Positions 1 to 64,000 of a stretch of 64,000 nucleotides of DNA are shown piece by piece (the stretch's first letter is position 1; every line of letters starts with the position of its first letter). Source of the stretch: Parasedimentitalea psychrophila (lineage in GTDB: Bacteria; Pseudomonadota; Alphaproteobacteria; Rhodobacterales; Rhodobacteraceae); the NCBI RefSeq assembly GCF_030285785.1, contig NZ_CP127247.1:3123501-3187500 (forward strand), written 5' to 3'. The notes beneath the pieces were generated by a model. It was not told where the DNA came from. It did not search any database and saw only the letters and a program-made list of their open reading frames with translations. The translations under genes were made by a program, and so were the position numbers.

Positions 1-698
1 ACACTGCAATACTGGCCCGTGACAAAGGCGTGATGCTGCACACTCACCTGGCCGAAAATGACGAAGACGTCGCCTATTCCCTGGCCCAGTTCGGCTGTCG
101 CCCGGGCCAATACGCCGAAGATCTGGGCTGGACCGGCGCCGATGTCTGGCATGCCCATTGCGTCAAGCTGGATGTGGTCGAAATCGACCTCTTCGCCCGC
201 TCGCGCACCGGTGTTTCCCATTGCCCCTGTTCCAACTGCCGCCTCGGCAGCGGCATCGCCCCGGTGCGCCAGATGCGCGATGCGGGCGTTCCGGTTGGCC
301 TCGGCGTTGACGGCTCGGCCAGCAATGATGCGGCCAATCTGATCGGCGAGGCGCGCCAGTCGATGCTGCTGCAGCGGGTACAAAACGGCGCCGACGCCAT
401 GAGCGCCTATGAGGCGTTGGAAATTGCCACCCGTGGCGGCGCTGATGTTCTGGGCCGCCCCGACTGTGGCCGGCTATCGCCCGGCAAACGCGCTGACATC
501 GCCATCTGGGACACCACTGGCGTCAGCTCCAGCGGCAGCTGGGACCCCGCCGCGCTGCTGCTGGCTGGCCCGAGCCAGGTGAAACATCTCTTCGTCGAAG
601 GCCGCCAGATTGTGCGAGGCGGAGAAATCACCACTGTAGAGCTGCCGCAGCTGCTGCAGCGTCACAACGCGCTGGCGCAGCGATTGATGGAGACCTGA
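1..698 (+). CDS. 8-oxoguanine deaminase (amidohydrolase), 5' end cut by window
   Basis: This is the C-terminal 231 residues of an amidohydrolase-family deaminase. The reading frame is open to the left edge, so the true start lies outside the window. Visible family features are HTHLAE and HAHC, which carry metal-binding histidines, and GLGVDGSASNDAANL, which carries the metal-site aspartate. The SASNDAANL form is characteristic of 8-oxoguanine and hydroxyatrazine-type deaminases. The expected role is hydrolytic deamination of 8-oxoguanine (to urate) or a related purine in the cytoplasm. Guanine deaminase lies just downstream on the opposite strand, which fits a purine-salvage or catabolism neighbourhood. 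Exact substrate is inferred from family only. Confidence 0.85.
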   Translation, partial: TAILARDKGVMLHTHLAENDEDVAYSLAQFGCRPGQYAEDLGWTGADVWHAHCVKLDVVEIDLFARSRTGVSHCPCSNCRLGSGIAPVRQMRDAGVPVGLGVDGSASNDAANLIGEARQSMLLQRVQNGADAMSAYEALEIATRGGADVLGRPDCGRLSPGKRADIAIWDTTGVSSSGSWDPAALLLAGPSQVKHLFVEGRQIVRGGEITTVELPQLLQRHNALAQRLMET

Positions 699-702
699 CC
701 CC

Positions 703-1143
703 ATGAAGCAGCGGGCCACGCTGATGATCAGCCTCCTGCTATCGGCGCTGCCGGTCTCGGCGGCTGAGCTGGATCGCAACGACGCCAGCAACCATCTCAA
801 CGCCCTGCGGGTCGACAGCCAGCTTTCAGAGTTACAGTATTCCATGACGCTTGAGACAGCCGCCCGTCGCCACGCCGAGGACATGGTCCGCAAGGGGTTC
901 TTTTCCCATACTGGCAGCGATGGATCAGGCATCGGCGAGCGCTTGACCCGCAGCGGCTATGGCTGGTGCGCTGCCGCCGAAAATATCGCATCAGGTCAGC
1001 CCACATTGGCTGACGTGATGCGCGCCTGGACCAAGTCGCGCGGCCACCGAAAGAATATGCTGAACACATCCGTAAGTGAGTTTGCGCTGGTGCGCGCACC
1101 GGGCAATATCTGGGTTATGGTGTTGGCGCGCCCAGGCTGCTGA
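703..1143 (+). CDS. Secreted CAP-domain (SCP/PR1-like) protein
   Basis: 146 residues. The N-terminus is a signal peptide (basic MKQR, hydrophobic core, cleavage near VSAA, about residue 20). The rest is one compact CAP domain: His57 in HAEDM, FSH at 67-69, AENIA at 92-96 and the conserved AWxxSxGHRxNML segment at 108-120. Cys89 and Cys146 could form a disulfide. Bacterial CAP proteins are secreted or periplasmic and mostly of unknown function. It starts 4 nt after the deaminase stop, so the two are probably co-transcribed. A 14-bp tandem repeat begins at its stop codon. Confidence 0.85.
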   Translation: MKQRATLMISLLLSALPVSAAELDRNDASNHLNALRVDSQLSELQYSMTLETAARRHAEDMVRKGFFSHTGSDGSGIGERLTRSGYGWCAAAENIASGQPTLADVMRAWTKSRGHRKNMLNTSVSEFALVRAPGNIWVMVLARPGC

Positions 1144-1176
1144 CCCCAAGCTGCTGACCCCAGGCTGCTGACAAAG
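1134..1176 (+). repeat. 14-bp direct tandem repeat, three units
   Basis: Three head-to-tail units of the form CCCCARGCTGCTGA start in the last codons of the CAP gene and run into the intergenic space. The TGA of each unit lines up, so the first unit supplies the gene's own stop codon. A short duplication at the gene end is the simplest explanation. Confidence 0.75.
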
Positions 1177-1190
1177 GCGCGCCGCCTATT

Positions 1191-1222
1191 TTCTTCTTGT
1201 CTGAAATACCTCCGCCGGAGGC
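1191..1222 (+). repeat. Dispersed repeat family A, copy 1
   Basis: About 32 bp of the form TTCTxxTTGxxxGAAATAC followed by CTCCGCCGGAGGC, ending in a CCTCCGCCGGAGG palindrome. Related copies lie at 25735-25766, 48950-48980 and 63056-63086. This copy lies between the convergent ends of the CAP gene and guaD and lacks one C of the consensus ACTCCCGCC segment. Confidence 0.7.
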
Positions 1223-1245
1223 CGCCCGCGCCAGCGGGCACCCTT

Positions 1246-2532
1246 TTATACCGCCCGTCCGCCAATCCAAACCTCGGCCACGGCACGGTCGTCGCCCATC
1301 ATGATGGTGGCAAACACCGCCTCCCACAGATCCGCCGCGCGGGTTGTGCGCTGGGCAATCGCCGGGGTCGAGGCCAGATCCAGCACCACCAGATCGGCCT
1401 CCATGCCGGGCGCGATATTGCCGATCTTATGCTCCAGCCGCAGCGCCGCCGCCGACCCTTGGGTGGCCAGCCACAACAGCTGCGCCGCATGCAGCGGGGT
1501 GCCGCGCAGCTGGCCAACCTCATAGGCCGCCGCCATGGTGCGCAGCATCGAAAAGCTGGAGCCGCCGCCGGTGTCTGTGGCCAGACCAATGCGCTGACCC
1601 TCAGCCATCAGCCCATTCATGTCGAACAATCCGGAGCCGATGAAAGTGTTTGAGGTCGGGCAATGCACCAGTGCGGCGCCAAACTCCCGCAGCCGGTGGC
1701 GCTCGCGCTCCTCCAGATGAATGGCATGGCCATACAATCCGCGCGCCCCCAAAAGGCCAAACTCCTCATAGGTATCCAGATAGTCCCGCGCCTGCGGGAA
1801 CAGCGTCTTAACCCAGGCGATCTCATCCACTTGCTCGCTCAGATGCGTCTGCATCAGGCAGTCCGGGTGCTTGGCCCAGAGCGCCCCCATCGCCTCTAGC
1901 TGATCCGGGGTTGAGGTCGGCGAGAACCGTGGGGTAATAGCATAGCCCAGCCGATCCACCCCGTGCCAGCGGGCGATCAGCGCGTCACTGTCATCATAGG
2001 CTGATTGCGGCGTATCGCGCAGACCATCCGGGGCATTGCGGTCCATGCAGGTCTTGCCGGCCACAATCCGTTGGCCCCGCGTCTGCGCGGCGGAGAAAAT
2101 GGCATCGACGCTTTCGGGGTGGATGGTACAGAAGGAACAGACCGTGGTGGTGCCATTGGCTGTGGTCAGATCCAGATAGCGATTGGCGACCTCATTGGCA
2201 TAGGCGCGATCGCCAAAGCGCATTTCCTCGGGGAATGTATAGGTATTCAGCCAGTCGATCAGCCGCTTGCCCCAGCTGGCGATGATGGCGGTCTGCGGGT
2301 AATGCACATGGGCGTCGACGAATCCGGCCAGGATCAGCTTGTCGCTGTGATCCACCAGCGGTGCCCTCGGCAGCAGCGCCCGCATCTCTGCCAGCGATCC
2401 GGTACCGGCCACCAGCCCATCCCGAATGGCAACCGCTTCAGACAGTTGCGCGGCATCCTGCGGCGCGCCCTCGTCAAAGGGCGAGCGCGAGAAGGACAAT
2501 ACCTGCCCCTTAAGGATAGTCTCGGTGCTCAT
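1246..2532 (-). CDS. guaD: Guanine deaminase
   Basis: 428 residues, the usual length for bacterial guanine deaminase of the amidohydrolase superfamily. It converts guanine to xanthine and ammonia. The zinc-site motifs are present: VDAHVHYPQ (His75, His77), QTHLSEQ, GHAIHLEE and ATDTGGGSSFSMLRTM. The PxTSNxxIGSG segment (CPTSNTFIGSG) is typical of GuaD. The start is an ATG at 2532 and the gene is divergent from mgtE. The nearby 8-oxoguanine deaminase suggests a purine degradation locus. Confidence 0.92.
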   Translation of the reverse strand: MSTETILKGQVLSFSRSPFDEGAPQDAAQLSEAVAIRDGLVAGTGSLAEMRALLPRAPLVDHSDKLILAGFVDAHVHYPQTAIIASWGKRLIDWLNTYTFPEEMRFGDRAYANEVANRYLDLTTANGTTTVCSFCTIHPESVDAIFSAAQTRGQRIVAGKTCMDRNAPDGLRDTPQSAYDDSDALIARWHGVDRLGYAITPRFSPTSTPDQLEAMGALWAKHPDCLMQTHLSEQVDEIAWVKTLFPQARDYLDTYEEFGLLGARGLYGHAIHLEERERHRLREFGAALVHCPTSNTFIGSGLFDMNGLMAEGQRIGLATDTGGGSSFSMLRTMAAAYEVGQLRGTPLHAAQLLWLATQGSAAALRLEHKIGNIAPGMEADLVVLDLASTPAIAQRTTRAADLWEAVFATIMMGDDRAVAEVWIGGRAV

Positions 2533-2666
2533 GATGCGCGTCCTTTTCTTGCCAAACTGTGCCCCGCAGGATACCCGGCGCAGCAGTTGCGGTAAATTAT
2601 GCCATTGTCATTGTTTTTCGGTAGCAGCTTCTTCTAGTTTGCAATCAATCAGGCGGAGGTCAGCCC

Positions 2667-4067
2667 ATGAGCACAGGCAGCGATCACGACAGCAGCAACC
2701 GCAGCGGCGATCACCCGCGCGAGGATGCGTATGAGCTGGACCGCAAGGCGGTTGCCGCCATTCTCTATGCGGTGGATGTGCAGGACAAGGACCAGCTGGC
2801 CCAGTTGATGGCGCCACTGCACGCGGCTGACATTGCCGACCTTCTGGAACAGATCAACAGCCATGACCGGGCCCGGCTGATTGAATTACTCGGCTATCAG
2901 TTCGACGGTGAAATCCTGTCGGAGCTGGAAGAATCGGTGCGCGAAGAGCTGCTGCCCATCCTCCACCCGCAGGTGCTGGCCGAGGCGGTGCGCGATCTCG
3001 AAACCGATGACGTGGTTGATCTGGTCGAAGACCTGCAAGAGCCGCAGCAAGAGGCGATCCTTGAGGTGCTGGAGGATGCCGACCGGGTCGCGGTGGAGCA
3101 GGCGCTGGCCTATCCGGAAAAATCAGCCGGCCGTTTGATGCAGCGCGCGGTGGTGATGGCGCCCGAGCACTGGTCTGTCGGTCAGGTGATTGATTTCATC
3201 CGCGACGCCGAGGATCTGCCCGAGCAATTCTATCACGTGGTGCTGGTCGACCCGCGGCTGAAACCGGTGGGCAATGTGACGCTTGGCAGGCTGATGAGCG
3301 CCCACCGCAAGGTCAAGCTGACCTCGCTGAAAGAAGAGATCTTTCAGGTGATCCCGGCAGATCAGGATGAAGAAGACGTCGCTTATGCCTTCAACCAGTA
3401 CCACCTGATCTCGGCGCCGGTGGTGGACGGTGAGGGCCGGTTGGTCGGGGCGATCACCATTGATGATGCCATGGTGGTGCTGGCCGAAGAACACGAAGAA
3501 GACATTCTGCGGCTGGCCGGGGTTGGTGAAAGTGCGCTGTCGGACCGGGTGAAGGACACCATTAAGCGGCGGCTGCCCTGGTTGGCGGTGAACCTGGTGA
3601 CGGCGATTTTGGCCTCGATGGTGATTTCTCAGTTTGAGGCGACCATTTCCGAGCTGGTGGCGCTGGCCATCCTGATGCCAATTGTCGCCTCGATGGGCGG
3701 CAATGCCGGCACCCAGTCGCTGACCGTTGCGGTGCGGGCAATTGCCACCAAGGATCTGACCAGCTCAAACGTCTGGCGGGTGATCCGGCGCGAAGTGCTG
3801 GTGGGGCTGGCCAACGGCATTATTTTTGCGGTGGTGATGGGGCTGGTGGGGCTGGTCTGGTTTGGATCCGGGGCGCTGGGGCTGGTGATCGCGGTCGCAA
3901 TGGTGATCAATCTGGTCGTGGCGGGGCTGGCCGGTACGGTGATCCCGGTGTTATTGGATAAGGCCGGGATCGACCCGGCGCTGGCCTCTGGTGCCTTTGT
4001 GACCACGGTGACGGATGTGGTTGGGTTCCTTGCCTTTTTGGGGTTGGCGGCCTCGGTTCTGTTCTAG
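2667..4067 (+). CDS. mgtE: Magnesium transporter MgtE
   Basis: 466 residues with full MgtE architecture: a helical N domain (about 35-140), a CBS pair (about 150-275) and a five-helix membrane domain (about 300-466). The pore signature MPIVASMGGNAGTQS is intact. MgtE is a Mg2+-gated channel of the inner membrane whose N and CBS domains bind Mg2+ and close the pore. A strong ribosome site (GGCGGAGG) sits 9 nt before the ATG. I see no M-box-like leader in the 134-bp divergent region shared with guaD. Confidence 0.95.
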   Translation: MSTGSDHDSSNRSGDHPREDAYELDRKAVAAILYAVDVQDKDQLAQLMAPLHAADIADLLEQINSHDRARLIELLGYQFDGEILSELEESVREELLPILHPQVLAEAVRDLETDDVVDLVEDLQEPQQEAILEVLEDADRVAVEQALAYPEKSAGRLMQRAVVMAPEHWSVGQVIDFIRDAEDLPEQFYHVVLVDPRLKPVGNVTLGRLMSAHRKVKLTSLKEEIFQVIPADQDEEDVAYAFNQYHLISAPVVDGEGRLVGAITIDDAMVVLAEEHEEDILRLAGVGESALSDRVKDTIKRRLPWLAVNLVTAILASMVISQFEATISELVALAILMPIVASMGGNAGTQSLTVAVRAIATKDLTSSNVWRVIRREVLVGLANGIIFAVVMGLVGLVWFGSGALGLVIAVAMVINLVVAGLAGTVIPVLLDKAGIDPALASGAFVTTVTDVVGFLAFLGLAASVLF

Positions 4068-4077
4068 GAGACAGGGT

Positions 4078-4641
4078 ATGACAGATCTGACTGCGATCAA
4101 ATCCCAGGCCCGCAAGGCGGGTTTTGCCCGGCGCAAGGACGCTTTTTCGATGCATAAACCCGGTGCCGCCGGCCATCTGTCCGAGGTGCTGGCCGGCTAT
4201 CGCGGGGTGCCGCTGTCGGGCTATATGCCGATCCGTACCGAGATTGATCCACTGGCTGCAATGGCTGAGGCGGCGGCGCATGGCCCGGTTGCGGTGCCGG
4301 TGATCATGGCGGCAGGGCAGCCGTTGAAATTCAGCCGCTGGCAACCCGAAGCGCCACTGCGCGACGGGCCCTTTGGCGCAAAGGTCCCCGAGGTGGACGA
4401 TTTTTTTGACCCCGAGATCCTGATCGTGCCGCTGGTTGCCTTTGATGCCCGCGGTGGACGGCTGGGCTATGGCGGCGGTTTCTATGATCGCACCCTGGAG
4501 GGGTTGCGCGCCAAGCGACCAACCCTGGCCATCGGCTTTGCCTTTGACGCGCAAGAGGCGGAAGATCTGCCACTGGAACCCACCGACCAGCCGCTGGACA
4601 TGCTGATCACCGAAAGCCGGGTGCTGCAGTTCAACCGCTGA
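4078..4641 (+). CDS. 5-formyltetrahydrofolate cyclo-ligase
   Basis: 187 residues. It converts 5-formyl-THF plus ATP to 5,10-methenyl-THF in the cytoplasm. The family signatures are LSGYMPIRTEIDP (about 41-53) and the ATP/folate loop GGRLGYGGGFYDRTL (about 124-138). The ATG at 4078 was chosen because AGGAG overlapping the mgtE stop lies just upstream. Longer in-frame readings would run back into mgtE. A candidate 6S RNA lies directly downstream, matching the known proteobacterial association of ssrS with this gene (ygfA in Escherichia coli, salA in Rhodobacter sphaeroides). Confidence 0.93.
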   Translation: MTDLTAIKSQARKAGFARRKDAFSMHKPGAAGHLSEVLAGYRGVPLSGYMPIRTEIDPLAAMAEAAAHGPVAVPVIMAAGQPLKFSRWQPEAPLRDGPFGAKVPEVDDFFDPEILIVPLVAFDARGGRLGYGGGFYDRTLEGLRAKRPTLAIGFAFDAQEAEDLPLEPTDQPLDMLITESRVLQFNR

Positions 4642-4701
4642 CGCGCGCCACTCCCGCCCGTTGTTGACCTGCCTGCGCAGGCCTGCCGCCCGTTGGGCGT
4701 G

Positions 4702-4723
4702 GCACCGCGCTGACGCGCGGTGC
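4702..4723 (+). other. Hairpin after cyclo-ligase gene
   Basis: GCACCGCG and CGCGGTGC form a perfect 8-bp stem with a 6-nt loop. It is followed by AACAAAAA rather than a T-run, so it is not a classical terminator. It may be a processing or boundary structure just before the candidate 6S RNA. Confidence 0.45.
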
Positions 4724-4728
4724 AACAA

Positions 4729-4910
4729 AAAGGCTGCTGAGAGGCTCTGAGGTGCAGGTCTGCCCCTCAGGAGCCATATCAAGTCTATTGTCTGCTTCCC
4801 TGGCCTCAAGGGCTGGCCGCGCATGCGCGCGGTCGCTGTGCGACCCTTGACCCCAAAGAAGCAGACCGGCGTGCAGTAGGGGGTTGTCCTCGCCCCCTGC
4901 GACGGCCTAA
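4729..4910 (+). ncRNA. ssrS: Candidate 6S RNA (ssrS)
   Basis: A roughly 180-nt unannotated stretch between the cyclo-ligase and ymdB-like genes can fold like 6S RNA. GTCTGCTTC and GAAGCAGAC form a perfect 9-bp stem enclosing TCAAGGG/CCCTTGA and an apical GGCCGCGC/GCGCGGTC helix. An upstream GGCTC-TGAGG/CCTCA-G-GAGCC hairpin is also present. GTCTGCCCCTCAGGAGCCATAT resembles the 5' part of E. coli 6S RNA as I recall it, and CCTGCGACGGC resembles its 3' part. Position next to the cyclo-ligase gene is the classical location. 6S RNA binds housekeeping RNA polymerase holoenzyme. Ends are estimates, and no covariance search was run. Confidence 0.7.
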
Positions 4911-4919
4911 GCACGGGCC

Positions 4920-5732
4920 ATGAGAATTCTGTTTTTAGGCGATGTGATGGGCCGCGCCGGGCGCAAGGCTGTCACCGAGAATCTGCCGCGTTTGCGCGAC
5001 GAATGGCGGCTGGATTTTGTTGTGGTCAATGGCGAGAACGCCAGCAATGGCATGGGGCTGAGCGGCGATCACGCCAAGGCGATGCTGGACGCCGGGGTCG
5101 ATTGCCTGACCCTGGGCGATCACGCCTTTGACCAAAAGGACATGCTGCAGTTCATCGAGAAGGAACCGCGTATCATCCGGCCTCTGAACTATGCCAAGGG
5201 CGCGCCGGGCAAGGGTTACCGGCTGTTCAATGCGCCGGGTGGCCGCAAGGTTCTGGTGCTGCAGGCGCTGGGGCAGGTGTTCATGAAACGCGCCTTTGAT
5301 GATCCGTTTTCTGCCGTCGAAACCGTGCTGAGGGCGCATCCGCGTGGCGGGCTGGCGCAGGCGGTTATCGTCGATATGCACTGCGAGGCGACCTCGGAGA
5401 AGATGGCGATGGGGCATTTCTGCAATGGCAAGGCATCCTTGGTGGTGGGCACCCACACCCATGTGCCAACCGGCGATGCGCAGATCCTTGACGGCGGCAC
5501 CGGCTATCTGACGGATGCCGGCATGTGCGGCGATTACAACTCGGTGATTGGCATGGAAAAAGCCGAACCGATGCGCCGCTTTATCACCGGCATGCCCAAA
5601 AGCCGCTTTACCCCGGCAACGGGCGAGGCAACCCTGTCGGGGGTGTTTATCTCCACGGATGACCGCACCGGCGCCACCAAGGAGATCCGGATGATCCGGT
5701 CGGGTGGAGTGTTGCAGGACTCAGTGCTGTAA
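4920..5732 (+). CDS. YmdB-type metallophosphoesterase (TIGR00282 family)
   Basis: 270 residues, full length for the family. The dimetal-site residues appear in order: Asp8 (FLGDVMG), Glu39/Asn40 (VNGENASNG), His68 (GDHAFD), His154 (DMHCEATSEK) and His179/His181 (VGTHTHVPTGD). Bacillus YmdB is a cyclic-nucleotide phosphodiesterase, and the alphaproteobacterial members are not well studied. It starts about 10 nt after the candidate 6S RNA, so the RNA could be processed from, or share a promoter with, this transcript. Confidence 0.9.
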   Translation: MRILFLGDVMGRAGRKAVTENLPRLRDEWRLDFVVVNGENASNGMGLSGDHAKAMLDAGVDCLTLGDHAFDQKDMLQFIEKEPRIIRPLNYAKGAPGKGYRLFNAPGGRKVLVLQALGQVFMKRAFDDPFSAVETVLRAHPRGGLAQAVIVDMHCEATSEKMAMGHFCNGKASLVVGTHTHVPTGDAQILDGGTGYLTDAGMCGDYNSVIGMEKAEPMRRFITGMPKSRFTPATGEATLSGVFISTDDRTGATKEIRMIRSGGVLQDSVL

Positions 5733-5817
5733 CCCACCGGACCATCCCTGCGGCTTTGCTTGCACCATATGCCAAAGCGGGTCAGGATGTCGTGCAAAGA
5801 AGATGACGGGCGGTGGC

Positions 5818-7596
5818 ATGAATTTAGTGGCTTTTTCGGACACCGGCGGCGCGGTTGCGACCCTTGTTGTTGTGGTTGTGATGTTCATCCTGTTCATGCG
5901 CGAATCCTACCCGGCTGAGGTGGTGGCGATTGGTGGTGCTGCAACAATGCTGGCGCTGGGGGTGTTGCCCTATGAGGCGGCGCTGCATGTCCTGTCCAAC
6001 CCGGCGCCCTGGACCATCGTGGCCATGTTCATCGTTATGGGGGCTCTGGTGCGCACCGGTGCCTTGCAATGGTTCACCGATCTGGCCGAGGCGCAGGCCG
6101 ATTCTCGGCCCGCCGTTGCGATCGGCGCGCTGATGCTGTTTGTCGTTGTGGCCTCGGCATTCGTGAACAATACACCGGTTGTTGTGGTGATGATCCCGGT
6201 GTTTGTGCAACTGTCCCGCAAGCTGGGGATCTCTGCCAGCAAGATGCTGATCCCGCTGAGCTATGCGGCCATTCTGGGCGGCACCCTGACCCTGATCGGC
6301 ACCTCGACCAACCTGCTGGTGGACGGGGTGGCGCGGGCCAATGGGCTGGAACCCTTTACCATTTTTGAGATCACCCCGCTGGCTATTTTCCTGGTGATCT
6401 GGGGCGCGATCTATCTGCGTTATATTGCGCCGCACCTGTTGCCGGATCGCTCCAGCATGGCGACGCTGCTGTCGGGCAAGCACACGATGAAGTTCTTTAC
6501 CGAAGCGGTGATCCCGCCTGAGAGCAATCTGGTGGGGCGCGAGGTGTCGGGGGTGCAATTGTTCAAACGGGCCGGGGTGCGGCTGATTGATGTGATCCGG
6601 GGCGATGTCTCACTGCGCCGCGATCTTAAGGCTGTCGAACTACAGGCTGGTGACCGGGTTGTGCTGCGCACCCAGATGGCCGAACTGCTCAGCCTGCAGC
6701 GCAACAAGGAATTGCGCCGGGTCGATCAGGTGTCGGCGGTGGAGACCTCAACCGTCGAGGTGCTGATCACGCCGGGATGCCGGATGATTGGCCGCGCTCT
6801 GGGGGCCATGCGGCTACGCCGTCGCTATGGTGTTTATGTTTTGGCAGTCCACCGGCGCAACCAGAATATCGGTCAGCAGCTGGACGGTCTGGTGGTGCGG
6901 GTCGGCGATACACTGCTGCTCGAGGGCGGCTCGGATGATATCCAGCGGCTGGCCGCCGAAATGGATATGGTTGATGTGACCAAACCCTCGGCCCGCGCCT
7001 ATCGCCGCAGCCACGCGCCCATCGCGCTGGCCGCGATTGCGGGCATTGTGGTGTTGGCGGCAATGGGAGTGGCGCCGATCCTGCTGCTGGCTGTGCTGGC
7101 CATGGCAACTGTGTTCCTGACCCGCTGCATCGACAGCGACGAGGCCTTTTCCTTTATTGACGGGCGGCTTCTGGCGCTGATTTTTGCCATGCTGGCGGTG
7201 GCGACGGCGCTGGAAACCTCGGGCGCGATCAAACTGATCGTTGATGCGCTGGCACCGCTGATCGGTGGCCTGCCGCCGTTCTTCATCGTCTGGGCGGTCT
7301 ACCTGCTGACCTCGGTGCTGTCCGAGCTGATCAACCACGCGGTGGCGGTGGTGCTGACCCCGGTTGCGATTGGTCTGGCGCTGTCGATGGGGGTAGAGCC
7401 CAGGCCGCTGGTGATTGCAGTGATGGTGGCCGCCAGCGCCACCTTTGCCACCCCGATCAGCTATCAGACCAATATGATGGTCTATGGTCCCGGCGGCTAT
7501 CGCTTTACCGATTTCATGAAGGTGGGCATTCCGCTGAATCTCAGCATCGGATTGCTGGCGTCGGCGCTGATCCCGGTGTTTTGGCCCCTGAACTAG
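5818..7596 (+). CDS. SLC13-family permease with two TrkA-C domains
   Basis: 592 residues. Hydrophobic N- and C-terminal halves (about 15-215 and 400-592) are divided by a soluble stretch holding two TrkA-C (RCK_C) repeats. Family features include ASAFVNNTPVVVVMIP, LIGTSTNLLVDG and a matching C-terminal ELINHAVAVVLTP. These inner-membrane proteins are usually annotated as Na+-coupled anion, dicarboxylate or sulfate carriers, and the substrate cannot be read here. ATG 5818 is preferred, with ATG 5803 as the alternative. A paralogue of the same architecture lies at 10391-12163. Confidence 0.88.
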   Translation: MNLVAFSDTGGAVATLVVVVVMFILFMRESYPAEVVAIGGAATMLALGVLPYEAALHVLSNPAPWTIVAMFIVMGALVRTGALQWFTDLAEAQADSRPAVAIGALMLFVVVASAFVNNTPVVVVMIPVFVQLSRKLGISASKMLIPLSYAAILGGTLTLIGTSTNLLVDGVARANGLEPFTIFEITPLAIFLVIWGAIYLRYIAPHLLPDRSSMATLLSGKHTMKFFTEAVIPPESNLVGREVSGVQLFKRAGVRLIDVIRGDVSLRRDLKAVELQAGDRVVLRTQMAELLSLQRNKELRRVDQVSAVETSTVEVLITPGCRMIGRALGAMRLRRRYGVYVLAVHRRNQNIGQQLDGLVVRVGDTLLLEGGSDDIQRLAAEMDMVDVTKPSARAYRRSHAPIALAAIAGIVVLAAMGVAPILLLAVLAMATVFLTRCIDSDEAFSFIDGRLLALIFAMLAVATALETSGAIKLIVDALAPLIGGLPPFFIVWAVYLLTSVLSELINHAVAVVLTPVAIGLALSMGVEPRPLVIAVMVAASATFATPISYQTNMMVYGPGGYRFTDFMKVGIPLNLSIGLLASALIPVFWPLN

Positions 7597-7663
7597 GGCT
7601 GGCACTAGGGCCAATTCGGCGCGTTTTTGCCAATTGCGGCGATGCGAGGGTGTAATCTGTGAT

Positions 7664-7689
7664 TCAATCCCCAGATGACTTGGGATTGA
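7664..7689 (+). other. Leader hairpin upstream of the YbaY-META gene
   Basis: TCAATCCC and GGGATTGA form a perfect 8-bp stem with a 10-nt loop, ending 21 nt before the ATG at 7711. It could be a terminator of the upstream permease gene lacking a good T-run, an operator, or a 5' untranslated structure. Confidence 0.4.
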
Positions 7690-7710
7690 GTTTCTTACGA
7701 GGCACTGAAA

Positions 7711-8469
7711 ATGGATATCAAAACAGGTTTCATGGCTCTGGTCCTTGCGACATCAACTGCAATTGCAGGTGTTTCGATGGCCAAGGCAGGCACGGTAGAC
7801 GGCAGCGTCACTTATTTGCAGCGTATCGCAGTGCCACCCGGGGCCAGGCTGCTGGTCGAATTGCGCGATGTATCGCTGGCTGATGCACCGTCCAAGTTGT
7901 TGACAGCGCAGGACTATGATTTGTCGGCTGTGCCGTTCGACTATTCTCTCAGCTTTGCGGACAGCGACATTGTCGACAACCTCAGCTATGCGGTATCCGC
8001 GCGGATCACACTGGACGGCACTTTGCTGTTTATCACCGATACGACCTATCCGGTGCTGACCCGTGGGGCAGGGCACAGGGTCGATATGATCGTGAAACCG
8101 GTGCCAACTGCCGCATCGGGGTCAGCGGATATGCAATTGGACAACACCAGCTGGAACCTGATTGAACTGAACGGCGCTGCGGTGGACAAGGGCCGCGACC
8201 CGGGCATTGTCTTTGCAATGGACGGACAATTTTCGACGTCGGCTGGGTGTAACCGCTTTATGGGGCAGGCGCAGTTGAACGGCAGTGAGATCAGTTTCCC
8301 CGATAGGCTGGCCGGTACGCTGATGGCCTGTGCGCCGGGGTTGGATGTGCAGGAAAATGATTTTCTGGCAGCCCTGGCCAAGGTCAAATCAATTGAACGC
8401 CAAGGGCCGCTGATGCAAATGCTGGCCGAGGATGGCTCGGTGTTGATGGTGCTGACGCTGGGGCGGTGA
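7711..8469 (+). CDS. Exported YbaY-type plus META/HslJ-domain protein
   Basis: 252 residues. A signal peptide (about 1-26, ending SMAKAG) is followed by a YbaY/YscW-like beta-sandwich (about 28-128, starting VDGSVTYLQRIAVPPGA). A META/HslJ domain follows (about 139-250: TSWNLIELNGAAV, SAGCNRFMGQ, TLMACAPGLDVQENDFLAAL). Both modules occur in envelope proteins of uncertain function, and META/HslJ proteins are often stress-associated. GAGG lies about 9 nt before the ATG. The gene is convergent with the flavoprotein downstream. Confidence 0.85.
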   Translation: MDIKTGFMALVLATSTAIAGVSMAKAGTVDGSVTYLQRIAVPPGARLLVELRDVSLADAPSKLLTAQDYDLSAVPFDYSLSFADSDIVDNLSYAVSARITLDGTLLFITDTTYPVLTRGAGHRVDMIVKPVPTAASGSADMQLDNTSWNLIELNGAAVDKGRDPGIVFAMDGQFSTSAGCNRFMGQAQLNGSEISFPDRLAGTLMACAPGLDVQENDFLAALAKVKSIERQGPLMQMLAEDGSVLMVLTLGR

Positions 8470-8547
8470 TCAGGTGAGGGCAGCAGCCTCCGGTGGGGAA
8501 GGTCGGGCGAAACGGCGAAGAATGCCTTTTTCGTCGTAGAAAGGGCC

Positions 8548-10209
8548 TCAGGCAATATCTCTGGACCGCCCGGCGTTGCGTCCGGAAAAGATACAGCCAC
8601 CCAGAAAGGATCCCTCTAGCGCATTATAGCCGTGATAGCCGCCACCGCCAAAGCCGGCGGCTTCTCCCACCGCGTATAACCCTGCAACCACCGCGCCATC
8701 TTGGCCAATCATCTGACTGTCCAGGTTGGTCTGCAACCCGCCCAGCGTTTTGCGGGACAGGATGTTCAGCCGTACTGCAATCAGCGGCCCGTTCTTTGGG
8801 TCCAGAATGCGGTGCGGTTTGGCGGTGCGGATCAAGCGGTCGCCGCGATAGTTGCGGGCGGCATGGATGGCGATGATCTGTGCGTCCTTGGCAAAGGGGT
8901 TGTCGACCTGACTGTCGCGTGCCTCTATCTGGCGGCGCAGATGCGGCTCTTTCAGCGGTACCTCGGCGATCTTGTTCATGCCCGCGACCAAGGTGGCCAG
9001 ATCATTGGCCACCACAAAATCCGCGCCGTGTGTCTTGAAGGCCTCGACCGGTGCCGGAGCCTGACCCCGTGACAGCAACCGCGCCCGGATCACCTCAAGC
9101 CATTTGCCCGAGGTCAGATCGGGGTTCTGCTCGGACCCGGACAGGGCAAATTCCTTTTCGATGATCTTCTGGCTCAACACAAACCAGCTGTAGCTCTGCC
9201 CGGTCTTCAGGATCTCCTTCAGGGTGGCAAGGGTGTCAAACCCCGGCAGGCAGGGGGCGGCCAGGCGGTCGCCATTGGCATCAAACCACATCGACGAGGG
9301 GCCGGGCAGGATGCGGATACCGTGGTTGGGCCAGATCGGATCCCAGTTGCGCAGCCCCTCGCAGTAATGCCACATGCGGTCGCCATTGATCAGATGGCCT
9401 CCTGCCGCCTCGGCAATGGGGATCATCCGGCCATCCACATGGAACGGCACCCCGGAGACCATGTGCTTGGGTGGCTCGCCCAGCCGATCCCGCGGCCAGT
9501 TTTTGCGCACCAGCTCCAGGTTGCCGCCAATGCCGCCCGAGGCGACGATCACCGCAGGCGCATGTATCTCAAAGCTGCCGATTTGCTGGCGGTTGGTTCG
9601 GGCACCCCGAGCGGCGCTGTCATCGGCCAGGATCTCGCCCGCGACCCCATAGGCGGCGCCGTTTTGGGTCAGGATCTGGCTGACCTGATGGCGGCTACGC
9701 AGCGCGATCAGGCCGGTCTCAATATGGGCGCGCAGCCGGTCTACAAAGGGCGAAACCACGCCGGGGCCGGTGCCCCAGGTGACGTGGAACCGCGGCACCG
9801 AATTGCCGTGACCCTGGGCCATGCTGCCACCGCGTTCGGCCCAGCCCACCACCGGAAACCAGCGCAGCCCCATGTCGTGCAGCCATTGGCGCATGTCGCC
9901 TGCGGCAAACTCCAGATAGGCTTCGGCCCATTGGCGCGGCCAGTGATCCTCAACCCGGTCAAACTGGGCACTGCCCATCCAGTCGTTTAGCGCCAGACCC
10001 AGGCTGTCATGGATACCCATGCGCCGTTGCTCAGGGGTATCCACCATGAACAGACCTCCGAGGCTCCAATGGGCCTGCCCGCCGAGAAAATGCGCCGGTT
10101 CCTGATCCAGCAGGATCACCCGCTTGCCGCGATCTCCCAGTTCGGTCGCCGCCGCCAGCCCGGCCAGGCCGGTGCCGACAATGATGACATCTGCGATGTT
10201 GCTGCCCAT
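8548..10209 (-). CDS. FAD-binding dehydrogenase (KsdD/fumarate reductase-like)
   Basis: 553 residues. The Rossmann FAD motif is VGTGLAGLAAATELGDRG (about 11-28), followed by LGGQAHWSLGG. The FAD-binding C-terminus contains GLYAVGEAAGFGGGGYHGYNALEG and GGCIFSGRNAGR. This matches the 'FAD-binding dehydrogenase' group related to 3-ketosteroid delta-1-dehydrogenase. The substrate is unknown and no steroid genes are nearby. An AGAGG-type ribosome site precedes ATG 10209, and a palindrome lies in the upstream 50 bp. Confidence 0.85.
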   Translation of the reverse strand: MGSNIADVIIVGTGLAGLAAATELGDRGKRVILLDQEPAHFLGGQAHWSLGGLFMVDTPEQRRMGIHDSLGLALNDWMGSAQFDRVEDHWPRQWAEAYLEFAAGDMRQWLHDMGLRWFPVVGWAERGGSMAQGHGNSVPRFHVTWGTGPGVVSPFVDRLRAHIETGLIALRSRHQVSQILTQNGAAYGVAGEILADDSAARGARTNRQQIGSFEIHAPAVIVASGGIGGNLELVRKNWPRDRLGEPPKHMVSGVPFHVDGRMIPIAEAAGGHLINGDRMWHYCEGLRNWDPIWPNHGIRILPGPSSMWFDANGDRLAAPCLPGFDTLATLKEILKTGQSYSWFVLSQKIIEKEFALSGSEQNPDLTSGKWLEVIRARLLSRGQAPAPVEAFKTHGADFVVANDLATLVAGMNKIAEVPLKEPHLRRQIEARDSQVDNPFAKDAQIIAIHAARNYRGDRLIRTAKPHRILDPKNGPLIAVRLNILSRKTLGGLQTNLDSQMIGQDGAVVAGLYAVGEAAGFGGGGYHGYNALEGSFLGGCIFSGRNAGRSRDIA

Positions 10210-10231
10210 GTTTGGCCTCTCCGTGATCCGA

Positions 10232-10256
10232 TCCTGGCCAGCCTAAAAGGCCAGGA
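10232..10256 (-). promoter_or_regulatory. Palindrome upstream of FAD dehydrogenase
   Basis: TCCTGGCC and GGCCAGGA are perfect 8-bp arms separated by 9 nt, centred about 35 nt upstream of the start codon. It could be an operator or an mRNA leader hairpin. No regulator gene is adjacent. Confidence 0.4.
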
Positions 10257-10334
10257 GGCGAGTGGGCAATTGTTTTGCCAACTGTCGTAGGGGCAACTGT
10301 TTGGTGGCTTTCTTGAGGGGAGCGATCAATACCC

Positions 10335-10390
10335 CATTTTCTTTCAAGAAAATGCCCCGGAAAATTCGAATTTTCCGGCTGTCGTCGCGG
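10335..10390 (-). repeat. Dispersed repeat family C, copy 1 (double palindrome)
   Basis: Two inverted repeats sit in tandem: CATTTTCTTTCAAGAAAATG (10335-10354) and a perfect 22-bp palindrome centred on AAATTCGAATTT with CCGG ends (10357-10378). They abut the stop codon of the minus-strand SLC13 gene. The same arrangement occurs at 21254-21309, directly after pccR. The position suggests a 3'-end terminator or stabiliser. Confidence 0.75.
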
Positions 10391-12163
10391 TCACATCGGC
10401 CAGAACACCAATATCGCCGGAATGCTGACCGCCACGATCAACACTTCCAGCGGCAGGCCAATGCGCCAGTAATCACCAAATTGATAGCCGCCCGGACCCA
10501 GAATCAGGGTGTTGTTCTTATGGCCGATCGGAGTGAGAAACGCAGCCGAGGCGGCAACGGCCACCGCCATCAAAAACGGATCAGCAGAAACCTGCAGCGT
10601 ATTGGCCATTTGTATCCCCACCGGAGCGGCGACAATGGTGGTGGCGGTGTTGTTCAGCACATCCGATAGGGTCATAGTGACCACCATCAGCACCGTCAGA
10701 ATGGCCCAGGCCGGAAGGCCCTGGGTCAGCCCGATCAGCGCATCGGCAATCAGCGCGGTGCCGCCCGAACCTTCCAGCGCCGAGCCCAGCGGGATCATTG
10801 ATCCCAACAGCACCACCACCGGCCATTCAATATGGTCATAGATCTCGGCCACCGGCAGAATCTTGGTCAGCACATAGCCCACCACCACCAGCCCCAGCGC
10901 CACTGGCAGATACAGCAGCCCGACCGAGGCCGCCAGCACCGCAGAGCCAAACATCGCAATCGCCAGCCAGATCTTGTCATTGGCGGTCACCGCCAGCCCG
11001 CGTGTTGCCAGCGGCAGGCAGCCCAGCCATTCGGTCACATCGCTCGCCCGGTCGCGCGGGCACAGCAGTAGCAGGATATCACCGGGTTCGATTTTGGTCT
11101 GGCGAATGTGCTTGGTCAACTGGCGCCCTTGCCGCGACAATCCCATCAACACGGTGCTTTGACGCCAGGCCAGCCCGATGGACTGCGCTGATCGTCCGGC
11201 AATGCGGGCGCTCTCGGGCACCACCAGCTCAACCACCTCTAGACCTTCGCCCTCGGCGGTCAGCTTGTCCTGTCGCGCCTGATCCGAGAAATCCAGCGAC
11301 ATTGTGGTGCGAAACTCGTCCAGTGCCTCGGGCGTCGCCTCTAGTAGCAGCGCATCGCCGGCCTGCAATACCGATCCGGCGGCGCGGCCATAGCGCCGCT
11401 GGCCGTCGCGGATCAGACCCAGAATGGCCACATCCGCCTTTTCGGCCTCATCGTCCAATTCCCCCAGCCGCGTGCCGATCAGGCCTGAGTCCTGCGGCAC
11501 CGTCAGCTCGGCAATATACTGTGCCAGCTGCGCCTCAGAGGATCCGGCGTCGTCTCGGGTCGGGATCAATCGCCAGCCCACCAGTGCAACAAAAATAAGC
11601 CCGGTTATCGCTGCAATGCCGCCCACCGGGGCAAAATCGAACATGCCAAAGGGCTCGCCAAATGTTTCGGCGCGGATCGAGGCGATGATGATATTGGGCG
11701 GGGTGCCAATCAGCGTCACCATGCCGCCCAAAATAGTGGCAAAGGACAGCGGCATCAGGCTCAGCCCCGGTGCGCGCCCGGCCTTGCGGGCGGTCTGGAT
11801 ATCCACCGGCATCAACAGTGCCAGCGCCGCCACGTTGTTCATGAACGCCGACAGCACCGCGCCGATGCCGCCCATCAGTGCGATATGGCTGCCCAATCCG
11901 CGCGAGGCATCCACCAGGGTGCGGGTGATCAGGAACACCGCCCCGGATCGCACCAACCCGGCCGAGACAATCAGCACCAGCGCCACCACCAGCGTCGCCG
12001 GGTGGCCAAAGCCAGCAAAGGCATCTTTGGTGGGGACCACCCCCAGCACCACGCCCACCATCAGCGCGGTAAAGGCGACCAGATCATAGCGGTACCGGCC
12101 CCAGACCAGCAGGGCAAAGACGGCTGCAAACAGTGAAAACAATGTGATTTGGTCAAATGTCAT
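10391..12163 (-). CDS. SLC13-family permease with two TrkA-C domains (paralogue)
   Basis: 590 residues with the same order as the gene at 5818: membrane segments (about 1-200), two TrkA-C domains (about 205-380) and membrane segments (about 395-590). Shared motifs include SAFMNNVAALALLMPVDIQ, LIGTPPNIIIASIR and, in the second half, DVLNNTATTIVAAP. It is probably an inner-membrane Na+/anion carrier with unidentified substrate. The ATG at 12163 is divergent from yebC. Family C repeat follows its stop codon immediately. Confidence 0.88.
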   Translation of the reverse strand: MTFDQITLFSLFAAVFALLVWGRYRYDLVAFTALMVGVVLGVVPTKDAFAGFGHPATLVVALVLIVSAGLVRSGAVFLITRTLVDASRGLGSHIALMGGIGAVLSAFMNNVAALALLMPVDIQTARKAGRAPGLSLMPLSFATILGGMVTLIGTPPNIIIASIRAETFGEPFGMFDFAPVGGIAAITGLIFVALVGWRLIPTRDDAGSSEAQLAQYIAELTVPQDSGLIGTRLGELDDEAEKADVAILGLIRDGQRRYGRAAGSVLQAGDALLLEATPEALDEFRTTMSLDFSDQARQDKLTAEGEGLEVVELVVPESARIAGRSAQSIGLAWRQSTVLMGLSRQGRQLTKHIRQTKIEPGDILLLLCPRDRASDVTEWLGCLPLATRGLAVTANDKIWLAIAMFGSAVLAASVGLLYLPVALGLVVVGYVLTKILPVAEIYDHIEWPVVVLLGSMIPLGSALEGSGGTALIADALIGLTQGLPAWAILTVLMVVTMTLSDVLNNTATTIVAAPVGIQMANTLQVSADPFLMAVAVAASAAFLTPIGHKNNTLILGPGGYQFGDYWRIGLPLEVLIVAVSIPAILVFWPM

Positions 12164-12260
12164 AAGGCTACTTTAGGTGCTGTGGGGACCGGAACAAGCA
12201 TTGATCGCAGGGCCAGCGCTTGAAAGCTGCCACCAGACGGGGCTATATGTGCGCCAAAGG

Positions 12261-12266
12261 TATAAT
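12261..12266 (+). promoter_or_regulatory. -10 element (TATAAT) of yebC promoter
   Basis: A perfect TATAAT lies 19 nt before the yebC ATG. This places the start site near 12273 and leaves only a very short leader. No convincing -35 hexamer is seen 17 nt upstream. Confidence 0.45.
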
Positions 12267-12284
12267 TCAGCATAGGGATGGACC

Positions 12285-13025
12285 ATGGCAGGCCACTCAA
12301 AATGGGCAAACATCCAGCACCGTAAAGGTCGCCAGGATGCGGTTCGCTCAAAACTGTTCTCGAAACTCTCCAAGGAAATCACCGTTGCCGCCAAAATGGG
12401 CGACCCGGATCCTGAGAAAAACCCACGTCTGCGGATGGCGGTCAAAGAGGCCAAGTCGCAATCGGTACCCAAGGATGTGATTGATCGCGCGATCAAGAAA
12501 TCCACTGCGGGTGATGGCGACGACTACGAAGAAGTGCGCTACGAGGGTTACGGCCCCAACGGCGTGGCAGTGATCGTCGAGGCGATGACCGACAACCGCA
12601 ATCGCACCGCATCCACCGTGCGCTCAACCTTCTCCAAGAATGGCGGCAATCTGGGCGAAACCGGCTCGGTTGGCTTTATGTTCGACCGCAAGGGCGAGGT
12701 CACCTACGGCATCTCTGTTGGCGATGCCGATGCGGTTTTTGAGGCGGCTATCGAGGCCGGCGCCGAAGATGTTGAGAGCTCGGAAGATGGCCATATCATC
12801 TACTGCGAAGTCTCTGATCTGAATGAGGTGTCAAACGCGCTGGAGACGGCGCTGGGTGAATCCGACAGCACCAAACTGGTGTGGAAGCCCACCACCACCA
12901 CCGAAATGGATCTGATTGCCATGCAAAAGCTGATGAAGCTGGTGGATGCGCTGGAAGATGACGATGACATTCAGCGCGTCACTACCAATTTCGAAGCCTC
13001 GGACGAGGTGATGGAGCAGCTGTAA
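12285..13025 (+). CDS. yebC: YebC/TACO1-family protein
   Basis: 246 residues, beginning [19 protein letters not shown], which is the invariant YebC N-terminus. Three-domain family fold with an acidic C-terminus. Members were long annotated as DNA-binding regulators, and more recent work assigns YebC/TACO1 proteins to translation of difficult (proline-rich) stretches. It is monocistronic here, with its own promoter and a strong terminator. Confidence 0.95.
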
Positions 13026-13045
13026 AAGGCCCGCTTATTCGTTTT

Positions 13046-13076
13046 AAAGGCCTGCCTGATCGGCGGGCCTTTTTTT
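13046..13076 (+). terminator. Rho-independent terminator of yebC
   Basis: AAAGGCCTGCC and GGCGGGCCTTT form an 11-bp stem (one G-T pair) around TGATC, followed by a run of T. It lies 20 nt after the yebC stop. Confidence 0.88.
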
Positions 13077-13124
13077 ATGTGCGCGGGCGCAGCCTGCATG
13101 GCTGCCTGATCCGCGGGTCTAGGT

Positions 13125-13970
13125 CTAATGGACCAGCAAACCGGCCTGCAGTGCCTGTTGGCGGCTGGGATACCACAGCGCGCTGCTGGGCTGCTCGAAC
13201 ACTTGGGCCAAAAACGCCTCGCTGATTCCCTGAGCCCGGAAAAAAGCAAGATCCTTCTCCTGTTCCTTTGCCAGATCCAGGTTGGGGAGCAGGGGGCCGA
13301 ACTCGAGCGCATAGCGATGAAACCCCAGCCGTGCGCCAGGGGCCAGACGGCGCTGGGTCCCGGCGACAAAGAGCAATGTGCAGGCCGAACTGCAATCGCC
13401 TTTGACCACTGTGTTCAAGCCCCGGGCACGGATCAGATTGGCAAAGCCGCGCGCCTCGTAGATATGGCCGCCGATGCTGGTCAGGGTAACAGTGACAAGC
13501 TGCGGGTTCGCTGCCAGCAACTCGGTGGCGCGTTTGGTCAACCCATAGGTGATGGTGCCGCTAAAGCTCAGCGAGCTGCCATCGTCGGACAGGCTCAGCT
13601 GATACTCGGCGGCATGCAGGCGGTCCATCCGGTCGGTGAACAGCTCGGTGGTTTCAGGCTGTGCGGCAAACAGAAAACTCCCCCACCACAGCGAGATCGA
13701 GGCAAAGCCCGAGACCAGCAGCACCAGATAGCCGCCCCAGATCAGCGTCATGCCGCCCATGCCCCGCAGGTGATTGTCAGCGCTGGCCTGAAACCGCATC
13801 ACCTGCCAGAGGAACACCAGTGCATCCGCCGCAACCAGCCCGTAGAGCAGCCTCATATCCAGGCGCAACACACCATCCGCCGCGCTCAGTGCCAGCAAGA
13901 TCACGGCGCGGGGCAGCACCAGATGCAGCCAGAAACTATGGGGCAAAGCCAGGGGGGCGCGACGGATCAT
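13125..13970 (-). CDS. Membrane-anchored ClpP-like protein (COG3904-type)
   Basis: 281 residues from ATG 13970 (a TTG at 14000 would add 10). About three hydrophobic segments occupy residues 10-105. The rest resembles ClpP/crotonase-fold COG3904 proteins: SIGGHIYEARGFANLI (about 165-180), a nucleophile-like serine in GDCSSACTLLFVAG (Ser194/195) and a histidine in GARLGFHRY (His218). Function is unknown. The family is regarded as predicted serine-protease-like membrane or periplasmic proteins. It is convergent with yebC and followed upstream by argP on the same strand. Confidence 0.75.
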   Translation of the reverse strand: MIRRAPLALPHSFWLHLVLPRAVILLALSAADGVLRLDMRLLYGLVAADALVFLWQVMRFQASADNHLRGMGGMTLIWGGYLVLLVSGFASISLWWGSFLFAAQPETTELFTDRMDRLHAAEYQLSLSDDGSSLSFSGTITYGLTKRATELLAANPQLVTVTLTSIGGHIYEARGFANLIRARGLNTVVKGDCSSACTLLFVAGTQRRLAPGARLGFHRYALEFGPLLPNLDLAKEQEKDLAFFRAQGISEAFLAQVFEQPSSALWYPSRQQALQAGLLVH

Positions 13971-14032
13971 AACAGCAATCTGGGCGAAGGAACCCGTCAA
14001 ATCAAGCCGGAGCTGTGGGTGTCACGCCAGTG

Positions 14033-14929
14033 TCACGCCTCTGTCGGCTTCTGTGCCAAATGTCGCCGACCTGTGTTGATTACGGCGCGGGTGACCTCGG
14101 CCAAGGCCGGGGCCATCACCCGGCTGACCTGCCAGGTCAAAGGGATTTTCAGCTCAGTCTGCGCCAACAGGGGCACCAGTTTACCGTCGCGAATATGGCG
14201 GCGGACAAATTCTGCTGGGTTCATGCCCCAGCCCATGCCGACAACCGCAGCATCGACAAACCCCTGTGTCGAGGGCAGGAAATGCGCCGGGGGGGCCAGA
14301 TCCGGCGCCACATTCAGCTCCAGCCACCGCCGTTGCAGGGCATCCTTGGCGTTGAAGACCAGACAGGGGGCCCGTGCCGCCGCCGTGGCTGTCACCCCGT
14401 TGGGAAACCAGCGCTGCATATAGGCTGGGCTGGCGCAGGCCACATATTGAAACGCCCCCAGCGCATGGGCATCGCAGCCGGTCACCGGTTTGTCATGGGC
14501 GGTAATGGCGGCCGAAACCTCGCCCCGTTTCAGCCAGTCGGCGCTGTGGTCCTGATCGTCGATCACCAGATCAAACAACACGCCGTCGACCGAGGCCATC
14601 GCCTCGATAAACCAGGTTGCCAGACTGTCCGCATTGATCGCCACTTTTAGGCGGGCGTTTATGGGGTCCCGGTCCAGCGCCAGCTCACGGCTCAACTGCG
14701 CCTCCAGCAGGCCGATGTCTTCGGCATGTTTGGCAATCCGCAGCCCCGCCTCGGTTCCGCGACAGGGCGGGCCACGCCGCACCAGCGCGCTGCCCACCTG
14801 ATCCTCCAGCGCCTTGATGCGCTGTGACACCGCCGACGGGGTCACCAACAGCGCCGCCGCCGCCGCGTCAAAACTGCCAAGCCGCAGTACCTGCGACAGG
14901 GCTGCCAGATGATGAGGAGGGAATTGCAT
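14033..14929 (-). CDS. argP: LysR-type regulator ArgP/LysG
   Basis: 298 residues. N-terminal winged HTH (about 4-62: HHLAALSQVLRLGSFDAAAA, TPSAVSQRIKALEDQVG) plus a LysR substrate-binding domain. The N-terminal sequence closely follows the ArgP/IciA/LysG family, which senses lysine and arginine and activates the basic amino-acid exporter gene. Its divergent placement from a LysE/ArgO gene is the classical regulator-exporter layout and strongly supports the assignment. The intergenic region (14930-15070) should carry the shared operator. Confidence 0.9.
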   Translation of the reverse strand: MQFPPHHLAALSQVLRLGSFDAAAAALLVTPSAVSQRIKALEDQVGSALVRRGPPCRGTEAGLRIAKHAEDIGLLEAQLSRELALDRDPINARLKVAINADSLATWFIEAMASVDGVLFDLVIDDQDHSADWLKRGEVSAAITAHDKPVTGCDAHALGAFQYVACASPAYMQRWFPNGVTATAAARAPCLVFNAKDALQRRWLELNVAPDLAPPAHFLPSTQGFVDAAVVGMGWGMNPAEFVRRHIRDGKLVPLLAQTELKIPLTWQVSRVMAPALAEVTRAVINTGRRHLAQKPTEA

Positions 14930-15070
14930 TGCGGGTCCTTGCTGCGGGGACTGTTTGGCGCCCTGGTGGTCCGGACCATCATTAGCAGAACTTAAGTGGG
15001 CTGAGCATCTTTAATTTGATTGCGCTCCGGGGCTGGCTTAGTCAAGCCGGAACAGACAACAGGACGCCCC
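14930..15070. promoter_or_regulatory. Divergent argP-lysE control region
   Basis: 141 bp between the two start codons. An AT-rich patch (CATCTTTAATTTGATTGCG, about 15006-15024) is the likely lysE promoter area. An ArgP site is expected here by analogy with lysG-lysE and argP-argO pairs, but I cannot assign one. Confidence 0.45.
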
Positions 15071-15685
15071 ATGCCCCCCATGCCCCCCAGCCTATTCGCC
15101 GGATTTATCCTTGGATTCAGCCTGATCATGGCAATTGGATCGCAGAACGCCTTTGTGCTGCGTCAGGGTTTGCGGCGCCAGCATGTGTTCTGGATCTGCC
15201 TGACTTGCGCCACCTCGGATGCGCTGCTGATCACCGGTGGTGTCATGGGGTTTGGCTCGCTGACCCTGCTCTGGCCGTGGTTTGAGCAGGCGATGCGCTG
15301 GGGTGGGGCGGGGTTTTTGATCTGGTACGGTGGCCGCAGCCTGCTGGCGGCCTGGCGAGGCGGCGAGAGCCTGGAGGCAGGGGCCAGTACTGGGGCAGGG
15401 GCGACAGTGCTGCCGGTGTTGGCAACGGTTTTGGCGCTGACTTGGCTGAACCCGCATGTCTATCTGGATACGGTGGTGCTGCTGGGGGCAATCTCGGCGC
15501 AATACCCGCAGCCACTGTGGTTTGGCATTGGCGCAGCACTGGCCAGTTTCACGTTTTTCTTTTCACTGGGCTATGGGGCGGCGGCCTTGGCGCCGCTGTT
15601 TGCCCGGCCGCGGGCCTGGCAGATTTTGGATCTGCTGGTGGGGCTGACCATGTGGGCGATTGCGGTCAAATTGTTGCTAATGTGA
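15071..15685 (+). CDS. LysE/ArgO-type basic amino-acid exporter
   Basis: 204 residues, about six membrane helices, typical LysE length. Family features: GFSLIMAIGSQNAFVLRQGL (about 14-33), the LNPHVYLDTVVLLG segment (about 135-148) and a hydrophobic C-terminus. It exports lysine and/or arginine. ATG 15071 was chosen because AGGA lies 7 nt upstream, with ATG 15080 as the alternative. It is divergent from argP, its likely activator, and followed by a long inverted repeat of family D. Confidence 0.9.
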   Translation: MPPMPPSLFAGFILGFSLIMAIGSQNAFVLRQGLRRQHVFWICLTCATSDALLITGGVMGFGSLTLLWPWFEQAMRWGGAGFLIWYGGRSLLAAWRGGESLEAGASTGAGATVLPVLATVLALTWLNPHVYLDTVVLLGAISAQYPQPLWFGIGAALASFTFFFSLGYGAAALAPLFARPRAWQILDLLVGLTMWAIAVKLLLM

Positions 15686-15715
15686 CCCGGTTCCGATGGG
15701 CAGCTGTGGGGAAAG

Positions 15716-15768
15716 GCTTTGCAGGGCGGACCAGCCCACCCGCCCACCCCTGTCCCGCCCTGCAAAGC
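15716..15768. repeat. Family D inverted repeat with G4-type loop, copy 1
   Basis: GCTTTGCAGGGCGG (15716-15729) and CCGCCCTGCAAAGC (15755-15768) are perfect 14-bp arms. The 25-nt loop is C-rich on the plus strand, and its complement reads GGGGTGGGCGGGTGGG, an ideal four-tract G-quadruplex motif. The loop is nearly the same as that of the betB-betA repeat although the arms differ. It lies about 30 nt after lysE. No T-run follows. Confidence 0.8.
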
Positions 15769-15861
15769 GATTGAGCGCCGGGATCTGTGAATGCCAGGAT
15801 CTGAAATTGATTGTCATGTGAAGGGTTGTGCCCACCATTGATTACGTGTTGGGTCCAGATC

Positions 15862-16767
15862 ATGAAAAAGAACACACAGAACCAACCCCTGATCGGGGCC
15901 ATATGGATGTTGATCACCGGTCTTTGCTTTGTGGCGGTGACGGCGCTGGTTAAATATATGGGCGGCCGCCTGCCGCCTGCCGAGATGGCCTTTTTGCGTT
16001 ATTTGCTGGGGCTGGTGTTTCTGCTGCCGATGCTTGGCACGCTGCGCCGGACCCACATCAGCGCCCGCATGTGGGGGCTGTTTGCCAGCCGGGGCGTGGT
16101 GCATACCGGCGGCGTGATCCTGTGGTTCTATGCCATGACCCAGATCCCGCTGGCCGAGGTCACCGCGATGAATTACATGGCGCCGGTCTATGTGACGCTG
16201 GGGGCGGCGCTGTTTCTCGGCGAACGTCTGGCGCTGCGGCGGGTCGGCGCCATCCTGACTGCTTTGGTCGGCGCGATGATCATTCTGCGCCCCGGTTTCC
16301 GTGAAATCTCACCCGGGCATATCGCCATGCTGTTCACCGCCATTGCCTTTGGCGCCTCGTATCTGCTGGCCAAGTTCACCGTCGATGGCACCAATCCGGT
16401 GGTGGTTGTGGCGATGTTGTCGATCTGGGTGACGCTGGGGCTGACGCCCTTTGCGCTGGCGGTCTGGGTGACGCCAACGCTCACCGAACTGGTGCTGTTG
16501 TTCGGGGTCGCCTGTTTTGCCACTGCGGGCCATTATGCGATGACGCTGGCCTTTGCCACGGCGCCGTTGACGGTGACCCAGCCGGTGACGTTTCTGCAGC
16601 TGGTCTGGGCCACGGCGCTGGGGGCGCTGGTGTTTGCCGAGCCGGTGGATATCTGGGTGGTCTGTGGTGGCGGGCTGATTCTGGCTGCAGTCAGTTTCAT
16701 CACCTGGCGCGAAGCCGTTCTGAAGCGCCGCGCCACCCTGCCTGCGGAGACCGCTATCAAAGCGTGA
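15862..16767 (+). CDS. EamA/DMT-family transporter
   Basis: 301 residues with ten predicted membrane helices in two EamA repeats (about 8-140 and 150-285). The first ends with AEVTAMNYMAPVYVTLGAALFLGE and the second with TFLQLVWATALGALVFAEPVD. It is a drug/metabolite-type inner-membrane exporter with unknown substrate. ATG 15862 fits the usual MxxNxxxPLxGAxWML opening, but no clear ribosome site is seen. It is convergent with betI. Confidence 0.88.
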   Translation: MKKNTQNQPLIGAIWMLITGLCFVAVTALVKYMGGRLPPAEMAFLRYLLGLVFLLPMLGTLRRTHISARMWGLFASRGVVHTGGVILWFYAMTQIPLAEVTAMNYMAPVYVTLGAALFLGERLALRRVGAILTALVGAMIILRPGFREISPGHIAMLFTAIAFGASYLLAKFTVDGTNPVVVVAMLSIWVTLGLTPFALAVWVTPTLTELVLLFGVACFATAGHYAMTLAFATAPLTVTQPVTFLQLVWATALGALVFAEPVDIWVVCGGGLILAAVSFITWREAVLKRRATLPAETAIKA

Positions 16768-16797
16768 GGGGCGGGACCGGCGGCACCAGCATGCCGG

Positions 16798-17373
16798 TTA
16801 GGACAGCACCAGATCCACCACCCGACGCGCCGCCGAGCGGGCCTGCTGCGCATCCAGCGGCTGGTCCGACAGCGCCGCCTGCAGCCAGGCGCCATCCATG
16901 TAGTTCTGCAAGGCCTGGCGGGCGGTCTCTATTCCCTCGGCAGGCAAAAGCTGGCGCAACTCGGCGCGAAAATGGCTGCGCACCCTTGATCGGTTGACCC
17001 GGTGCAGACGCGCCAGATGCGGTGAATAAGGTGCGCTGGCCCAGAATTGCATCCAGATGCTGCATTGCTCGACCGTGAACAACTGATCCGAGAAATTGGC
17101 ATCCATCACCACATGCAGCCGATCCGTCGGTGATGATGCGGTGTTGTATCCCGCAATCATCGCGGTCCTAAGCTTGCGCAGCAGATGGCGCATTGTCGCC
17201 TCCATCAGGCCTTCCTTGGAGCCGAAATAATAGTTGATAGAGGCCGCCGAAGCCCCGGCCTCGCGGGCAATGTCTGCCATCGTTACAACGCCATAGCCAT
17301 GCCGGTGCACCGACACGATGGTGGCCTCGATCAGTTCTTCGTTGCGAATGTCTCGGATGCGTTTCCTGCTCAT
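16798..17373 (-). CDS. betI: TetR-type choline-responsive repressor BetI
   Basis: 191 residues. N-terminal TetR HTH (about 10-55: IRNEELIEATIVSVHRHGYG, TMADIAREAGASAASINYYFGSK) and a BetI C-terminal ligand domain. BetI represses bet genes until choline is present. It is divergent from betB with 239 bp between, in the canonical bet layout. No choline sulfatase (betC) lies between them, unlike in several rhizobia and roseobacters. Confidence 0.92.
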   Translation of the reverse strand: MSRKRIRDIRNEELIEATIVSVHRHGYGVVTMADIAREAGASAASINYYFGSKEGLMEATMRHLLRKLRTAMIAGYNTASSPTDRLHVVMDANFSDQLFTVEQCSIWMQFWASAPYSPHLARLHRVNRSRVRSHFRAELRQLLPAEGIETARQALQNYMDGAWLQAALSDQPLDAQQARSAARRVVDLVLS

Positions 17374-17452
17374 GCTGCATAATTGCGTCAGCTGCCTAGC
17401 GGTTGCAACTGCTGATGTGGATTGGTGAGAAACCTGATTGCCGGTACCAGAA

Positions 17453-17473
17453 ATTGTTTGAACGTACCGAAAT
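17453..17473 (+). promoter_or_regulatory. Possible BetI operator
   Basis: ATTGTTTGAACGTACCGAAAT resembles the dyad ATTGATTGxxCGTTCAAT found at BetI sites in enterobacteria, as I recall it. It lies in the betI-betB interval. CGGTAC/GTACCG half-sites flank it at 17442 and 17464. Similarity is partial. Confidence 0.35.
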
Positions 17474-17609
17474 GAGTGATATGACGGTGCTCAACGCCAG
17501 AAAAGGGCGGATCGCCAGCCCTGCTGTCGGCAGCGATTGCGCCGGCTTTATGTTGCGACCCTTTAAACCGGCCACTGCCCTTGGCCATGTTATCCCGTCG
17601 GAGAAATAG
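17472..17609 (+). CDS. Possible 45-residue leader ORF before betB
   Basis: An ATG ORF of 45 residues (begins MSDMTVLNARKGR, ends GHVIPSEK) stops 3 nt before the betB ATG, and the GGAG ribosome site of betB lies inside its last codons. It lacks a clear ribosome site of its own and has no recognised domain. It could be a translated leader for betB or chance. Confidence 0.25.
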   Translation: MSDMTVLNARKGRIASPAVGSDCAGFMLRPFKPATALGHVIPSEK

Positions 17610-17612
17610 AAA

Positions 17613-19070
17613 ATGACTGTTACCGTTCAACCCAAGGCCAGCCATTTCATCAATGGCGCTTATGTCGAAGATACCGCCGGCACCGAAATCCCGGTGATTT
17701 ATGCGGCCACTGGCCAGCAAATTGCATCGGTTCATGCCGCCACCCCCGAGATTGTTGACATGGCGCTGGCCTCGGCCAAGGCCGGGCAAAAATCCTGGGC
17801 GGCGATGACTGGCACCGAACGGGGAAGGGTGCTGCGCCGGGCCGCCGATATCATGCGTGACCGCAACCATGATCTGTCGGTGCTGGAGACCTATGACACC
17901 GGTAAACCAATGTCGGAAACGCTCTATGTGGATGCAACGTCCGGTGCCGATGCGCTGGAATATTTTGGCGGCCTGGCCGGGTCGCTGACCGGCGAGCATA
18001 TCCCGATGGGACAGGACTGGGTCTATACCGTGCGCGAGCCACTTGGGCTCTGTGTTGGCATTGGCGCCTGGAACTATCCGACCCAGATCGCCTGCTGGAA
18101 GGCCGCACCGGCGCTGGCCTGCGGCAATGCAATGGTGTTCAAACCTTCTGAGACGACGCCGCTCTGTGCGCTGAAGGTCGCCGAGATCCTGTTTGAGGCC
18201 GGCCTGCCAGCGGGCGTGTTCAACGTTGTTCAGGGCATGGGCGAAGTTGGCGGTGCGCTGGTCACTGATCCGCGCGTTGACAAGGTCTCGCTGACCGGGT
18301 CGGCGCCAACCGGCAAAAAGGTCTATGCGGCTGCGGCTGCCGGCATGAAGCATGTCACCATGGAGCTGGGCGGCAAATCGCCGCTGATCATCTTTGACGA
18401 TGCGGATCTGGAGAACGCTGTCGGCGGCGCCATCCTGGCCAATTTCTATTCCTCGGGGCAGATCTGCTCCAATGGCACTCGGGTTTTTGTGCAAAAGGGC
18501 ATCAAGGAGGCGTTTCTGACCCGTCTGACTGAGCGGCTGGAGACGGCGGTGATTGGCGATCCGATGGATGAGGCCACTACCTTTGGCCCCATGGTCAGCG
18601 AAAATCAGCGCGACATCGCGTTGGGCTATATTGCCAAGGGTGAGGCCGAAGGGGCGCGTCTGGTTTACGGCGGCAAACAGCTGGACCGCGACGGCTGGTA
18701 TATCCAGCCCACGGTGTTTGCCGACGTCAATGATGGCATGGTAATCGCCCGCGAAGAGATCTTTGGCCCGGTGATGGCGGTGCTGGATTTTGACGATGAG
18801 GACGAGGTGATTGCCCGTGCCAATGACACCGAATTTGGTCTGGCGGCTGGGGTGTTCACCCGTGACCTAAGCCGTGGCCACCGGGTGATTGCTGCGATGG
18901 AGGCAGGCAGCTGCTTTATCAACTCGTACAATGACGCGCCGGTCGAGGCGCCCTTTGGCGGCGTCAAGGCCTCGGGTGTTGGGCGCGAGAATTCAAAAGA
19001 GGCGATCAAGCACTATAGCCAGGTGAAGTCGGTTTACGTGCGCATGGGCGACGTTGAGGCGCCGTTCTGA
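17613..19070 (+). CDS. betB: Betaine aldehyde dehydrogenase
   Basis: 485 residues, typical BetB length. It oxidises betaine aldehyde to glycine betaine with NAD(P)+. The ALDH motifs are intact: NYP-type nucleotide region [19 protein letters not shown] (about 151-169), the glycine loop [11 protein letters not shown] (226-236), catalytic Glu251 (MELGGKSP) and nucleophile Cys285 (SGQICSNGT). It is the first gene of betBA. GGAG lies 10 nt before the ATG. The 3' end is part of a long inverted repeat that also spans the gap to betA. Confidence 0.96.
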
Positions 19071-19130
19071 CCGCCCCTTTGGGCCACGCCCACCCACCCG
19101 CCCCGTCGCCCAAAGGGGCGATCAGAACGG
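19062..19130. repeat. Family D inverted repeat with G4-type loop, copy 2 (betB-betA)
   Basis: Arms 19062-19084 and 19108-19130 match at 22 of 23 positions, starting CCGTTCTGA and ending TTTGGGC. The left arm includes the betB stop codon. The 23-nt loop is C-rich, and its complement reads GGGGCGGGTGGGTGGG, a four-tract G-quadruplex motif. In mRNA the arms would form a very stable hairpin 55 nt before the betA ATG. No T-run follows, so complete termination is not expected. Confidence 0.85.
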
Positions 19131-19185
19131 GAGGGGACGCTGTCCTCTCTCTTGGTTGACCAGTGAAAGATCGAGGCAAGTCGAG

Positions 19186-20841
19186 ATGAATGCAGATTAT
19201 GTAATCGTAGGGGCCGGCTCGGCCGGATGTGCACTGGCCTATCGCCTCAGTGAGGCGGGCCATCAGGTGCAGGTGATCGAGCACGGTGGCAGTGATGCCG
19301 GGCCGCTGATCCAGATGCCGGCCGCGCTGAGCTATCCGATGAACATGAGCCTCTATGACTGGGGCTATAAATCCCAGCCCGAGCCACATCTGGGGGGACG
19401 TGAGCTGGTCACCCCGCGCGGCAAGGTGATCGGCGGCTCGTCCTCGATCAACGGCATGGTCTATGTGCGCGGTCACGCTGGCGATTATGACCACTGGGCT
19501 GAAAGCGGCGCCCAGGGCTGGAGCTATGCCGATGTGCTGCCCTATTTCAAGCGGATGGAGACCTGGCACCACGGTGGTCAGGGCGGCGATGCCGACTGGC
19601 GCGGCACTGACGGCCCGCTGCATATCTCGCGCGGGCCGCGCAACAATCCGCTGCACAGCGCCTTTGTCGAGGCCGGCCGTCAGGCGGGCTATCCGGTCAC
19701 CGACGACTACAACGGCCACCAGCAAGAGGGCTTTGGCCCGATGGAGCAGACGGTCTACAAGGGCCGTCGCTGGTCGGCGGCCAATGCCTATCTGCGTCCC
19801 GCTTTGCAGCGGCCCAATTGTACGCTGACGCGGGCTTTTGTGCGCCGGGTGGTGATCGAGCAGGGCAGGGCTGTTGGGGTCGAGATTGAGCGCGGTGGCA
19901 AGATCGAGGTGATCCGGGCCAATCGCGAGGTCATTCTGTCGGCCAGTTCGCTGAACTCTCCCAAGCTGCTGATGCTGTCGGGCATTGGCCCGGCGCAGCA
20001 TCTGGCCGAGCATGGTATTGAGCTGGTGGCGGATCGCCCCGGTGTCGGGCAGAACCTGCAGGACCACCTGGAGCTCTATCTGCAGATGGCCTGTTCGCAG
20101 CCGATCACCCTGTTCAAACACTGGAACCTGTTCAGCAAGGCACTGATCGGGGCGCAATGGCTGTTCACCAAAACCGGCCTCGGTGCCTCGAACCAGTTTG
20201 AATCCGCCGCCTTCATCCGCTCGCGTCAGGGCATCGACTATCCTGATATCCAGTACCATTTCCTGCCAATGGCGGTGCGCTATGACGGTCAGGCCGCCGC
20301 CGAGGGCCACGGGTTCCAGGCCCATGTCGGCCCCATGCGCTCATCGTCCCGCGGTTCGGTGACACTGGCCAGCGGTGACCCCAAAGACGCCCCCAACATC
20401 CTGTTCAACTATATGTCCAGCGAGCAAGACTGGGTGGATTTCCGCAAATGCATCCGTCTCACCCGCGAGATCTTTGGCCAGGAGGCGTTCAAGCCTTATG
20501 TCAAACACGAGATCCAGCCGGGTATCCAACTGCAAAGCGACGATGAGTTGGACAGCTTTATCCGCGAGCACGTTGAGAGCGCCTTTCATCCCTGTGGCAC
20601 CTGCCGCATGGGGGCGGCGGATGATATGACTTCGGTTGTGGACCCCGAATGCCGGGTGATCGGCGTCGATGGGTTGCGGGTGGCCGACAGTTCCATCTTC
20701 CCGCGCATAACCAATGGCAACCTGAATGGGCCCTCGATCATGACCGGCGAAAAAGCCGCCGATCACATCCTGGATCGCCCGTTGTCGGCCTCCAACGCAG
20801 AGCCCTGGTACCACCCGGACTGGCAGCAGTCACAACGCTAG
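19186..20841 (+). CDS. betA: Choline dehydrogenase
   Basis: 551 residues, a GMC flavoprotein that oxidises choline to betaine aldehyde at the inner membrane. FAD motif [21 protein letters not shown] (residues 5-25), GMC signature [26 protein letters not shown], and active-site region [10 protein letters not shown] with the C-terminal [18 protein letters not shown] 19186 was chosen for the GAGG 10 nt upstream and because the FAD motif begins at once. Together with BetB it makes the osmoprotectant glycine betaine. Confidence 0.95.
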
Positions 20842-20850
20842 GCCTGCCAT

Positions 20851-20903
20851 CGAAAACCAGCAAAAATCCCCTGCATCCGCGCGGACTTTTTGTTTGGTTT
20901 TCG
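20851..20903 (+). terminator. Inverted repeat after betA, likely terminator
   Basis: CGAAAACC...CAAAAATCC pairs with GGACTTTTTG...GGTTTTCG around a GC-rich 13-nt loop, just after the betA stop. The right arm itself is T-rich, giving a plausible end for the betBA transcript. Confidence 0.6.
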
Positions 20904-20920
20904 ACCGCCGTCATTTTTGT

Positions 20921-20934
20921 TTGATCCCGGTCAA
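20921..20934 (+). promoter_or_regulatory. Fnr/Dnr-type box upstream of YdcH-like gene
   Basis: TTGATCCCGGTCAA matches the Fnr consensus TTGAT-N4-ATCAA in 9 of 10 defined positions. A possible -10 (TAGCCT, 20957-20962) would put the start site about 41 nt from the box centre, the spacing of class II activated Fnr promoters. Confidence 0.6.
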
Positions 20935-20993
20935 AGTGCGCAGCCCCTGGGTGAGCTAGCCTGAGATCAACCCTAAAACCAAGGAGCGAACAG

Positions 20994-21233
20994 ATGACAA
21001 ATACCCCCCATGAACTGGCCGAGGAATTTCCAGAAAAAGCGGCGGCGATCAGTGCGTTAAAGCAGTCGGATGCGCATTTTGCCAAGCTGGCGGATGAATA
21101 CCACACCGTCAACCGTGCGGTGCACCGGGCGGAAACCAATGTGGAACCGATCAGCGATCAGGCCGAGGCCGATCTGCGCAAGACGCGCGGCGCCCTGAAG
21201 GATGAGATCTGGGGCATTCTGTCCAAGGCCTGA
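20994..21233 (+). CDS. YdcH-family (DUF465) small protein
   Basis: 79 residues, mostly helical and highly charged: NTPHELAEEFPEKAAAISAL, SDAHFAKLADEYHTVNRAVHRAET and a C-terminal LRKTRGALKDEIWGIL. This is the DUF465/YdcH pattern, and function is unknown. AAGGAGCG lies about 6 nt before the ATG. It is monocistronic and preceded by an Fnr-type box, suggesting control by oxygen or nitric oxide. Confidence 0.85.
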   Translation: MTNTPHELAEEFPEKAAAISALKQSDAHFAKLADEYHTVNRAVHRAETNVEPISDQAEADLRKTRGALKDEIWGILSKA

Positions 21234-21253
21234 ACTCGCGGCTGCGACGGTAT

Positions 21254-21309
21254 CATTTTCTGCATAGAAAATGGCTCGGAAAATTCGAATTTTCCGGCGG
21301 CTGTCGCGG
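21254..21309 (-). repeat. Dispersed repeat family C, copy 2 (double palindrome)
   Basis: CATTTTCTGCATAGAAAATG (21254-21273) followed by CGGAAAATTCGAATTTTCCG (21277-21296), ending at GTCGCGG. It lies 3 nt beyond the pccR stop, in the same orientation and position as copy 1 after the SLC13 gene. The two copies match almost throughout. Confidence 0.75.
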
Positions 21310-21312
21310 CCC

Positions 21313-22701
21313 TCAACTCACCTCATATGGCAACACACCGCGCCTGTCGGTGTTGATGGTCAGCCGCCGCTCCAGTGGCGGCACCGAGCGCTGGTGACAT
21401 TGCTGGCGCTCGCAGATCCGGCAGGAGATGCCGATCGGCTCGTAGGCGCTGTCATTGTCGACGCCCATATTATCCGCATAGACGATCATATCGGCGTGGC
21501 GCACCTCGCAGCCCAGCGCGATGGCATAGCGCTGCACCGGTGAGCCAAACGAGCCGCCGGATTTCGACACATCCCGCGCCAGCGAGATATAACGCACCCC
21601 GTCCGGGGTCTCGGCCAGCTGGCGCAGAAACCGCCCCGGCGTCTCAAAGGCGCGATGCACATTCCACAACGGGCAGGCGCCGCCAAAACGGGCAAACTGC
21701 AACCGCGTGGCCGAGTGGCGCTTGGTGATGGTGCCCGCCTGATCGACCCGGACAAAGAAGAACGGAATGCCCTTGGCGCCGGGGCGTTGCAGGGTCGACA
21801 ACCGATGCGCCACCTGCTCGATTGAGGCGCCAAACTGGGTCGCCAGCAGTTCCAGATCATGGCGATACTCCTGCGCTGCGGCGAGAAACCGGCCATAGGG
21901 CATCAGTGCCGCCCCGGCAAAATAGTTGGCCAGACCAATCTTGGCAATTGCGCGGGCTTCGTCACTGTTGAAGCGGGCAGCATCCAGCGTTGCCTCCAGA
22001 AGCTCGTTCTGACGCAGCAGCGCCACCTGCAGCAACATCTGAAACACCTGCGTTTGCGGCGCCGCCCGGTTCGACAGATGCAGAATGCGGCGGCTGCTGT
22101 CAAAATGGCGCAGGTTGTCCATCTTGCTCACCAGCACCGAGATGCCAAGGGTTTTCAACAGCGCGATGGCGGCCTCTCTGGCGTCGCCATCGCTGGTGAA
22201 GTGCTCGGCTGCCCGGTCCACCGCGTCGATGTAATTGTCGCAGTAGTGAAAGAAATCGCGCACCTCTTCCCAGGGGCTGGGTTGAATACGCGAATCCTCG
22301 CGACCCAGGGCCTCGTCCAGCGAGGCCAGCCGCTCGTGGGTCTGTCGATAGGCGCGGTGCAGCTCCAGAAAGGCCCGGGCAAGGGCTGGCGCATTGGAGG
22401 CGGTCAGCCGCAGATCTGCCAGCGGCGGGGCGTCATCGCCAAACACCGGATCCGCCAGCGCCTCGCGCATGTCACTGACCAGCCGCTCGCTATCGCCCGA
22501 GCTGAGCTCGGTCACATCCAGACCAAACTCCTGCGCCAGCGCCAGAACCACGGTGGTGCTGACGGGGCGGTTGTTGTTCTCCATCTGGTTCAAATAGGGC
22601 AGCGACACCCCCAGCTTGGCGGCGAAATCCTTTTGCGTCAGGGTCAGGCGGGTCCGCATCTCGCGCAGTTTTGCACCGGCATAGAGTTTCTGAGGGGCCA
22701 T
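21313..22701 (-). CDS. pccR: ScfR-family regulator of propionyl-CoA assimilation (PccR/RamB-like)
   Basis: 462 residues from ATG 22701. An XRE-type HTH (about 8-62: LREMRTRLTLTQKDFAAKLG, SLPYLNQMENNNRPVS) is followed by the long C-terminal region of short-chain fatty acyl-CoA regulators, with cysteines near the C-terminus (CEVRHADM, CRICERQQCHQRS). PccR of Rhodobacter sphaeroides controls pccB, and here pccB lies 1.5 kb away. The start was chosen because TTTGCAAA boxes and a plausible promoter lie between 22713 and 22763, inside any longer reading. Autoregulation is likely. Confidence 0.88.
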   Translation of the reverse strand: MAPQKLYAGAKLREMRTRLTLTQKDFAAKLGVSLPYLNQMENNNRPVSTTVVLALAQEFGLDVTELSSGDSERLVSDMREALADPVFGDDAPPLADLRLTASNAPALARAFLELHRAYRQTHERLASLDEALGREDSRIQPSPWEEVRDFFHYCDNYIDAVDRAAEHFTSDGDAREAAIALLKTLGISVLVSKMDNLRHFDSSRRILHLSNRAAPQTQVFQMLLQVALLRQNELLEATLDAARFNSDEARAIAKIGLANYFAGAALMPYGRFLAAAQEYRHDLELLATQFGASIEQVAHRLSTLQRPGAKGIPFFFVRVDQAGTITKRHSATRLQFARFGGACPLWNVHRAFETPGRFLRQLAETPDGVRYISLARDVSKSGGSFGSPVQRYAIALGCEVRHADMIVYADNMGVDNDSAYEPIGISCRICERQQCHQRSVPPLERRLTINTDRRGVLPYEVS

Positions 22702-22712
22702 GATGTCACGCC

Positions 22713-22763
22713 TTTGCAAATCTGAACTCATTGAGTTGTAGAATTGCAAAGTCCTGGCCGCAA
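22713..22763 (-). promoter_or_regulatory. pccR promoter with two TTTGCAAA-type boxes
   Basis: On the minus strand, TTGCGG (22758-22763) and TACAAC (22735-22740) are spaced by 17 nt. One box (TTTGCAAT, 22743-22750) lies in the spacer. The second (TTTGCAAA, 22713-22720) lies downstream of the expected start site. The palindrome AACTCATTGAGTT (22725-22737) sits between them. Known PccR/RamB sites contain TTTGCAAA, so this looks like autorepression. Confidence 0.6.
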
Positions 22764-22794
22764 GGGCCAGGGCGTCGCAGGGCCCGGACTGGGG

Positions 22795-24009
22795 TTATAA
22801 TCCCAGCCGCCGTTGCCGCCGGATGACCATCAGGATCGAGAGCAGGCCCAAAACAGCTGTCGCCAACATGATCACCAAGAGCGGCACCGCAGTTGATCCC
22901 GGCCCCAGCAACCAGCCCGCCAGCGCGCTGAGCCCGGCCCCGAGCCCCAGCATCAGGGCGCCGCTCAATCCGGCGGCGGTGCCGGCCAGATGGGGGCGGA
23001 CCGACAGCGCACCGGCGGTGGAATTGGGAATGGCCATGCCATTGCCAAGACCAACAAAGGTCATGAAACCAAAGAAGCTATAGACCGTATCCAGCCCGGC
23101 CAGTGCCACGACAAGTGACAATGCGATGCCAAATCCATTGATCCAGCAGCCCCACAGGACCATCCGGTTGATGCCGATCCGGGTGGAATAGCGCCCGGAC
23201 AGGAAGTTGCCGGCGAAATACCCCACCGCCGGGGCCGAGAAGTAGACGCCCAATTGCGCGGTGGACAGGCTGTAGATCTCGGTGCCGACAAACGGGGCGC
23301 CGCCGAGATAGGCAAAAAATGCCCCCGAGGCGAGGCCAGAGGCCAGCGAATAACCCCAGAACCGCGGCGAGCTGAGCAGCTCCGGGTATTCCCGGAATTG
23401 CGCAATCAGGGTCTTGCCGCTTTTGTGGGCGGTCTCGCCGAAATCAAAATAGGTGACGGCCAGAATCAATGCGCCCAGCCCAAACAGCAGCCAGAAATTT
23501 GCAGTCCAGCCAAAGGCCTGATCCAGAGCACCGCCAATGGCCGGCCCGATCATCGGCACCACCGCCATGCCCATGGTGACATAGCCGATCATGCTGGCGG
23601 CCTTGTCCTGATCATACAGATCGCGCACCGCAGCGCGGCTTAGCACCATGGCGACTGCAACCGCCGCCTGCGCCATGCGAAACACCAGAAAGATCTCGGC
23701 GGTGGGCGACCAGATGCAGCCCAGTGTCGCCAGCAGGAACAGCACGATCCCGGTCAGAATCACCGGCCGCCGCCCCATCTTGTCCGAAATAGGTCCCACC
23801 AGAATTTGGATCACCGCATTCATCGCCAGATACAGCGCCACCGACAATTGCATCAGGCGATAGTCGGCGTCAAAGTATATCGCCATACCCGGCAGCGATG
23901 GCAGGAAGACGTTCATGCCTAGGGCCGATATCCCCGCCAGCAGGATCAGGGTGGAGATATGTGGCGGTGAGCTGCGGCTTAGATAGCGTTTGGGGGTGTT
24001 CTGCATCAT
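22795..24009 (-). CDS. MFS efflux transporter, Bcr/CflA family
   Basis: 404 residues from the ATG pair at 24009/24006, with twelve membrane helices. Features: FLPSLPGMAIYF after the first helix, GPISDKMGRRPVILTGIVLF (motif A) and RAAVRDLYDQDKAASMIGYVTM. This matches the Bcr/CflA drug-efflux group, and the substrate is unknown. It sits between pccR (same strand, 93 nt downstream) and the divergent pccB. It may therefore share the pccB control region, though a metabolic link is not obvious. Confidence 0.88.
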   Translation of the reverse strand: MMQNTPKRYLSRSSPPHISTLILLAGISALGMNVFLPSLPGMAIYFDADYRLMQLSVALYLAMNAVIQILVGPISDKMGRRPVILTGIVLFLLATLGCIWSPTAEIFLVFRMAQAAVAVAMVLSRAAVRDLYDQDKAASMIGYVTMGMAVVPMIGPAIGGALDQAFGWTANFWLLFGLGALILAVTYFDFGETAHKSGKTLIAQFREYPELLSSPRFWGYSLASGLASGAFFAYLGGAPFVGTEIYSLSTAQLGVYFSAPAVGYFAGNFLSGRYSTRIGINRMVLWGCWINGFGIALSLVVALAGLDTVYSFFGFMTFVGLGNGMAIPNSTAGALSVRPHLAGTAAGLSGALMLGLGAGLSALAGWLLGPGSTAVPLLVIMLATAVLGLLSILMVIRRQRRLGL

Positions 24010-24081
24010 TTCCGAATAGGCCAGCAGCGGCCACTTGTCCAATCAAACGACGCGTTACATCCTAAGTATACCCATTAGCAG

Positions 24082-24133
24082 ATTTGCAGTTTGCTAGGAT
24101 ACCCCTGTAGAGGCTTTGCAAATTTGCGATAAT
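24082..24133 (+). promoter_or_regulatory. pccB control region with TTTGCAAA-type boxes
   Basis: Two clusters of TTTGC repeats occur: ATTTGCAGTTTGC (24082-24094) and TTTGCAAATTTGCGA (24115-24129). The second abuts GATAAT (24128-24133), a candidate -10. The TTTGCAAA core is shared with the boxes before pccR, supporting direct PccR control. The divergent MFS gene could also be affected. Confidence 0.6.
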
Positions 24134-24194
24134 ATCCTTGGGTCTGGCTGAGGCGCAAGATAAGGTCGCGTCAAATCATTAGGGGACATGGGCC

Positions 24195-25727
24195 ATGAAA
24201 GACATTCTTTCCGAGCTGGAAAGCCGCCGTCAGGATGCGCGGCTGGGTGGCGGTCAGCGCCGCATCGACGCACAGCACGCGCGTGGCAAACTGACCGCCC
24301 GCGAACGTATCGAGCTGCTGCTGGACGAAGACAGCTTTGAAGAGTTCGACATGTTTGTCGCCCACCGCTGCACCGATTTCGGCATGCAGTCGCAGCGCCC
24401 GGCAGGCGATGGTGTGGTCACCGGATGGGGCACCATCAATGGCCGCATGGTCTATCTCTATTCCCAGGATTTCACCGTTTTTGGCGGCTCTCTGTCTGAA
24501 ACCCATGCCCAGAAAATCTGCAAGATCATGGACATGGCGATGCAGAACGGCGCCCCGGTGATCGGCCTCAATGATTCCGGCGGTGCGCGCATCCAGGAAG
24601 GCGTCGCCTCGCTGGCCGGCTATGCCGAGGTGTTCCAGCGCAATGTGCTGGCCTCGGGCGTGGTGCCGCAGATCTCCGTCATTATGGGCCCCTGCGCTGG
24701 CGGTGCGGTCTATTCCCCGGCGATGACCGACTTTATCTTCATGGTCAAAGACACCTCATATATGTTTGTCACCGGCCCTGACGTGGTGAAAACCGTGACC
24801 AATGAAACGGTCACTGCCGAGGAGCTGGGCGGTGCGTCCACTCATACCAAAAAATCATCGGTTGCCGACGGCGCCTTTGAAAACGACGTCGAGGCGCTGG
24901 CCGAGGTCCGCCGCCTGGTCGATTTCCTGCCGCTGAACAACCGTGAAAAACCACCCGTTCGGCCGTTCTTTGACGAACCGGGCCGGATTGAGGCCAGTCT
25001 GGACACCCTGATCCCGGACAATCCCAACACCCCCTACGACATGAAAGAGCTGATCCACAAACTGGCGGATGAGGGCGATTTCTATGAAATTCAGGAAGAA
25101 TTCGCCAAGAATATCCTGACCGGTTTCATCCGCCTTGAGGGCCAGACCGTGGGCGTTGTCGCCAACCAGCCGATGGTGCTGGCGGGCTGCCTCGACATTG
25201 ATAGCTCGCGCAAGGCCGCCCGCTTTGTGCGCTTCTGTGACTGCTTTGAAATCCCGATCTTGACGCTGGTTGATGTGCCCGGCTTCCTGCCCGGCACCAG
25301 CCAGGAATACGGCGGTGTCATCAAACACGGTGCCAAGCTGCTGTTTGCCTACGGCGAGGCGACAGTGCCCAAGGTCACAGTGATCACCCGCAAGGCCTAT
25401 GGCGGTGCCTACGATGTGATGTCCTCCAAACACCTGCGCGGCGATTTCAACTATGCTTGGCCCACCGCCGAGATCGCAGTGATGGGCGCCAAGGGCGCCA
25501 CCGAGATCATCCATCGCGCTGATCTGGGCGATGCCGACAAGATCGCTGAACATGTGGCCGACTATGAGGATCGCTTTGCCAATCCCTTTGTCGCCGCCGA
25601 GAGGGGCTTCATCGACGAGGTAATCCAGCCCCGGTCCACCCGCCGCCGGATCTCCCGCGCCTTTGCTTCGCTGCGCGGCAAGTCGCTAAAGAACCCGTGG
25701 AAAAAGCACGATAATATTCCGCTATGA
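24195..25727 (+). CDS. pccB: Propionyl-CoA carboxylase, beta (carboxyltransferase) subunit
   Basis: 510 residues. Carboxyltransferase that moves CO2 from biotin to propionyl-CoA, giving (S)-methylmalonyl-CoA. Both crotonase-fold halves are present: [19 protein letters not shown] (about 164-182), and in the C half [21 protein letters not shown] and [18 protein letters not shown]. The N-terminal [22 protein letters not shown] is typical of PccB. It works with PccA (27678). GGGGAC precedes the ATG, and TTTGCAAA boxes lie upstream. Confidence 0.97.
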
Positions 25728-25734
25728 ACGGGAT

Positions 25735-25766
25735 TTCTTTTTGCTGAAAATACTCCCGCCGGAGGC
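25735..25766 (+). repeat. Dispersed repeat family A, copy 2
   Basis: TTCTTTTTGCTGAAAATACT plus CCCGCCGGAGGC, 7 nt after the pccB stop. See copies at 1191, 48950 and 63056. The GC-rich palindrome comes after the T-rich part, so on this strand it is not a classical terminator. Read on the other strand the hairpin is followed by AGTATTTT. Confidence 0.75.
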
Positions 25767-25828
25767 ACAAAAATTAATTCGGCGGGTCTCACCCTCGAAA
25801 CATTTGACATGAGCCATAAACCTGCACC

Positions 25829-26311
25829 ATGATCCGCTTCAGCCAAGATAGAACAGCGCGCGCCACCAGTGGCGTAGCGCCAGCAGCCCCGGCCGGAGGA
25901 GCTCAAGTCATTGGGGGTCGGGGCTGTGGATATTTGTTGGCGGTGCTGCTTGGCGCGACGCCCGCCTTGGCCAGCGACCCTTTTCCGGTGCCGTCTGGAC
26001 AGAATGTCATCCTAAGTGAGGTGCTGCTGGATCAGGCCCCGGGCGAGCTCTGGGTGCGGTTCCGCTTTGTGGCGCCGGCGATTGCCCGCAACAGTGGCAG
26101 TGTTGACTATGATCAGGCCGCCCCGGATATGGATCACCTCTGTGATGCGCTGGCGCTGCCCTATCTGGAAACCCATGCCATCACCCCGGCGCGGGTGGTG
26201 ATCTCGCTGATGGATCGCCCCGTTGCCTTTGGTGCCCAAGATCCCACTGCCACCCAGTTTTTTGAAAGTTATCGCCCCACAGACGCCCGCTGCATCTGGG
26301 AGGAGTTCTGA
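25829..26311 (+). CDS. Conserved exported protein of unknown function
   Basis: 160 residues from ATG 25829. A hydrophobic stretch (about 34-48: GYLLAVLLGATPALAS) ending in an Ala-Leu-Ala-Ser cleavage site suggests export. The 33 residues before it are unusually long for a signal peptide, so the true start may be later, near the GGAGGAG at 25895. The mature part has PSGQNVILSEVLLDQAPG and a C-terminal CIWEEF. It resembles proteins seen next to pcc genes in other Rhodobacteraceae (DUF6497-like, from memory). Function unknown. Confidence 0.6.
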   Translation: MIRFSQDRTARATSGVAPAAPAGGAQVIGGRGCGYLLAVLLGATPALASDPFPVPSGQNVILSEVLLDQAPGELWVRFRFVAPAIARNSGSVDYDQAAPDMDHLCDALALPYLETHAITPARVVISLMDRPVAFGAQDPTATQFFESYRPTDARCIWEEF

Positions 26312-26326
26312 TGCGGCATCAATATC

Positions 26327-26464
26327 TTGCGCAACAAGCCTCATCTCGGCGGAATGTTGCGGCTTTACGGCCACAAGCCCCGGTACGGCGGCCTTTGGGA
26401 TGTAATCTGGCTGGAGTTCCGGTTACTATGCGCTTGGGTCGCAATTATGCGGCCTGTCATATGA
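26327..26464 (+). CDS. Small ORF in the pcc cluster, start uncertain
   Basis: Reading from a TTG gives 45 residues (RNKPHLGGML, then RLYGHKPRYGGLWDVIWLEF, ending WVAIMRPVI). The composition looks like real protein, unlike the arginine-rich reading from the ATG at 26312. That ATG overlaps the preceding stop (TGATG) in a different frame, so either the start is non-ATG or a single-base frameshift separates a coupled start from this frame. No domain recognised. Confidence 0.35.
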   Translation: MRNKPHLGGMLRLYGHKPRYGGLWDVIWLEFRLLCAWVAIMRPVI

Positions 26465-26525
26465 GGTCGGAACCGGCAGCGACTCAACGTCGTGCGGGTT
26501 TCAATTGTTCACACAGGAGACAGCA

Positions 26526-26666
26526 ATGTCCAAGAGCATCAAACTGTTTGCCATGGTCGGCCTGCTGGCCGTGGTCGCCGCATGCGGCAGCAAAGAAGAA
26601 GAATTTGTCATCGTCGATCCTGAGCCGATCTCGGTCGAACCAGCCTATACCGGCAAATATAAATAA
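26526..26666 (+). CDS. 46-residue lipoprotein in the pcc cluster
   Basis: Begins MSKSIKLFAMVGLLAVVAAC, a lipoprotein signal with lipobox VAAC and lipid-acceptor Cys20. The mature part is only 26 residues, acidic (GSKEEEFVIVDPEPISVEP), ending in a basic YTGKYK. A strong AGGAG lies 6 nt before the ATG. It would sit in the inner or outer membrane facing the periplasm. Function unknown. It may be a member of a small conserved lipoprotein family linked to pcc genes. Confidence 0.8.
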   Translation: MSKSIKLFAMVGLLAVVAACGSKEEEFVIVDPEPISVEPAYTGKYK

Positions 26667-26735
26667 TACCAATTGGGGCCCGGCCCTGCGGTCGGTCCCC
26701 AGTCATCCGCGCAGCGCCGGTCGAAAGGCGCATCC

Positions 26736-27083
26736 ATGCTGAAACACCGCGGATTCCCTGGCCGTCTGCCAGGTACAGATTTTCAATTCACCATTCGTCG
26801 CCCCAACCCCAAAGGGGTGACTGCGATATCGCGTCGCGAACGCTTTCACGATCGCCGTCCGGCTGACCGGCGCGCCGATGCCGGGTTTATCAAGGCCCTG
26901 TGGATACAGTTCGGCGATCAGCCCTTTGAGCGCGGCAATCTTGATGCCGGCCGGATAAGCTGGCTGTTCGAGCGCGAAGTGATCGCCGGTGAAGATCCCT
27001 TTGACCCGGAAAGCTATGACGCCTTGCTGGTGCTTGACCTGCGCATCGCTCAGCTGTCGTTTCCGGACGTGTTTGGGGAGTGA
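26736..27083 (+). CDS. Conserved hypothetical protein, pcc cluster
   Basis: 115 residues starting MLKHRGFPGRLPGTDFQFTI. It is soluble and rich in Arg and Asp, with RRERFHDRRPADRRADAGF in the middle and the C-terminal DPESYDALLVLDLRIAQLSF. No domain recognised. AAAGG lies about 8 nt upstream. Co-directional with pccB and pccA, with short gaps, suggesting one transcript. Confidence 0.65.
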   Translation: MLKHRGFPGRLPGTDFQFTIRRPNPKGVTAISRRERFHDRRPADRRADAGFIKALWIQFGDQPFERGNLDAGRISWLFEREVIAGEDPFDPESYDALLVLDLRIAQLSFPDVFGE

Positions 27084-27117
27084 TCGGCTAGATGTTGCAG
27101 AGGCAGAGCCATAACCT

Positions 27118-27153
27118 ACAGGATGAAACTACCAAGGTAGTTGCTTTACCTGT
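27118..27153 (+). other. Nested inverted repeat upstream of the 67-residue lipoprotein gene
   Basis: Outer arms ACAGG (27118-27122) and CCTGT (27149-27153) enclose inner arms AACTACC and GGTAGTT (27127-27142, 2-nt loop). It sits at the start of the 256-nt gap between two pcc-cluster genes. It may be an operator or RNA structure. TTTTGCAA (27173-27180), a partial match to the PccR-type box, follows. Confidence 0.4.
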
Positions 27154-27339
27154 GCATAGGCATCAAGCTGCGTTTTGCAACACTCCACGTCCATGCGTGG
27201 CGGAACCCCGCCGGGTAAGGCGGCTGTTTGGGCGTCATTCTGCGCAGAATGCGACCGCCCATCACTTGCTCTTGAAAACCCTGTGTCGCGAGGTTTTGTC
27301 CGCGGGCAAGGCGATATCTCACCAGAAGGGGAAACAACA

Positions 27340-27543
27340 ATGCTGGTCTCTAAAATCACCCTTGCGTTTGGGCTCTGCGCGGGCTTGGCGGCCTGTGGCA
27401 ACACAACCGGAGAACAGGTGGTCATTGGTGCTGGCGCCGGGCTGCTGGGGTCTGCGCTCATTGGTGGCAGTCTGGTCACCGGTGCCGCTGTTGGCACCGC
27501 TGCAAACCTCATCTATTGCAAGGAAAACCCTGGCAGATGCTGA
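27340..27543 (+). CDS. 67-residue glycine-zipper lipoprotein
   Basis: Lipoprotein signal MLVSKITLAFGLCAGLAAC with lipid-acceptor Cys19. The mature part is glycine- and alanine-rich (VVIGAGAGLLGSALIGG, then VTGAAVGTAANLIYC), a glycine-zipper pattern that can pack in membranes, ending CKENPGRC with two cysteines. AGAAGGGG lies about 9 nt before the ATG. No specific family recognised. The location just before pccA is the only clue to its role. Confidence 0.75.
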   Translation: MLVSKITLAFGLCAGLAACGNTTGEQVVIGAGAGLLGSALIGGSLVTGAAVGTAANLIYCKENPGRC

Positions 27544-27677
27544 TCCGCTGACGCCAGAGAACCAGCTGACATACCGGCCGGCAAAAGCCCGCTTAGAAAA
27601 CACTGCATCGCCGTGTCGGTCCCTTGGGGCTGGCGCGGCGTTTTGCGTTTCGACATCCAGAAGACAAAGGACTGCCC

Positions 27678-29678
27678 ATGTTTAACAAGATCCTGATCGC
27701 CAACCGGGGCGAGATCGCTTGCCGGGTTATCAAAACCGCGCGCAAAATGGGCATCCAGACTGTTGCCATCTATTCCGATGCCGACCGCAACGCGCTGCAT
27801 GTGGAAATGGCCGACGAGGCAATACATATCGGCCCACCCGCGGCCAACCAGTCTTATATCGTCATTGACAAGGTGATGGAGGCGATCCGCCAGAGCGGCG
27901 CCCAGGCGGTGCATCCGGGTTATGGTTTCCTGTCGGAAAACGCCAAATTCGCCACCGCACTGGCCGCCGAGGGCGTCGCCTTTGTTGGCCCACCAGTGGG
28001 CGCGATTGAAAAGATGGGTGACAAGATCACCTCCAAGAAAATCGCCCAGGAGGCCGGGGTCTCCACCGTTCCGGGCCATATGGGTCTGATCGAAGACGCC
28101 GACGAGGCGGTGAAGATCTCTAACGAGATCGGCTATCCGGTGATGCTCAAGGCCAGCGCCGGCGGTGGTGGCAAGGGCATGCGGATTGCCTGGAACGACG
28201 CCGAGGCCCGCGAAGGCTTTCAGTCCTCCAAGAACGAGGCCGCGAATGCCTTTGGTGATGACCGTATCTTCATTGAGAAATTCATCACCCAGCCGCGCCA
28301 CATCGAAATTCAGGTGCTCTGCGACAGCCACGGCAATGGCATCTATCTGGGCGAACGCGAATGCTCGATCCAGCGCCGCCAGCAGAAAGTTGTGGAAGAG
28401 GCGCCAAGCCCGTTCCTGGACGAGGCCACCCGCAAGGCGATGGGCGAACAGGCGGTGATGCTGGCCCATGCGGTAGACTATGCCTCGGCCGGCACCGTGG
28501 AATTCATCGTTGATGGCAACAAGAATTTCTACTTCCTGGAAATGAACACCCGCCTGCAGGTGGAACATCCGGTGACCGAGCTGATCACTGGCGTCGATCT
28601 GGTCGAACAGATGATCCGCGTCGCCAATGGCGAGCCGCTGAGCATCACGCAAGGTGACGTGAAACTGAACGGCTGGGCTATTGAGAACCGGCTCTATGCC
28701 GAAGATCCTTACCGTGGTTTCCTGCCCTCCATCGGCCGTCTGAGCCGCTATCGTCCCCCTGCGGAGGTGGTCGAGGAAACCCACATTGTACGCAATGATA
28801 CCGGGGTTTTTGAGGGCGGCGAGATCTCGATGTATTATGACCCGATGATCGCCAAGCTGTGCACCTGGGCGCCCACCCGCGCCGCCGCAATCGAGGCCAT
28901 GCGCAACGCGCTGGACGGGTTTGAGGTCGAAGGCATCGGTCACAACCTGCCGTTCCTGTCGGCGGTGATGGATCACCCGATCTTTATCGCCGGCGAGATG
29001 ACCACCGCCTTTATCGAGGAGCAATATCCCGATGGCTTCCAGGGGGTTGAGCTGCCCGAGGATGCGCTGCGCCGCATTGCTGCCGCCTGTGCCGCCATGC
29101 ACCGGGTTGCCGAAATACGGCGCACCCGGGTGTCGGGCCGCATGGACAACCATGAACGCCGGGTTGGCGTTGATTGGGTGGTCACATTGCAAGGCCAGGA
29201 CTACGGCATGACCATCGCCGCCGACCGCGACGGATCGACCATCAGTTTTGCCGATGGCAGCCAAAAGCGGGTCACCAGTGACTGGACTCCCGGTGATCAG
29301 CTGGCAACACTGGAGGTGGACGGTGATCCGCTGGTACTCAAGGTTGGCAAGGTCTCGGGCGGTTTCCGCATCCGCTCACGCGGGGCCGACATGAAGGTGC
29401 ATGTGCGCACCCCGCGGCAGGCGGAACTGGCCAGGCTGATGCCTGAGAAGGTGGCGCCGGATACCTCAAAGCTGCTGCTCTGCCCAATGCCCGGCCTGAT
29501 CGTCAATGTGGCGGTTCAGGTGGGCGACGAGGTGCAGGATGGTCAGGCCCTGTGTACCGTCGAGGCGATGAAGATGGAAAACATCCTGCGCGCCGAGAGA
29601 AAAGGCATTATCTCCAAGGTCAATGCTGCGGCCGGTGACAGCCTGGCGGTGGACGACATAATCATGGAGTTCGAATAA
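27678..29678 (+). CDS. pccA: Propionyl-CoA carboxylase, alpha (biotin carboxylase) subunit
   Basis: 666 residues in the usual order: biotin carboxylase N domain (FNKILIANRGEIACRVIKTA, residues 2-21), ATP-grasp (KASAGGGGKGMRIAW near 160; FLEMNTRLQVEHPVTE near 290), BC C domain, a PCC BT-type linker (about 450-580) and a C-terminal biotinyl domain with the biotinylation motif VEAMKMEN, about 30 residues from the end. It carboxylates biotin for PccB. ATG 27678 was chosen because the family N-terminus starts there. Confidence 0.97.
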   Translation: MFNKILIANRGEIACRVIKTARKMGIQTVAIYSDADRNALHVEMADEAIHIGPPAANQSYIVIDKVMEAIRQSGAQAVHPGYGFLSENAKFATALAAEGVAFVGPPVGAIEKMGDKITSKKIAQEAGVSTVPGHMGLIEDADEAVKISNEIGYPVMLKASAGGGGKGMRIAWNDAEAREGFQSSKNEAANAFGDDRIFIEKFITQPRHIEIQVLCDSHGNGIYLGERECSIQRRQQKVVEEAPSPFLDEATRKAMGEQAVMLAHAVDYASAGTVEFIVDGNKNFYFLEMNTRLQVEHPVTELITGVDLVEQMIRVANGEPLSITQGDVKLNGWAIENRLYAEDPYRGFLPSIGRLSRYRPPAEVVEETHIVRNDTGVFEGGEISMYYDPMIAKLCTWAPTRAAAIEAMRNALDGFEVEGIGHNLPFLSAVMDHPIFIAGEMTTAFIEEQYPDGFQGVELPEDALRRIAAACAAMHRVAEIRRTRVSGRMDNHERRVGVDWVVTLQGQDYGMTIAADRDGSTISFADGSQKRVTSDWTPGDQLATLEVDGDPLVLKVGKVSGGFRIRSRGADMKVHVRTPRQAELARLMPEKVAPDTSKLLLCPMPGLIVNVAVQVGDEVQDGQALCTVEAMKMENILRAERKGIISKVNAAAGDSLAVDDIIMEFE

Positions 29679-29682
29679 TCTG

Positions 29683-30207
29683 ATGCCTGTGGCGCAGTCA
29701 TATCGCCGGGTCGCCCATGCGGCACTGGTGGCGCTGGCCCTGACCGGGCTGGCGGGCTGCGCCATGGACAAAGAAGACGCGGTGCGGGCACGGGTTGGCA
29801 CCTGGATCACCCTGGGCGACACCCGCTATTTCAAATCATCGATGGACTGCACCGCCGGGGTGTTTGATGTCGAAGGCACCCGCATCACCTCGCTGATCAC
29901 CAAGGCCCGCTCGGTGGCCTCCGGCATGGCCTTGCTGAAAGACGGCGAGGCGGTGGCTTTTGATGTCAAAGGCCTGTCGCCCAATGCGGTGTCCGAACAG
30001 ATCATGTCCAAGGACCTGCCGCAGGGGATCGGGGTGCTGTCGTCGGGCATTGCCGGCAAGAATTGCATGACCAAGACAGTCAAGACTGCCTATTTGCGGG
30101 CCTTGCTGGACCCCGACGCGGTGCTGATGTTTGACCCGGATGGCAATGTCATGGCGGTGCTGGATCGCCGCAATGAACGGCTGTATTTTGCGCGGGGGAC
30201 GGTGTGA
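29683..30207 (+). CDS. Lipoprotein of unknown function after pccA
   Basis: 174 residues starting 4 nt after the pccA stop, hence almost certainly co-transcribed. Lipoprotein signal with lipobox LAGC (Cys26). The mature region contains TWITLGDTRYFKSSMDCTAGVFD and a later CMTKTVKTAYLRALLDPDAV. No known domain recognised. It is the third lipoprotein in the pccB-mcm interval. Confidence 0.75.
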   Translation: MPVAQSYRRVAHAALVALALTGLAGCAMDKEDAVRARVGTWITLGDTRYFKSSMDCTAGVFDVEGTRITSLITKARSVASGMALLKDGEAVAFDVKGLSPNAVSEQIMSKDLPQGIGVLSSGIAGKNCMTKTVKTAYLRALLDPDAVLMFDPDGNVMAVLDRRNERLYFARGTV

Positions 30208-30211
30208 TGGC

Positions 30212-30655
30212 TCAGCTGCCGCGCCGTTCCTCGACCTCGCGCAGGCGCGATGGGAACTTGTCGATGGTGCGGCTCAGCTCGCGCACCGTCCAGGGCGAGG
30301 GTTTGCGCAGCTTGACGCCGCCGTCCTTGCCCACCAGCACCAGCATGAATCCACGTGGCCGCAGTTTCTGGCGCAGGGTCGAATTGGCGGCGGGATCGGT
30401 ATCGACCAGAACCACCACATCGCGATCAAACAACGCCTCGGCGCCCTGTGACAGCCGTTCTATCTGTTCATGGAAGCGCGGATCATCGGGGCTGTCGGCA
30501 AACACCACCACTGGGCGATTTTTCCAGAGATATTCGCTTAAATCGCTGTCATTCCCCGGTTGGATCAGCGCCGGAGCCCCCGTCTCGGTGGCGTCTTGTG
30601 CGATCAGGGGGGCGGCAAGAATTACCGCCAGAACAAGGGCTAGGAATGGTTTCAT
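30212..30655 (-). CDS. DUF4174-type exported protein
   Basis: 147 residues from ATG 30655, which has AGGAG 6 nt upstream. A signal peptide (MKPFLALVLAVILAAPLIAQ) is followed by a domain with LWKNRPVVVFADSPDDPRF and RPRGFMLVLVGKDGGVKLR, the pattern of DUF4174 (thioredoxin-like fold predicted). Likely periplasmic, function unknown. It opposes the surrounding pcc-cluster genes, so it is a separate unit. Confidence 0.8.
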   Translation of the reverse strand: MKPFLALVLAVILAAPLIAQDATETGAPALIQPGNDSDLSEYLWKNRPVVVFADSPDDPRFHEQIERLSQGAEALFDRDVVVLVDTDPAANSTLRQKLRPRGFMLVLVGKDGGVKLRKPSPWTVRELSRTIDKFPSRLREVEERRGS

Positions 30656-30835
30656 AAGATCTCCTGTTGCCTTGAATATATGCACCTTTGCGCGGAATGC
30701 GATGGGGGAAATGACCTGCGGCCTCAAAAAATCAATCATCGTTAATCGGTCTGACAGGGGTTGCGGGTTATGATCCTGCAGTTTCCCTCCAACCGGCTGC
30801 TGCGGGTGGCCGCTGTCCAAAGGACTGGCAAGGCG

Positions 30836-31771
30836 ATGAAGGTATTTTTGCATATCGGGGCGCATCGCTGCGCCACCACCAGCTTTCAGGATTATCTGCG
30901 CCGCAACTCAGACGCGCTGGACGCCCGCAATATAGGCTATTGGGGGCCAGGCCGCACCCGCAACGGATTGTTCAACGGCATCCTGCCGGGGCCCATCGCC
31001 GCAACCGGGCGCAATCCACAGCGCCGGGCGGTTGGGCGGGTGCAGATGCAGCTGTCGCGCAGTCAGTCGCTGGGGCTGGATCAGCTGCTTGTCTCGGATG
31101 AAAACATGATGGGCACCATGCGCCAGAACCTGCGCACCGGCGGGCTATATGGCGGCGTCGGCGAACGGATGGCCCGCTTTGCTGAGGCTTTTGACGGGTA
31201 CGTCAGTGATGTGATGGTCAATCTGCGCAGCCTCGAAAGCTACTGGGCCTCGGCGTTTGGCTATGGGGTGGCGCGTGGCCATCGCATTCCCAGCGCCGCG
31301 ATGTTGGACCATCTGGCCTACAGTCGGCGCAGCTGGCGGGATGTGCTGACCGATGTGGCCTGTGCGGTGCCCGGTGCCCGCATCTGGGCGCTGCCGTTTG
31401 AAACCTATGGCGGCCGCCCCGAGGCGCAGCTGGCGGCGATCACTGGCCAACAGATGCCTCGCAACCCTGTCCGAAACTGCCTGAACGCAACACCGCGGCT
31501 GGAGGATCTGCGCCGCCAGTTGCACAGCGCGGTCGCGGATCGACTGCCCGCAGGGCAGGGCCGCTGGCAACCCTTTGATACGGCTCAGATTGCCGCCCTG
31601 CGCGAGACCTATGCCGATGACCTGATGTGGTTGGCTGCTGGCGGCGATGGGCTGGTGCAGTTGAAACAAGATCCAGAAAAAGCAGGGCAGGGCATGAACC
31701 CGGCCCGCACAGACCTGACAAGAGGAACACCCCATGACGACCAAACAGAACGAGTGGCGGGCGCTGGCTGA
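30836..31771 (+). CDS. Putative sulfotransferase-fold protein
   Basis: 311 residues from ATG 30836 (ATG 30770 possible). The N-terminus [21 protein letters not shown] matches the PAPS 5'-phosphosulfate loop of sulfotransferase-like proteins, and [19 protein letters not shown] may be the 3'-phosphate site. The acceptor is unknown. Its last 38 nt overlap the start of mcm in another frame, so the two are translated from one message. Confidence 0.7.
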
Positions 31772-33863
31772 AAAAGAGCTGCGCGGACGCAGCGTTGACG
31801 ATCTGACCTGGCAGACCCTCGAAGGCATCGAGGTCAAGCCGATCTATACCGAAGAAGACACCGCCGATCTGCCGCATATGGGCTCGATGCCGGGCACCGG
31901 CCCGTTTACCCGTGGCGTCAAGGCGACTATGTACGCTGGCCGCCCCTGGACCATCCGGCAATATGCTGGCTTCTCCACCGCCGAAGAGAGCAACGCCTTT
32001 TACCGGCGCAATCTGGCGGCCGGTCAACAGGGTGTATCCGTTGCCTTTGATCTGGCCACTCACCGGGGCTATGATAGCGACCACCCGCGTGTGGTTGGTG
32101 ACGTGGGCAAGGCCGGCGTGGCGATTGATTCTGTCGAGGACATGAAGATCCTGTTCGACGGCATCCCGCTGGACAAGGTCTCGGTGTCGATGACCATGAA
32201 CGGTGCGGTGATCCCGATCCTGGCCAGTTTCATCGTCGCAGGCGAGGAACAGGGCCACGATAAATCGCAGCTGGCGGGCACCATTCAGAACGATGTGCTC
32301 AAGGAATTCATGGTTCGCAATACCTATATCTATCCGCCGGAACCCTCGATGCGGATTGTGTCGGATATTATCGAATACACCGCCAACGAGATGCCGAAAT
32401 TCAACTCGATCTCGATCTCCGGCTACCACATGCAAGAGGCCGGCGCCAATCTGGTGCAGGAACTGGCCTATACTCTGGCCGATGGCCGCGAATACGTGCG
32501 TGCGGCGATCGAGGCGGGCATGGATGTGGACAAATTCGCCGGCCGCCTCAGCTTCTTCTTTGCCATTGGCATGAATTTCTTCATGGAGGCCGCCAAGCTG
32601 CGCGCCGCGCGTTTGCTGTGGCATCGCATCATGACTGAATTTGGCGCCAAATCCGAACGCTCCAAGATGCTGCGCACCCATTGTCAGACCTCGGGCGTCA
32701 GCCTGCAGGAACAGGATCCCTATAACAACGTGGTGCGCACCGCCTATGAGGCAATGGCGGCGGCACTGGGCGGCACCCAGTCGCTGCACACCAATGCATT
32801 GGACGAGGCAATGGCGCTGCCGACCGATTTCTCGGCCCGTATTGCCCGCAACACCCAACTGATCCTGCAGGAAGAAACCGGCATCACCAATGTGGTCGAC
32901 CCACTGGCTGGGTCCTATTATGTCGAAAGCCTGACAGCGGAGCTGGCCGACAAGGCCTGGGCGCTGATCCAGGAGGTCGAGGAAATGGGCGGCATGACCA
33001 AGGCAGTGGCCAGTGGCATGCCAAAACTGCGTATCGAGGAAAGTGCTGCCAAGCGGCAGGCGATGGTGGATCGCGGTGACGAGGTGGTTGTTGGCGTCAA
33101 CAAGTACCGTCTGGACAAACAAGACCCGATCGACATTCTCGATGTGGATAACATGGCGGTGCGCGACAGTCAGATCGCCCGCCTGAAACAGATCCGCGAC
33201 AGCCGCGATGAAGCTGTCTGTCAGGCGGCGCTTGCGGCGGTGACCACCTGTGCCAGGAAGGGCGGCAACCTGTTGGCCAGTGCTATCGAGGCCGCCCGCG
33301 CGCGCGCCACAGTGGGGGAAATCAGCATGGCACTGGAGGTCGAATTTGGTCGCCACCGCGCCGAAGTGAGAACTCTGGCGGGGGTCTACGGCGCCGCATA
33401 TGAGGGCGACGAAGGCTTTGCCGCCATTCAGCAAGACATCGAGAGTTTTGCCGAGGAAGAGGGCCGCCGGCCGCGCATTCTGGTGGTCAAGATGGGCCAG
33501 GACGGTCACGACCGCGGCGCCAAGGTGATTGCCACCGCATTCGCCGATATCGGTTTTGACGTCGATGTGGGGCCTCTGTTCCAAACCCCAGAGGAGGCGG
33601 CACAGGACGGGCTCGACAATGATGTGCATGTCATCGGAATCTCGTCTCAGGCGGCGGGCCATAAAACGCTGGCGCCGCAATTGGTGCAGGCGCTGAAAGA
33701 TCAAGGTGCCGAGGATATCCTGGTGATCTGTGGCGGGGTGATCCCGCAGCAGGATTATGACTTCCTGTATAAGGCCGGCGTCAAGGCGATCTTTGGTCCC
33801 GGCACCAATATCCCCGAGGCGGCGCAGAATATTCTGCAACTGATCCGCGACGCCCGCAGCTGA
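31734..33863 (+). CDS. mcm: Methylmalonyl-CoA mutase
   Basis: 709 residues, the single-chain bacterial type (often annotated bhbA or scpA). Converts (R)-methylmalonyl-CoA to succinyl-CoA, completing propionyl-CoA entry into the TCA cycle. The TIM barrel occupies about 20-550 ([40 protein letters not shown]). The C-terminal B12 domain (about 578-705) has the cobalamin-ligand motif [15 protein letters not shown] precedes the ATG. There is no B12 riboswitch in front because the preceding gene overlaps it. Methylmalonyl-CoA epimerase is not in the window. Confidence 0.97.
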
Positions 33864-34348
33864 TGGGTAAACGCGGCAAGATTGTGCTGGGCATGGCTGG
33901 CGGTGGCCTCTGGGGGCTGCTGCTGGTCGGCGGGCCGATATGGATGGGTCTGGGCTATATCCCGGCGCAGCTTGCTCTGCCCGGTGCCTTTGTGGCGCCG
34001 GGGATATTTCTGATCGCGGTGATCGGGTTTCTGGCCCAGCGGCGGTTCTTTGATGATGCGATCATAGATGGTGAACCATTTGCGCTGGGTTCGCGCGAAG
34101 AGATCGCTCAGCGGGTGTTGACCAACACGGCTGAGCAACTGGTGCTGGCGCTGGTGATCTGGCCCTTTGTTGCGGTCAGCCTGGGCGGCGCGGTGGTGCT
34201 GGCGCTGGGGCTGGGCTTTGCCGCTATGCGGGTTGTTTTCTGGCTTGGCTATCTGGCGTCGCCGCCGCTGCGCGCACTGGGGTTTGCCGGGACGTTTTAT
34301 CCCACAGTGCTGGCTGCGTTGTGGTCGCTGATGGTCTGGCTGATGTGA
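33863..34348 (+). CDS. MAPEG-like membrane protein
   Basis: 161 residues with four hydrophobic segments. The central RVLTNTAEQLVLALVIWPFVA and the later FWLGYLASPPLRALGFAGTF match the MAPEG superfamily (membrane glutathione/eicosanoid proteins) as found in uncharacterised bacterial members. Its ATG overlaps the mcm stop (TGATG), so translation is coupled to mcm. No direct tie to propionate metabolism is known. Confidence 0.75.
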   Translation: MGKRGKIVLGMAGGGLWGLLLVGGPIWMGLGYIPAQLALPGAFVAPGIFLIAVIGFLAQRRFFDDAIIDGEPFALGSREEIAQRVLTNTAEQLVLALVIWPFVAVSLGGAVVLALGLGFAAMRVVFWLGYLASPPLRALGFAGTFYPTVLAALWSLMVWLM

Positions 34349-34354
34349 TCGGGC

Positions 34355-34427
34355 GGGGGGCTTTCTGCCCCCTCTTGGCCTGCGGCCAATTCACCCCCGA
34401 GGATATTTCTGGCCAGATGAAGCCGGC
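34355..34427 (+). repeat. Dispersed repeat family B, copy 1 (long form)
   Basis: GGGGGGCTTTCTGCCCCC hairpin, then a spacer with TTGGCCTGCGGCCAATTCA, then CCCCCGAGGATATTTCTGG and CCAGATGAAGCCGG. It closely matches the reverse complement of 47240-47299 and the shorter 53591-53642. It lies just after the MAPEG gene. Confidence 0.75.
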
Positions 34428-34435
34428 AGAGCTTA

Positions 34436-34463
34436 ACGCCAGATCGATCGGCGTCTGGCTTTT
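34436..34463 (+). terminator. Possible terminator
   Basis: GCCAGA and TCTGGC pair around a short GATCG-rich loop and are followed by TTTT. It comes after the family B repeat and probably ends the mcm-MAPEG transcript. The stem is short. Confidence 0.4.
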
Positions 34464-34623
34464 GAATGGTCGCAGATCGCTGGCCACCCGTCTGATCCGT
34501 CTTGCTTGATGATACATTGGGTCAAAGCCAATGTTGCGGAAGTTTGAGGCTCTCTGCACCCGACCTTTCAGCTTGTACCCGGTGGCACCGCAGCTAAGGT
34601 GACGCCAGCAACAGGAGCGCGTG

Positions 34624-35226
34624 ATGGAACTGGATCATCTGGCAGTGGCGGGTGAGAGCCTGGAGGCGGCAAAGGCCCATGTGGAAGAGGCGCTGGGGGT
34701 GCCCATGCAGCCGGGTGGCCAGCATGAGTTGTTCGGCACCCATAATTATCTGCTGGGTCTGGGCGATGGGCTGTATCTGGAGGCGATTGCGATAAATCCT
34801 GAGGTCACGCCGCAGCGCAGCCCGCGCTGGTTTGATCTGGATCGGTTTTCCGGCGCGCCGCGGATCAGCAATTGGATTTGCCGCTGTTCACATATGGCGG
34901 ATGTACTGGCGCAATTGCCCGCTGGGACTGGCACCCCGGTGGCGCTGAGCCGCGGCGATCTGCGCTGGGACATGGCGGTGCCCACCGATGGGATACTGCC
35001 CTATGACAATATGGTCCCGGCCTTGATCGAATGGCACAGTGCCCATCCGGCAGCTTTGCTGAGCCAGCAGGGATGCCGGTTGCAGCGGTTGACCCTGTCG
35101 CATCCAAAAGCAGGTGAATTGCAGGCGCTTTTGCCTCTTGGCGATGACCGGGTGGTCTATGAAACCGGCGAGATTGGCTTTGAAGCCACCTTTGACACAG
35201 CCCATGGGCAGCGGGTGCTGTCGTGA
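34624..35226 (+). CDS. VOC-family protein (glyoxalase-like domain)
   Basis: 200 residues. N-terminus MELDHLAVAGESLEAAKAHVEEALG and LFGTHNYLLGLGDGLYLEAIAI match the Glyoxalase_3 subgroup of the vicinal oxygen chelate superfamily. It is not methylmalonyl-CoA epimerase, which is shorter and has different metal motifs. Reaction unknown. ATG 34624 (GTG directly before it) with AGGAG upstream. It overlaps the next gene by 4 nt. Confidence 0.8.
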   Translation: MELDHLAVAGESLEAAKAHVEEALGVPMQPGGQHELFGTHNYLLGLGDGLYLEAIAINPEVTPQRSPRWFDLDRFSGAPRISNWICRCSHMADVLAQLPAGTGTPVALSRGDLRWDMAVPTDGILPYDNMVPALIEWHSAHPAALLSQQGCRLQRLTLSHPKAGELQALLPLGDDRVVYETGEIGFEATFDTAHGQRVLS

Positions 35227-35747
35227 TCATTCGGGCGGCCAGGGCGGCGGATGCCGAGGCGCTCTGCGAGATTGCCAACCGGGTGATCCGCGACACGCTG
35301 ATCACCTTTGCCAGCGCGGAAAAAACACCGGTGCAGCTCAGGGCGATGATTGCCGACAAGGGCGAGGATTATCTGGTGGCCGAGCTGGATGGCCAGGTTG
35401 TGGGCCATGCCTATTATGGCGATTTTCGCGCCGGGTCGGGCTATCGGTTTACCGCCGAGCACACCATTCAGCTGTCGCTTGCGGCGCAGGGGCGTGGCAT
35501 TGGCCGGGCGCTGTTGCGGGCCCTGGAACAGCGGGCGGTGATGGCGGGACTGCATGTGCTGGTGGCCGGTATCAGCAGCGCCAATCCGGGGGCCGTTGAT
35601 TTTCACGCGGCGCTGGGGTTTACCGAGGTTGGGCGGTTGCCTGAGGTCGGCCATAAAAAGGGCCAATGGCTGGACACCGTGCTGATGCAGAAAATAATGC
35701 CGCAGGCGGGAATTCCCCACCCTGACAGCAGCGACAAACAGGGATAG
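35223..35747 (+). CDS. GNAT N-acetyltransferase, phosphinothricin-acetyltransferase-like
   Basis: 174 residues from GTG 35223, which overlaps the preceding stop (GTGA). Acetyl-CoA loop AAQGRGIGRALLRALEQRA (about 84-102), then NPGAVDFHAALGFTEVGRLPEVGHKKGQWLD, as in the PAT/Bar-like group that acetylates small amines such as methionine sulfoximine. The substrate is not known. Confidence 0.82.
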   Translation: MIIRAARAADAEALCEIANRVIRDTLITFASAEKTPVQLRAMIADKGEDYLVAELDGQVVGHAYYGDFRAGSGYRFTAEHTIQLSLAAQGRGIGRALLRALEQRAVMAGLHVLVAGISSANPGAVDFHAALGFTEVGRLPEVGHKKGQWLDTVLMQKIMPQAGIPHPDSSDKQG

Positions 35748-35756
35748 GCTGGCATC

Positions 35757-36455
35757 ATGTCATTGTGGACCCGCATATCTGACGCGCTTGCAGCTCTGGC
35801 CAAGGGCGAAGGCCTGACGCAGGTCTTTGAGCATCTGCGCCAGGCGCCGGAAAAATCTGTTGGCTTTGCCATTGCGGTCATTGCTCTGGGGGCCAAAATG
35901 GCCAAGGCGGACGGTCAGGTCACCAGGGATGAGGTGACGGCGTTTCGCGAGGTGTTCCAGATCGCGCAGGCGGATGAGGCGGGGGCGGCCCGGGTGTTCA
36001 ACATGGCGCGCACCGATATGGCGGGCTACCGCCAATATGCGCGCCAGATCCAGGCGATGTTTGCCGAGGATCCTTCCACTTTATGCGACCTGATGGAGGG
36101 CCTGTTTCACATCGCAATGGCCGATGGGTTTTACCATCCCAATGAGAACGAGTTTCTGCGCGAGGTGTCGCAGATCTTTGGTCAGGACATCACCCAGTTC
36201 CGGGCGCTGCGGGCGCGATTTGTGCCGGATGCGCCACAGGACCCGTTTACCATACTGGGCGTGCGCCCGGATATGCCGCGCGATGAGATCCGCAAACACT
36301 GGCGTCAGCTGGTGCGCGAAACCCACCCGGATGCGATGATGGCACGCGGGGTGCCGGAAGAGGCGGTGCGACTGGCTGAAAAGCGGATGATCGATATCAA
36401 CCGCGCCTGGGATCAGATCAACGGATGTGCGAAATATGCGGCTCGTCAGCTATAA
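35757..36455 (+). CDS. DjlA-like protein (TerB plus J-domain)
   Basis: 232 residues. TerB-type helical domain (about 25-150: GFAIAVIALGAKMAKADGQV, LFHIAMADGFYHPNENEFLREV) followed by a C-terminal J-domain (about 165-232: DPFTILGVRPDMPRDEIRKH, VRETHPDAM with the HPD motif). No N-terminal membrane helix is evident, unlike E. coli DjlA. Probable DnaK co-chaperone. Confidence 0.85.
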   Translation: MSLWTRISDALAALAKGEGLTQVFEHLRQAPEKSVGFAIAVIALGAKMAKADGQVTRDEVTAFREVFQIAQADEAGAARVFNMARTDMAGYRQYARQIQAMFAEDPSTLCDLMEGLFHIAMADGFYHPNENEFLREVSQIFGQDITQFRALRARFVPDAPQDPFTILGVRPDMPRDEIRKHWRQLVRETHPDAMMARGVPEEAVRLAEKRMIDINRAWDQINGCAKYAARQL

Positions 36456-37431
36456 CGTCGAATGGTTTGGGGCGCTGTTTGACGATTCTGATCAATTGAT
36501 TTTGGATCAGCAGGCGTCAGGGCGTTACGGGGTTGATCGATATACCCAGGGGCATGCGCTGGCACAGGTTTTTCAGACGCTTGATGCGGATGCGGTGATG
36601 GTGATCGAAGCGCCTAATTCCGGCAAAAAACAAGGCACTGTAAAGGCCTTGGAGAATTTTGCCGAGCGTGTTGAGATCCGGGCGCGGGCTGTTGTCATGG
36701 GATTTGCCAATGACACCCAGCAGGAAATTGCACTGATGTATGACCCGGATGTGCTGCAGGCGCGGCATGACCCGCAGCAGGGCGAGGATGCGCCGCGTTT
36801 TGACGATGTGCTGAAGCTCGACTTGGACATCGACGCCAAGATGGATCATGTGCGGTTCTCCAAACCTCCGCTTGAGCTGGCGGTGACCACGGCCAAAGGC
36901 CAGGAGCTGCGACTGATTGGTGCGCATTTGAAATCCAAGGCGCCGCATGGTGCCCGCAACAGGGATGCGGTGATCCGGATTTCCATTGCCAACCGTCGCA
37001 AGCAATTGGCGCAGGCGATCTGGTTGCGACGACGGGTAGAGCAGCATCTGGCAGAGGGCCAGGATCTGATCGTTATGGGGGATCTGAACGATGGTCCGGG
37101 GCTGGATGAATATGAGCGGCTGTTTGGCCGCTCCTCGGTCGAGATCATTATGGGCGACGATATGCAGGATCCCTTCGCCAGCCACTTGTTGCAGCCGCGC
37201 ACGGCGGATCAGCCCAGCACCTCGCGGTTTTACAATGCAACGACAAAACGCTATTTTCGGGCCTTGCTGGACTATGTGATGGTGTCACCTGGATTGATGC
37301 AGCACGCGCCCAGTTGGCGAATCTGGCACCCGTTTGAGGATGCCAGATGTTACGCGGATGTGGAGCTGCGCGAGGCGCTCTTGGCGGCCTCCGACCATTT
37401 TCCGGTAAGCTTGGATATCGAATTGACCTAA
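36436..37431 (+). CDS. Endonuclease/exonuclease/phosphatase-family protein
   Basis: 331 residues from ATG 36436, overlapping the DjlA-like gene by 20 nt. EEP-fold motifs: LVSYNVEWFG at the N-terminus, VIEAPNSG, GAHLKSKAPHG, VMGDLNDGPG and the C-terminal catalytic SDHFPVSLDIEL. Mg2+-dependent phosphodiesterase chemistry is expected. The substrate (nucleic acid, lipid or other) cannot be told. No signal peptide. Confidence 0.85.
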   Translation: MRLVSYNVEWFGALFDDSDQLILDQQASGRYGVDRYTQGHALAQVFQTLDADAVMVIEAPNSGKKQGTVKALENFAERVEIRARAVVMGFANDTQQEIALMYDPDVLQARHDPQQGEDAPRFDDVLKLDLDIDAKMDHVRFSKPPLELAVTTAKGQELRLIGAHLKSKAPHGARNRDAVIRISIANRRKQLAQAIWLRRRVEQHLAEGQDLIVMGDLNDGPGLDEYERLFGRSSVEIIMGDDMQDPFASHLLQPRTADQPSTSRFYNATTKRYFRALLDYVMVSPGLMQHAPSWRIWHPFEDARCYADVELREALLAASDHFPVSLDIELT

Positions 37432-37463
37432 AAATGCTCGGGCAGAGGGACTATATTGATCGC

Positions 37464-37826
37464 ATGAAACACATCGTATTACCGTTGATCTTTGCCGCCC
37501 TGCTGGCAGCGCCTACCTATGCTCAGGAAACCGAACCGGGGCCCAGTCTGATGGAACAGGGCATGGAGCTGTTCTTTGAGGGTCTGCGCGAGGAGATGGC
37601 GCCGGCGCTGGATGATCTGCAACAACTGGCCGATGATTTTGCGCCAGACATGCAGGGGTTCCTGCGTCAGATGGGTCCGGCACTGGCCAAGATCGCAGCT
37701 GAGGTCGAGGACTGGAGCACCTATGAGATGCCCGAGATCCTGCCCAATGGCGATATCATCATCCGCAAAAAAACCACAGACAGCGAAGCGGACGAGCCAG
37801 AGGCAGGCGGCCAGACCGACATCTAA
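37464..37826 (+). CDS. Exported acidic protein of unknown function
   Basis: 120 residues. Signal peptide MKHIVLPLIFAALLAAPTYA with AYA cleavage, then an acidic, helical mature part (MEQGMELFFEGLREEMAPAL, LQQLADDFAPDMQGFLRQMG). Similar short proteins in roseobacters have been misnamed 'AAA+ ATPase', but no ATPase motif is present. Probably periplasmic. Confidence 0.75.
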   Translation: MKHIVLPLIFAALLAAPTYAQETEPGPSLMEQGMELFFEGLREEMAPALDDLQQLADDFAPDMQGFLRQMGPALAKIAAEVEDWSTYEMPEILPNGDIIIRKKTTDSEADEPEAGGQTDI

Positions 37827-39368
37827 TCAGTCCTTGATATCCACTGTAACCGTCGCATCCAATGATTGAGCCAGGGCCTGAAGACGGGCCTGGGCAACCT
37901 CACTGAACAGGGCTTCAGCCGATTGGGGCAGTGTCAGACGCAGCTGTTTCTTGCGCGGATGCCATTTAAAGGCGCCAATATCGCCGTCTTTCGAGACCAT
38001 CAACATGGCGCCAAATCGCATGGCCTTGCCCAGAACCTCGGCCTGTTTCTGGCCTTTTTCATCCAGCAGACCAAACAGCGGCTCATATTGTTTGCCCTGA
38101 CGTTTATTGCGATAGCGGTGCAACAGGGAGAGGCCCAGAAAAATCCGTTCTGAGTGTTTCAACCCGCCTAGATTGGCGCGGGTGGCATTGTCGAAACAGA
38201 CCTCGGCCCGGTAGTCGGGATGGGCGCGCCAGCTGACGTCATGCAGCAGGCAGGCCGCCCTTATCAGCCGTTTGGTGGTATCGGGGTTGGATTTGAACAG
38301 CGGCAGCACAAAGTTATACAGCGTTTTGCCAAATCCCGGCATCCGGGCGTCCTTGGCCTCGGCAAAGCGACAGGATTCGATCAGCGGATCCCGGTTTCTC
38401 AGCCGTTGCGGCATCTGTTCATAAAGCAGCCCCTCGCGGATGCCGTAGCTGGACACCGCAATGTCGCGGGGCTTGAAGGTGCGGACAAGGCGCGACAGAA
38501 CATCCGCCGCGATGGGCACCAGTGACATCCGCGCCAGCGACAATCCGCAGGTCTGCCGCAGCTTTTCGATATCATTGGCCTCGATGTATTTCACAGTGTC
38601 GCGAACGCTTTGGGTGGTCATCCGGTATTCATGCAGAACCTTCAGTGGATAGCCGCGCCGCTCCATGTCGATGCGGGCAATGGCGCGCCAGCTGCCGCCG
38701 ACCAGAAACAGCCGGTCCTGTTGCGGGCCCATCTGTTTGCTCAGATCTGTGATGACCTGTTTGATGTGGTCCTTGCGGCCCCGGCGTCCCCCCGGCAATT
38801 CGCGCAGTTTCAGCGGCCCCAGCGAGGAGGTCAGCCGCTTGCCAACCCTTCCATCCTGCAGCTCGGCCAGCTCCATCGACGAGCCACCAATATCGCAGAC
38901 CAGTCCATAAGATCCGGGCCAGCCCAGCAGCACCCCCTGCGCCGACAGGCGGGCTTCTTCGCGGCCGTCGATGACCCAGATTTTCAGCCCGGTTTCCCGC
39001 AGGACCTGGGCGCAGAACTCAGGCCCGTCGCTGGCGTCGCGCACCGCCGCCGTCGCCACCACGCTCAGCGGAGGCAGCCCCATGCCGGTTGCCAGTTTCT
39101 GAAAACGGCGCAGCGCCGCAAGGGCGCGCACACGGCCTTTTGGGTTCAGGATGCCAGAGTCTGACAGGCCGGCACCAAGGGCACACATGATTTTCTCGTT
39201 GTAGAAATAGGCAGGGCTGCGGGCGGCGCCGTCGAACACCACCAGCCGGACCGAGTTTGATCCCACGTCGACCACCCCAACCCGCGACAGGGCACGGGCA
39301 CCCGGGTCTTCAAACAGCGGCCGCTCAAAGGGCCCCCACTCAGCAGCAGGTTCCGGTTTCACGTTCAT
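37827..39368 (-). CDS. ppx: Exopolyphosphatase / GppA-type phosphatase
   Basis: 513 residues. The ASKHA phosphate loops are present: GVVDVGSNSVRLVVFDGAAR (about 31-50) and LVCDIGGSSMELAELQDGRVG (about 155-175). The C-terminal half resembles the HD-like domain of long Ppx proteins. Hydrolyses polyphosphate and/or pppGpp. It is downstream of hda on the same strand with a 57-bp gap. No polyphosphate kinase gene is adjacent. Confidence 0.9.
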   Translation of the reverse strand: MNVKPEPAAEWGPFERPLFEDPGARALSRVGVVDVGSNSVRLVVFDGAARSPAYFYNEKIMCALGAGLSDSGILNPKGRVRALAALRRFQKLATGMGLPPLSVVATAAVRDASDGPEFCAQVLRETGLKIWVIDGREEARLSAQGVLLGWPGSYGLVCDIGGSSMELAELQDGRVGKRLTSSLGPLKLRELPGGRRGRKDHIKQVITDLSKQMGPQQDRLFLVGGSWRAIARIDMERRGYPLKVLHEYRMTTQSVRDTVKYIEANDIEKLRQTCGLSLARMSLVPIAADVLSRLVRTFKPRDIAVSSYGIREGLLYEQMPQRLRNRDPLIESCRFAEAKDARMPGFGKTLYNFVLPLFKSNPDTTKRLIRAACLLHDVSWRAHPDYRAEVCFDNATRANLGGLKHSERIFLGLSLLHRYRNKRQGKQYEPLFGLLDEKGQKQAEVLGKAMRFGAMLMVSKDGDIGAFKWHPRKKQLRLTLPQSAEALFSEVAQARLQALAQSLDATVTVDIKD

Positions 39369-39425
39369 AATGGTCCCCAGGTCGTCGTAGGCGTAAGCGC
39401 AGGATGCGGGATCAAAGGGCGGTGG

Positions 39426-40133
39426 TCAATCGTCCTTTGGCTCAGATTCGAGCGACATTTCATATTGGTTCTGCGCCAATAGTCGCACCGCCAGCGGTCG
39501 CGACAGGGTGCGGCCCTCGGCGAGCGAGATTTCGTCCATCTGCGCAACGATCTGCGCTGCCGCCTCAAACGAGCGGTCCATATGGGCCACCAGATAGGGG
39601 ATCACATCCGGCTTGGGGATGATTTGGCGGTCATCGAACAGTTTGGCCAGCACCACCGCCAGCAGCGCATCATCCGGCGCCTCAAGCGCCACATGGGTTG
39701 CCGCCTGCACCCGGCTTTGCAAATCCGGCAGCGACAGCGCCCACAGATTTGGCGGCGCCTGACCGGTCAGCATCAGCGCGTGGCCATTTGCCAGCACCAT
39801 GTTGTGCAAGTGAAACAATGCGGTCTGCGCGGCGGGGCTGCGGGCAATCAAAGGGACATCTTCGACCGCAACCGGGCCGCGGGCCAGCTCTGGCACCCTG
39901 TCTTCGCTCAGATCTGCGGCCGCAATGATTTTGGCGCCGGACTGGCTGGCCCAGACATGCACCAGATGGGTCTTGCCCGCGGCCCGTGGCCCACTGAGCA
40001 CCAGTTTGCCACTGGGCCAGGTAAAGGCGCTGTCCAGCATCGCCACCGCCATGGCGTTTGAGGGGGCCACAAAGAAGTCGTCTCGCCCCAGCGCCGGTTT
40101 GGCGGGGAGATTGAAACTCAGCTGTTTTAGCAT
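39426..40133 (-). CDS. hda: Hda-type DnaA-related AAA+ protein
   Basis: 235 residues from ATG 40133. DnaA domain III homologue without DNA-binding domain IV. It opens with a clamp-binding-like QLSFNLP (residues 4-10), and has Walker A LVLSGPRAAGKTHLVHVWA and Walker B-like VAVEDVPLI. In alphaproteobacteria HdaA, with the beta clamp, promotes DnaA-ATP hydrolysis and limits re-initiation. The start lies 1 nt past the upstream permease stop, so they are one operon. Confidence 0.9.
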   Translation of the reverse strand: MLKQLSFNLPAKPALGRDDFFVAPSNAMAVAMLDSAFTWPSGKLVLSGPRAAGKTHLVHVWASQSGAKIIAAADLSEDRVPELARGPVAVEDVPLIARSPAAQTALFHLHNMVLANGHALMLTGQAPPNLWALSLPDLQSRVQAATHVALEAPDDALLAVVLAKLFDDRQIIPKPDVIPYLVAHMDRSFEAAAQIVAQMDEISLAEGRTLSRPLAVRLLAQNQYEMSLESEPKDD

Positions 40134-40134
40134 G

Positions 40135-41202
40135 TTACTCGGCGTCCTGGTGGGATGTGCCACGATATAGGCGGCTGCCGAGATATTGCCCGGTCACGAA
40201 TCGGGCCAGCACCCCCAGCGCCGCTGCCATAGGGACGGCCACCAACATGCCGACAAAGCCAAACAGCGAGCCAAACACCGACAGCGCCAGCAGCAGCCAG
40301 ACCGGGTGCAGCCCAACCGAGTTGCCCACCAGTTTAGGGGTGAGGAAATTGCCCTCGATCACCTGTCCGATGACAAAGATCACCGCAACGGCGCCAATCG
40401 AGTACCAGTCGCCCCAGAACTGAAACAGCGCCAGGCCAATCGCCAGCGCGCCGCCAATCAAGGCGCCGAGATAGGGGATGAAAGTTACCAATCCAGCGAT
40501 AAAGCCCACCGCCAGACCAAAGTTCAGCCCCACCAGCATCAGCGATACCGCGTAATAGGTGCCCAGGATCAGGCAAACGGTGCCCATGCCGCGAATGAAC
40601 GAGGCCAGAACCGCGTCGATCTCAGCCGCCAGTTGCTGGATCACCGGGGCATGATCGCGCGGCAGCAGCTCGCCGATCCGTTTGGTCATCCGGTCCCAGT
40701 CCAGCAGCAGGTAAATCGAGACCACCGGCACAATGACGATCAGCACCACCACATTGAGCAGCGATGCCGCCGATCCCAGCACCGATTCCAACACGCTCAG
40801 CCAGTGGGTTTTCAGGGTGGAGGTCAGCGATGTAAGCGCCTGATGTACTTGACTGTTTTCGTCAAAGAGCGATGGAAAGCGCTCGTTGGCAAAGATGCGG
40901 GCGTCGCGGAACAGCTCGGGCAGGACCTGGACCAATTCGATCATCTGAAAAATCAACGTGGGCAATACGACCAGCAGCAGCAGCAGGAAAATCACCACGG
41001 TCGCCACCGTGATCACCGCAGTGGCACCGGAACGTGACAGGCCCATTTTCTCGAGCCGATCCGCAATCGGGTCGATCAGATAGGCCACCGCGCCGCCCAG
41101 CACAAAGGGCAGCAACACGTCCCCCAGCGCCCACAGCACCACCGCAAAAATCAGCGCCACAAGGCCCCAATAGCTCAGCTGTTTCTTTGCCGGTAGTGTC
41201 AT
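40135..41202 (-). CDS. AI-2E/PerM-family membrane protein
   Basis: 355 residues from ATG 41202 (a GTG at 41253 is possible). About eight membrane helices in the AI-2E family order, with VAYLIDPIADRLEKMGLSR after the second helix and the conserved GxLTPKLVGxxVGLHP segment (NFLTPKLVGNSVGLHPVWLLL). Members are uncharacterised permeases or Na+/H+ antiporters. The start codon is upstream of hda and translation is nearly contiguous with it. Confidence 0.88.
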   Translation of the reverse strand: MTLPAKKQLSYWGLVALIFAVVLWALGDVLLPFVLGGAVAYLIDPIADRLEKMGLSRSGATAVITVATVVIFLLLLLVVLPTLIFQMIELVQVLPELFRDARIFANERFPSLFDENSQVHQALTSLTSTLKTHWLSVLESVLGSAASLLNVVVLIVIVPVVSIYLLLDWDRMTKRIGELLPRDHAPVIQQLAAEIDAVLASFIRGMGTVCLILGTYYAVSLMLVGLNFGLAVGFIAGLVTFIPYLGALIGGALAIGLALFQFWGDWYSIGAVAVIFVIGQVIEGNFLTPKLVGNSVGLHPVWLLLALSVFGSLFGFVGMLVAVPMAAALGVLARFVTGQYLGSRLYRGTSHQDAE

Positions 41203-41326
41203 GTTTTTAAGCCCACTCTGGTCCGCGTCCAATGTCTTGCACGCATTCTTCACCCAAGGGCATCAGGCATGCAAGGGGCAGGCGGCAATCCCCGGTGGGT
41301 AAGCCGGGGACGGCTGCGGTTTTTGC

Positions 41327-41335
41327 TGTGGATAA
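41327..41335 (-). promoter_or_regulatory. Perfect DnaA 9-mer
   Basis: The minus strand reads TTATCCACA. It is a single box in the gap between the FAD oxidoreductase stop and the AI-2E-hda operon. An isolated site; chance occurrence is possible. Confidence 0.3.
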
Positions 41336-41360
41336 CAGGCCTGATACGGCGGGGGCTGCC

Positions 41361-42725
41361 TTAGTCGATGCGAACGCCCTGTCGTTTCAGCTCAGCCTGC
41401 ACCGCCACGATATCGACCTGATCCAGTGGAGTATCGCTGCGAATCGACTGCGCGGCGGCAATGCCGGCCCCCTGACCAGCCACCGCGCAGCAGGCCATGT
41501 TGCGGGTGGCGGCATGGGCCACTTTGTCGCCGCCAATGGCGCGACCGGTGACCAGCAGGTTCTTCACCCCCTTGGGCAGCATGCAGCGGTAAGGGATCTG
41601 CATGTAACGTCCGGTGGTGGGCAGAATCAGGATGCCATAGCCGTCGATGAATTCCGGGTAGATGCCGATGCTGTCGTCAAACCTTCCCTGATGGCGGGTC
41701 TCGTCCTCGGTGATATTGTGCAGCGCGTCGATCTTGCGACTGTCGCGAATGCCGATGGTCATGCCAAAATTACGCAACCGCGCCGCCTCGCAGCCGGGGG
41801 TATAGGCCTTCAGCGCCTCGATCGCCAGCATCGCCTGTTTGCGGCCCTCGATTTCACCGCGTGTCATGCTGTCGGGGTCGGTGCCGTCAATGCCAGCCAG
41901 ATGCACCAGGTTCATATAGGTCATCTCGCCGCTGTCATGCACTGCGCCCCAGGTGCCGCCGATGGTGTTCAGATGCGCCGGAATAATCCCGTCACGGATC
42001 GCCTGAGCAAAGGGCTTGGCCAGAAAGGGCGAGTACATGTCGTCCTCTTTGCCTGAGGTTTCCACCTGCCACTCGCCAGTGGACCAGTTGGCATAGGTCT
42101 GCGGATCGGCTTTGACGCCTTCCATGAATTTCTGCTTATCGACGCCGGCAATGTGGAACATCACCGATGCTGCCTGCATCTCCTCAATCGGAGTCTTGAT
42201 GCAGGGTGCCCCCATCATATGGGCAATGTCGGCGTCGCCAGTGGCATCAATCACCCGCTTGGCCAGAATGGCCTCGCGGCCGGCCTTGGATTCGACGATC
42301 ACCCCGGTGACAGTGTCGCCTTCGCGGATCGGCGCGACAAACTGGCGGTGCAGCATCGGGTGAATGCCGGCCTCTTCCACCAGTTTGTCCGCCACCAGTT
42401 TGAAGCCTTCGCTGTCCAGCTCGTAAGACAGAGACTGGCTTTCCGGCACTGCCGCCCCCATCATCTTGGCGCGCTCTTCGAACTCCCAGCCGATACCGCC
42501 GGCCTCAACCGTTTGTTCGTGGCGATACCAGGCAAAGCCCTCAACCCCGACGCTGGTGATATTGCCGCCAAAACAGCCAAACCGGTCCAACAACGCCACC
42601 TGCACGCCGGCTCGGGCTGCGGCCAGCGCCGCTGCCAGCCCACCGGGGCCGGAGCCGATGACCAGCACCTCGGTTTGGTGAATGACCGGGATCTCGCGGG
42701 CGGGTTCGGTAATGGTTTGGGTCAC
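41361..42725 (-). CDS. FAD-dependent oxidoreductase
   Basis: 454 residues from GTG 42725, chosen for the AGGTGGAG about 8 nt upstream. FAD Rossmann motif TEVLVIGSGPGGLAAALAAARAG (first 45 residues) and RFGCFGGNITSVGVEGFAWY fit the FAD_oxidored family (PF12831-like). The C-terminal LLVTGRAIGGDKVAHAATRN binds the cofactor. The substrate is unknown and no partner enzymes are adjacent. Confidence 0.85.
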   Translation of the reverse strand: MTQTITEPAREIPVIHQTEVLVIGSGPGGLAAALAAARAGVQVALLDRFGCFGGNITSVGVEGFAWYRHEQTVEAGGIGWEFEERAKMMGAAVPESQSLSYELDSEGFKLVADKLVEEAGIHPMLHRQFVAPIREGDTVTGVIVESKAGREAILAKRVIDATGDADIAHMMGAPCIKTPIEEMQAASVMFHIAGVDKQKFMEGVKADPQTYANWSTGEWQVETSGKEDDMYSPFLAKPFAQAIRDGIIPAHLNTIGGTWGAVHDSGEMTYMNLVHLAGIDGTDPDSMTRGEIEGRKQAMLAIEALKAYTPGCEAARLRNFGMTIGIRDSRKIDALHNITEDETRHQGRFDDSIGIYPEFIDGYGILILPTTGRYMQIPYRCMLPKGVKNLLVTGRAIGGDKVAHAATRNMACCAVAGQGAGIAAAQSIRSDTPLDQVDIVAVQAELKRQGVRID

Positions 42726-42898
42726 GGGGCTTGCTCCACCTGAATTTTGGCCAACATAGGAAACTGGAATACCCATTCAAGAAAATTTGCGACATGTTTG
42801 GGCAAAACCGACATTGCGGCAACGGGCAAAGCCCGATTGCTTGCGGCGCGGTGATGGCTTAGACCCCTGTGGAACCCTTTTTTGCGAATGAGACCAAC

Positions 42899-44254
42899 AT
42901 GCGCCTGACCCGCTATTTCCTGCCTGTTCTGAAAGAAAACCCTGCCGAGGCGCAGATTGTCAGCCACCGGCTGATGCTGCGTGCCGGGATGATCAAGCAA
43001 TCCTCGGCCGGGATCTATTCCTGGTTGCCGATGGGGTTCAAGGTTCTGAAGAAGATCGAAACCATTGTGCATGACGAGCAGATGCGTGCCGGTCACATCC
43101 CGATGCTGATGCCGACAATACAATCGGCTGATCTGTGGAAGGAATCCGGTCGCTATGATGACTACGGCAAAGAGATGCTGCGGATCAGTGACCGTCATGG
43201 CCGTGATATGCTTTATGGTCCCACCAACGAAGAGCTGGTCACCGATATTTTCCGCAGCCACGTCAACAGCTACAAAGACCTGCCGCTGACCCTCTACCAT
43301 ATCCAGTGGAAGTTCCGCGACGAAGTGCGTCCGCGTTTTGGCGTCATGCGGGGCCGTGAATTCCTGATGAAGGACGGCTATAACTTTGACCTCACCAAAG
43401 AGGACGCGCTGCACGCCTATAACCGTCATCTGGTCAGCTACCTGCGCAGCTATGAACGCATGGGTCTGCAGGCAATCCCGATGCGCGCTGACGGTGGTCC
43501 GATTGGCGGCGATTATACCCATGAATTCCTGGTGCTGGCTGACACTGGCGAATCCGAGGTGTTCTATGACAGCGACGTCACCGACCTGAGCTTTGGTGAT
43601 CGTGAGATCGACTATGACAGCGTCGAGCAGTGTCAGGGTGTGCTGGAAGAGTTCACCACCAAATACGCCCGCACTGACGAGACCCACGACGAGGCGCTGT
43701 TCAACGAAGTGCCGCAAGAACGCCGCCGCACGGCGCGTGGCATCGAGGTTGGCCAGATCTTCTACTTTGGCACCAAATATTCCGAAGCGCTGGGCGCCAA
43801 GGTACAGAACCAGGACGGTAAGCCCACTCCGGTTCATATGGGGTCACACGGTATTGGTGTGTCGCGCCTGCTGGGCGCCATCATTGAGGCCAGCCACGAC
43901 GACAAGGGTATCATCTGGCCCGAAGGCGTCACCCCGTTCCATTGTGGTATCGTCAACCTGAAGCAGGGTGACGACGAGGCCGATGCCGCCTGTAACCAGC
44001 TCTATGCGGCGCTGACCGCTGCCGGGCTTGAGCCGCTGTATGACGACCGCAAGGAACGCGCTGGCGGCAAATTCGCCACCATGGATCTGATTGGTCTGCC
44101 CTGGCGCATCACCGTAGGCCCACGTGGTCTGAAAAACGGCGTGGTCGAGCTGACCTCGCGCCGCACCGGCGAAAGCGTCGAGATGAGCCCGGAAGAGGCG
44201 GTTAAAAAGGTCGTGGAGATCTACGCACCACATATGACCAGCCGCGGGTTCTGA
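42899..44254 (+). CDS. proS: Prolyl-tRNA synthetase, short alphaproteobacterial type
   Basis: 451 residues, lacking the long INS editing domain of E. coli ProS, as is usual in alphaproteobacteria. Class II motifs: [42 protein letters not shown] (motif 2) and [16 protein letters not shown] (motif 3), then an anticodon-binding domain (about 345-450). ATG 42899 is preferred over an upstream in-frame start because it begins with the family sequence [10 protein letters not shown] terminator follows. Confidence 0.95.
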
Positions 44255-44277
44255 GGTTTGACCTCATAGATTTAGAG

Positions 44278-44307
44278 AAGGGCAGGTCGCAGGATCTGCC
44301 CTTTTTT
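44278..44307 (+). terminator. Rho-independent terminator of proS
   Basis: AAGGGCAG and CTGCCCTT pair around a 10-nt loop, followed by TTTTTT, 24 nt after the stop codon. Confidence 0.88.
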
Positions 44308-44336
44308 GTGCGTTGCATAATCTGCGCTTACGGGCG

Positions 44337-45011
44337 CTAGAAAACGCGCAGGCCAAGACCCTTTAGCAATTCAGTGGCCTGGTCCTTGGAGATGATCGCG
44401 CCCTTAAAGTTTGCAACGCTTGAAAAGCTCAACTCCCCAAGGTCTGCTGTTCTCAGGTCTGCTCCAGCAAAGCGCGAGGTCGACAGATGTGCATCGCTCA
44501 TACGGCACCGGTCCAGCACCGCATCGCGAAAATCGCAACCGGCCAAATCAGCCCCCGTGAAGTCAATCTCTACCAGCTCAGATTTTCGAAAATTCATTTT
44601 TCTAAGGAAGGCGTTGGCCAGAATAGATTTGGAAAACCGGATACCAAGCGACCTGGCCTCGTCGAAATTTGCCCCGGTCAGTTTGCAATCTTCAAACAAT
44701 ACACCCGACACATAAGACCCTCTCCAGTTGGTCAGAGATAAGTTGCAATTGTAAAACCGAGCCTCGGTGAAATCGCTGTAACTGAAATCGGCGTTCAAGG
44801 CCCGACATGATCTGAAGCTGGCGCCCTCGTATGAAATACCTTTAAGGCCGCAATCTATAAAGTTGCAGTCTTCAAAGGAACAATCAGAGAAATCCAGGCC
44901 TGAGAGATCCTGTCCGACTATGTCGACCCCTTTGAAAGCATTTTCAGACAGGAGAGATTCAATGGCACGTCGAGTAAGCCTCTTTTGCTCTTGCTTCACC
45001 GAACACTCCAT
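44337..45011 (-). CDS. Pentapeptide-repeat protein
   Basis: 224 residues from ATG 45011. Most of the chain (about 30-215) is A(D/N)LxX-like repeats, for example LSGLDFSDCSFEDCNFIDC, SFRSCRALNADFSYSDFTEA and LSTSRFAGADLRTADL. This predicts a right-handed quadrilateral beta helix. No signal peptide. Roles are unclear (some homologues are gyrase or topoisomerase mimics, and parE is only 5 kb away). GC content appears lower than that of the neighbours. Confidence 0.88.
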   Translation of the reverse strand: MECSVKQEQKRLTRRAIESLLSENAFKGVDIVGQDLSGLDFSDCSFEDCNFIDCGLKGISYEGASFRSCRALNADFSYSDFTEARFYNCNLSLTNWRGSYVSGVLFEDCKLTGANFDEARSLGIRFSKSILANAFLRKMNFRKSELVEIDFTGADLAGCDFRDAVLDRCRMSDAHLSTSRFAGADLRTADLGELSFSSVANFKGAIISKDQATELLKGLGLRVF

Positions 45012-45097
45012 CCAGACCAATTCACTCTGTCGAGTAATCTATGGCGCGGGACGATGGAAGGAAAGCCATTGAGAGATGATAACGGAGGGGCAAAGCC

Positions 45098-45229
45098 ATG
45101 CAATATCTGCGTAAAATTGTGGCTGCCGATTGTCGCAGGCCTGCCCGTTGGGCTGGAGGAATGCCGCGCATAACAAACCCTTGGCTTGACCCCGGCACTG
45201 CAACACCCCAATTTGACGCAAACCTATGA
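45098..45229 (+). CDS. Possible 43-residue ORF
   Basis: An ATG preceded by GGAGGGG with 9-nt spacing opens a 43-residue frame (begins MQYLRKIVAADCRRPARWAG, ends PQFDANL) ending 12 nt before the lolC/E start. The ribosome site is good but the composition is arginine-rich and no homologue is recalled. It may be a leader ORF or chance. Confidence 0.25.
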   Translation: MQYLRKIVAADCRRPARWAGGMPRITNPWLDPGTATPQFDANL

Positions 45230-45241
45230 GCAGGAACCATA

Positions 45242-46528
45242 ATGGCCAGTACTCCCCCGCCGTTTGCACGATTTGAGTGGATGATCGCCTGGCGATACCT
45301 GCGCGCCCGGCGGGCCGAGGGCGGCGTGTCGGCAATGACCTGGATCAGCCTGACCGGCATCTCGCTGGCGGTGTTTGCGCTGGTGGCGACGTTGGCCGTC
45401 CGCGAGGGGCTGCGCGCGGATCTCATTCAGACCATGCTGGGCACCAATGCCCATGCCGAGATCCACTATAGGCGTGATTTTAGTGGCGAGGTTCCGCAGG
45501 ATCACCTGATCCGCAACTACCCAGAGCTGGTGGAGAAGATCGGCGCATTGCCCTCTGTGACCCTGGTGTCGCCACTGGTGCGCGGCCAGGTGATGGGCAG
45601 CTATCGCGGCCGCAACCTGCCGGTGGACGTGTTTGGCATCACCCTTATGGATTTGCAGACCTACCCAAAGATCGCGGCATCCCCAAACGCTATGGGTGAT
45701 CTGTCCCGGTTCAACGAGGGCGTTGCCATCGGGGCAATGATGGCGCGCCAGTTGGGGGTCACGATTGGCGACCGGATCAAGCTGATCTCGCCCGACGGGG
45801 TCAAGACGCCAATGGGAACCTCGCCGCGGGTCTCGGCCTATGAGGTGGTCTATGTGTTCTCCTCGGGGCAGGGGTTTGTCGATCAAAGCCGGCTGTACCT
45901 GCCGCTGGCTGAGGCGCAGAGCTTCTTTAACCGCGAGGGTGCTGTTGATCAGCTGGATCTGCGCCTCAGGGACCCTGAGCAGGTGGGTCAGATGGTGCTT
46001 CCCTTGATGCGCTCAAGCGGTGATCGCGCCTATGTGACCACCTGGCAGGACCGGGCAGGCGGTATGATCAAGGCGCTGAAAATGCAGGACAACGCCATCT
46101 TCATCGTGCTGTCGATCCTGGTGCTGATCGCGGCGCTCAACATCGTTTCGGGGCTGATCATGCTGGTCAAGAACAAGGGCCGCGACATCGGCATCCTGCG
46201 CACCATGGGGCTGAGCCAAGGATCAATCCTGCGGGTGTTCTTTCTGTGTGGCGCCTCGGTGGGGACTGCGGGCACCTTTGTAGGGGTGCTGCTGGGGGTG
46301 GGATTTGCCGCCAATATTGACGTGGTCTACGGGCTGGTTGACTGGATCACCGGCAGCGGCGTGCGCGATCTCGAGGCCAGTGGGTTTTTCTTTCCCTCCG
46401 CCGTGGTGACCTTTGGCGATGTGGGCTCGGCTGCGGCTCTCAGCCTGGCGCTCAGCTGGCTGATCACCCTGTTTCCAGCGCGGCGTGCGGCGCGGATGAA
46501 CCCGGTCGAGGCGCTGCGATATGAGTGA
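45242..46528 (+). CDS. Lipoprotein-releasing ABC transporter permease (LolC/LolE)
   Basis: 428 residues. N-terminal [20 protein letters not shown], one helix, a large periplasmic domain (about 50-270) and three C-terminal helices of the FtsX type ending [15 protein letters not shown]. In alphaproteobacteria one LolC/E-type protein may serve for both E. coli subunits. Extracts outer-membrane lipoproteins from the inner membrane. Overlaps lolD by 8 nt. Confidence 0.9.
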
Positions 46529-47204
46529 TCTTATGTTGGAACTGACCGGCATCGTGAAATCCTATAACCGGGGCAAGCCGGGACAGGTGGATGTGCTGCG
46601 CGGCGCGGATCTGCAATTGAAATCGGGCGAAGTGGTGGCGCTGGTGGCGCCCTCGGGTGCCGGCAAATCAACGCTGCTGCATATCGCCGGCCTGCTGGAT
46701 ACGCCGAACGCGGGCACGGTGCGGCTTGGCGGGGCTGAGCTGACCGGCAAAAGCGACCGCAGCCGCACCGCTACCCGTCGTCAGGATGTGGGATTTATCT
46801 ATCAGTTTCACCACCTGCTGCCCGAATTCACCGCCGTGGAAAACATCACCCTGCCGCAGCTGGCCAACGGTATATCGCAGCGCGCCGCCACGGCGCGGGC
46901 GCAGGATTTGCTGGCCCGGGTTGGATTGCAGGACCGTGGCCATCACCGCCCGGCCGCACTGTCGGGAGGCGAGCAGCAGCGGGTGGCCTTTTGCCGCGCA
47001 CTGGCCAATCAGCCGCGTGTCCTGTTGGCGGATGAACCCACCGGCAACCTGGACCCCGGCACCTCGGATCAGGTGTTTGGCGCCCTGATGGAGCTGGTCG
47101 CAGGCACTGGCATGTCTGCGCTGATTGCCACTCACAACATGGAGCTGGCGGCGCGGATGGACCGGATGGTCAGGCTTGAAAACGGAGTGTTGGTGACTGT
47201 TTGA
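46521..47204 (+). CDS. lolD: Lipoprotein-releasing ABC transporter ATPase LolD
   Basis: 227 residues. Walker [22 protein letters not shown] (about 38-58), Q-loop [18 protein letters not shown], signature [20 protein letters not shown] and Walker [14 protein letters not shown]. The QFHHLLPEF form is typical of LolD. Translationally coupled to the permease gene by 8-nt overlap. Confidence 0.94.
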
Positions 47205-47239
47205 CCACCAGATAGAGCCCTTGTTTATCTGGACCCTTG

Positions 47240-47299
47240 TTCATCTGGCTCTAAATATCCTGGGGTGAATTGTCCGCAGGACAAGAGGGGCAAAGCCCC
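47240..47299 (-). repeat. Dispersed repeat family B, copy 2 (long form, inverted)
   Basis: On the minus strand it reads GGGGCTTTGCCCC, then TCTTGTCCTGCGGACAATTCA, then CCCCAGGATATTTAGAGCC and AGATGAA. It aligns along its whole length with 34355-34421. It lies between the convergent lolD and DUF606 genes. Confidence 0.75.
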
Positions 47300-47330
47300 G
47301 GCTTTAGACCGCGACCGCCAGCCTAGATTG

Positions 47331-47765
47331 TCAGGCCATCTGGGTAATCCAAACCCCCAGGGCCATCACCGAAACCCCGGCGGCGCGGGTCAGGGTCAGC
47401 GGGCTGATCTGGGCGCCGAACAGGCCAAAATGATCAATGGCGGCGGCGCTGAACAATTGGCCCAGCAGCACAAAGAACACCGCGTTGCCAATGCCGAAAT
47501 GCGGCGCCACATGGGTGATCGATAACACGTAAAAGGCGACCAGAAGACCCGCCAGCAGCAGATGTCTGGGGGCGCTTGTGACTAGGGACAGGCTGCGGGG
47601 GCCGATCAGGATATAGACCAGAACGGCGGCGGAAAAGGCGACGGCAAACAGCACCACCCCCGCAGCCATCGGCGAGCCGATCAATTGCCCCAGCCCGGCG
47701 TTCATCGCGGCCAGCACCGGAATGCCGATACCGGCGGCAAGCATGATCAGGGCGTAATTGGTCAT
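47331..47765 (-). CDS. DUF606 (DMT-type) small membrane transporter
   Basis: 144 residues from ATG 47765, which has GGAG upstream. About five helices, with LIMLAAGIGIPVLAAMNAGLG at the N-terminus and SPLTLTRAAGVSVMALGVWI at the C-terminus, matching the DUF606/YdcZ half-size DMT family. Such proteins may work as dimers. Substrate unknown. Confidence 0.82.
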   Translation of the reverse strand: MTNYALIMLAAGIGIPVLAAMNAGLGQLIGSPMAAGVVLFAVAFSAAVLVYILIGPRSLSLVTSAPRHLLLAGLLVAFYVLSITHVAPHFGIGNAVFFVLLGQLFSAAAIDHFGLFGAQISPLTLTRAAGVSVMALGVWITQMA

Positions 47766-47867
47766 TTCGGCTCTCCACATTGGTTCTGGATATCTGTCTG
47801 CGGCAATGTCGGCGGATGTGCAAGATCGGACGCAGCGGCGTTTGTCGCCATGAACCGGCACCGCAGC

Positions 47868-48548
47868 CTAATCGCAAATGCCGCCGAGCTGAACATCTTT
47901 CCAGGGCAGATAGACATCAGCCTCGCGGCTTTGCGGCAGCTCTGACACCGGCATTGCGCCGCTGATCATCTGGTGCAGACGGCGGGTGCGCGCTGCTTTG
48001 GGGGCCAGAGCACGGCAGCAGACGTATTCCTCGATGATCGACCCCTGCTGTTCATATCCATAGCTGAGAAAATCCGCCTCGGCGGCCAGATCAAACAGAT
48101 AGGGATCGGTGCGGGTGCCGTGCTCGGCGGCGGCGCGCAGGGGGTGATAGCCGGTGACCGCGCGGTTCTGCCATTGCCAGGCATGGGTCAGCTCATGCGC
48201 CAGCAGCATGGAGTCGATCAGGAAGATCTGATCCGGGTAGGCAGGCATAAAGTCCGGCAAATACCAGTCCTTGGCGAAGAAAATATGGTTGAACAGGGCG
48301 ACAGCGGCTGGTGAGGCGGTGACGATTTCGGCCTTGACCGGTGGCAGGATACGCTCGCGGCAGGACAGCCGGGGGCGGGGCAGGCGGTGGAAGGTGACCG
48401 AGGCAACCGGAGCGCCGTGGACCAGTCGGATACGGTCCAGGTTCAGGGAGTCTCCCTGAATTTGACTGGCAAAGCCCCGCTCCGCTTCGGTCAGCGGACG
48501 GCCGCAGGCGGCGATGAGCAGCAGGATCACAATAGCACGCATGAACAT
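47868..48548 (-). CDS. Putative lipoprotein with HExxH motif
   Basis: 226 residues from ATG 48548 (ATG 48542 also possible). Lipoprotein signal with lipobox IAAC at about residues 11-16. The mature part contains DSMLLAHELTHAWQWQNRAV, a zinc-protease-like HExxH site, followed by AAEADFLSYGYEQQGSIIEEY, whose acidic residues could complete the metal site. Might be a periplasmic metallopeptidase or an inactive relative. No named family recognised. Confidence 0.7.
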   Translation of the reverse strand: MFMRAIVILLLIAACGRPLTEAERGFASQIQGDSLNLDRIRLVHGAPVASVTFHRLPRPRLSCRERILPPVKAEIVTASPAAVALFNHIFFAKDWYLPDFMPAYPDQIFLIDSMLLAHELTHAWQWQNRAVTGYHPLRAAAEHGTRTDPYLFDLAAEADFLSYGYEQQGSIIEEYVCCRALAPKAARTRRLHQMISGAMPVSELPQSREADVYLPWKDVQLGGICD

Positions 48549-48949
48549 CTGCTCAGGGTAGCCGGGCTTGGGCAGGGTGAACAGGGAAATGGCTTCGGCG
48601 GGCGGCGAATTTGTGCAGGTCAAAAGGCCCCGGCAGGGCGCTGCCCCGGGGGATAAGGTGGTTCTGTCTGGAGGGTCCTTAGTGAGACTGGGATGTAAAA
48701 AGGACGGCGCCGCCCATGCGGAAGCGGACGGGCATGGCGCCCGCGTCTTGAAAGCTGTCAGTCACGCTCCGGTTTTAAGGGAGCCCTTGGTCCTGTGGCC
48801 CGGGGTGTCAGTCCTGGCCATATGTGTCGCGACGGCTGAGGTATCGCAGCCTCGGGTTAAGGACGGCCAAGCAGGGCGTACGGTGGGGGGGCTGGGCTGC
48901 AACGGCTGGGATTGAGCCGCTGAGGGCTGGGTGGTTGGTGAGGTTGGAT

Positions 48950-48980
48950 GCCTCCGGCGGGAGTATTTTGGCAACGAGAA
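48950..48980 (-). repeat. Dispersed repeat family A, copy 3
   Basis: GCCTCCGGCGGGAGTATTTT followed by GGCAACGAGAA, the same orientation as copy 4 (63056) and nearly identical to it (ATGCCTCCGGCGGGAGTATT in both). CTCCGGCGGGAG can form a hairpin followed by TATTTT on the plus strand, so it may terminate transcription. Confidence 0.78.
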
Positions 48981-49120
48981 ATGGTGGCTATTGCAGGATT
49001 GCACCGTATTGAACTGTATTGGATTGAGCGGGCGGGGCGGGCGGTTGGTGTTTTGCGGCTTTTGGCGCCGGGGGCGCCGGGGGCGCCGTGGCCCGCCCCA
49101 CGTCTGGCGGTATTTTTGGA

Positions 49121-49176
49121 GTCCACACCGGCTCCCGAAGGGACAAACAGTGTGGGGCACTGTTTGAGGTGTGGAC
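49121..49176 (+). other. Nested inverted repeat 1
   Basis: Outer arms GTCCACACC and GGTGTGGAC (9 bp, perfect) enclose inner arms AAACAGTG and CACTGTTT (8 bp, perfect, 5-nt loop). The result is a two-helix structure of 56 nt. The function is unknown. Confidence 0.6.
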
Positions 49177-49261
49177 GGGCGGAGCCCTATGCAACCAACA
49201 GTGCAAATCAAAGAGCGGTGTTGGCGGTATTGCCCCCTTGGGACGTAAGGCATAGCCGCAC

Positions 49262-49327
49262 GGCCCGCGCCTGACCTTCCCCCCGGGGAAGGCGCATATG
49301 CGCCCTCCCCAAGGTCAGGCGCGGGCC
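49262..49327 (+). other. Nested inverted repeat 2, terminator-like
   Basis: Outer arms GGCCCGCGCCTGACCTT and AAGGTCAGGCGCGGGCC (17 bp, perfect) enclose GGGGAA, the 14-bp palindrome GGCGCATATGCGCC and CTCCCC. TTTT follows on the plus strand. It is a very stable hairpin and could terminate a plus-strand transcript from the gene-free region. Confidence 0.7.
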
Positions 49328-49382
49328 TTTTGGTGTGCGGTGGTGGCAAGTTGGAGAAACGCAGACTGAGTTTTCGCTCGAG

Positions 49383-49967
49383 TTAAGAGATTCCAATGCA
49401 GGATCGAAGTTCTTCCATCACGGCTTGATACGCAGCTTCAATTTCATTTTTTTGAGGGATGGATGAGGTGTCGAATAGCTGTTCGAACTCGTCGTTCCAC
49501 TCGTAATTCGTGTGTTCTTTTCTGTCTCCGTCACCGCAGGAAATGTGGCTCCTGATTAGTGCGTCTTTTCCTGCACCGGAGTAAGTTTGAAATGCAAGAT
49601 GAATGAAGCTGTTGTAAGTTGTGTAGAAATCTTCACTGAGCAAATGTCTGTAGATATTTACGACTTTGTCCAGTTCGCGTTTCTTTTCGATCAGATATTT
49701 GGGTGACACATCTTTCCAGTACCCGATCCAAACGAAGAAGCAGAATATAGCATTTAGATTGGGAGCAATTTTATCATATAAATCGAGCCGTTTTTCTACG
49801 ATCTTCCTGTTCTGCCATTGAGCATGATCTATACTCTTTAGGCGGCGGTTCAGAACATACCCTACCAAAGCGATCGTCAGCGGTGTGAGAAATGCTACAA
49901 AAACATCTACCCACGCCATTTCGAAAAATTGAATTAAATTCTCACTAGCTGAAATTGTCTTACTCAA
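49383..49967 (-). CDS. Low-GC membrane protein of unknown function, coupled to parE
   Basis: 194 residues if it starts at TTG 49967, which overlaps the parE stop (TTGA) with GGAGGAG 8 nt upstream. An ATG at 49919 would give 178. One helix near the N-terminus (about 18-40: VDVFVAFLTPLTIALVGYVL) and a cytoplasmic helical domain with many Lys, Tyr and Asn. AT content and codon use clearly differ from those of its neighbours, suggesting recent acquisition. No domain recognised. Confidence 0.75.
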   Translation of the reverse strand: MSKTISASENLIQFFEMAWVDVFVAFLTPLTIALVGYVLNRRLKSIDHAQWQNRKIVEKRLDLYDKIAPNLNAIFCFFVWIGYWKDVSPKYLIEKKRELDKVVNIYRHLLSEDFYTTYNSFIHLAFQTYSGAGKDALIRSHISCGDGDRKEHTNYEWNDEFEQLFDTSSIPQKNEIEAAYQAVMEELRSCIGIS

Positions 49968-51922
49968 ACATCCAACTCCTCCACAAACCGCGCATTCTCT
50001 TGAATATACTGGAATCGCAGTTCGGGTTTTTTGCCCATTAGGCGCTCGACCAGATCTTCGGTCTCTCCCGGCTCATCCTCATCAATCGTGATGCGGATCA
50101 GTTTGCGGGTTTTGGGGTCCATGGTGGTGACCTTGAGGTCCTTGGCGTCCATCTCGCCGAGACCCTTGAACCGGGATACGTCGATTTTACCCTTGCCGCC
50201 CAGACCCTTGGCCATCCACTCATCCCGCTCCGCCTCGTCCAGGCAATAGACCCGGCGCGCCCCCTGGGTGAGGCGGAACAGCGGTGGGCAGGCCAGATAG
50301 AGGTGGCCGGCGTCGATCATGGGTCGCATCTGGGTGAAGAAGAAGGTCATCAGCAGCGCCGCGATATGGGCGCCGTCAACATCCGCATCGGTCATGATGA
50401 TGATCTTGTCATAACGCAGATCGTCGAGGTTGAACTTGCTGCCGGTGCCGACCCCCAGCGCCTCGCACAAATCCCGAATTTCGGCGTTGGTGCCGATCTT
50501 GTTCGACGCCGCCCCCAGCACGTTGAGGATCTTGCCCTTCAGCGGCAGCAGCGCCTGATTGACCCGGTTGCGCGCCCCCTTGCCGGAGCCGCCCGCGCTG
50601 TCGCCCTCGACGATGAACAATTCGGTGCCGGCGCGGTTTTTGGCGGTGCAGTCGGTCAACTTGCCGGGCAGCCGCAGCTTCTTGGTGGCCGTTTTGCGCT
50701 GGGTCTCTTTTTCCTGGCGGCGGCGCAGGCGTTCCTCGGCCCGCAGCACCAGGAAATCAAGGATGGCGCCGGCCGATTTGGTGTCATTGGCCAGCCAGTT
50801 GTCAAAGTGGTCGCGGACCGAGTTCTCTACCATCTTGGACGCATGTTCCGAGGACAGCCGGTCCTTGGTCTGGCCGACGAAGGCCGGGTCGGCGATAAAG
50901 CACGACACCAGCGCGCAGCCCCCCGCCATCAGGTCGTCGCGGTTGATCTGGGCGGCCTTTTTGTTGCTGATCAGCTCGCCGTAGGCCTTGATGCCCTTGA
51001 GGATGGCGGACCAGAAGCCGGTGACATGGGTGCCACCTTCGGGGGTGGGCACGGTGTTACAGTAGGACTGGGTGAAACCATCGCGCGATGGGGTCCAGTT
51101 GATCGCCCATTCCACATAGCCGACCTCGCCGAATTTCTCGCGGAACTCGACCTTGCCGGCAAAGGGGGCCTCGGCATAGACCGAGGATTTGCCCAGCACT
51201 TCGCTAAGGTAATCCTTAAGCCCGCCGGGGAAGTGGAAGATGGCGCTGGTTGGGGTCTCGCCGTCGTCGATGGCGGTTTTCCAGCGGATTTCGACGCCGG
51301 AATACAGATAGGCCTTGGAGCGCACCAAAGAGATCATGCGTTTGGGTTTGAAGCGGTGATGGCCAAAGATCTGCTCATCCGCGTGGAAGGTGACAGAGGT
51401 GCCGCGCCGGTTGGGGGCGGCGCCGATCTTTTCCACCGGGCCCTGCGGGATGCCGCGCGAGAAGCGTTGTTCGAACAGTTCTTTGTTCTTGGCCACCTGC
51501 ACCACCAGGCTATCGGAGAGCGCGTTCACCACCGAGGAGCCAACCCCGTGCAAGCCGCCCGAGGTCTGGTAGGCCTTGCCGGAGAACTTGCCGCCCGAGT
51601 GCAGGGTGCAGAGGATCACCTCAAGCGCCGATTTACCGGGGAATTTGGGATGCGGGTCAATGGGGATGCCGCGGCCGTTGTCGGTGATGGTGACCGAGTA
51701 GTCGGCATTCAGGGTGACCTCGATGCGGTTGGCATGGCCGGCCACCGCCTCGTCCATCGAGTTGTCGAGGATTTCGGCCACCAGATGGTGCAGCGCCCGT
51801 TCATCCGTGCCGCCGATATACATGCCCGGACGCTGGCGGACCGGTTCCAGCCCCTCCAGAACCTCGATCGAGGACGCGTCATAGGTTTCCGTTTCGGTGT
51901 CGGACAGGAGATCATTGGCCAT
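49964..51922 (-). CDS. parE: DNA topoisomerase IV subunit B
   Basis: 652 residues, ParE length. GHKL ATPase motifs (SIEVLEGLEPVRQRPGMYIG, ILDNSMDEAVAG, DNGRGIPID), the transducer domain, and TOPRIM motifs EGDSAGGSGKGARNR and IIIMTDADVDGAHIAALL. The C-terminus ENARFVEELDV is typical of ParE. It decatenates daughter chromosomes with ParC, which is not in the window. ATG 51922 fits the family start. Confidence 0.95.
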   Translation of the reverse strand: MANDLLSDTETETYDASSIEVLEGLEPVRQRPGMYIGGTDERALHHLVAEILDNSMDEAVAGHANRIEVTLNADYSVTITDNGRGIPIDPHPKFPGKSALEVILCTLHSGGKFSGKAYQTSGGLHGVGSSVVNALSDSLVVQVAKNKELFEQRFSRGIPQGPVEKIGAAPNRRGTSVTFHADEQIFGHHRFKPKRMISLVRSKAYLYSGVEIRWKTAIDDGETPTSAIFHFPGGLKDYLSEVLGKSSVYAEAPFAGKVEFREKFGEVGYVEWAINWTPSRDGFTQSYCNTVPTPEGGTHVTGFWSAILKGIKAYGELISNKKAAQINRDDLMAGGCALVSCFIADPAFVGQTKDRLSSEHASKMVENSVRDHFDNWLANDTKSAGAILDFLVLRAEERLRRRQEKETQRKTATKKLRLPGKLTDCTAKNRAGTELFIVEGDSAGGSGKGARNRVNQALLPLKGKILNVLGAASNKIGTNAEIRDLCEALGVGTGSKFNLDDLRYDKIIIMTDADVDGAHIAALLMTFFFTQMRPMIDAGHLYLACPPLFRLTQGARRVYCLDEAERDEWMAKGLGGKGKIDVSRFKGLGEMDAKDLKVTTMDPKTRKLIRITIDEDEPGETEDLVERLMGKKPELRFQYIQENARFVEELDV

Positions 51923-52002
51923 GTGGGGGGCTGCTCTTTGGTGAGGGTGGTTGGTCACAGTATGGCAGGTGTGGCGGTGTGGGGAAAGGGGGAGGCTAAG
52001 TG

Positions 52003-52012
52003 TTGTGGATAA
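52003..52012 (-). promoter_or_regulatory. DnaA-box-like 10-mer upstream of parE
   Basis: TTATCCACAA on the minus strand, about 80 nt before the parE start. It is a perfect consensus box, single. Possible DnaA control of parE, or chance. Confidence 0.35.
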
Positions 52013-52140
52013 CTGCGGTGCTGCCGCAGAGATCGCGCCGGGTGCTGTGGGGCTTGGCCTTATCGGATGAGCAATTTGGCTGTACCTGAAATGGCCGCAG
52101 AGTAGAACATCCATGCCAGGTGCGGCAGAGGATGACTGAT

Positions 52141-53574
52141 ATGACAGAGAACAGCATGAAGAGTTGCGGATTGGACCCGGTTGACTGGGAGGATTTCCGC
52201 AGTGAGGCGCGGCGGATGCTGGAGGCCTCTATTGATCAGTTGCAGCAGGTGGCCGAGCGGCCCTGGCAGGCGGTGCCCGAGGCGGTGAAAGAGGGCTATA
52301 CGGTGCGAGCTGAGGGTTGCGACGCTGGCGAGATGGTGGGGCGGATAACCGAGGAGGTGCTGCCCTATCACGGGGGTAATATTCACCCGAGATTCTGGGG
52401 CTGGGTGCAGGGCAGCGGGCTGGCTTCGGATCTGATTGCCGGCATGGCGGGGGCGGTGATCAATGCCAATACCGGCGGTCGTGATCACGGCGCCAATTAT
52501 ATGGAGCGCGCGGTGATCGACTGGACCCGTGAAAAGATGGGGATGCCCGAGGGCAGCAGTGGGGTGCTGGTGGCGGGGACCTCGCAGGCGACGGTGATTG
52601 CCTTTCAGGCGGCGCGGCTGCGGGTATTGCCGCAGCTGCGCAAGACCGGCCAGGGGACGGCGCGGCTGATCGCCTATGCGGGCGAGGGCATTCACAATGC
52701 CACCAGCAAGGCGCTGGAGCTGTTGGGGATCGGGTCGGACAATCTGCGGCTACTGCCTTTGGTCGAGGGGCAGATCGATTTGGGCGCGCTGCGGGCGCAG
52801 ATTGCCCGGGACCGGGCGGCAGGGGGGCTGCCCTTTCTGCTGGTCGGGATGGCGGGATCGGTGGATCTGGGCGCCTATGATGACCTGAATGGATTGGCCG
52901 ATGTGGCGGCTGACGAGGATCTGTGGCTGCATGTGGACGGCGCCTTTGGCGCCTGGACGCGGATTGCCGAGCAGCCCTGGCGGGGCTTGAGCGATGGTAT
53001 TGGCCGGGCTGACAGTATCGCCTTGGATTTTCACAAATGGATGTATGTGGGCTATGACTGCGGCCTGGTGCTGATTGCCGATGAGGCCGCGCACCGGGCG
53101 GCTTTTGCGGCGCGGCCCGCTTATCTGGAGGCGGCGGAACGCGGGCTGGCGGGGGGCGATCCCTGGTTTTGTGACTATGGTATTGATCTGTCACGCGGCA
53201 ATCGGGCGCTGAAGATCTGGACCGCGTTGGAAATGTACGGTGAGGCGGCTTTGGCGGCGGCGATCAGCGACAATTGCCGACTGGCAGCACTGATGGCGCA
53301 GGAAGTCGAGGCACGCCCCGAGATGGGTCTGGCGGCGCCGGTGGTGTCGAATGTCTGTGTGTTCACGGCGCGGGCTGATCTGACGCCGCAGGCGCAGTCA
53401 TTGTTGAACAGTGAGATTGCCCAGTCTCTGCAGGAGCGGGGCGAGGCGGTGTTCTCTACCACCCGGGTGCAGGGGGTGGTGATGCTGCGCGCCGCCATGA
53501 CCAATCATCGCAGCCGGGACGCGGATATCCGGGCTGCCCTTGCGGCGGTGGCGGCACTGGCCGCGGTGGGATGA
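52141..53574 (+). CDS. PLP-dependent decarboxylase-family enzyme (group II)
   Basis: 477 residues from ATG 52141 (52132 and GTG 52120 also in frame). Fold-type I group II decarboxylase pattern: HPRFWGWVQGSGLASDLIAG, GVLVAGTSQATVIAFQAAR, LHVDGAFGAW and the PLP lysine in SIALDFHKWMYVGYDCG. It resembles aromatic amino-acid decarboxylase-like proteins, and the substrate is not predictable. It is divergent from parE. Confidence 0.85.
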   Translation: MTENSMKSCGLDPVDWEDFRSEARRMLEASIDQLQQVAERPWQAVPEAVKEGYTVRAEGCDAGEMVGRITEEVLPYHGGNIHPRFWGWVQGSGLASDLIAGMAGAVINANTGGRDHGANYMERAVIDWTREKMGMPEGSSGVLVAGTSQATVIAFQAARLRVLPQLRKTGQGTARLIAYAGEGIHNATSKALELLGIGSDNLRLLPLVEGQIDLGALRAQIARDRAAGGLPFLLVGMAGSVDLGAYDDLNGLADVAADEDLWLHVDGAFGAWTRIAEQPWRGLSDGIGRADSIALDFHKWMYVGYDCGLVLIADEAAHRAAFAARPAYLEAAERGLAGGDPWFCDYGIDLSRGNRALKIWTALEMYGEAALAAAISDNCRLAALMAQEVEARPEMGLAAPVVSNVCVFTARADLTPQAQSLLNSEIAQSLQERGEAVFSTTRVQGVVMLRAAMTNHRSRDADIRAALAAVAALAAVG

Positions 53575-53590
53575 TTTTTGGTTGTGATCG

Positions 53591-53642
53591 CTGGGGGCTT
53601 TGCCCCCAGACCCCCAGGATATTTATGGCCAGATGAAGCCGG
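53591..53642 (+). repeat. Dispersed repeat family B, copy 3 (short form)
   Basis: CTGGGGGCTTTGCCCCCAG (perfect 8-bp stem, 3-nt loop), then CCCCCAGGATATTTATGG and CCAGATGAAGCCGG. It lacks the central spacer of the long copies at 34355 and 47240. It lies between the convergent PLP decarboxylase and GST genes. Confidence 0.78.
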
Positions 53643-53645
53643 GGG

Positions 53646-54257
53646 TCAGGCGCCGCCGCCGCGGACAAAGGCGCGCTGGTAGGCGGCGCGGTTCTGCAGG
53701 GCTTCGACAAAACCGGCCAGCGCCGGATACTCGTCGCCGCGGCCCATCCGAATGGCGATCTCGGCCGGGAAGCTGAGCAGGATATCGGCGGCGGAGAGCT
53801 GGTCGAGAACAAAATGTCCCGAGGCGCGCAGCTGGCTGTTCATATAGGCGAAGTGGCTGGTCAATTGGTGTTGGATCCGGGAGTGCAGCGGGGTGCCGGC
53901 CTCGCCCAGCATGCCCACATAGAGGTTGAGCAGGATTGGCGTCATGGCGGAGCCTTCGGCAAAATGTATCAGTTCTATATGGCGAATGAACGCCGGGGTG
54001 CTGCGCAGCGGGATCATTTGCGGCGCGTGGTGGCTGCAGATCAGCTCGACGATGGCAGCCGATTCGATCACTGTCTCGCCGTCCATTTCCACCACCGGAG
54101 ATTTGCCCAGCGGGTGCAGCTTGCGCAACTTTGGCGGGGCAAGGTTGGTCTTGGCGTCGCGGTCGTAGCGGATCACCTGGTAATCCAGCTCCAGCTCTTC
54201 GAGCAGCCATAAGATACGGTGGGAGCGGGAGCGGTTGAGGTGGTGCACAGTGATCAT
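53646..54257 (-). CDS. Glutathione S-transferase
   Basis: 203 residues. Thioredoxin-like N domain with ITVHHLNRSRSHRILWLLEELEL (Ser/Arg near the glutathione thiol) and KSPVVEMDGETVIESAAIVE (the Ser/Glu GSH-binding segment), then an all-helical C domain ending in an N-capping motif SAADILLSFP. Detoxification role is generic. The ATG overlaps the upstream gene (ATGA). Confidence 0.88.
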   Translation of the reverse strand: MITVHHLNRSRSHRILWLLEELELDYQVIRYDRDAKTNLAPPKLRKLHPLGKSPVVEMDGETVIESAAIVELICSHHAPQMIPLRSTPAFIRHIELIHFAEGSAMTPILLNLYVGMLGEAGTPLHSRIQHQLTSHFAYMNSQLRASGHFVLDQLSAADILLSFPAEIAIRMGRGDEYPALAGFVEALQNRAAYQRAFVRGGGA

Positions 54258-54514
54258 GACGTGATGTCCTGTTCGCCAGCCCAGTCGGCAATGAGCTGAG
54301 CGATTTCGATGTGGTATTGGCGGCAGCTCTGGGGTGCAGCCTGCTGCAGGTTGATGCAGGGCAGAGGCGGCGCGGGTGCCGGCCAGGCGCCGCTGTATTT
54401 GGGGAAGCCGTGCAACATCAGCCGTGGCATCAGATCGGCAACGCCGCTGTTGCGGGTGGGTTCTTTCAGAAAAACTCTGGCTGCGGGGACGCGCTGGGCA
54501 AAGGAATCGGTCAT
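54254..54514 (-). CDS. Small hypothetical protein coupled to GST
   Basis: 86 residues from ATG 54514 (GGAGC about 9 nt upstream), ending in the 4-nt ATGA overlap with the GST gene. Soluble, with PAPAPPLPCINLQQAAPQSC in the middle and QYHIEIAQLIADWAGEQ at the end. Two cysteines lie in the central region. No domain recognised. Translational coupling suggests a role together with the GST. Confidence 0.6.
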   Translation of the reverse strand: MTDSFAQRVPAARVFLKEPTRNSGVADLMPRLMLHGFPKYSGAWPAPAPPLPCINLQQAAPQSCRQYHIEIAQLIADWAGEQDITS

Positions 54515-54622
54515 GAAAACAAGCTCCGAATCTGTATCGCGCCAGCCTAGCACAGAAATGCCCAACCCAAGGGGGAACGGATTACCTTGCCCTCAAGGAC
54601 TGGCTGTGGCTAAGGCTTGGGG

Positions 54623-56017
54623 ATGAAGAATACATCGCACTCCAAATCTCCAATGACCCGAGGCGGTCATGTCGCTGCCATTGCCGTGCTGGGCTTGCCG
54701 CTGATCGGAGGTCATGTGGCGCAGTTTGCCATTGGTCTGACCGACACGGTGATGCTGGGCTGGTACGGGGTTGAGGCGCTGGCGGCGGTGACGCTGGCCT
54801 CGACCTATTTCTTTGTGCTGTTTTTGTTTGGCGCCGGCTTTGGCTTTGCGGTGATGCCGATGGTGGCGGCGGCGGCGGGCGCTGGTGAGGACCGGCAAAT
54901 CCGCCGCTGTACCCGCATGGGGCTGTGGTTGTCGCTGGCCTATTGCGTGATGGTGATGCCACTGTTGCTCTATGCCGGTCCCATTCTGGATATGCTGGGC
55001 CAAGAGCCGGTGATTTCACAGATGGCGGCGGGTTACCTGCGGGTGGCGGGCTGGGGCATTTTCCCGGCGCTGCTGGTGATGGTGCTCAAATCCTATCTGG
55101 CGGCACTGGAGCGCACTCAGATTGTGCTCTGGGTGACTTTGGGCGCCGCGGTGATGAATGCGGCGGTGAATTATGCGCTGATTTTCGGCAATTGGGGGGC
55201 GCCTGAGCTGGGGGTGCGCGGCGCGGCGATTGCCTCGTTCAGCACCCAGGTGGTGTCCTTTGTGGCGATCATCATTTACGCGCTGAAGGTGCTGCCCGAG
55301 CATGAGTTGCTGAAAAACTTTCAGCGCCCCGATTGGGAGATGCTGCGAAAGGTTTTCCGGCTGGGGGTGCCAATTGGTTTGACGACGTTGAGCGAAGTGA
55401 GCCTGTTTGCCGCCTCGGCGGTGATGATGGGCTGGCTGGGCACGGTGGCACTGGCGGCGCATGGCATTGCGGTGTCGCTGGCCGGGCTGACCTTCATGGT
55501 GCATCTGGGGCTAAGCAATGCGGCGACGATCCGGTCTGGCAATGCCTATGGGCGGCGGGACCGCGACCACATGGCGCGCGGCGGCAAAGTGGTGACGGTG
55601 ATGTCGCTGGTGATGTCGGTGATCGCAACGGTGTTTTTCCTGGCCATGCCGGAGGCGCTGATGTCGGCCTTTATGGATGGCAGCGACCCGCAGAAACCGG
55701 AAATTCTGGCGATTGGCGTTGGCTTGATGGCGATGGCGGCGCTGTTTCAGCTGGTGGACGGGGTGCAGGCCATCGCGCTGGGGCTGCTGCGCGGGGTGCA
55801 GGACACCACGGTGCCCATGGTGATCGGGGTGTTCAGCTACTGGGGGGTCGGCATGTCGGGCTCCTATCTGCTGGGATTTGTGTTTGGCTATGGCGGTGTT
55901 GGGGTCTGGATGGGGCTGGTGCTGGGGCTCAGCTGTGCATCGGTCCTGCTGATGCTGCGGTTCTGGGGAGTGGTGATTGGCCGGGTTGGCGAGGAGGCGG
56001 GCTCGCGCCAAATGTGA
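54623..56017 (+). CDS. MATE-family multidrug/Na+ antiporter
   Basis: 464 residues with twelve helices in two MatE repeats. N-terminal GGHVAAIAVLGLPLIGGHVA, then FAIGLTDTVMLGWYGVEALA. The second repeat starts near PIGLTTLSEVSLFAASAVMMG. NorM-like proteins expel cationic drugs in exchange for Na+ or H+. ATG 54623 was taken, with ATG 54653 as the alternative. Confidence 0.9.
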   Translation: MKNTSHSKSPMTRGGHVAAIAVLGLPLIGGHVAQFAIGLTDTVMLGWYGVEALAAVTLASTYFFVLFLFGAGFGFAVMPMVAAAAGAGEDRQIRRCTRMGLWLSLAYCVMVMPLLLYAGPILDMLGQEPVISQMAAGYLRVAGWGIFPALLVMVLKSYLAALERTQIVLWVTLGAAVMNAAVNYALIFGNWGAPELGVRGAAIASFSTQVVSFVAIIIYALKVLPEHELLKNFQRPDWEMLRKVFRLGVPIGLTTLSEVSLFAASAVMMGWLGTVALAAHGIAVSLAGLTFMVHLGLSNAATIRSGNAYGRRDRDHMARGGKVVTVMSLVMSVIATVFFLAMPEALMSAFMDGSDPQKPEILAIGVGLMAMAALFQLVDGVQAIALGLLRGVQDTTVPMVIGVFSYWGVGMSGSYLLGFVFGYGGVGVWMGLVLGLSCASVLLMLRFWGVVIGRVGEEAGSRQM

Positions 56018-56246
56018 CGTCGCAGTGGGCAATGCGGCACCGTGCACATTTGGCGCAGAAGGCGGGTCGCAAAGAACATTCCAAGAGAAAAATATTATTC
56101 TATCAATTTGACCCTCGGCCCAAATCCTGTTGATCTAGCGTTTCAACGGCTCGACACCATCTTCAATGCCCTCGCCTATTTGTTATCGCGACAAGGAACT
56201 GAAGGCTTCTGCTGCCAGGGACATTACTGCTTGAAGGAGCGATTCT

Positions 56247-56978
56247 ATGCCAATGGTTGTTGTCGTGGAGAAATACAATTTGTGCATTGTATTGTCACCA
56301 AAGGTGGCCTCCACAACTTTGCTTAAATTTGCCATGTCGTTGTCAGGGGTAGATATCGGCGAGCGAAATGCTCGAAAATTTGCCCGTCATGAACGCAAAT
56401 TGCTACAAGGAAACGGGTTTGTCAGCCGCAATATTCCGAGTCATTTGCTCTGTGAATTTGCCAAACAACACCCTTCTTATAAATGGGTTGCGGTGATGCG
56501 GAATCCTTATTCAAGGTCGATTTCGAGCTACAAGAGCAAGGTGCAGCGTTACGCACGAAAATTCCAGCTTGGCACCTATGTCTGGACAGGCCTCATTAAG
56601 TCGTTAAAGGGCCCCAAGGTTTGGGATGACTCGCGGTATCATGCCAAGGAAGTCGCTAAACGGATAATATTCGTTGATTTCCTAAAAGGGCTACAGCGCC
56701 ACGGATTGGGCTGGGATGGGCATTTTCAACCGCAAACGGACTATCTTGCGATTGGAATTATGTCTTACGACTTGCTCATTAGGCAGGAAGAATTGGATGA
56801 GGGCATTAAGAGGATTGCTGAATTAGTGGGGATTCCCGTCGCTTCATTACCGTTGCTCGCTTTTGAAAATACTTCATTGAATAGAGAGTTCGACAAAGAG
56901 ACCATGTCTGTGGAAGAGCGGCGATTGATCTTGGAACTGTACAAAAAAGACTTTGAACTGCTGGATTATGAGCCTTAG
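56247..56978 (+). CDS. Sulfotransferase-family protein in low-GC segment
   Basis: 243 residues. The PAPS 5' loop is LSPKVASTTLLKFAMSLSG (about 16-34) and the 3'-phosphate region is VAVMRNPYSRSISSYKSKVQ. This is the sulfotransfer-2 (carbohydrate sulfotransferase-like) pattern. It may modify a surface polysaccharide or lipid. A strong AAGGAG lies 7 nt before the ATG. Base composition is clearly richer in AT than flanking genes, so it is probably acquired horizontally. Confidence 0.8.
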   Translation: MPMVVVVEKYNLCIVLSPKVASTTLLKFAMSLSGVDIGERNARKFARHERKLLQGNGFVSRNIPSHLLCEFAKQHPSYKWVAVMRNPYSRSISSYKSKVQRYARKFQLGTYVWTGLIKSLKGPKVWDDSRYHAKEVAKRIIFVDFLKGLQRHGLGWDGHFQPQTDYLAIGIMSYDLLIRQEELDEGIKRIAELVGIPVASLPLLAFENTSLNREFDKETMSVEERRLILELYKKDFELLDYEP

Positions 56979-57206
56979 AGGGAAATCCCTTGCAGGCCGT
57001 TTTGCAGGCCGTTCGACCTATCCGATTTCGGGGCGCAGGTCTGCATTCAACCCCAGCTTGGACATCGACCACCCAATCCAAGCGCCCCAACACCAAGACC
57101 CGGCCTGACCTCAAATTCCGAAGTCCCGGCACAGAATATTCCATCCCGCCACTATCATTCCTAGCCGTATAGCTTAAGGGAAGTGGCACGTTATGGAGAA
57201 TGAACG

Positions 57207-57728
57207 ATGGGCGATCCACAGAACTTACTTGAACTGGTTGCGGCGGCGCGGGCCAATGCAAAGGCGTTTGAAGATCGCATTTCAGAAATCTTACAACTTA
57301 CCGATGGGCAGAACGGGTCCGACGCCCAAGTCGAAGACCTTCGCGCTGCAACTGTTGCGCTTGAATTGGCCGCGGTCGATATCTACTCTGTGTTCGAAGC
57401 GCGGATGCAGCACCACTTTCGACGGGGCCCGTTTTCCCGCAAATTGAAGTCACTGCTGTTGGCGTCTGGGAAAACGGCCCTGGCCGATAGGATCCATCAA
57501 TATTATCTCGTGATCAACGTGCTGAAGCATGGCAAAGGCGCGAGTTATCGGGAACTACTTAAATCCCCAAGCGCCCTTTTTGCTGTGAACCCAGCCGAAG
57601 ACATCAGCGACGATGAATTGCAGGCACCCGCAGGCCTTGTCGATATCAGTGCGCCGGGCTTTTTTGATGGGCTGACCTCAACTATTATTGAGGCTTACCA
57701 TTTCCTTGAAAACAGGCAGGCTTCTTAG
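57207..57728 (+). CDS. Hypothetical protein (orphan) next to sulfotransferase
   Basis: 173 residues, soluble and mostly helical: LLELVAAARANAKAFEDRIS, ALELAAVDIYSVFEARMQHH, KTALADRIHQYYLVINVLKH, and a C-terminal FFDGLTSTIIEAYHFLEN. GGAG lies 9 nt before the ATG. No known domain, and no recalled roseobacter core homologue. It is part of the accessory segment between the MATE gene and aatA. Confidence 0.65.
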   Translation: MGDPQNLLELVAAARANAKAFEDRISEILQLTDGQNGSDAQVEDLRAATVALELAAVDIYSVFEARMQHHFRRGPFSRKLKSLLLASGKTALADRIHQYYLVINVLKHGKGASYRELLKSPSALFAVNPAEDISDDELQAPAGLVDISAPGFFDGLTSTIIEAYHFLENRQAS

Positions 57729-57798
57729 CTCCTTGCAGTCACGGCTCGGTAAGCTGCCGAACGTGACGGGTGGGCACAGGTCCGTCAGTGGTCCCGCC

Positions 57799-58206
57799 CT
57801 AGCCTTGCCCTTTCATCAGCCGGTCGGCTTTTTTGCGCACCAGTACGGTGCGCAGGTCGTGCATGGCGAGCAGCAGGTCGTCGGTGATCATCTCTAGTTG
57901 ATCCGGGGCGGCCTTGGACTGGGCCCAATGGGCGGTGGTGTTCAGGTAGTCAATGGCGCGGTGGATGTCGTCGATGTCGCGGGTGGCCAGCAGGGCTTTG
58001 CGGGTGATCATCCAGCTCCTGATCTCGGCCTTGTCACGGTCCGACAGGCTGCGGCCGCCATGTGGTTTGACCTCGCCGTTGCGGATGTTCACAACGGCGA
58101 TCTGGTCCATTTCAATGCGGCGCTGCCGGTTTTCAGTGTCGATACGGTAAACAAAGGCGCCGTTATCCCGCACCCGGAAGTAATAGTCCGGTAAGTCAGC
58201 GCTCAT
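57799..58206 (-). CDS. Conserved hypothetical protein upstream-paired with aatA
   Basis: 135 residues. N-terminal YYFRVRDNGAFVYRIDTENR and a helical C-terminal half (DKAEIRSWMITRKALLATRD, DQLEMITDDLLLAMHDLRTV). AAGGAC precedes the ATG. It lies 11 nt downstream of the aatA stop on the same strand, so it is probably in one transcript with it. Family unknown to me. Confidence 0.7.
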   Translation of the reverse strand: MSADLPDYYFRVRDNGAFVYRIDTENRQRRIEMDQIAVVNIRNGEVKPHGGRSLSDRDKAEIRSWMITRKALLATRDIDDIHRAIDYLNTTAHWAQSKAAPDQLEMITDDLLLAMHDLRTVLVRKKADRLMKGQG

Positions 58207-58217
58207 GCTGTGTCCTT

Positions 58218-59453
<1,236 letters not shown>

Positions 59454-59515
59454 TCATAGGATGCAGCGAAAAGCCGTTCAAGTGTTTACGGATAAGTCTG
59501 TACAGGAGAATTCAA

Positions 59516-59917
59516 ATGACTGATTTAGGATATGATTGGTACGGCCCGGATGCGGCGACCTTTGGCGACCGGGTGGCCGGTGCGCGCGAAGTGGCTGCGA
59601 TGACCCAGGCCCAGCTGGCCCGCCGGTTGGGGGTCAAGAAAGCCACATTGCTGGGCTGGGAACAGGATCTGTCCGAGCCGCGCGCCAACAAGCTGTCGAT
59701 GATGGCCGGGGTGCTGAATGTGTCGATGGCCTGGTTGATCACCGGCGAAGGCGAAGGCATGAGCCAGCCCGCTGACGAGATCATCGTGGCCGGTGACTTT
59801 TCGGAAATTCTGGCTGAACTGCGCGACATCCGCAACGATATGCGCAGCAGTGCCGAACGCACCGGACGGCTGGAAAAGAAATTGCGCCTGTTGCTGGAGC
59901 GCGGTGGTCAGGCATGA
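59516..59917 (+). CDS. XRE-family HTH protein
   Basis: 133 residues from ATG 59516, with AGGAG about 8 nt upstream. HTH at about 18-72 (VAGAREVAAMTQAQLARRLG, KKATLLGWEQDLSEPRANKL) and a C-terminal coiled-coil-like region (ILAELRDIRNDMRSSAERTG, LEKKLRLLLERG). Probably a DNA-binding regulator. The ATG of sdhE overlaps its stop by 4 nt. Confidence 0.85.
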   Translation: MTDLGYDWYGPDAATFGDRVAGAREVAAMTQAQLARRLGVKKATLLGWEQDLSEPRANKLSMMAGVLNVSMAWLITGEGEGMSQPADEIIVAGDFSEILAELRDIRNDMRSSAERTGRLEKKLRLLLERGGQA

Positions 59918-60171
59918 GCGAGACCTACGAGCATCGGCTGAAACGGATGCAGATGCGATCGATGCGTCGCGGCATCAAGGAAATGGATATCATCCTGACC
60001 GCCTATGCGAAGACCCATCTGGGTCAGATGGACGCGGCCCAGCTGGATCTCTATGATCAGATGCTGGATGAAAACGATCAGGATCTGTACCAGTGGGTGA
60101 CGGGTCAGGTTGAGGCGCCGGATTCGTTGAAAATACTGATCAAAGATGTATCGCAAACATTTCAAAAATAA
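59914..60171 (+). CDS. sdhE: Succinate dehydrogenase assembly factor SdhE
   Basis: 85 residues, the usual SdhE/SDHAF2 length. It contains the RGxxE flavinylation motif in QMRSMRRGIKEMDIIL and the acidic MLDENDQDLYQWVTGQ. It helps attach FAD covalently to SdhA. Coupled to the upstream XRE gene by a 4-nt overlap (ATGA), an unusual pairing. Confidence 0.92.
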   Translation: MSETYEHRLKRMQMRSMRRGIKEMDIILTAYAKTHLGQMDAAQLDLYDQMLDENDQDLYQWVTGQVEAPDSLKILIKDVSQTFQK

Positions 60172-60196
60172 AGAAAATTCAGTTTAACTGATTCTT

Positions 60197-60213
60197 TGTG
60201 ATTATTCGTCACA
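60197..60213 (+). promoter_or_regulatory. Inverted repeat operator candidate upstream of MarR-type gene
   Basis: TGTGATTATTCGTCACA: perfect 5-bp arms separated by 7 nt, 33 nt before the start of the MarR-like gene. Consistent with autoregulation by the downstream regulator. It resembles a CRP half-site pair but with one extra spacer base. Confidence 0.5.
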
Positions 60214-60245
60214 CTCTGCCTTAGAAGTTCGAGTCGGAGAAGCGA

Positions 60246-60743
60246 ATGAGTATGGAAATGCCAATCGGCCAGCAGGACCAAAAGGGGTTCATGTCTGGTT
60301 ATCTAGAAGCACTGGCGCTGGTTGAACGCCTGCACCGGTTGCTGTTGGATGTAATCAAGGATGAGTTTGAGCGTGTCGGCGTGTTGGAGATCAACGCGGT
60401 ACAAGCGCTTTTGCTGTTTAACATCGGCGACAACGAAGTGACCGCGGGCGAATTGAAAAGCCGTGGCTACTATCAGGGCAGCAACGTCAGCTACAATCTG
60501 AAGAAGCTGGTTGAGATGGGCTATATGCACCATCAGCGTTGTGAAATTGATCGTCGCTCAGTGCGGGTCCGCCTGACACCACGCGGCCGCGAGGTGCGCG
60601 ATATTGTGTCGTCACTGTTCTCGCGTCATGCCGAAGGTCTGGAAGGCAAGGGAGTTATCGATATCGAGGGTATCGCTGACATCTCAACTGCGCTGAAACG
60701 TGTTGAGCGGTACTGGACTGATCAGATCCGTTACATCTACTAA
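60246..60743 (+). CDS. ldtR: MarR-family regulator, LdtR-like
   Basis: 165 residues. Long helical N-terminus (LEALALVERLHRLLLDVIKD), winged HTH (VTAGELKSRGYYQGSNVSYN, LKKLVEMGYMHHQRCEIDRR) and RVRLTPRGREVRDIV. It matches the alphaproteobacterial LdtR group, which in Liberibacter controls an L,D-transpeptidase and stress tolerance. A TGTGA-N7-TCACA site lies upstream, and a weak terminator follows. Confidence 0.82.
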   Translation: MSMEMPIGQQDQKGFMSGYLEALALVERLHRLLLDVIKDEFERVGVLEINAVQALLLFNIGDNEVTAGELKSRGYYQGSNVSYNLKKLVEMGYMHHQRCEIDRRSVRVRLTPRGREVRDIVSSLFSRHAEGLEGKGVIDIEGIADISTALKRVERYWTDQIRYIY

Positions 60744-60768
60744 ACCAATCCGTTGGGTGCATCAGTTC

Positions 60769-60790
60769 CCAAAGGGCGGTCCGGCCTTTT
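60769..60790 (+). terminator. Weak terminator after ldtR-like gene
   Basis: AAAGG and CCTTT with additional GC pairs (AAAGGGC/GGCCTTT with a bulge) followed by a T-run, 25 nt after the stop. Confidence 0.5.
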
Positions 60791-60951
60791 TCATCAGCCG
60801 GGATGAACCGCAGAACGAAGTCGCGTTAAAGCGATTTTTGACCGCGCCACCACACTGCTTGTACGTCGCTTGAGTCTAAGTTGGATACGCAGGTATATAC
60901 GGTTGCAGAAGCGACCGGATGTGGGCCGATAAAGAGATTAACAGAGTTTAA

Positions 60952-60996
60952 AACCGCAGCGCGTTTCCTCGACAGGTCGGGGACCGCGCTGCGGTT
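60952..60996 (-). terminator. Rho-independent terminator of glyoxalase I gene
   Basis: AACCGCAGCGCG and CGCGCTGCGGTT form a perfect 12-bp stem. On the minus strand it is followed by TTTTAAACTC. It lies 25 nt beyond the stop of the minus-strand lactoylglutathione lyase gene. On the plus strand no T-run follows. Confidence 0.82.
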
Positions 60997-61020
60997 CTGT
61001 ATCTAGGCCGGCGCTTTGAT

Positions 61021-61449
61021 TCACCAGTGGCCGCTGTTTTCCATGCTGGCCCAGGGTTCTGCCGGGGCGAGAGAGTCGCCATTTTGCAACAATTCAATCG
61101 AGATATTGTCCGGCGAGCGCACGAAGGCCATGTGACCATCGCGCGGCGGCCGGTTGATGGTGACGCCATTGGCCTGAAGATGCGCGCAGGTGGCGTAGAT
61201 GTCATCCACCCCATAGGCCAGATGGCCAAAATGGCGGCTGTCACTGGGCAGGTCATCATCGCCATCCCAGTTGTAGGTCAGCTCAACCGGGCAGTCCTCT
61301 TGGCCGGGAGGCGCCAGGAAGATCAGTGAAAACCGGCCCCCCTCGCTGTCATGGCGTTTGGTTTCCTTGAGCCCGAGCAGATCGAAAAAAGCGATGGTCT
61401 TTTCCAGATCTTTGACGCGAATCATCGTGTGTAAATAGGTGAGCGACAT
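61021..61449 (-). CDS. gloA: Lactoylglutathione lyase (glyoxalase I)
   Basis: 142 residues of the VOC fold. The expected metal ligands are His7 (YLHTMIRVKDLEK), a Glu in PVELTYNWD (about 56), His73/76 in SRHFGHLAYGV, and Glu in SIELLQ (about 118). It isomerises the methylglyoxal-glutathione hemithioacetal to lactoylglutathione. Single gene with its own terminator. Confidence 0.92.
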   Translation of the reverse strand: MSLTYLHTMIRVKDLEKTIAFFDLLGLKETKRHDSEGGRFSLIFLAPPGQEDCPVELTYNWDGDDDLPSDSRHFGHLAYGVDDIYATCAHLQANGVTINRPPRDGHMAFVRSPDNISIELLQNGDSLAPAEPWASMENSGHW

Positions 61450-61601
61450 AATGGTCTCCGGGGTTGTTTCCCGGCGCAGCTTACTGCTGTAAGCGGTGTG
61501 TGCCAGTGGGAAAGGGCAGGGGCGGACGAATATTATTGTGCGGCAGCGTTCACAGCGGTTATGACCGGGGTAGGGACATCAGCACATATGAAGGCGACGC
61601 C

Positions 61602-62435
61602 ATGCAGCAATACCACGATGCGTTGAGGCAGATTTTGCAACATGGCGAGCCATCGCCGGACCGAACCGGAACCGGCACATTGTCCAGTTTCGGCCTGCAG
61701 ACGCGCTATGCGCTGGCGGATGGATTCCCATTGGTGAGCACCAAGAAGCTGCATTTGAAATCCATTATCCACGAGCTGCTGTGGTTCCTGTCCGGCGATA
61801 CCAACATTGGCTATCTGAGGGAAAATGGCGTGTCGATCTGGAACGAATGGGCCGATGAAAATGGCGATCTGGGGCCGGTCTATGGCCACCAGTGGCGCCG
61901 GTTCCCCCGGCTGGACCTGGTTGAGGGCACCACCGGAGATGAGCCGCTATACCGGGCTGGATCTGTTGATCAAATTGCGGACCTTGTTGAAAACATAAAG
62001 AAATCCCCGGATAGCCGCCGATTGATCGTCTCGGCCTGGAACCCGGCGGATGTGCCACAAATGGCATTGCCGCCCTGTCATACGCTGTGGCAGGTGCGGG
62101 TGCTGAACGGCAAGATGCATCTGCAACTGTATCAACGCTCGGCGGATATGTTTCTGGGGGTGCCGTTCAACATCGCCTCTTATGCGCTGCTGCTGCTGAT
62201 GCTGGCGCATGTCACCGGATATGAGCCGGGAGATTTTGTGCACACCCTTGGCGATGCGCATATCTACGCCAACCATACGGAGCAGGTGCAGCTGCAACTG
62301 TCCAGAACGCCGCATCCGCTGCCGCAAATCAGAATTAAACGTCGGGTCAACTCGATCTTTGATTTCAAATACGAGGATTTTGAAGTGTTGAACTATAATC
62401 CGGATCCGGCAATCCGCGCCCCGGTGGCGGTGTAA
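61602..62435 (+). CDS. thyA: Thymidylate synthase ThyA
   Basis: 277 residues. Methylates dUMP to dTMP using methylene-THF. Family features: [18 protein letters not shown] (about 19-36), [14 protein letters not shown], the active-site cysteine in [14 protein letters not shown], and [20 protein letters not shown] plus HIYANH. ATG 61602 fits the usual [12 protein letters not shown] start. Followed 1 nt later by folA, its folate partner. Confidence 0.95.
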
Positions 62436-62436
62436 G

Positions 62437-62919
62437 ATGATTTCACTGATGGTCGCCTGTGCCCGCAACAGGGCAATCGGCAAAGACAATACAATCCCCT
62501 GGCACGCCCCCGAGGATCTCAAGGCGTTTCAACGGGAAACTCTGGGCGGAGCCATCATCATGGGCCGCAGAACCTGGGACAGTCTTCCGTTCAAGCCGTT
62601 GAAAAATAGGTTGAACCTGGTGGTGTCGTCGAACCCGGATGCGGCTGACACTGTATGCCCCTCGTTGCAGGCCGCAGTGGATGAGGCGCGGGCGCAGGGC
62701 TATCAGCGGATCTATGGGATTGGTGGCGCTGGCATCTATCGCGACATGCTGGCGCTGGCGGACCGTCTGTTGATTACCCAAGTCGATTTGGACATCGACG
62801 GGGCCGATACATTCTTTCCCGACTTCAATGTTGACGATTGGCAGATCACCAACAAGACCGAGCTGCGTGGGGAAGCCCCATCCTGCGTGCTGGTGGAATA
62901 CCTGCGTCGCAGGCGGTGA
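62437..62919 (+). CDS. folA: Dihydrofolate reductase
   Basis: 160 residues. Reduces DHF to THF with NADPH, recycling the DHF made by ThyA. Features: MISLMVACARNRAIGKDNTI (residues 1-20), PWHAPEDLKAFQRETLGGAI (the Trp and acidic catalytic segment), the NADPH-binding MGRRTWDSLP and GIGGAGIY. It directly follows thyA in a typical thyA-folA operon. Confidence 0.95.
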   Translation: MISLMVACARNRAIGKDNTIPWHAPEDLKAFQRETLGGAIIMGRRTWDSLPFKPLKNRLNLVVSSNPDAADTVCPSLQAAVDEARAQGYQRIYGIGGAGIYRDMLALADRLLITQVDLDIDGADTFFPDFNVDDWQITNKTELRGEAPSCVLVEYLRRRR

Positions 62920-63055
62920 AGCAGGCGGCCTTTGCCCCCTCGCGGCCCGGCCCGCGGCTGACTTGGCTCCGCCGGTTCAAACCTGAAATGATCCGCCAGA
63001 TCATTTCCCAGACGATTTTCACGCCGCAAATTCAGGCGCGGGTCTTGGACGGAAT

Positions 63056-63086
63056 GCCTCCGGCGGGAGTATTTAGGCAACGAGAA
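63056..63086 (-). repeat. Dispersed repeat family A, copy 4
   Basis: GCCTCCGGCGGGAGTATTTA followed by GGCAACGAGAA. Same orientation as copy 3 and almost identical to it. It lies 137 nt after folA, and CTCCGGCGGGAG followed by TATTTA could act as a terminator for thyA-folA. Confidence 0.78.
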
Positions 63087-63101
63087 GATGTTTAGGAGCG
63101 T

Positions 63102-63176
63102 CTACTCGTCAGATGCGTCTCGAAGGTCTTCGATTTTTAAAGGATCAGCACTCATAAATCTCTCGCCAAAAAAATA
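63102..63176 (-). pseudogene. Possible gene tail or tiny ORF after mlaF
   Basis: On the minus strand, a frame reading NYYFFGERF then MSADPLKIEDLRDASDE ends in TAG at 63102. It looks like the C-terminus of a real protein but has no body upstream (it runs out into mlaF in another frame). Either a decayed gene remnant or a 17-residue ORF from the ATG at 63155. The stretch is AT-rich. Confidence 0.25.
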
Positions 63177-63180
63177 GTAA

Positions 63181-63927
63181 TTACCGCACCGCTTCAATGG
63201 GCCCTTCAGCGCGGCCGTGAATAAACTGATCCAGATAGGGATCGCCTGAGGCATCCATATCCGCCACTGGGCCAGTCCACTGGATCACTCCGTCGTGCAG
63301 CATGGCGACATTGTCGGCGATGGCGCGGACTGAGGACATGTCGTGGGTGATGGTCATGGCGGTGGCGCCCATTTCGACCACGATCTCGCGGATCAGGTCG
63401 TTGATGACGCCGGACATTATCGGGTCAAGGCCAGTGGTGGGCTCATCAAAGAAGATGATCTCGGGCTCGGCAGCGATGGCGCGGGCCAGGCCGACGCGTT
63501 TTTGCATGCCACCGGATAGTTCAGCCGGCAGCAGGTCGGCAACATCCGCTTTCAGACCCACACGGCGCAGTTTCTCAATAGCGATCTCGCGGGCCTCGTC
63601 CACGGGGCGTTTCAGGGTGCCGCGCAGCAGCCGGAAGCCGACGTTTTGCCAGACCGGCAGCGAGTCAAACAGCGCGCCGCCCTGGAACAACATGCCAAAA
63701 CGGGCGAGAAAGGCGTCGCGGTCGCCGCTGTCGGAAGGCTTGCCATCAACCAGAATGGTGCCGGAGTCCGGTTTGATCAGGCCAAGCACCGATTTCAGCG
63801 CCACCGATTTGCCGGTGCCGGAGCCACCGATGATCACCATCGAGCTGCCCTTGGCGATGTGCAGGTCGATGCCGCGCAGCACGCGGTTGTCGCCAAAGGA
63901 TTTGTGGACGTTTTGCATGCGGATCAT
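63181..63927 (-). CDS. mlaF: Mla-type phospholipid ABC transporter ATPase
   Basis: 248 residues. Walker A VIIGGSGTGKSVALKSVLG (about 32-50), signature ELSGGMQKRVGLARAIAAEP, Walker B EIIFFDEPTTGLDPIMSGVI. The AELSGGMQKRVGLARA form is typical of MlaF/Ttg2A. Powers phospholipid movement between the two membranes for outer-membrane lipid asymmetry. The ATG overlaps the mlaE stop (ATGA). Confidence 0.93.
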   Translation of the reverse strand: MIRMQNVHKSFGDNRVLRGIDLHIAKGSSMVIIGGSGTGKSVALKSVLGLIKPDSGTILVDGKPSDSGDRDAFLARFGMLFQGGALFDSLPVWQNVGFRLLRGTLKRPVDEAREIAIEKLRRVGLKADVADLLPAELSGGMQKRVGLARAIAAEPEIIFFDEPTTGLDPIMSGVINDLIREIVVEMGATAMTITHDMSSVRAIADNVAMLHDGVIQWTGPVADMDASGDPYLDQFIHGRAEGPIEAVR

Positions 63928-64000
63928 AGCGAGAAGAACATCCCTGTGAGCACGAAGTTGGCGGCGAGGATCAGGATTGCAGCCGCCTCGACCGAAGATT
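63924..64000 (-). CDS. mlaE: MlaE-type permease, C-terminal fragment
   Basis: Only the last 24 residues are inside the window (SSVEAAAILILAANFVLTGMFFSL), matching the final helix of MlaE permeases. The rest lies beyond the right edge. It shares a 4-nt overlap with mlaF downstream, as expected for an mla operon. Confidence 0.85.
   Translation of the reverse strand, partial: SSVEAAAILILAANFVLTGMFFSL

Follow-up and report, generated by a model that had tools for sequence, protein, structure and literature searches.

The window analysed here, a 64,000-nt stretch of the Parasedimentitalea psychrophila genome (NZ_CP127247.1, positions 3,123,501 to 3,187,500), contains two inverted repeats, one 3′ of a lysE-type exporter gene (15716–15768) and one between betB and betA (19072–19120), which carry almost the same C-rich loop on different arms. 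The lysE copy belongs to a widespread family of Rhodobacteraceae hairpins. The family is apparently so far undescribed, which is stated with the reserve that the search for its motif sequences in the literature, where no paper was found, did not extend to subscription literature.

Structure of the two hairpins

The arms, 14 bp long behind lysE and 13 bp between betB and betA, are each perfect and mutually unrelated, exactly as in the preliminary description of 15716–15768, the near-identical loop included (Table 1). The two hairpins are separated by 3.35 kb, rank second and third in length among the perfect hairpins of the window, and fold to a common plan of arm, 1–2-nt mismatch, 3-bp inner stem and 15-nt loop. 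Each loop is exactly CCC-N-CCC-N-CCC-N-CCC, i.e. four C-triplets with single-base spacers, so that the opposite strand reads GGGNGGGNGGGNGGG (G3N1G3N1G3N1G3); in the lysE hairpin, this minus strand is GGGTGGGCGGGTGGG, which matches the short-loop G-quadruplex consensus. In both copies the C strand is the G-skewed (leading) strand.

Table 1. Features of the lysE and betB-betA hairpins and of their preceding genes, in window coordinates.
Feature	Position	Strand	Evidence
lysE-type exporter gene, ahead of first hairpin	15071..15685	+	LysE PF01810, E=6.7e-33
lysE hairpin, left arm GCTTTGCAGGGCGG, 14 bp	15716..15729	+	perfect inverted repeat
lysE hairpin, unpaired positions	15730-15731 facing 15753-15754	+	RNA fold
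lysE hairpin, inner 3-bp stem CAG, left side	15732..15734	+	RNA fold
lysE hairpin, 15-nt loop CCCACCCGCCCACCC	15735..15749	+	identical in three congeners
lysE hairpin, inner 3-bp stem CTG, right side	15750..15752	+	RNA fold
lysE hairpin, right arm CCGCCCTGCAAAGC, 14 bp	15755..15768	+	perfect inverted repeat
betB, aldehyde dehydrogenase family, ahead of second hairpin	17613..19070	+	PF00171, E=9.4e-171
End of betB frame plus 1 nt (CCGTTCTGA = Pro-Phe-stop, then C), also outer left arm	19062..19071	+	sequence read directly, fold
betB-betA hairpin, left arm CGCCCCTTTGGGC, 13 bp	19072..19084	+	common to congeners and another genus, with paired changes
betB-betA hairpin, 15-nt loop CCCACCCACCCGCCC	19089..19103	+	identical in three congeners and a second genus
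betB-betA hairpin, right arm GCCCAAAGGGGCG, 13 bp	19108..19120	+	perfect inverted repeat
Outer right arm TCAGAACGG, inverted copy of betB 3′ end	19122..19130	+	fold, pair list

The first hairpin starts 31 nt from the lysE stop codon, and the second, with an inner 3-bp stem of ACG/CGT, is located ~35 nt ahead of betA. It is likely that betB and betA form an operon with the hairpin inside it; the neighbour of betB on the opposite strand encodes a BetI-type repressor (PF13977). In line with the mismatch bias described below, the C·A mismatch of the outer betB arms becomes G·U on the G strand, where the folded stem continues through to the predicted quadruplex cap. Since relatives without the hairpin also end betB in Pro-Phe, the downstream outer arm is most simply regarded as copied from the upstream one.

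Among the eight genomes of the genus, the lysE copy was found in three more (G003, G006 and G007) and the betB copy likewise in three more (G001, G003 and G007), and at each locus the loop was unchanged while the arms had drifted. In G007 (L071:2870-2975), the inner stem of the lysE hairpin is scrambled and the stem is partly broken, with the loop intact. The betB-betA site of another genus (G082) carries the hairpin with two paired changes, the sites in G105 and G089 have hairpins with wholly different arms, and in several other genera the hairpin is absent from this site.

Fixed loop and free arms

When 296 strict motifs were read, 221 proved to be hairpin loops, against a mean of 26 when the right arms were dealt to other copies. 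The non-redundant set comprised 116 hairpins with arms less than 75% identical, in which stem positions 2–17 paired in 79–99% of cases (31–64% with shuffled arms) and several pair types occurred at every one of these positions. Across these unrelated arms, the loop was near-invariant, with the C-strand consensus CCCRCCCRCCCACCC. The preliminary description had proposed that the loop is conserved while the arms need only pair, and this is strongly supported.

Copies from an all-genome scan were counted apart, because they came from a pattern that fixes some spacer letters. Where the search had not fixed the closing pair (72 copies), the loop spacers were A/G, A/G and mostly A (63/72), with T rare, which gives pyrimidine spacers on the G strand.

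Distribution in Rhodobacteraceae

The host genome of 5.0 Mb contains CCCNCCCNCCCNCCC in three places, one of them a C15 run and the others the loops of our two hairpins. Of 11 further places found with one mismatch allowed, two overlap these hairpins and the other nine lack a comparable stem. An exact search for CCCACCCRCCC returned ten matches, of which only three have a stem, all at the two hairpins, and BLAST of the 53-nt hairpin against plasmids gave chance-level matches only. The preliminary description had held that finding only these two copies would speak against its reading, and this is the situation in the host genome but not in the family as a whole, where there are hundreds of copies.

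The family pattern was found in 187 of 394 Rhodobacteraceae genomes, with 19–128 places in the top-count genomes, and a 17-base version (GCCCACCCRCCCACCCC) in none of ~380 genomes of alphaproteobacteria outside the family; the 17-base version is the stricter of the two patterns, so that the counts are not directly comparable. In a scan of all genomes, the matches were overwhelmingly from Rhodobacteraceae. Those from Streptomyces, Planctomycetes, Coriobacteriia, Chloroflexi and others were rejected as chance, because a comparable stem was missing and they were mostly inside genes. In a motif-independent scan of 395 kb of contigs of G044 (Rhabdonatronobacter sediminivivens IM2376), hairpins with the strict loop were a common class of intergenic hairpin, and no more than two further C-rich loops resembled decayed copies.

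In G044 (L075-L104, L225-L244), many copies derive from amplification of one arm version, AGCGCCCCCGAGCCGCG..., so that the element also acts as a dispersed repeat there. In G077, apparently Marimonas lutisalis GH1-19, the arms GCCCCCCGGCACACGG are common to L323, L353, L402, L417, L420, L425 and L428, and several of these copies have near-constant gene distances (~140 and ~240 nt), possibly within a longer repeated unit. Opposite-facing pairs of copies 100–130 bp apart were identified in G324 (C35:309194/309324, C37:675999/676110, C41:77251/77353 and C41:339980/340099).

Placement relative to genes

With gene calls from our own simple codon-usage caller, the non-redundant copies were placed between tandem genes with the C strand in sense (51) or antisense (13), between convergent genes (34) and between divergent genes (5), so that 13 tandem copies are antisense to both neighbours. 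The median distance behind the sense stop codon was 9 nt for tandem and 6.5 nt for convergent copies, with 83–94 nt to the next gene, and the left arm takes in the stop codon in 15 of the 85 sense copies. No T run follows the stem on the C-strand side, the frequency of T being 0.11–0.25 over 12 positions.

Strand asymmetry and the predicted G-quadruplex

Isolated stem mismatches, as read on the C-rich strand, were A·C (46), C·C (22), T·C (22) and G·T (4), and the excess of A·C over G·T has a binomial p of 4e-10. From composition only, A·C and G·T would be expected in about equal share, and G·G in many cases. In the copies without a fixed closing pair, i.e. leaving out those of the all-genome scan, C took part in 60 mismatches and G in one. 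In four of the genomes that carry the family, ordinary 3′ hairpins read in the sense direction had the opposite bias (43 G·T vs 21 A·C), also when a T-rich tail followed (16 vs 2).

Read on the G-rich strand, the mismatches of the family become G·T, G·G and G·A. In established nucleic-acid thermodynamics these are the mildest mismatches. In addition, no such mismatch provides an unpaired C able to invade the G tracts. The pattern itself, with four G-triplets and short loops on one strand, matches the G3N1-3 type of G-quadruplex, and when quadruplexes were allowed in folding, ~35 kcal/mol were gained on the G strand only; for the G strand of the lysE hairpin, the energy was −70.5 kcal/mol with and −34.1 kcal/mol without quadruplex-aware folding.

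The mismatch rule favours the G strand, short of proof, since the C loop may need to stay unpaired. Together, mismatch asymmetry and polarity (see below) point to the G-rich strand as the functional form, a hairpin with a predicted G-quadruplex cap, and the conservation of the loop fits this form as well. Of the functions suggested in the preliminary description, a sense C-rich, anti-Shine-Dalgarno-like RNA loop is disfavoured, because no other mismatches would harm a C-rich RNA hairpin more, or the G-rich strand less; its label of a G4 loop is the best fit.

Orientation along the replichores

Adjacent copies on one contig were mostly same-facing in five genomes, i.e. in 41/41 pairs (G077), 12/12 (G103), 10/10 (G260), 28/35 (G025), and 24/28 in the fifth. 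In G246, every match at 0.30–2.15 Mb has the same strand, the opposite strand holds 10 of the 11 at 2.97–4.85 Mb, and the orientation of the copies tracks the sign of the GC skew. Strand polarity along the replichores, considered here as a possible sign of a KOPS/AIMS-type signal, was seen in G077, G246, G103 and G260 and was absent in G044, the genome with the most copies (34/71), and in G370 (4/7); it is weak in G324 (31/48). Background gene direction had only a mild bias. The G077 copies between convergent genes all follow the contig direction, and as a convergent site is in sense to one gene either way, the polarity in this genome does not derive from gene direction.

A possible one-way barrier at gene ends

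The placement at stop codons, the tolerance of copies between close tandem genes and the preference for the sense orientation suggest a barrier to polymerase coming from downstream, or a roadblock on the template strand. The reading that we consider most likely is a barrier at gene 3′ ends which acts on transcription in a direction-dependent way. As a complete model, of a family of gene-3′-end hairpins with the G strand as working form, a quadruplex cap and one-way action on transcription, it is put forward tentatively, with chances somewhat short of even.

The G-rich strand is the one that serves as template when the gene ahead of it is transcribed, and where the copies are polarised it is also the leading-strand template. 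The sense transcript would form only an ordinary C-looped hairpin, past which the polymerase could read on, while a polymerase arriving from the opposite side would either make an RNA with a quadruplex-capped hairpin or be blocked by the folded G-rich DNA strand, and in this way the 3′ end of the gene would be protected against antisense transcription or readthrough. Polarity may arise if the leading-strand template can accommodate a fold of this stability and the lagging-strand template cannot. The arms probably grow by inverted copying of flanking sequence, as suggested by the Pro-Phe-stop end of betB mirrored downstream of the hairpin, and copying from the flank would give each locus its own arms. 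More speculatively, and with a rather low probability in our estimate, the quadruplex-capped hairpins could serve as a clade-specific, one-way genetic punctuation that lets transcription leave a gene but not enter it backwards, the loop being the active part, the arms locally copied and the orientation constrained by replication.

Several observations do not suit the barrier model. The polarity is absent in G044 and weak in G324, 13 tandem copies are antisense to both neighbours, and the nearly G-free mismatches of the C strand would also fit an unpaired C loop or a Rho-like excess of C over G in mRNA. Moreover, there is no U tract on the C-strand side, and the model gives no mechanism by which an RNA hairpin with a quadruplex cap, but no U tract, would halt RNA polymerase.

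Hundreds of sequence-defined quadruplex-in-hairpin sites with matched empty orthologous sites would allow a direct test of chromosomal G-quadruplexes in bacteria, where the question, which spans transcription termination, antisense control and replication conflicts, is largely open. The combination of fixed loop and free arms also shows a possible origin of palindromes by local copying, and the family could aid annotation of transcript ends in GC-rich bacteria without U-tailed terminators.

Alternative explanations

The strongest rival is an element of the sense RNA, in which Rho, another C-binding protein or a partner RNA would bind the single-stranded C loop in the 3′ region of the mRNA, with an effect on termination or 3′-end stability. 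Such an element would have the C strand in mRNA sense close behind the stop codon, as in 51 of 64 tandem cases (median 9 nt), a loop conserved in its own sequence, down to one spacer with A in 63 of 72 copies, and a C strand without unpaired G, which would leave the loop accessible and shift the balance from G towards C, a feature also of Rho sites. We regard it as possible but unlikely, since G·U pairs, which an RNA stem tolerates without harm, rank with the least frequent mismatches of the sense strand (four, as opposed to 46 A·C) and ordinary 3′ hairpins in the same genomes have the opposite bias; nor does it predict replication polarity, and the 13 antisense tandem copies are against it.

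Alternatively, the palindromes might be a mutational by-product with no selected function, arising when replication stalls at a quadruplex-forming seed and the flank is copied as an inverted repeat through template switching. Near-perfect arms private to every locus, arms that may take in the coding end (betB at 19122–19130; the 15 of 85 sense copies) and polarity with replication would follow from such a process. It is nevertheless improbable, considering that the lysE loop stays unchanged among congeners while the arms drift, that the same betB-betA site in other genera keeps the loop with wholly different arms, and that the mismatch asymmetry, the strong sense preference and the spacing to stop codons are left over.

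A signal of replication or chromosome architecture, i.e. a polar leading/lagging-strand motif used in a KOPS/AIMS-like manner with gene ends merely tolerant of insertion, would explain the near-complete replichore polarity of G077, G246, G103 and G260, with its tracking of GC skew in G246. This too we consider quite improbable, because G044, with most copies, is unpolarised, the 5-Mb host genome holds only two copies, and the close spacing to the sense stop codon is not accounted for.

As strong hairpins located behind genes, the copies resemble ordinary intrinsic (Rho-independent) terminators, an assignment made very improbable by the lack of a T run and hence of a U-rich tract, by the long stems with a 15-nt loop, by G·U pairs on the wrong strand and by copies between close operon genes.

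In REPs, the arms and not the loop are expected to be conserved. The mobile palindromic element of the preliminary description, in the form of REPs spread by a RAYT (Y1) transposase, hardly deserves credence in spite of the many intergenic palindromic copies and the amplified arm sequence of G044, since the 116 hairpins have a common loop on arms less than 75% identical, a dominant arm family was seen only in G044, and the cognate transposase domain (Y1_Tnp, PF01797) was found in one of nine high-copy genomes and is missing from the other eight; the RAYT link was therefore rejected.

Comparison with known systems

Literature searches on neighbouring topics led to no systems other than those compared here. 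Rfam covariance models gave no match in the window at the gathering threshold, the best sub-threshold match (E=2) being unrelated. Like the hairpins here, intrinsic terminators as modelled by TransTermHP are at gene 3′ ends and common between convergent genes (PMC1852404), but the present family has no T tail, a fixed 15-nt loop, free arms and G·U-type pairs on the antisense strand. The uptake-sequence hairpins of Neisseria and Pasteurellaceae also have a clade-specific conserved motif near gene ends (PMC1852404); there the motif is in the arms, whereas here it is the loop, and the arms are free.

The tandem repeats GGGAATC of Xanthomonas and GGGGA(C/T)T of Nostoc are likewise intergenic, quadruplex-forming and nearer to the upstream gene (PMC4692102). 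For the Xanthomonas repeats, no leading/lagging preference has been reported (PMC4692102), while the present sequences are hairpin loops and in some genomes almost fully polarised. The TMECO/PIT intrastrand-triplex motif of E. coli is G/C-rich, intergenic and hairpin-like, and can fold within one strand (PMC4666352), but its stems are more conserved than its loops and it has no strand bias.

REP/BIME palindromes with RAYT transposases are also intergenic palindromes between operon genes, and differ in that the conserved part here is the loop and almost all high-copy genomes lack the RAYT domain. The Cuckoo/CcsR RNAs of Rhodobacter are a further case of alphaproteobacterial hairpins whose loops are C-rich. 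The CcsR sRNAs are in one operon with a DUF1127 gene (PMC10253847), unlike the hundreds of separate copies behind many different genes, without Rfam match, of the present family.

Other repeated hairpins

Another repeated hairpin of the host genome, with arms GCGCCTGACCTT, was identified at 49262–49327 of the window and at L266:10993, L277:3505 and L278:15547. Its loop, CCCCCCGGG(G)AAGGCGC...CCC, holds a second small hairpin, and the element is REP-like with conserved arms. A further host repeat consists of GTTGGGCGTGGCGCCGCGC-AAA-type hairpins 3′ of genes (L274:4682 and L274:18601, similar in L270, L271 and L272). A distinct element in L055, L068 and L070 comprises a self-complementary GGGTGGGTGGGCCCGCCCACCCACCC-type hairpin followed by a small GGGGGC-GCCCCC hairpin.
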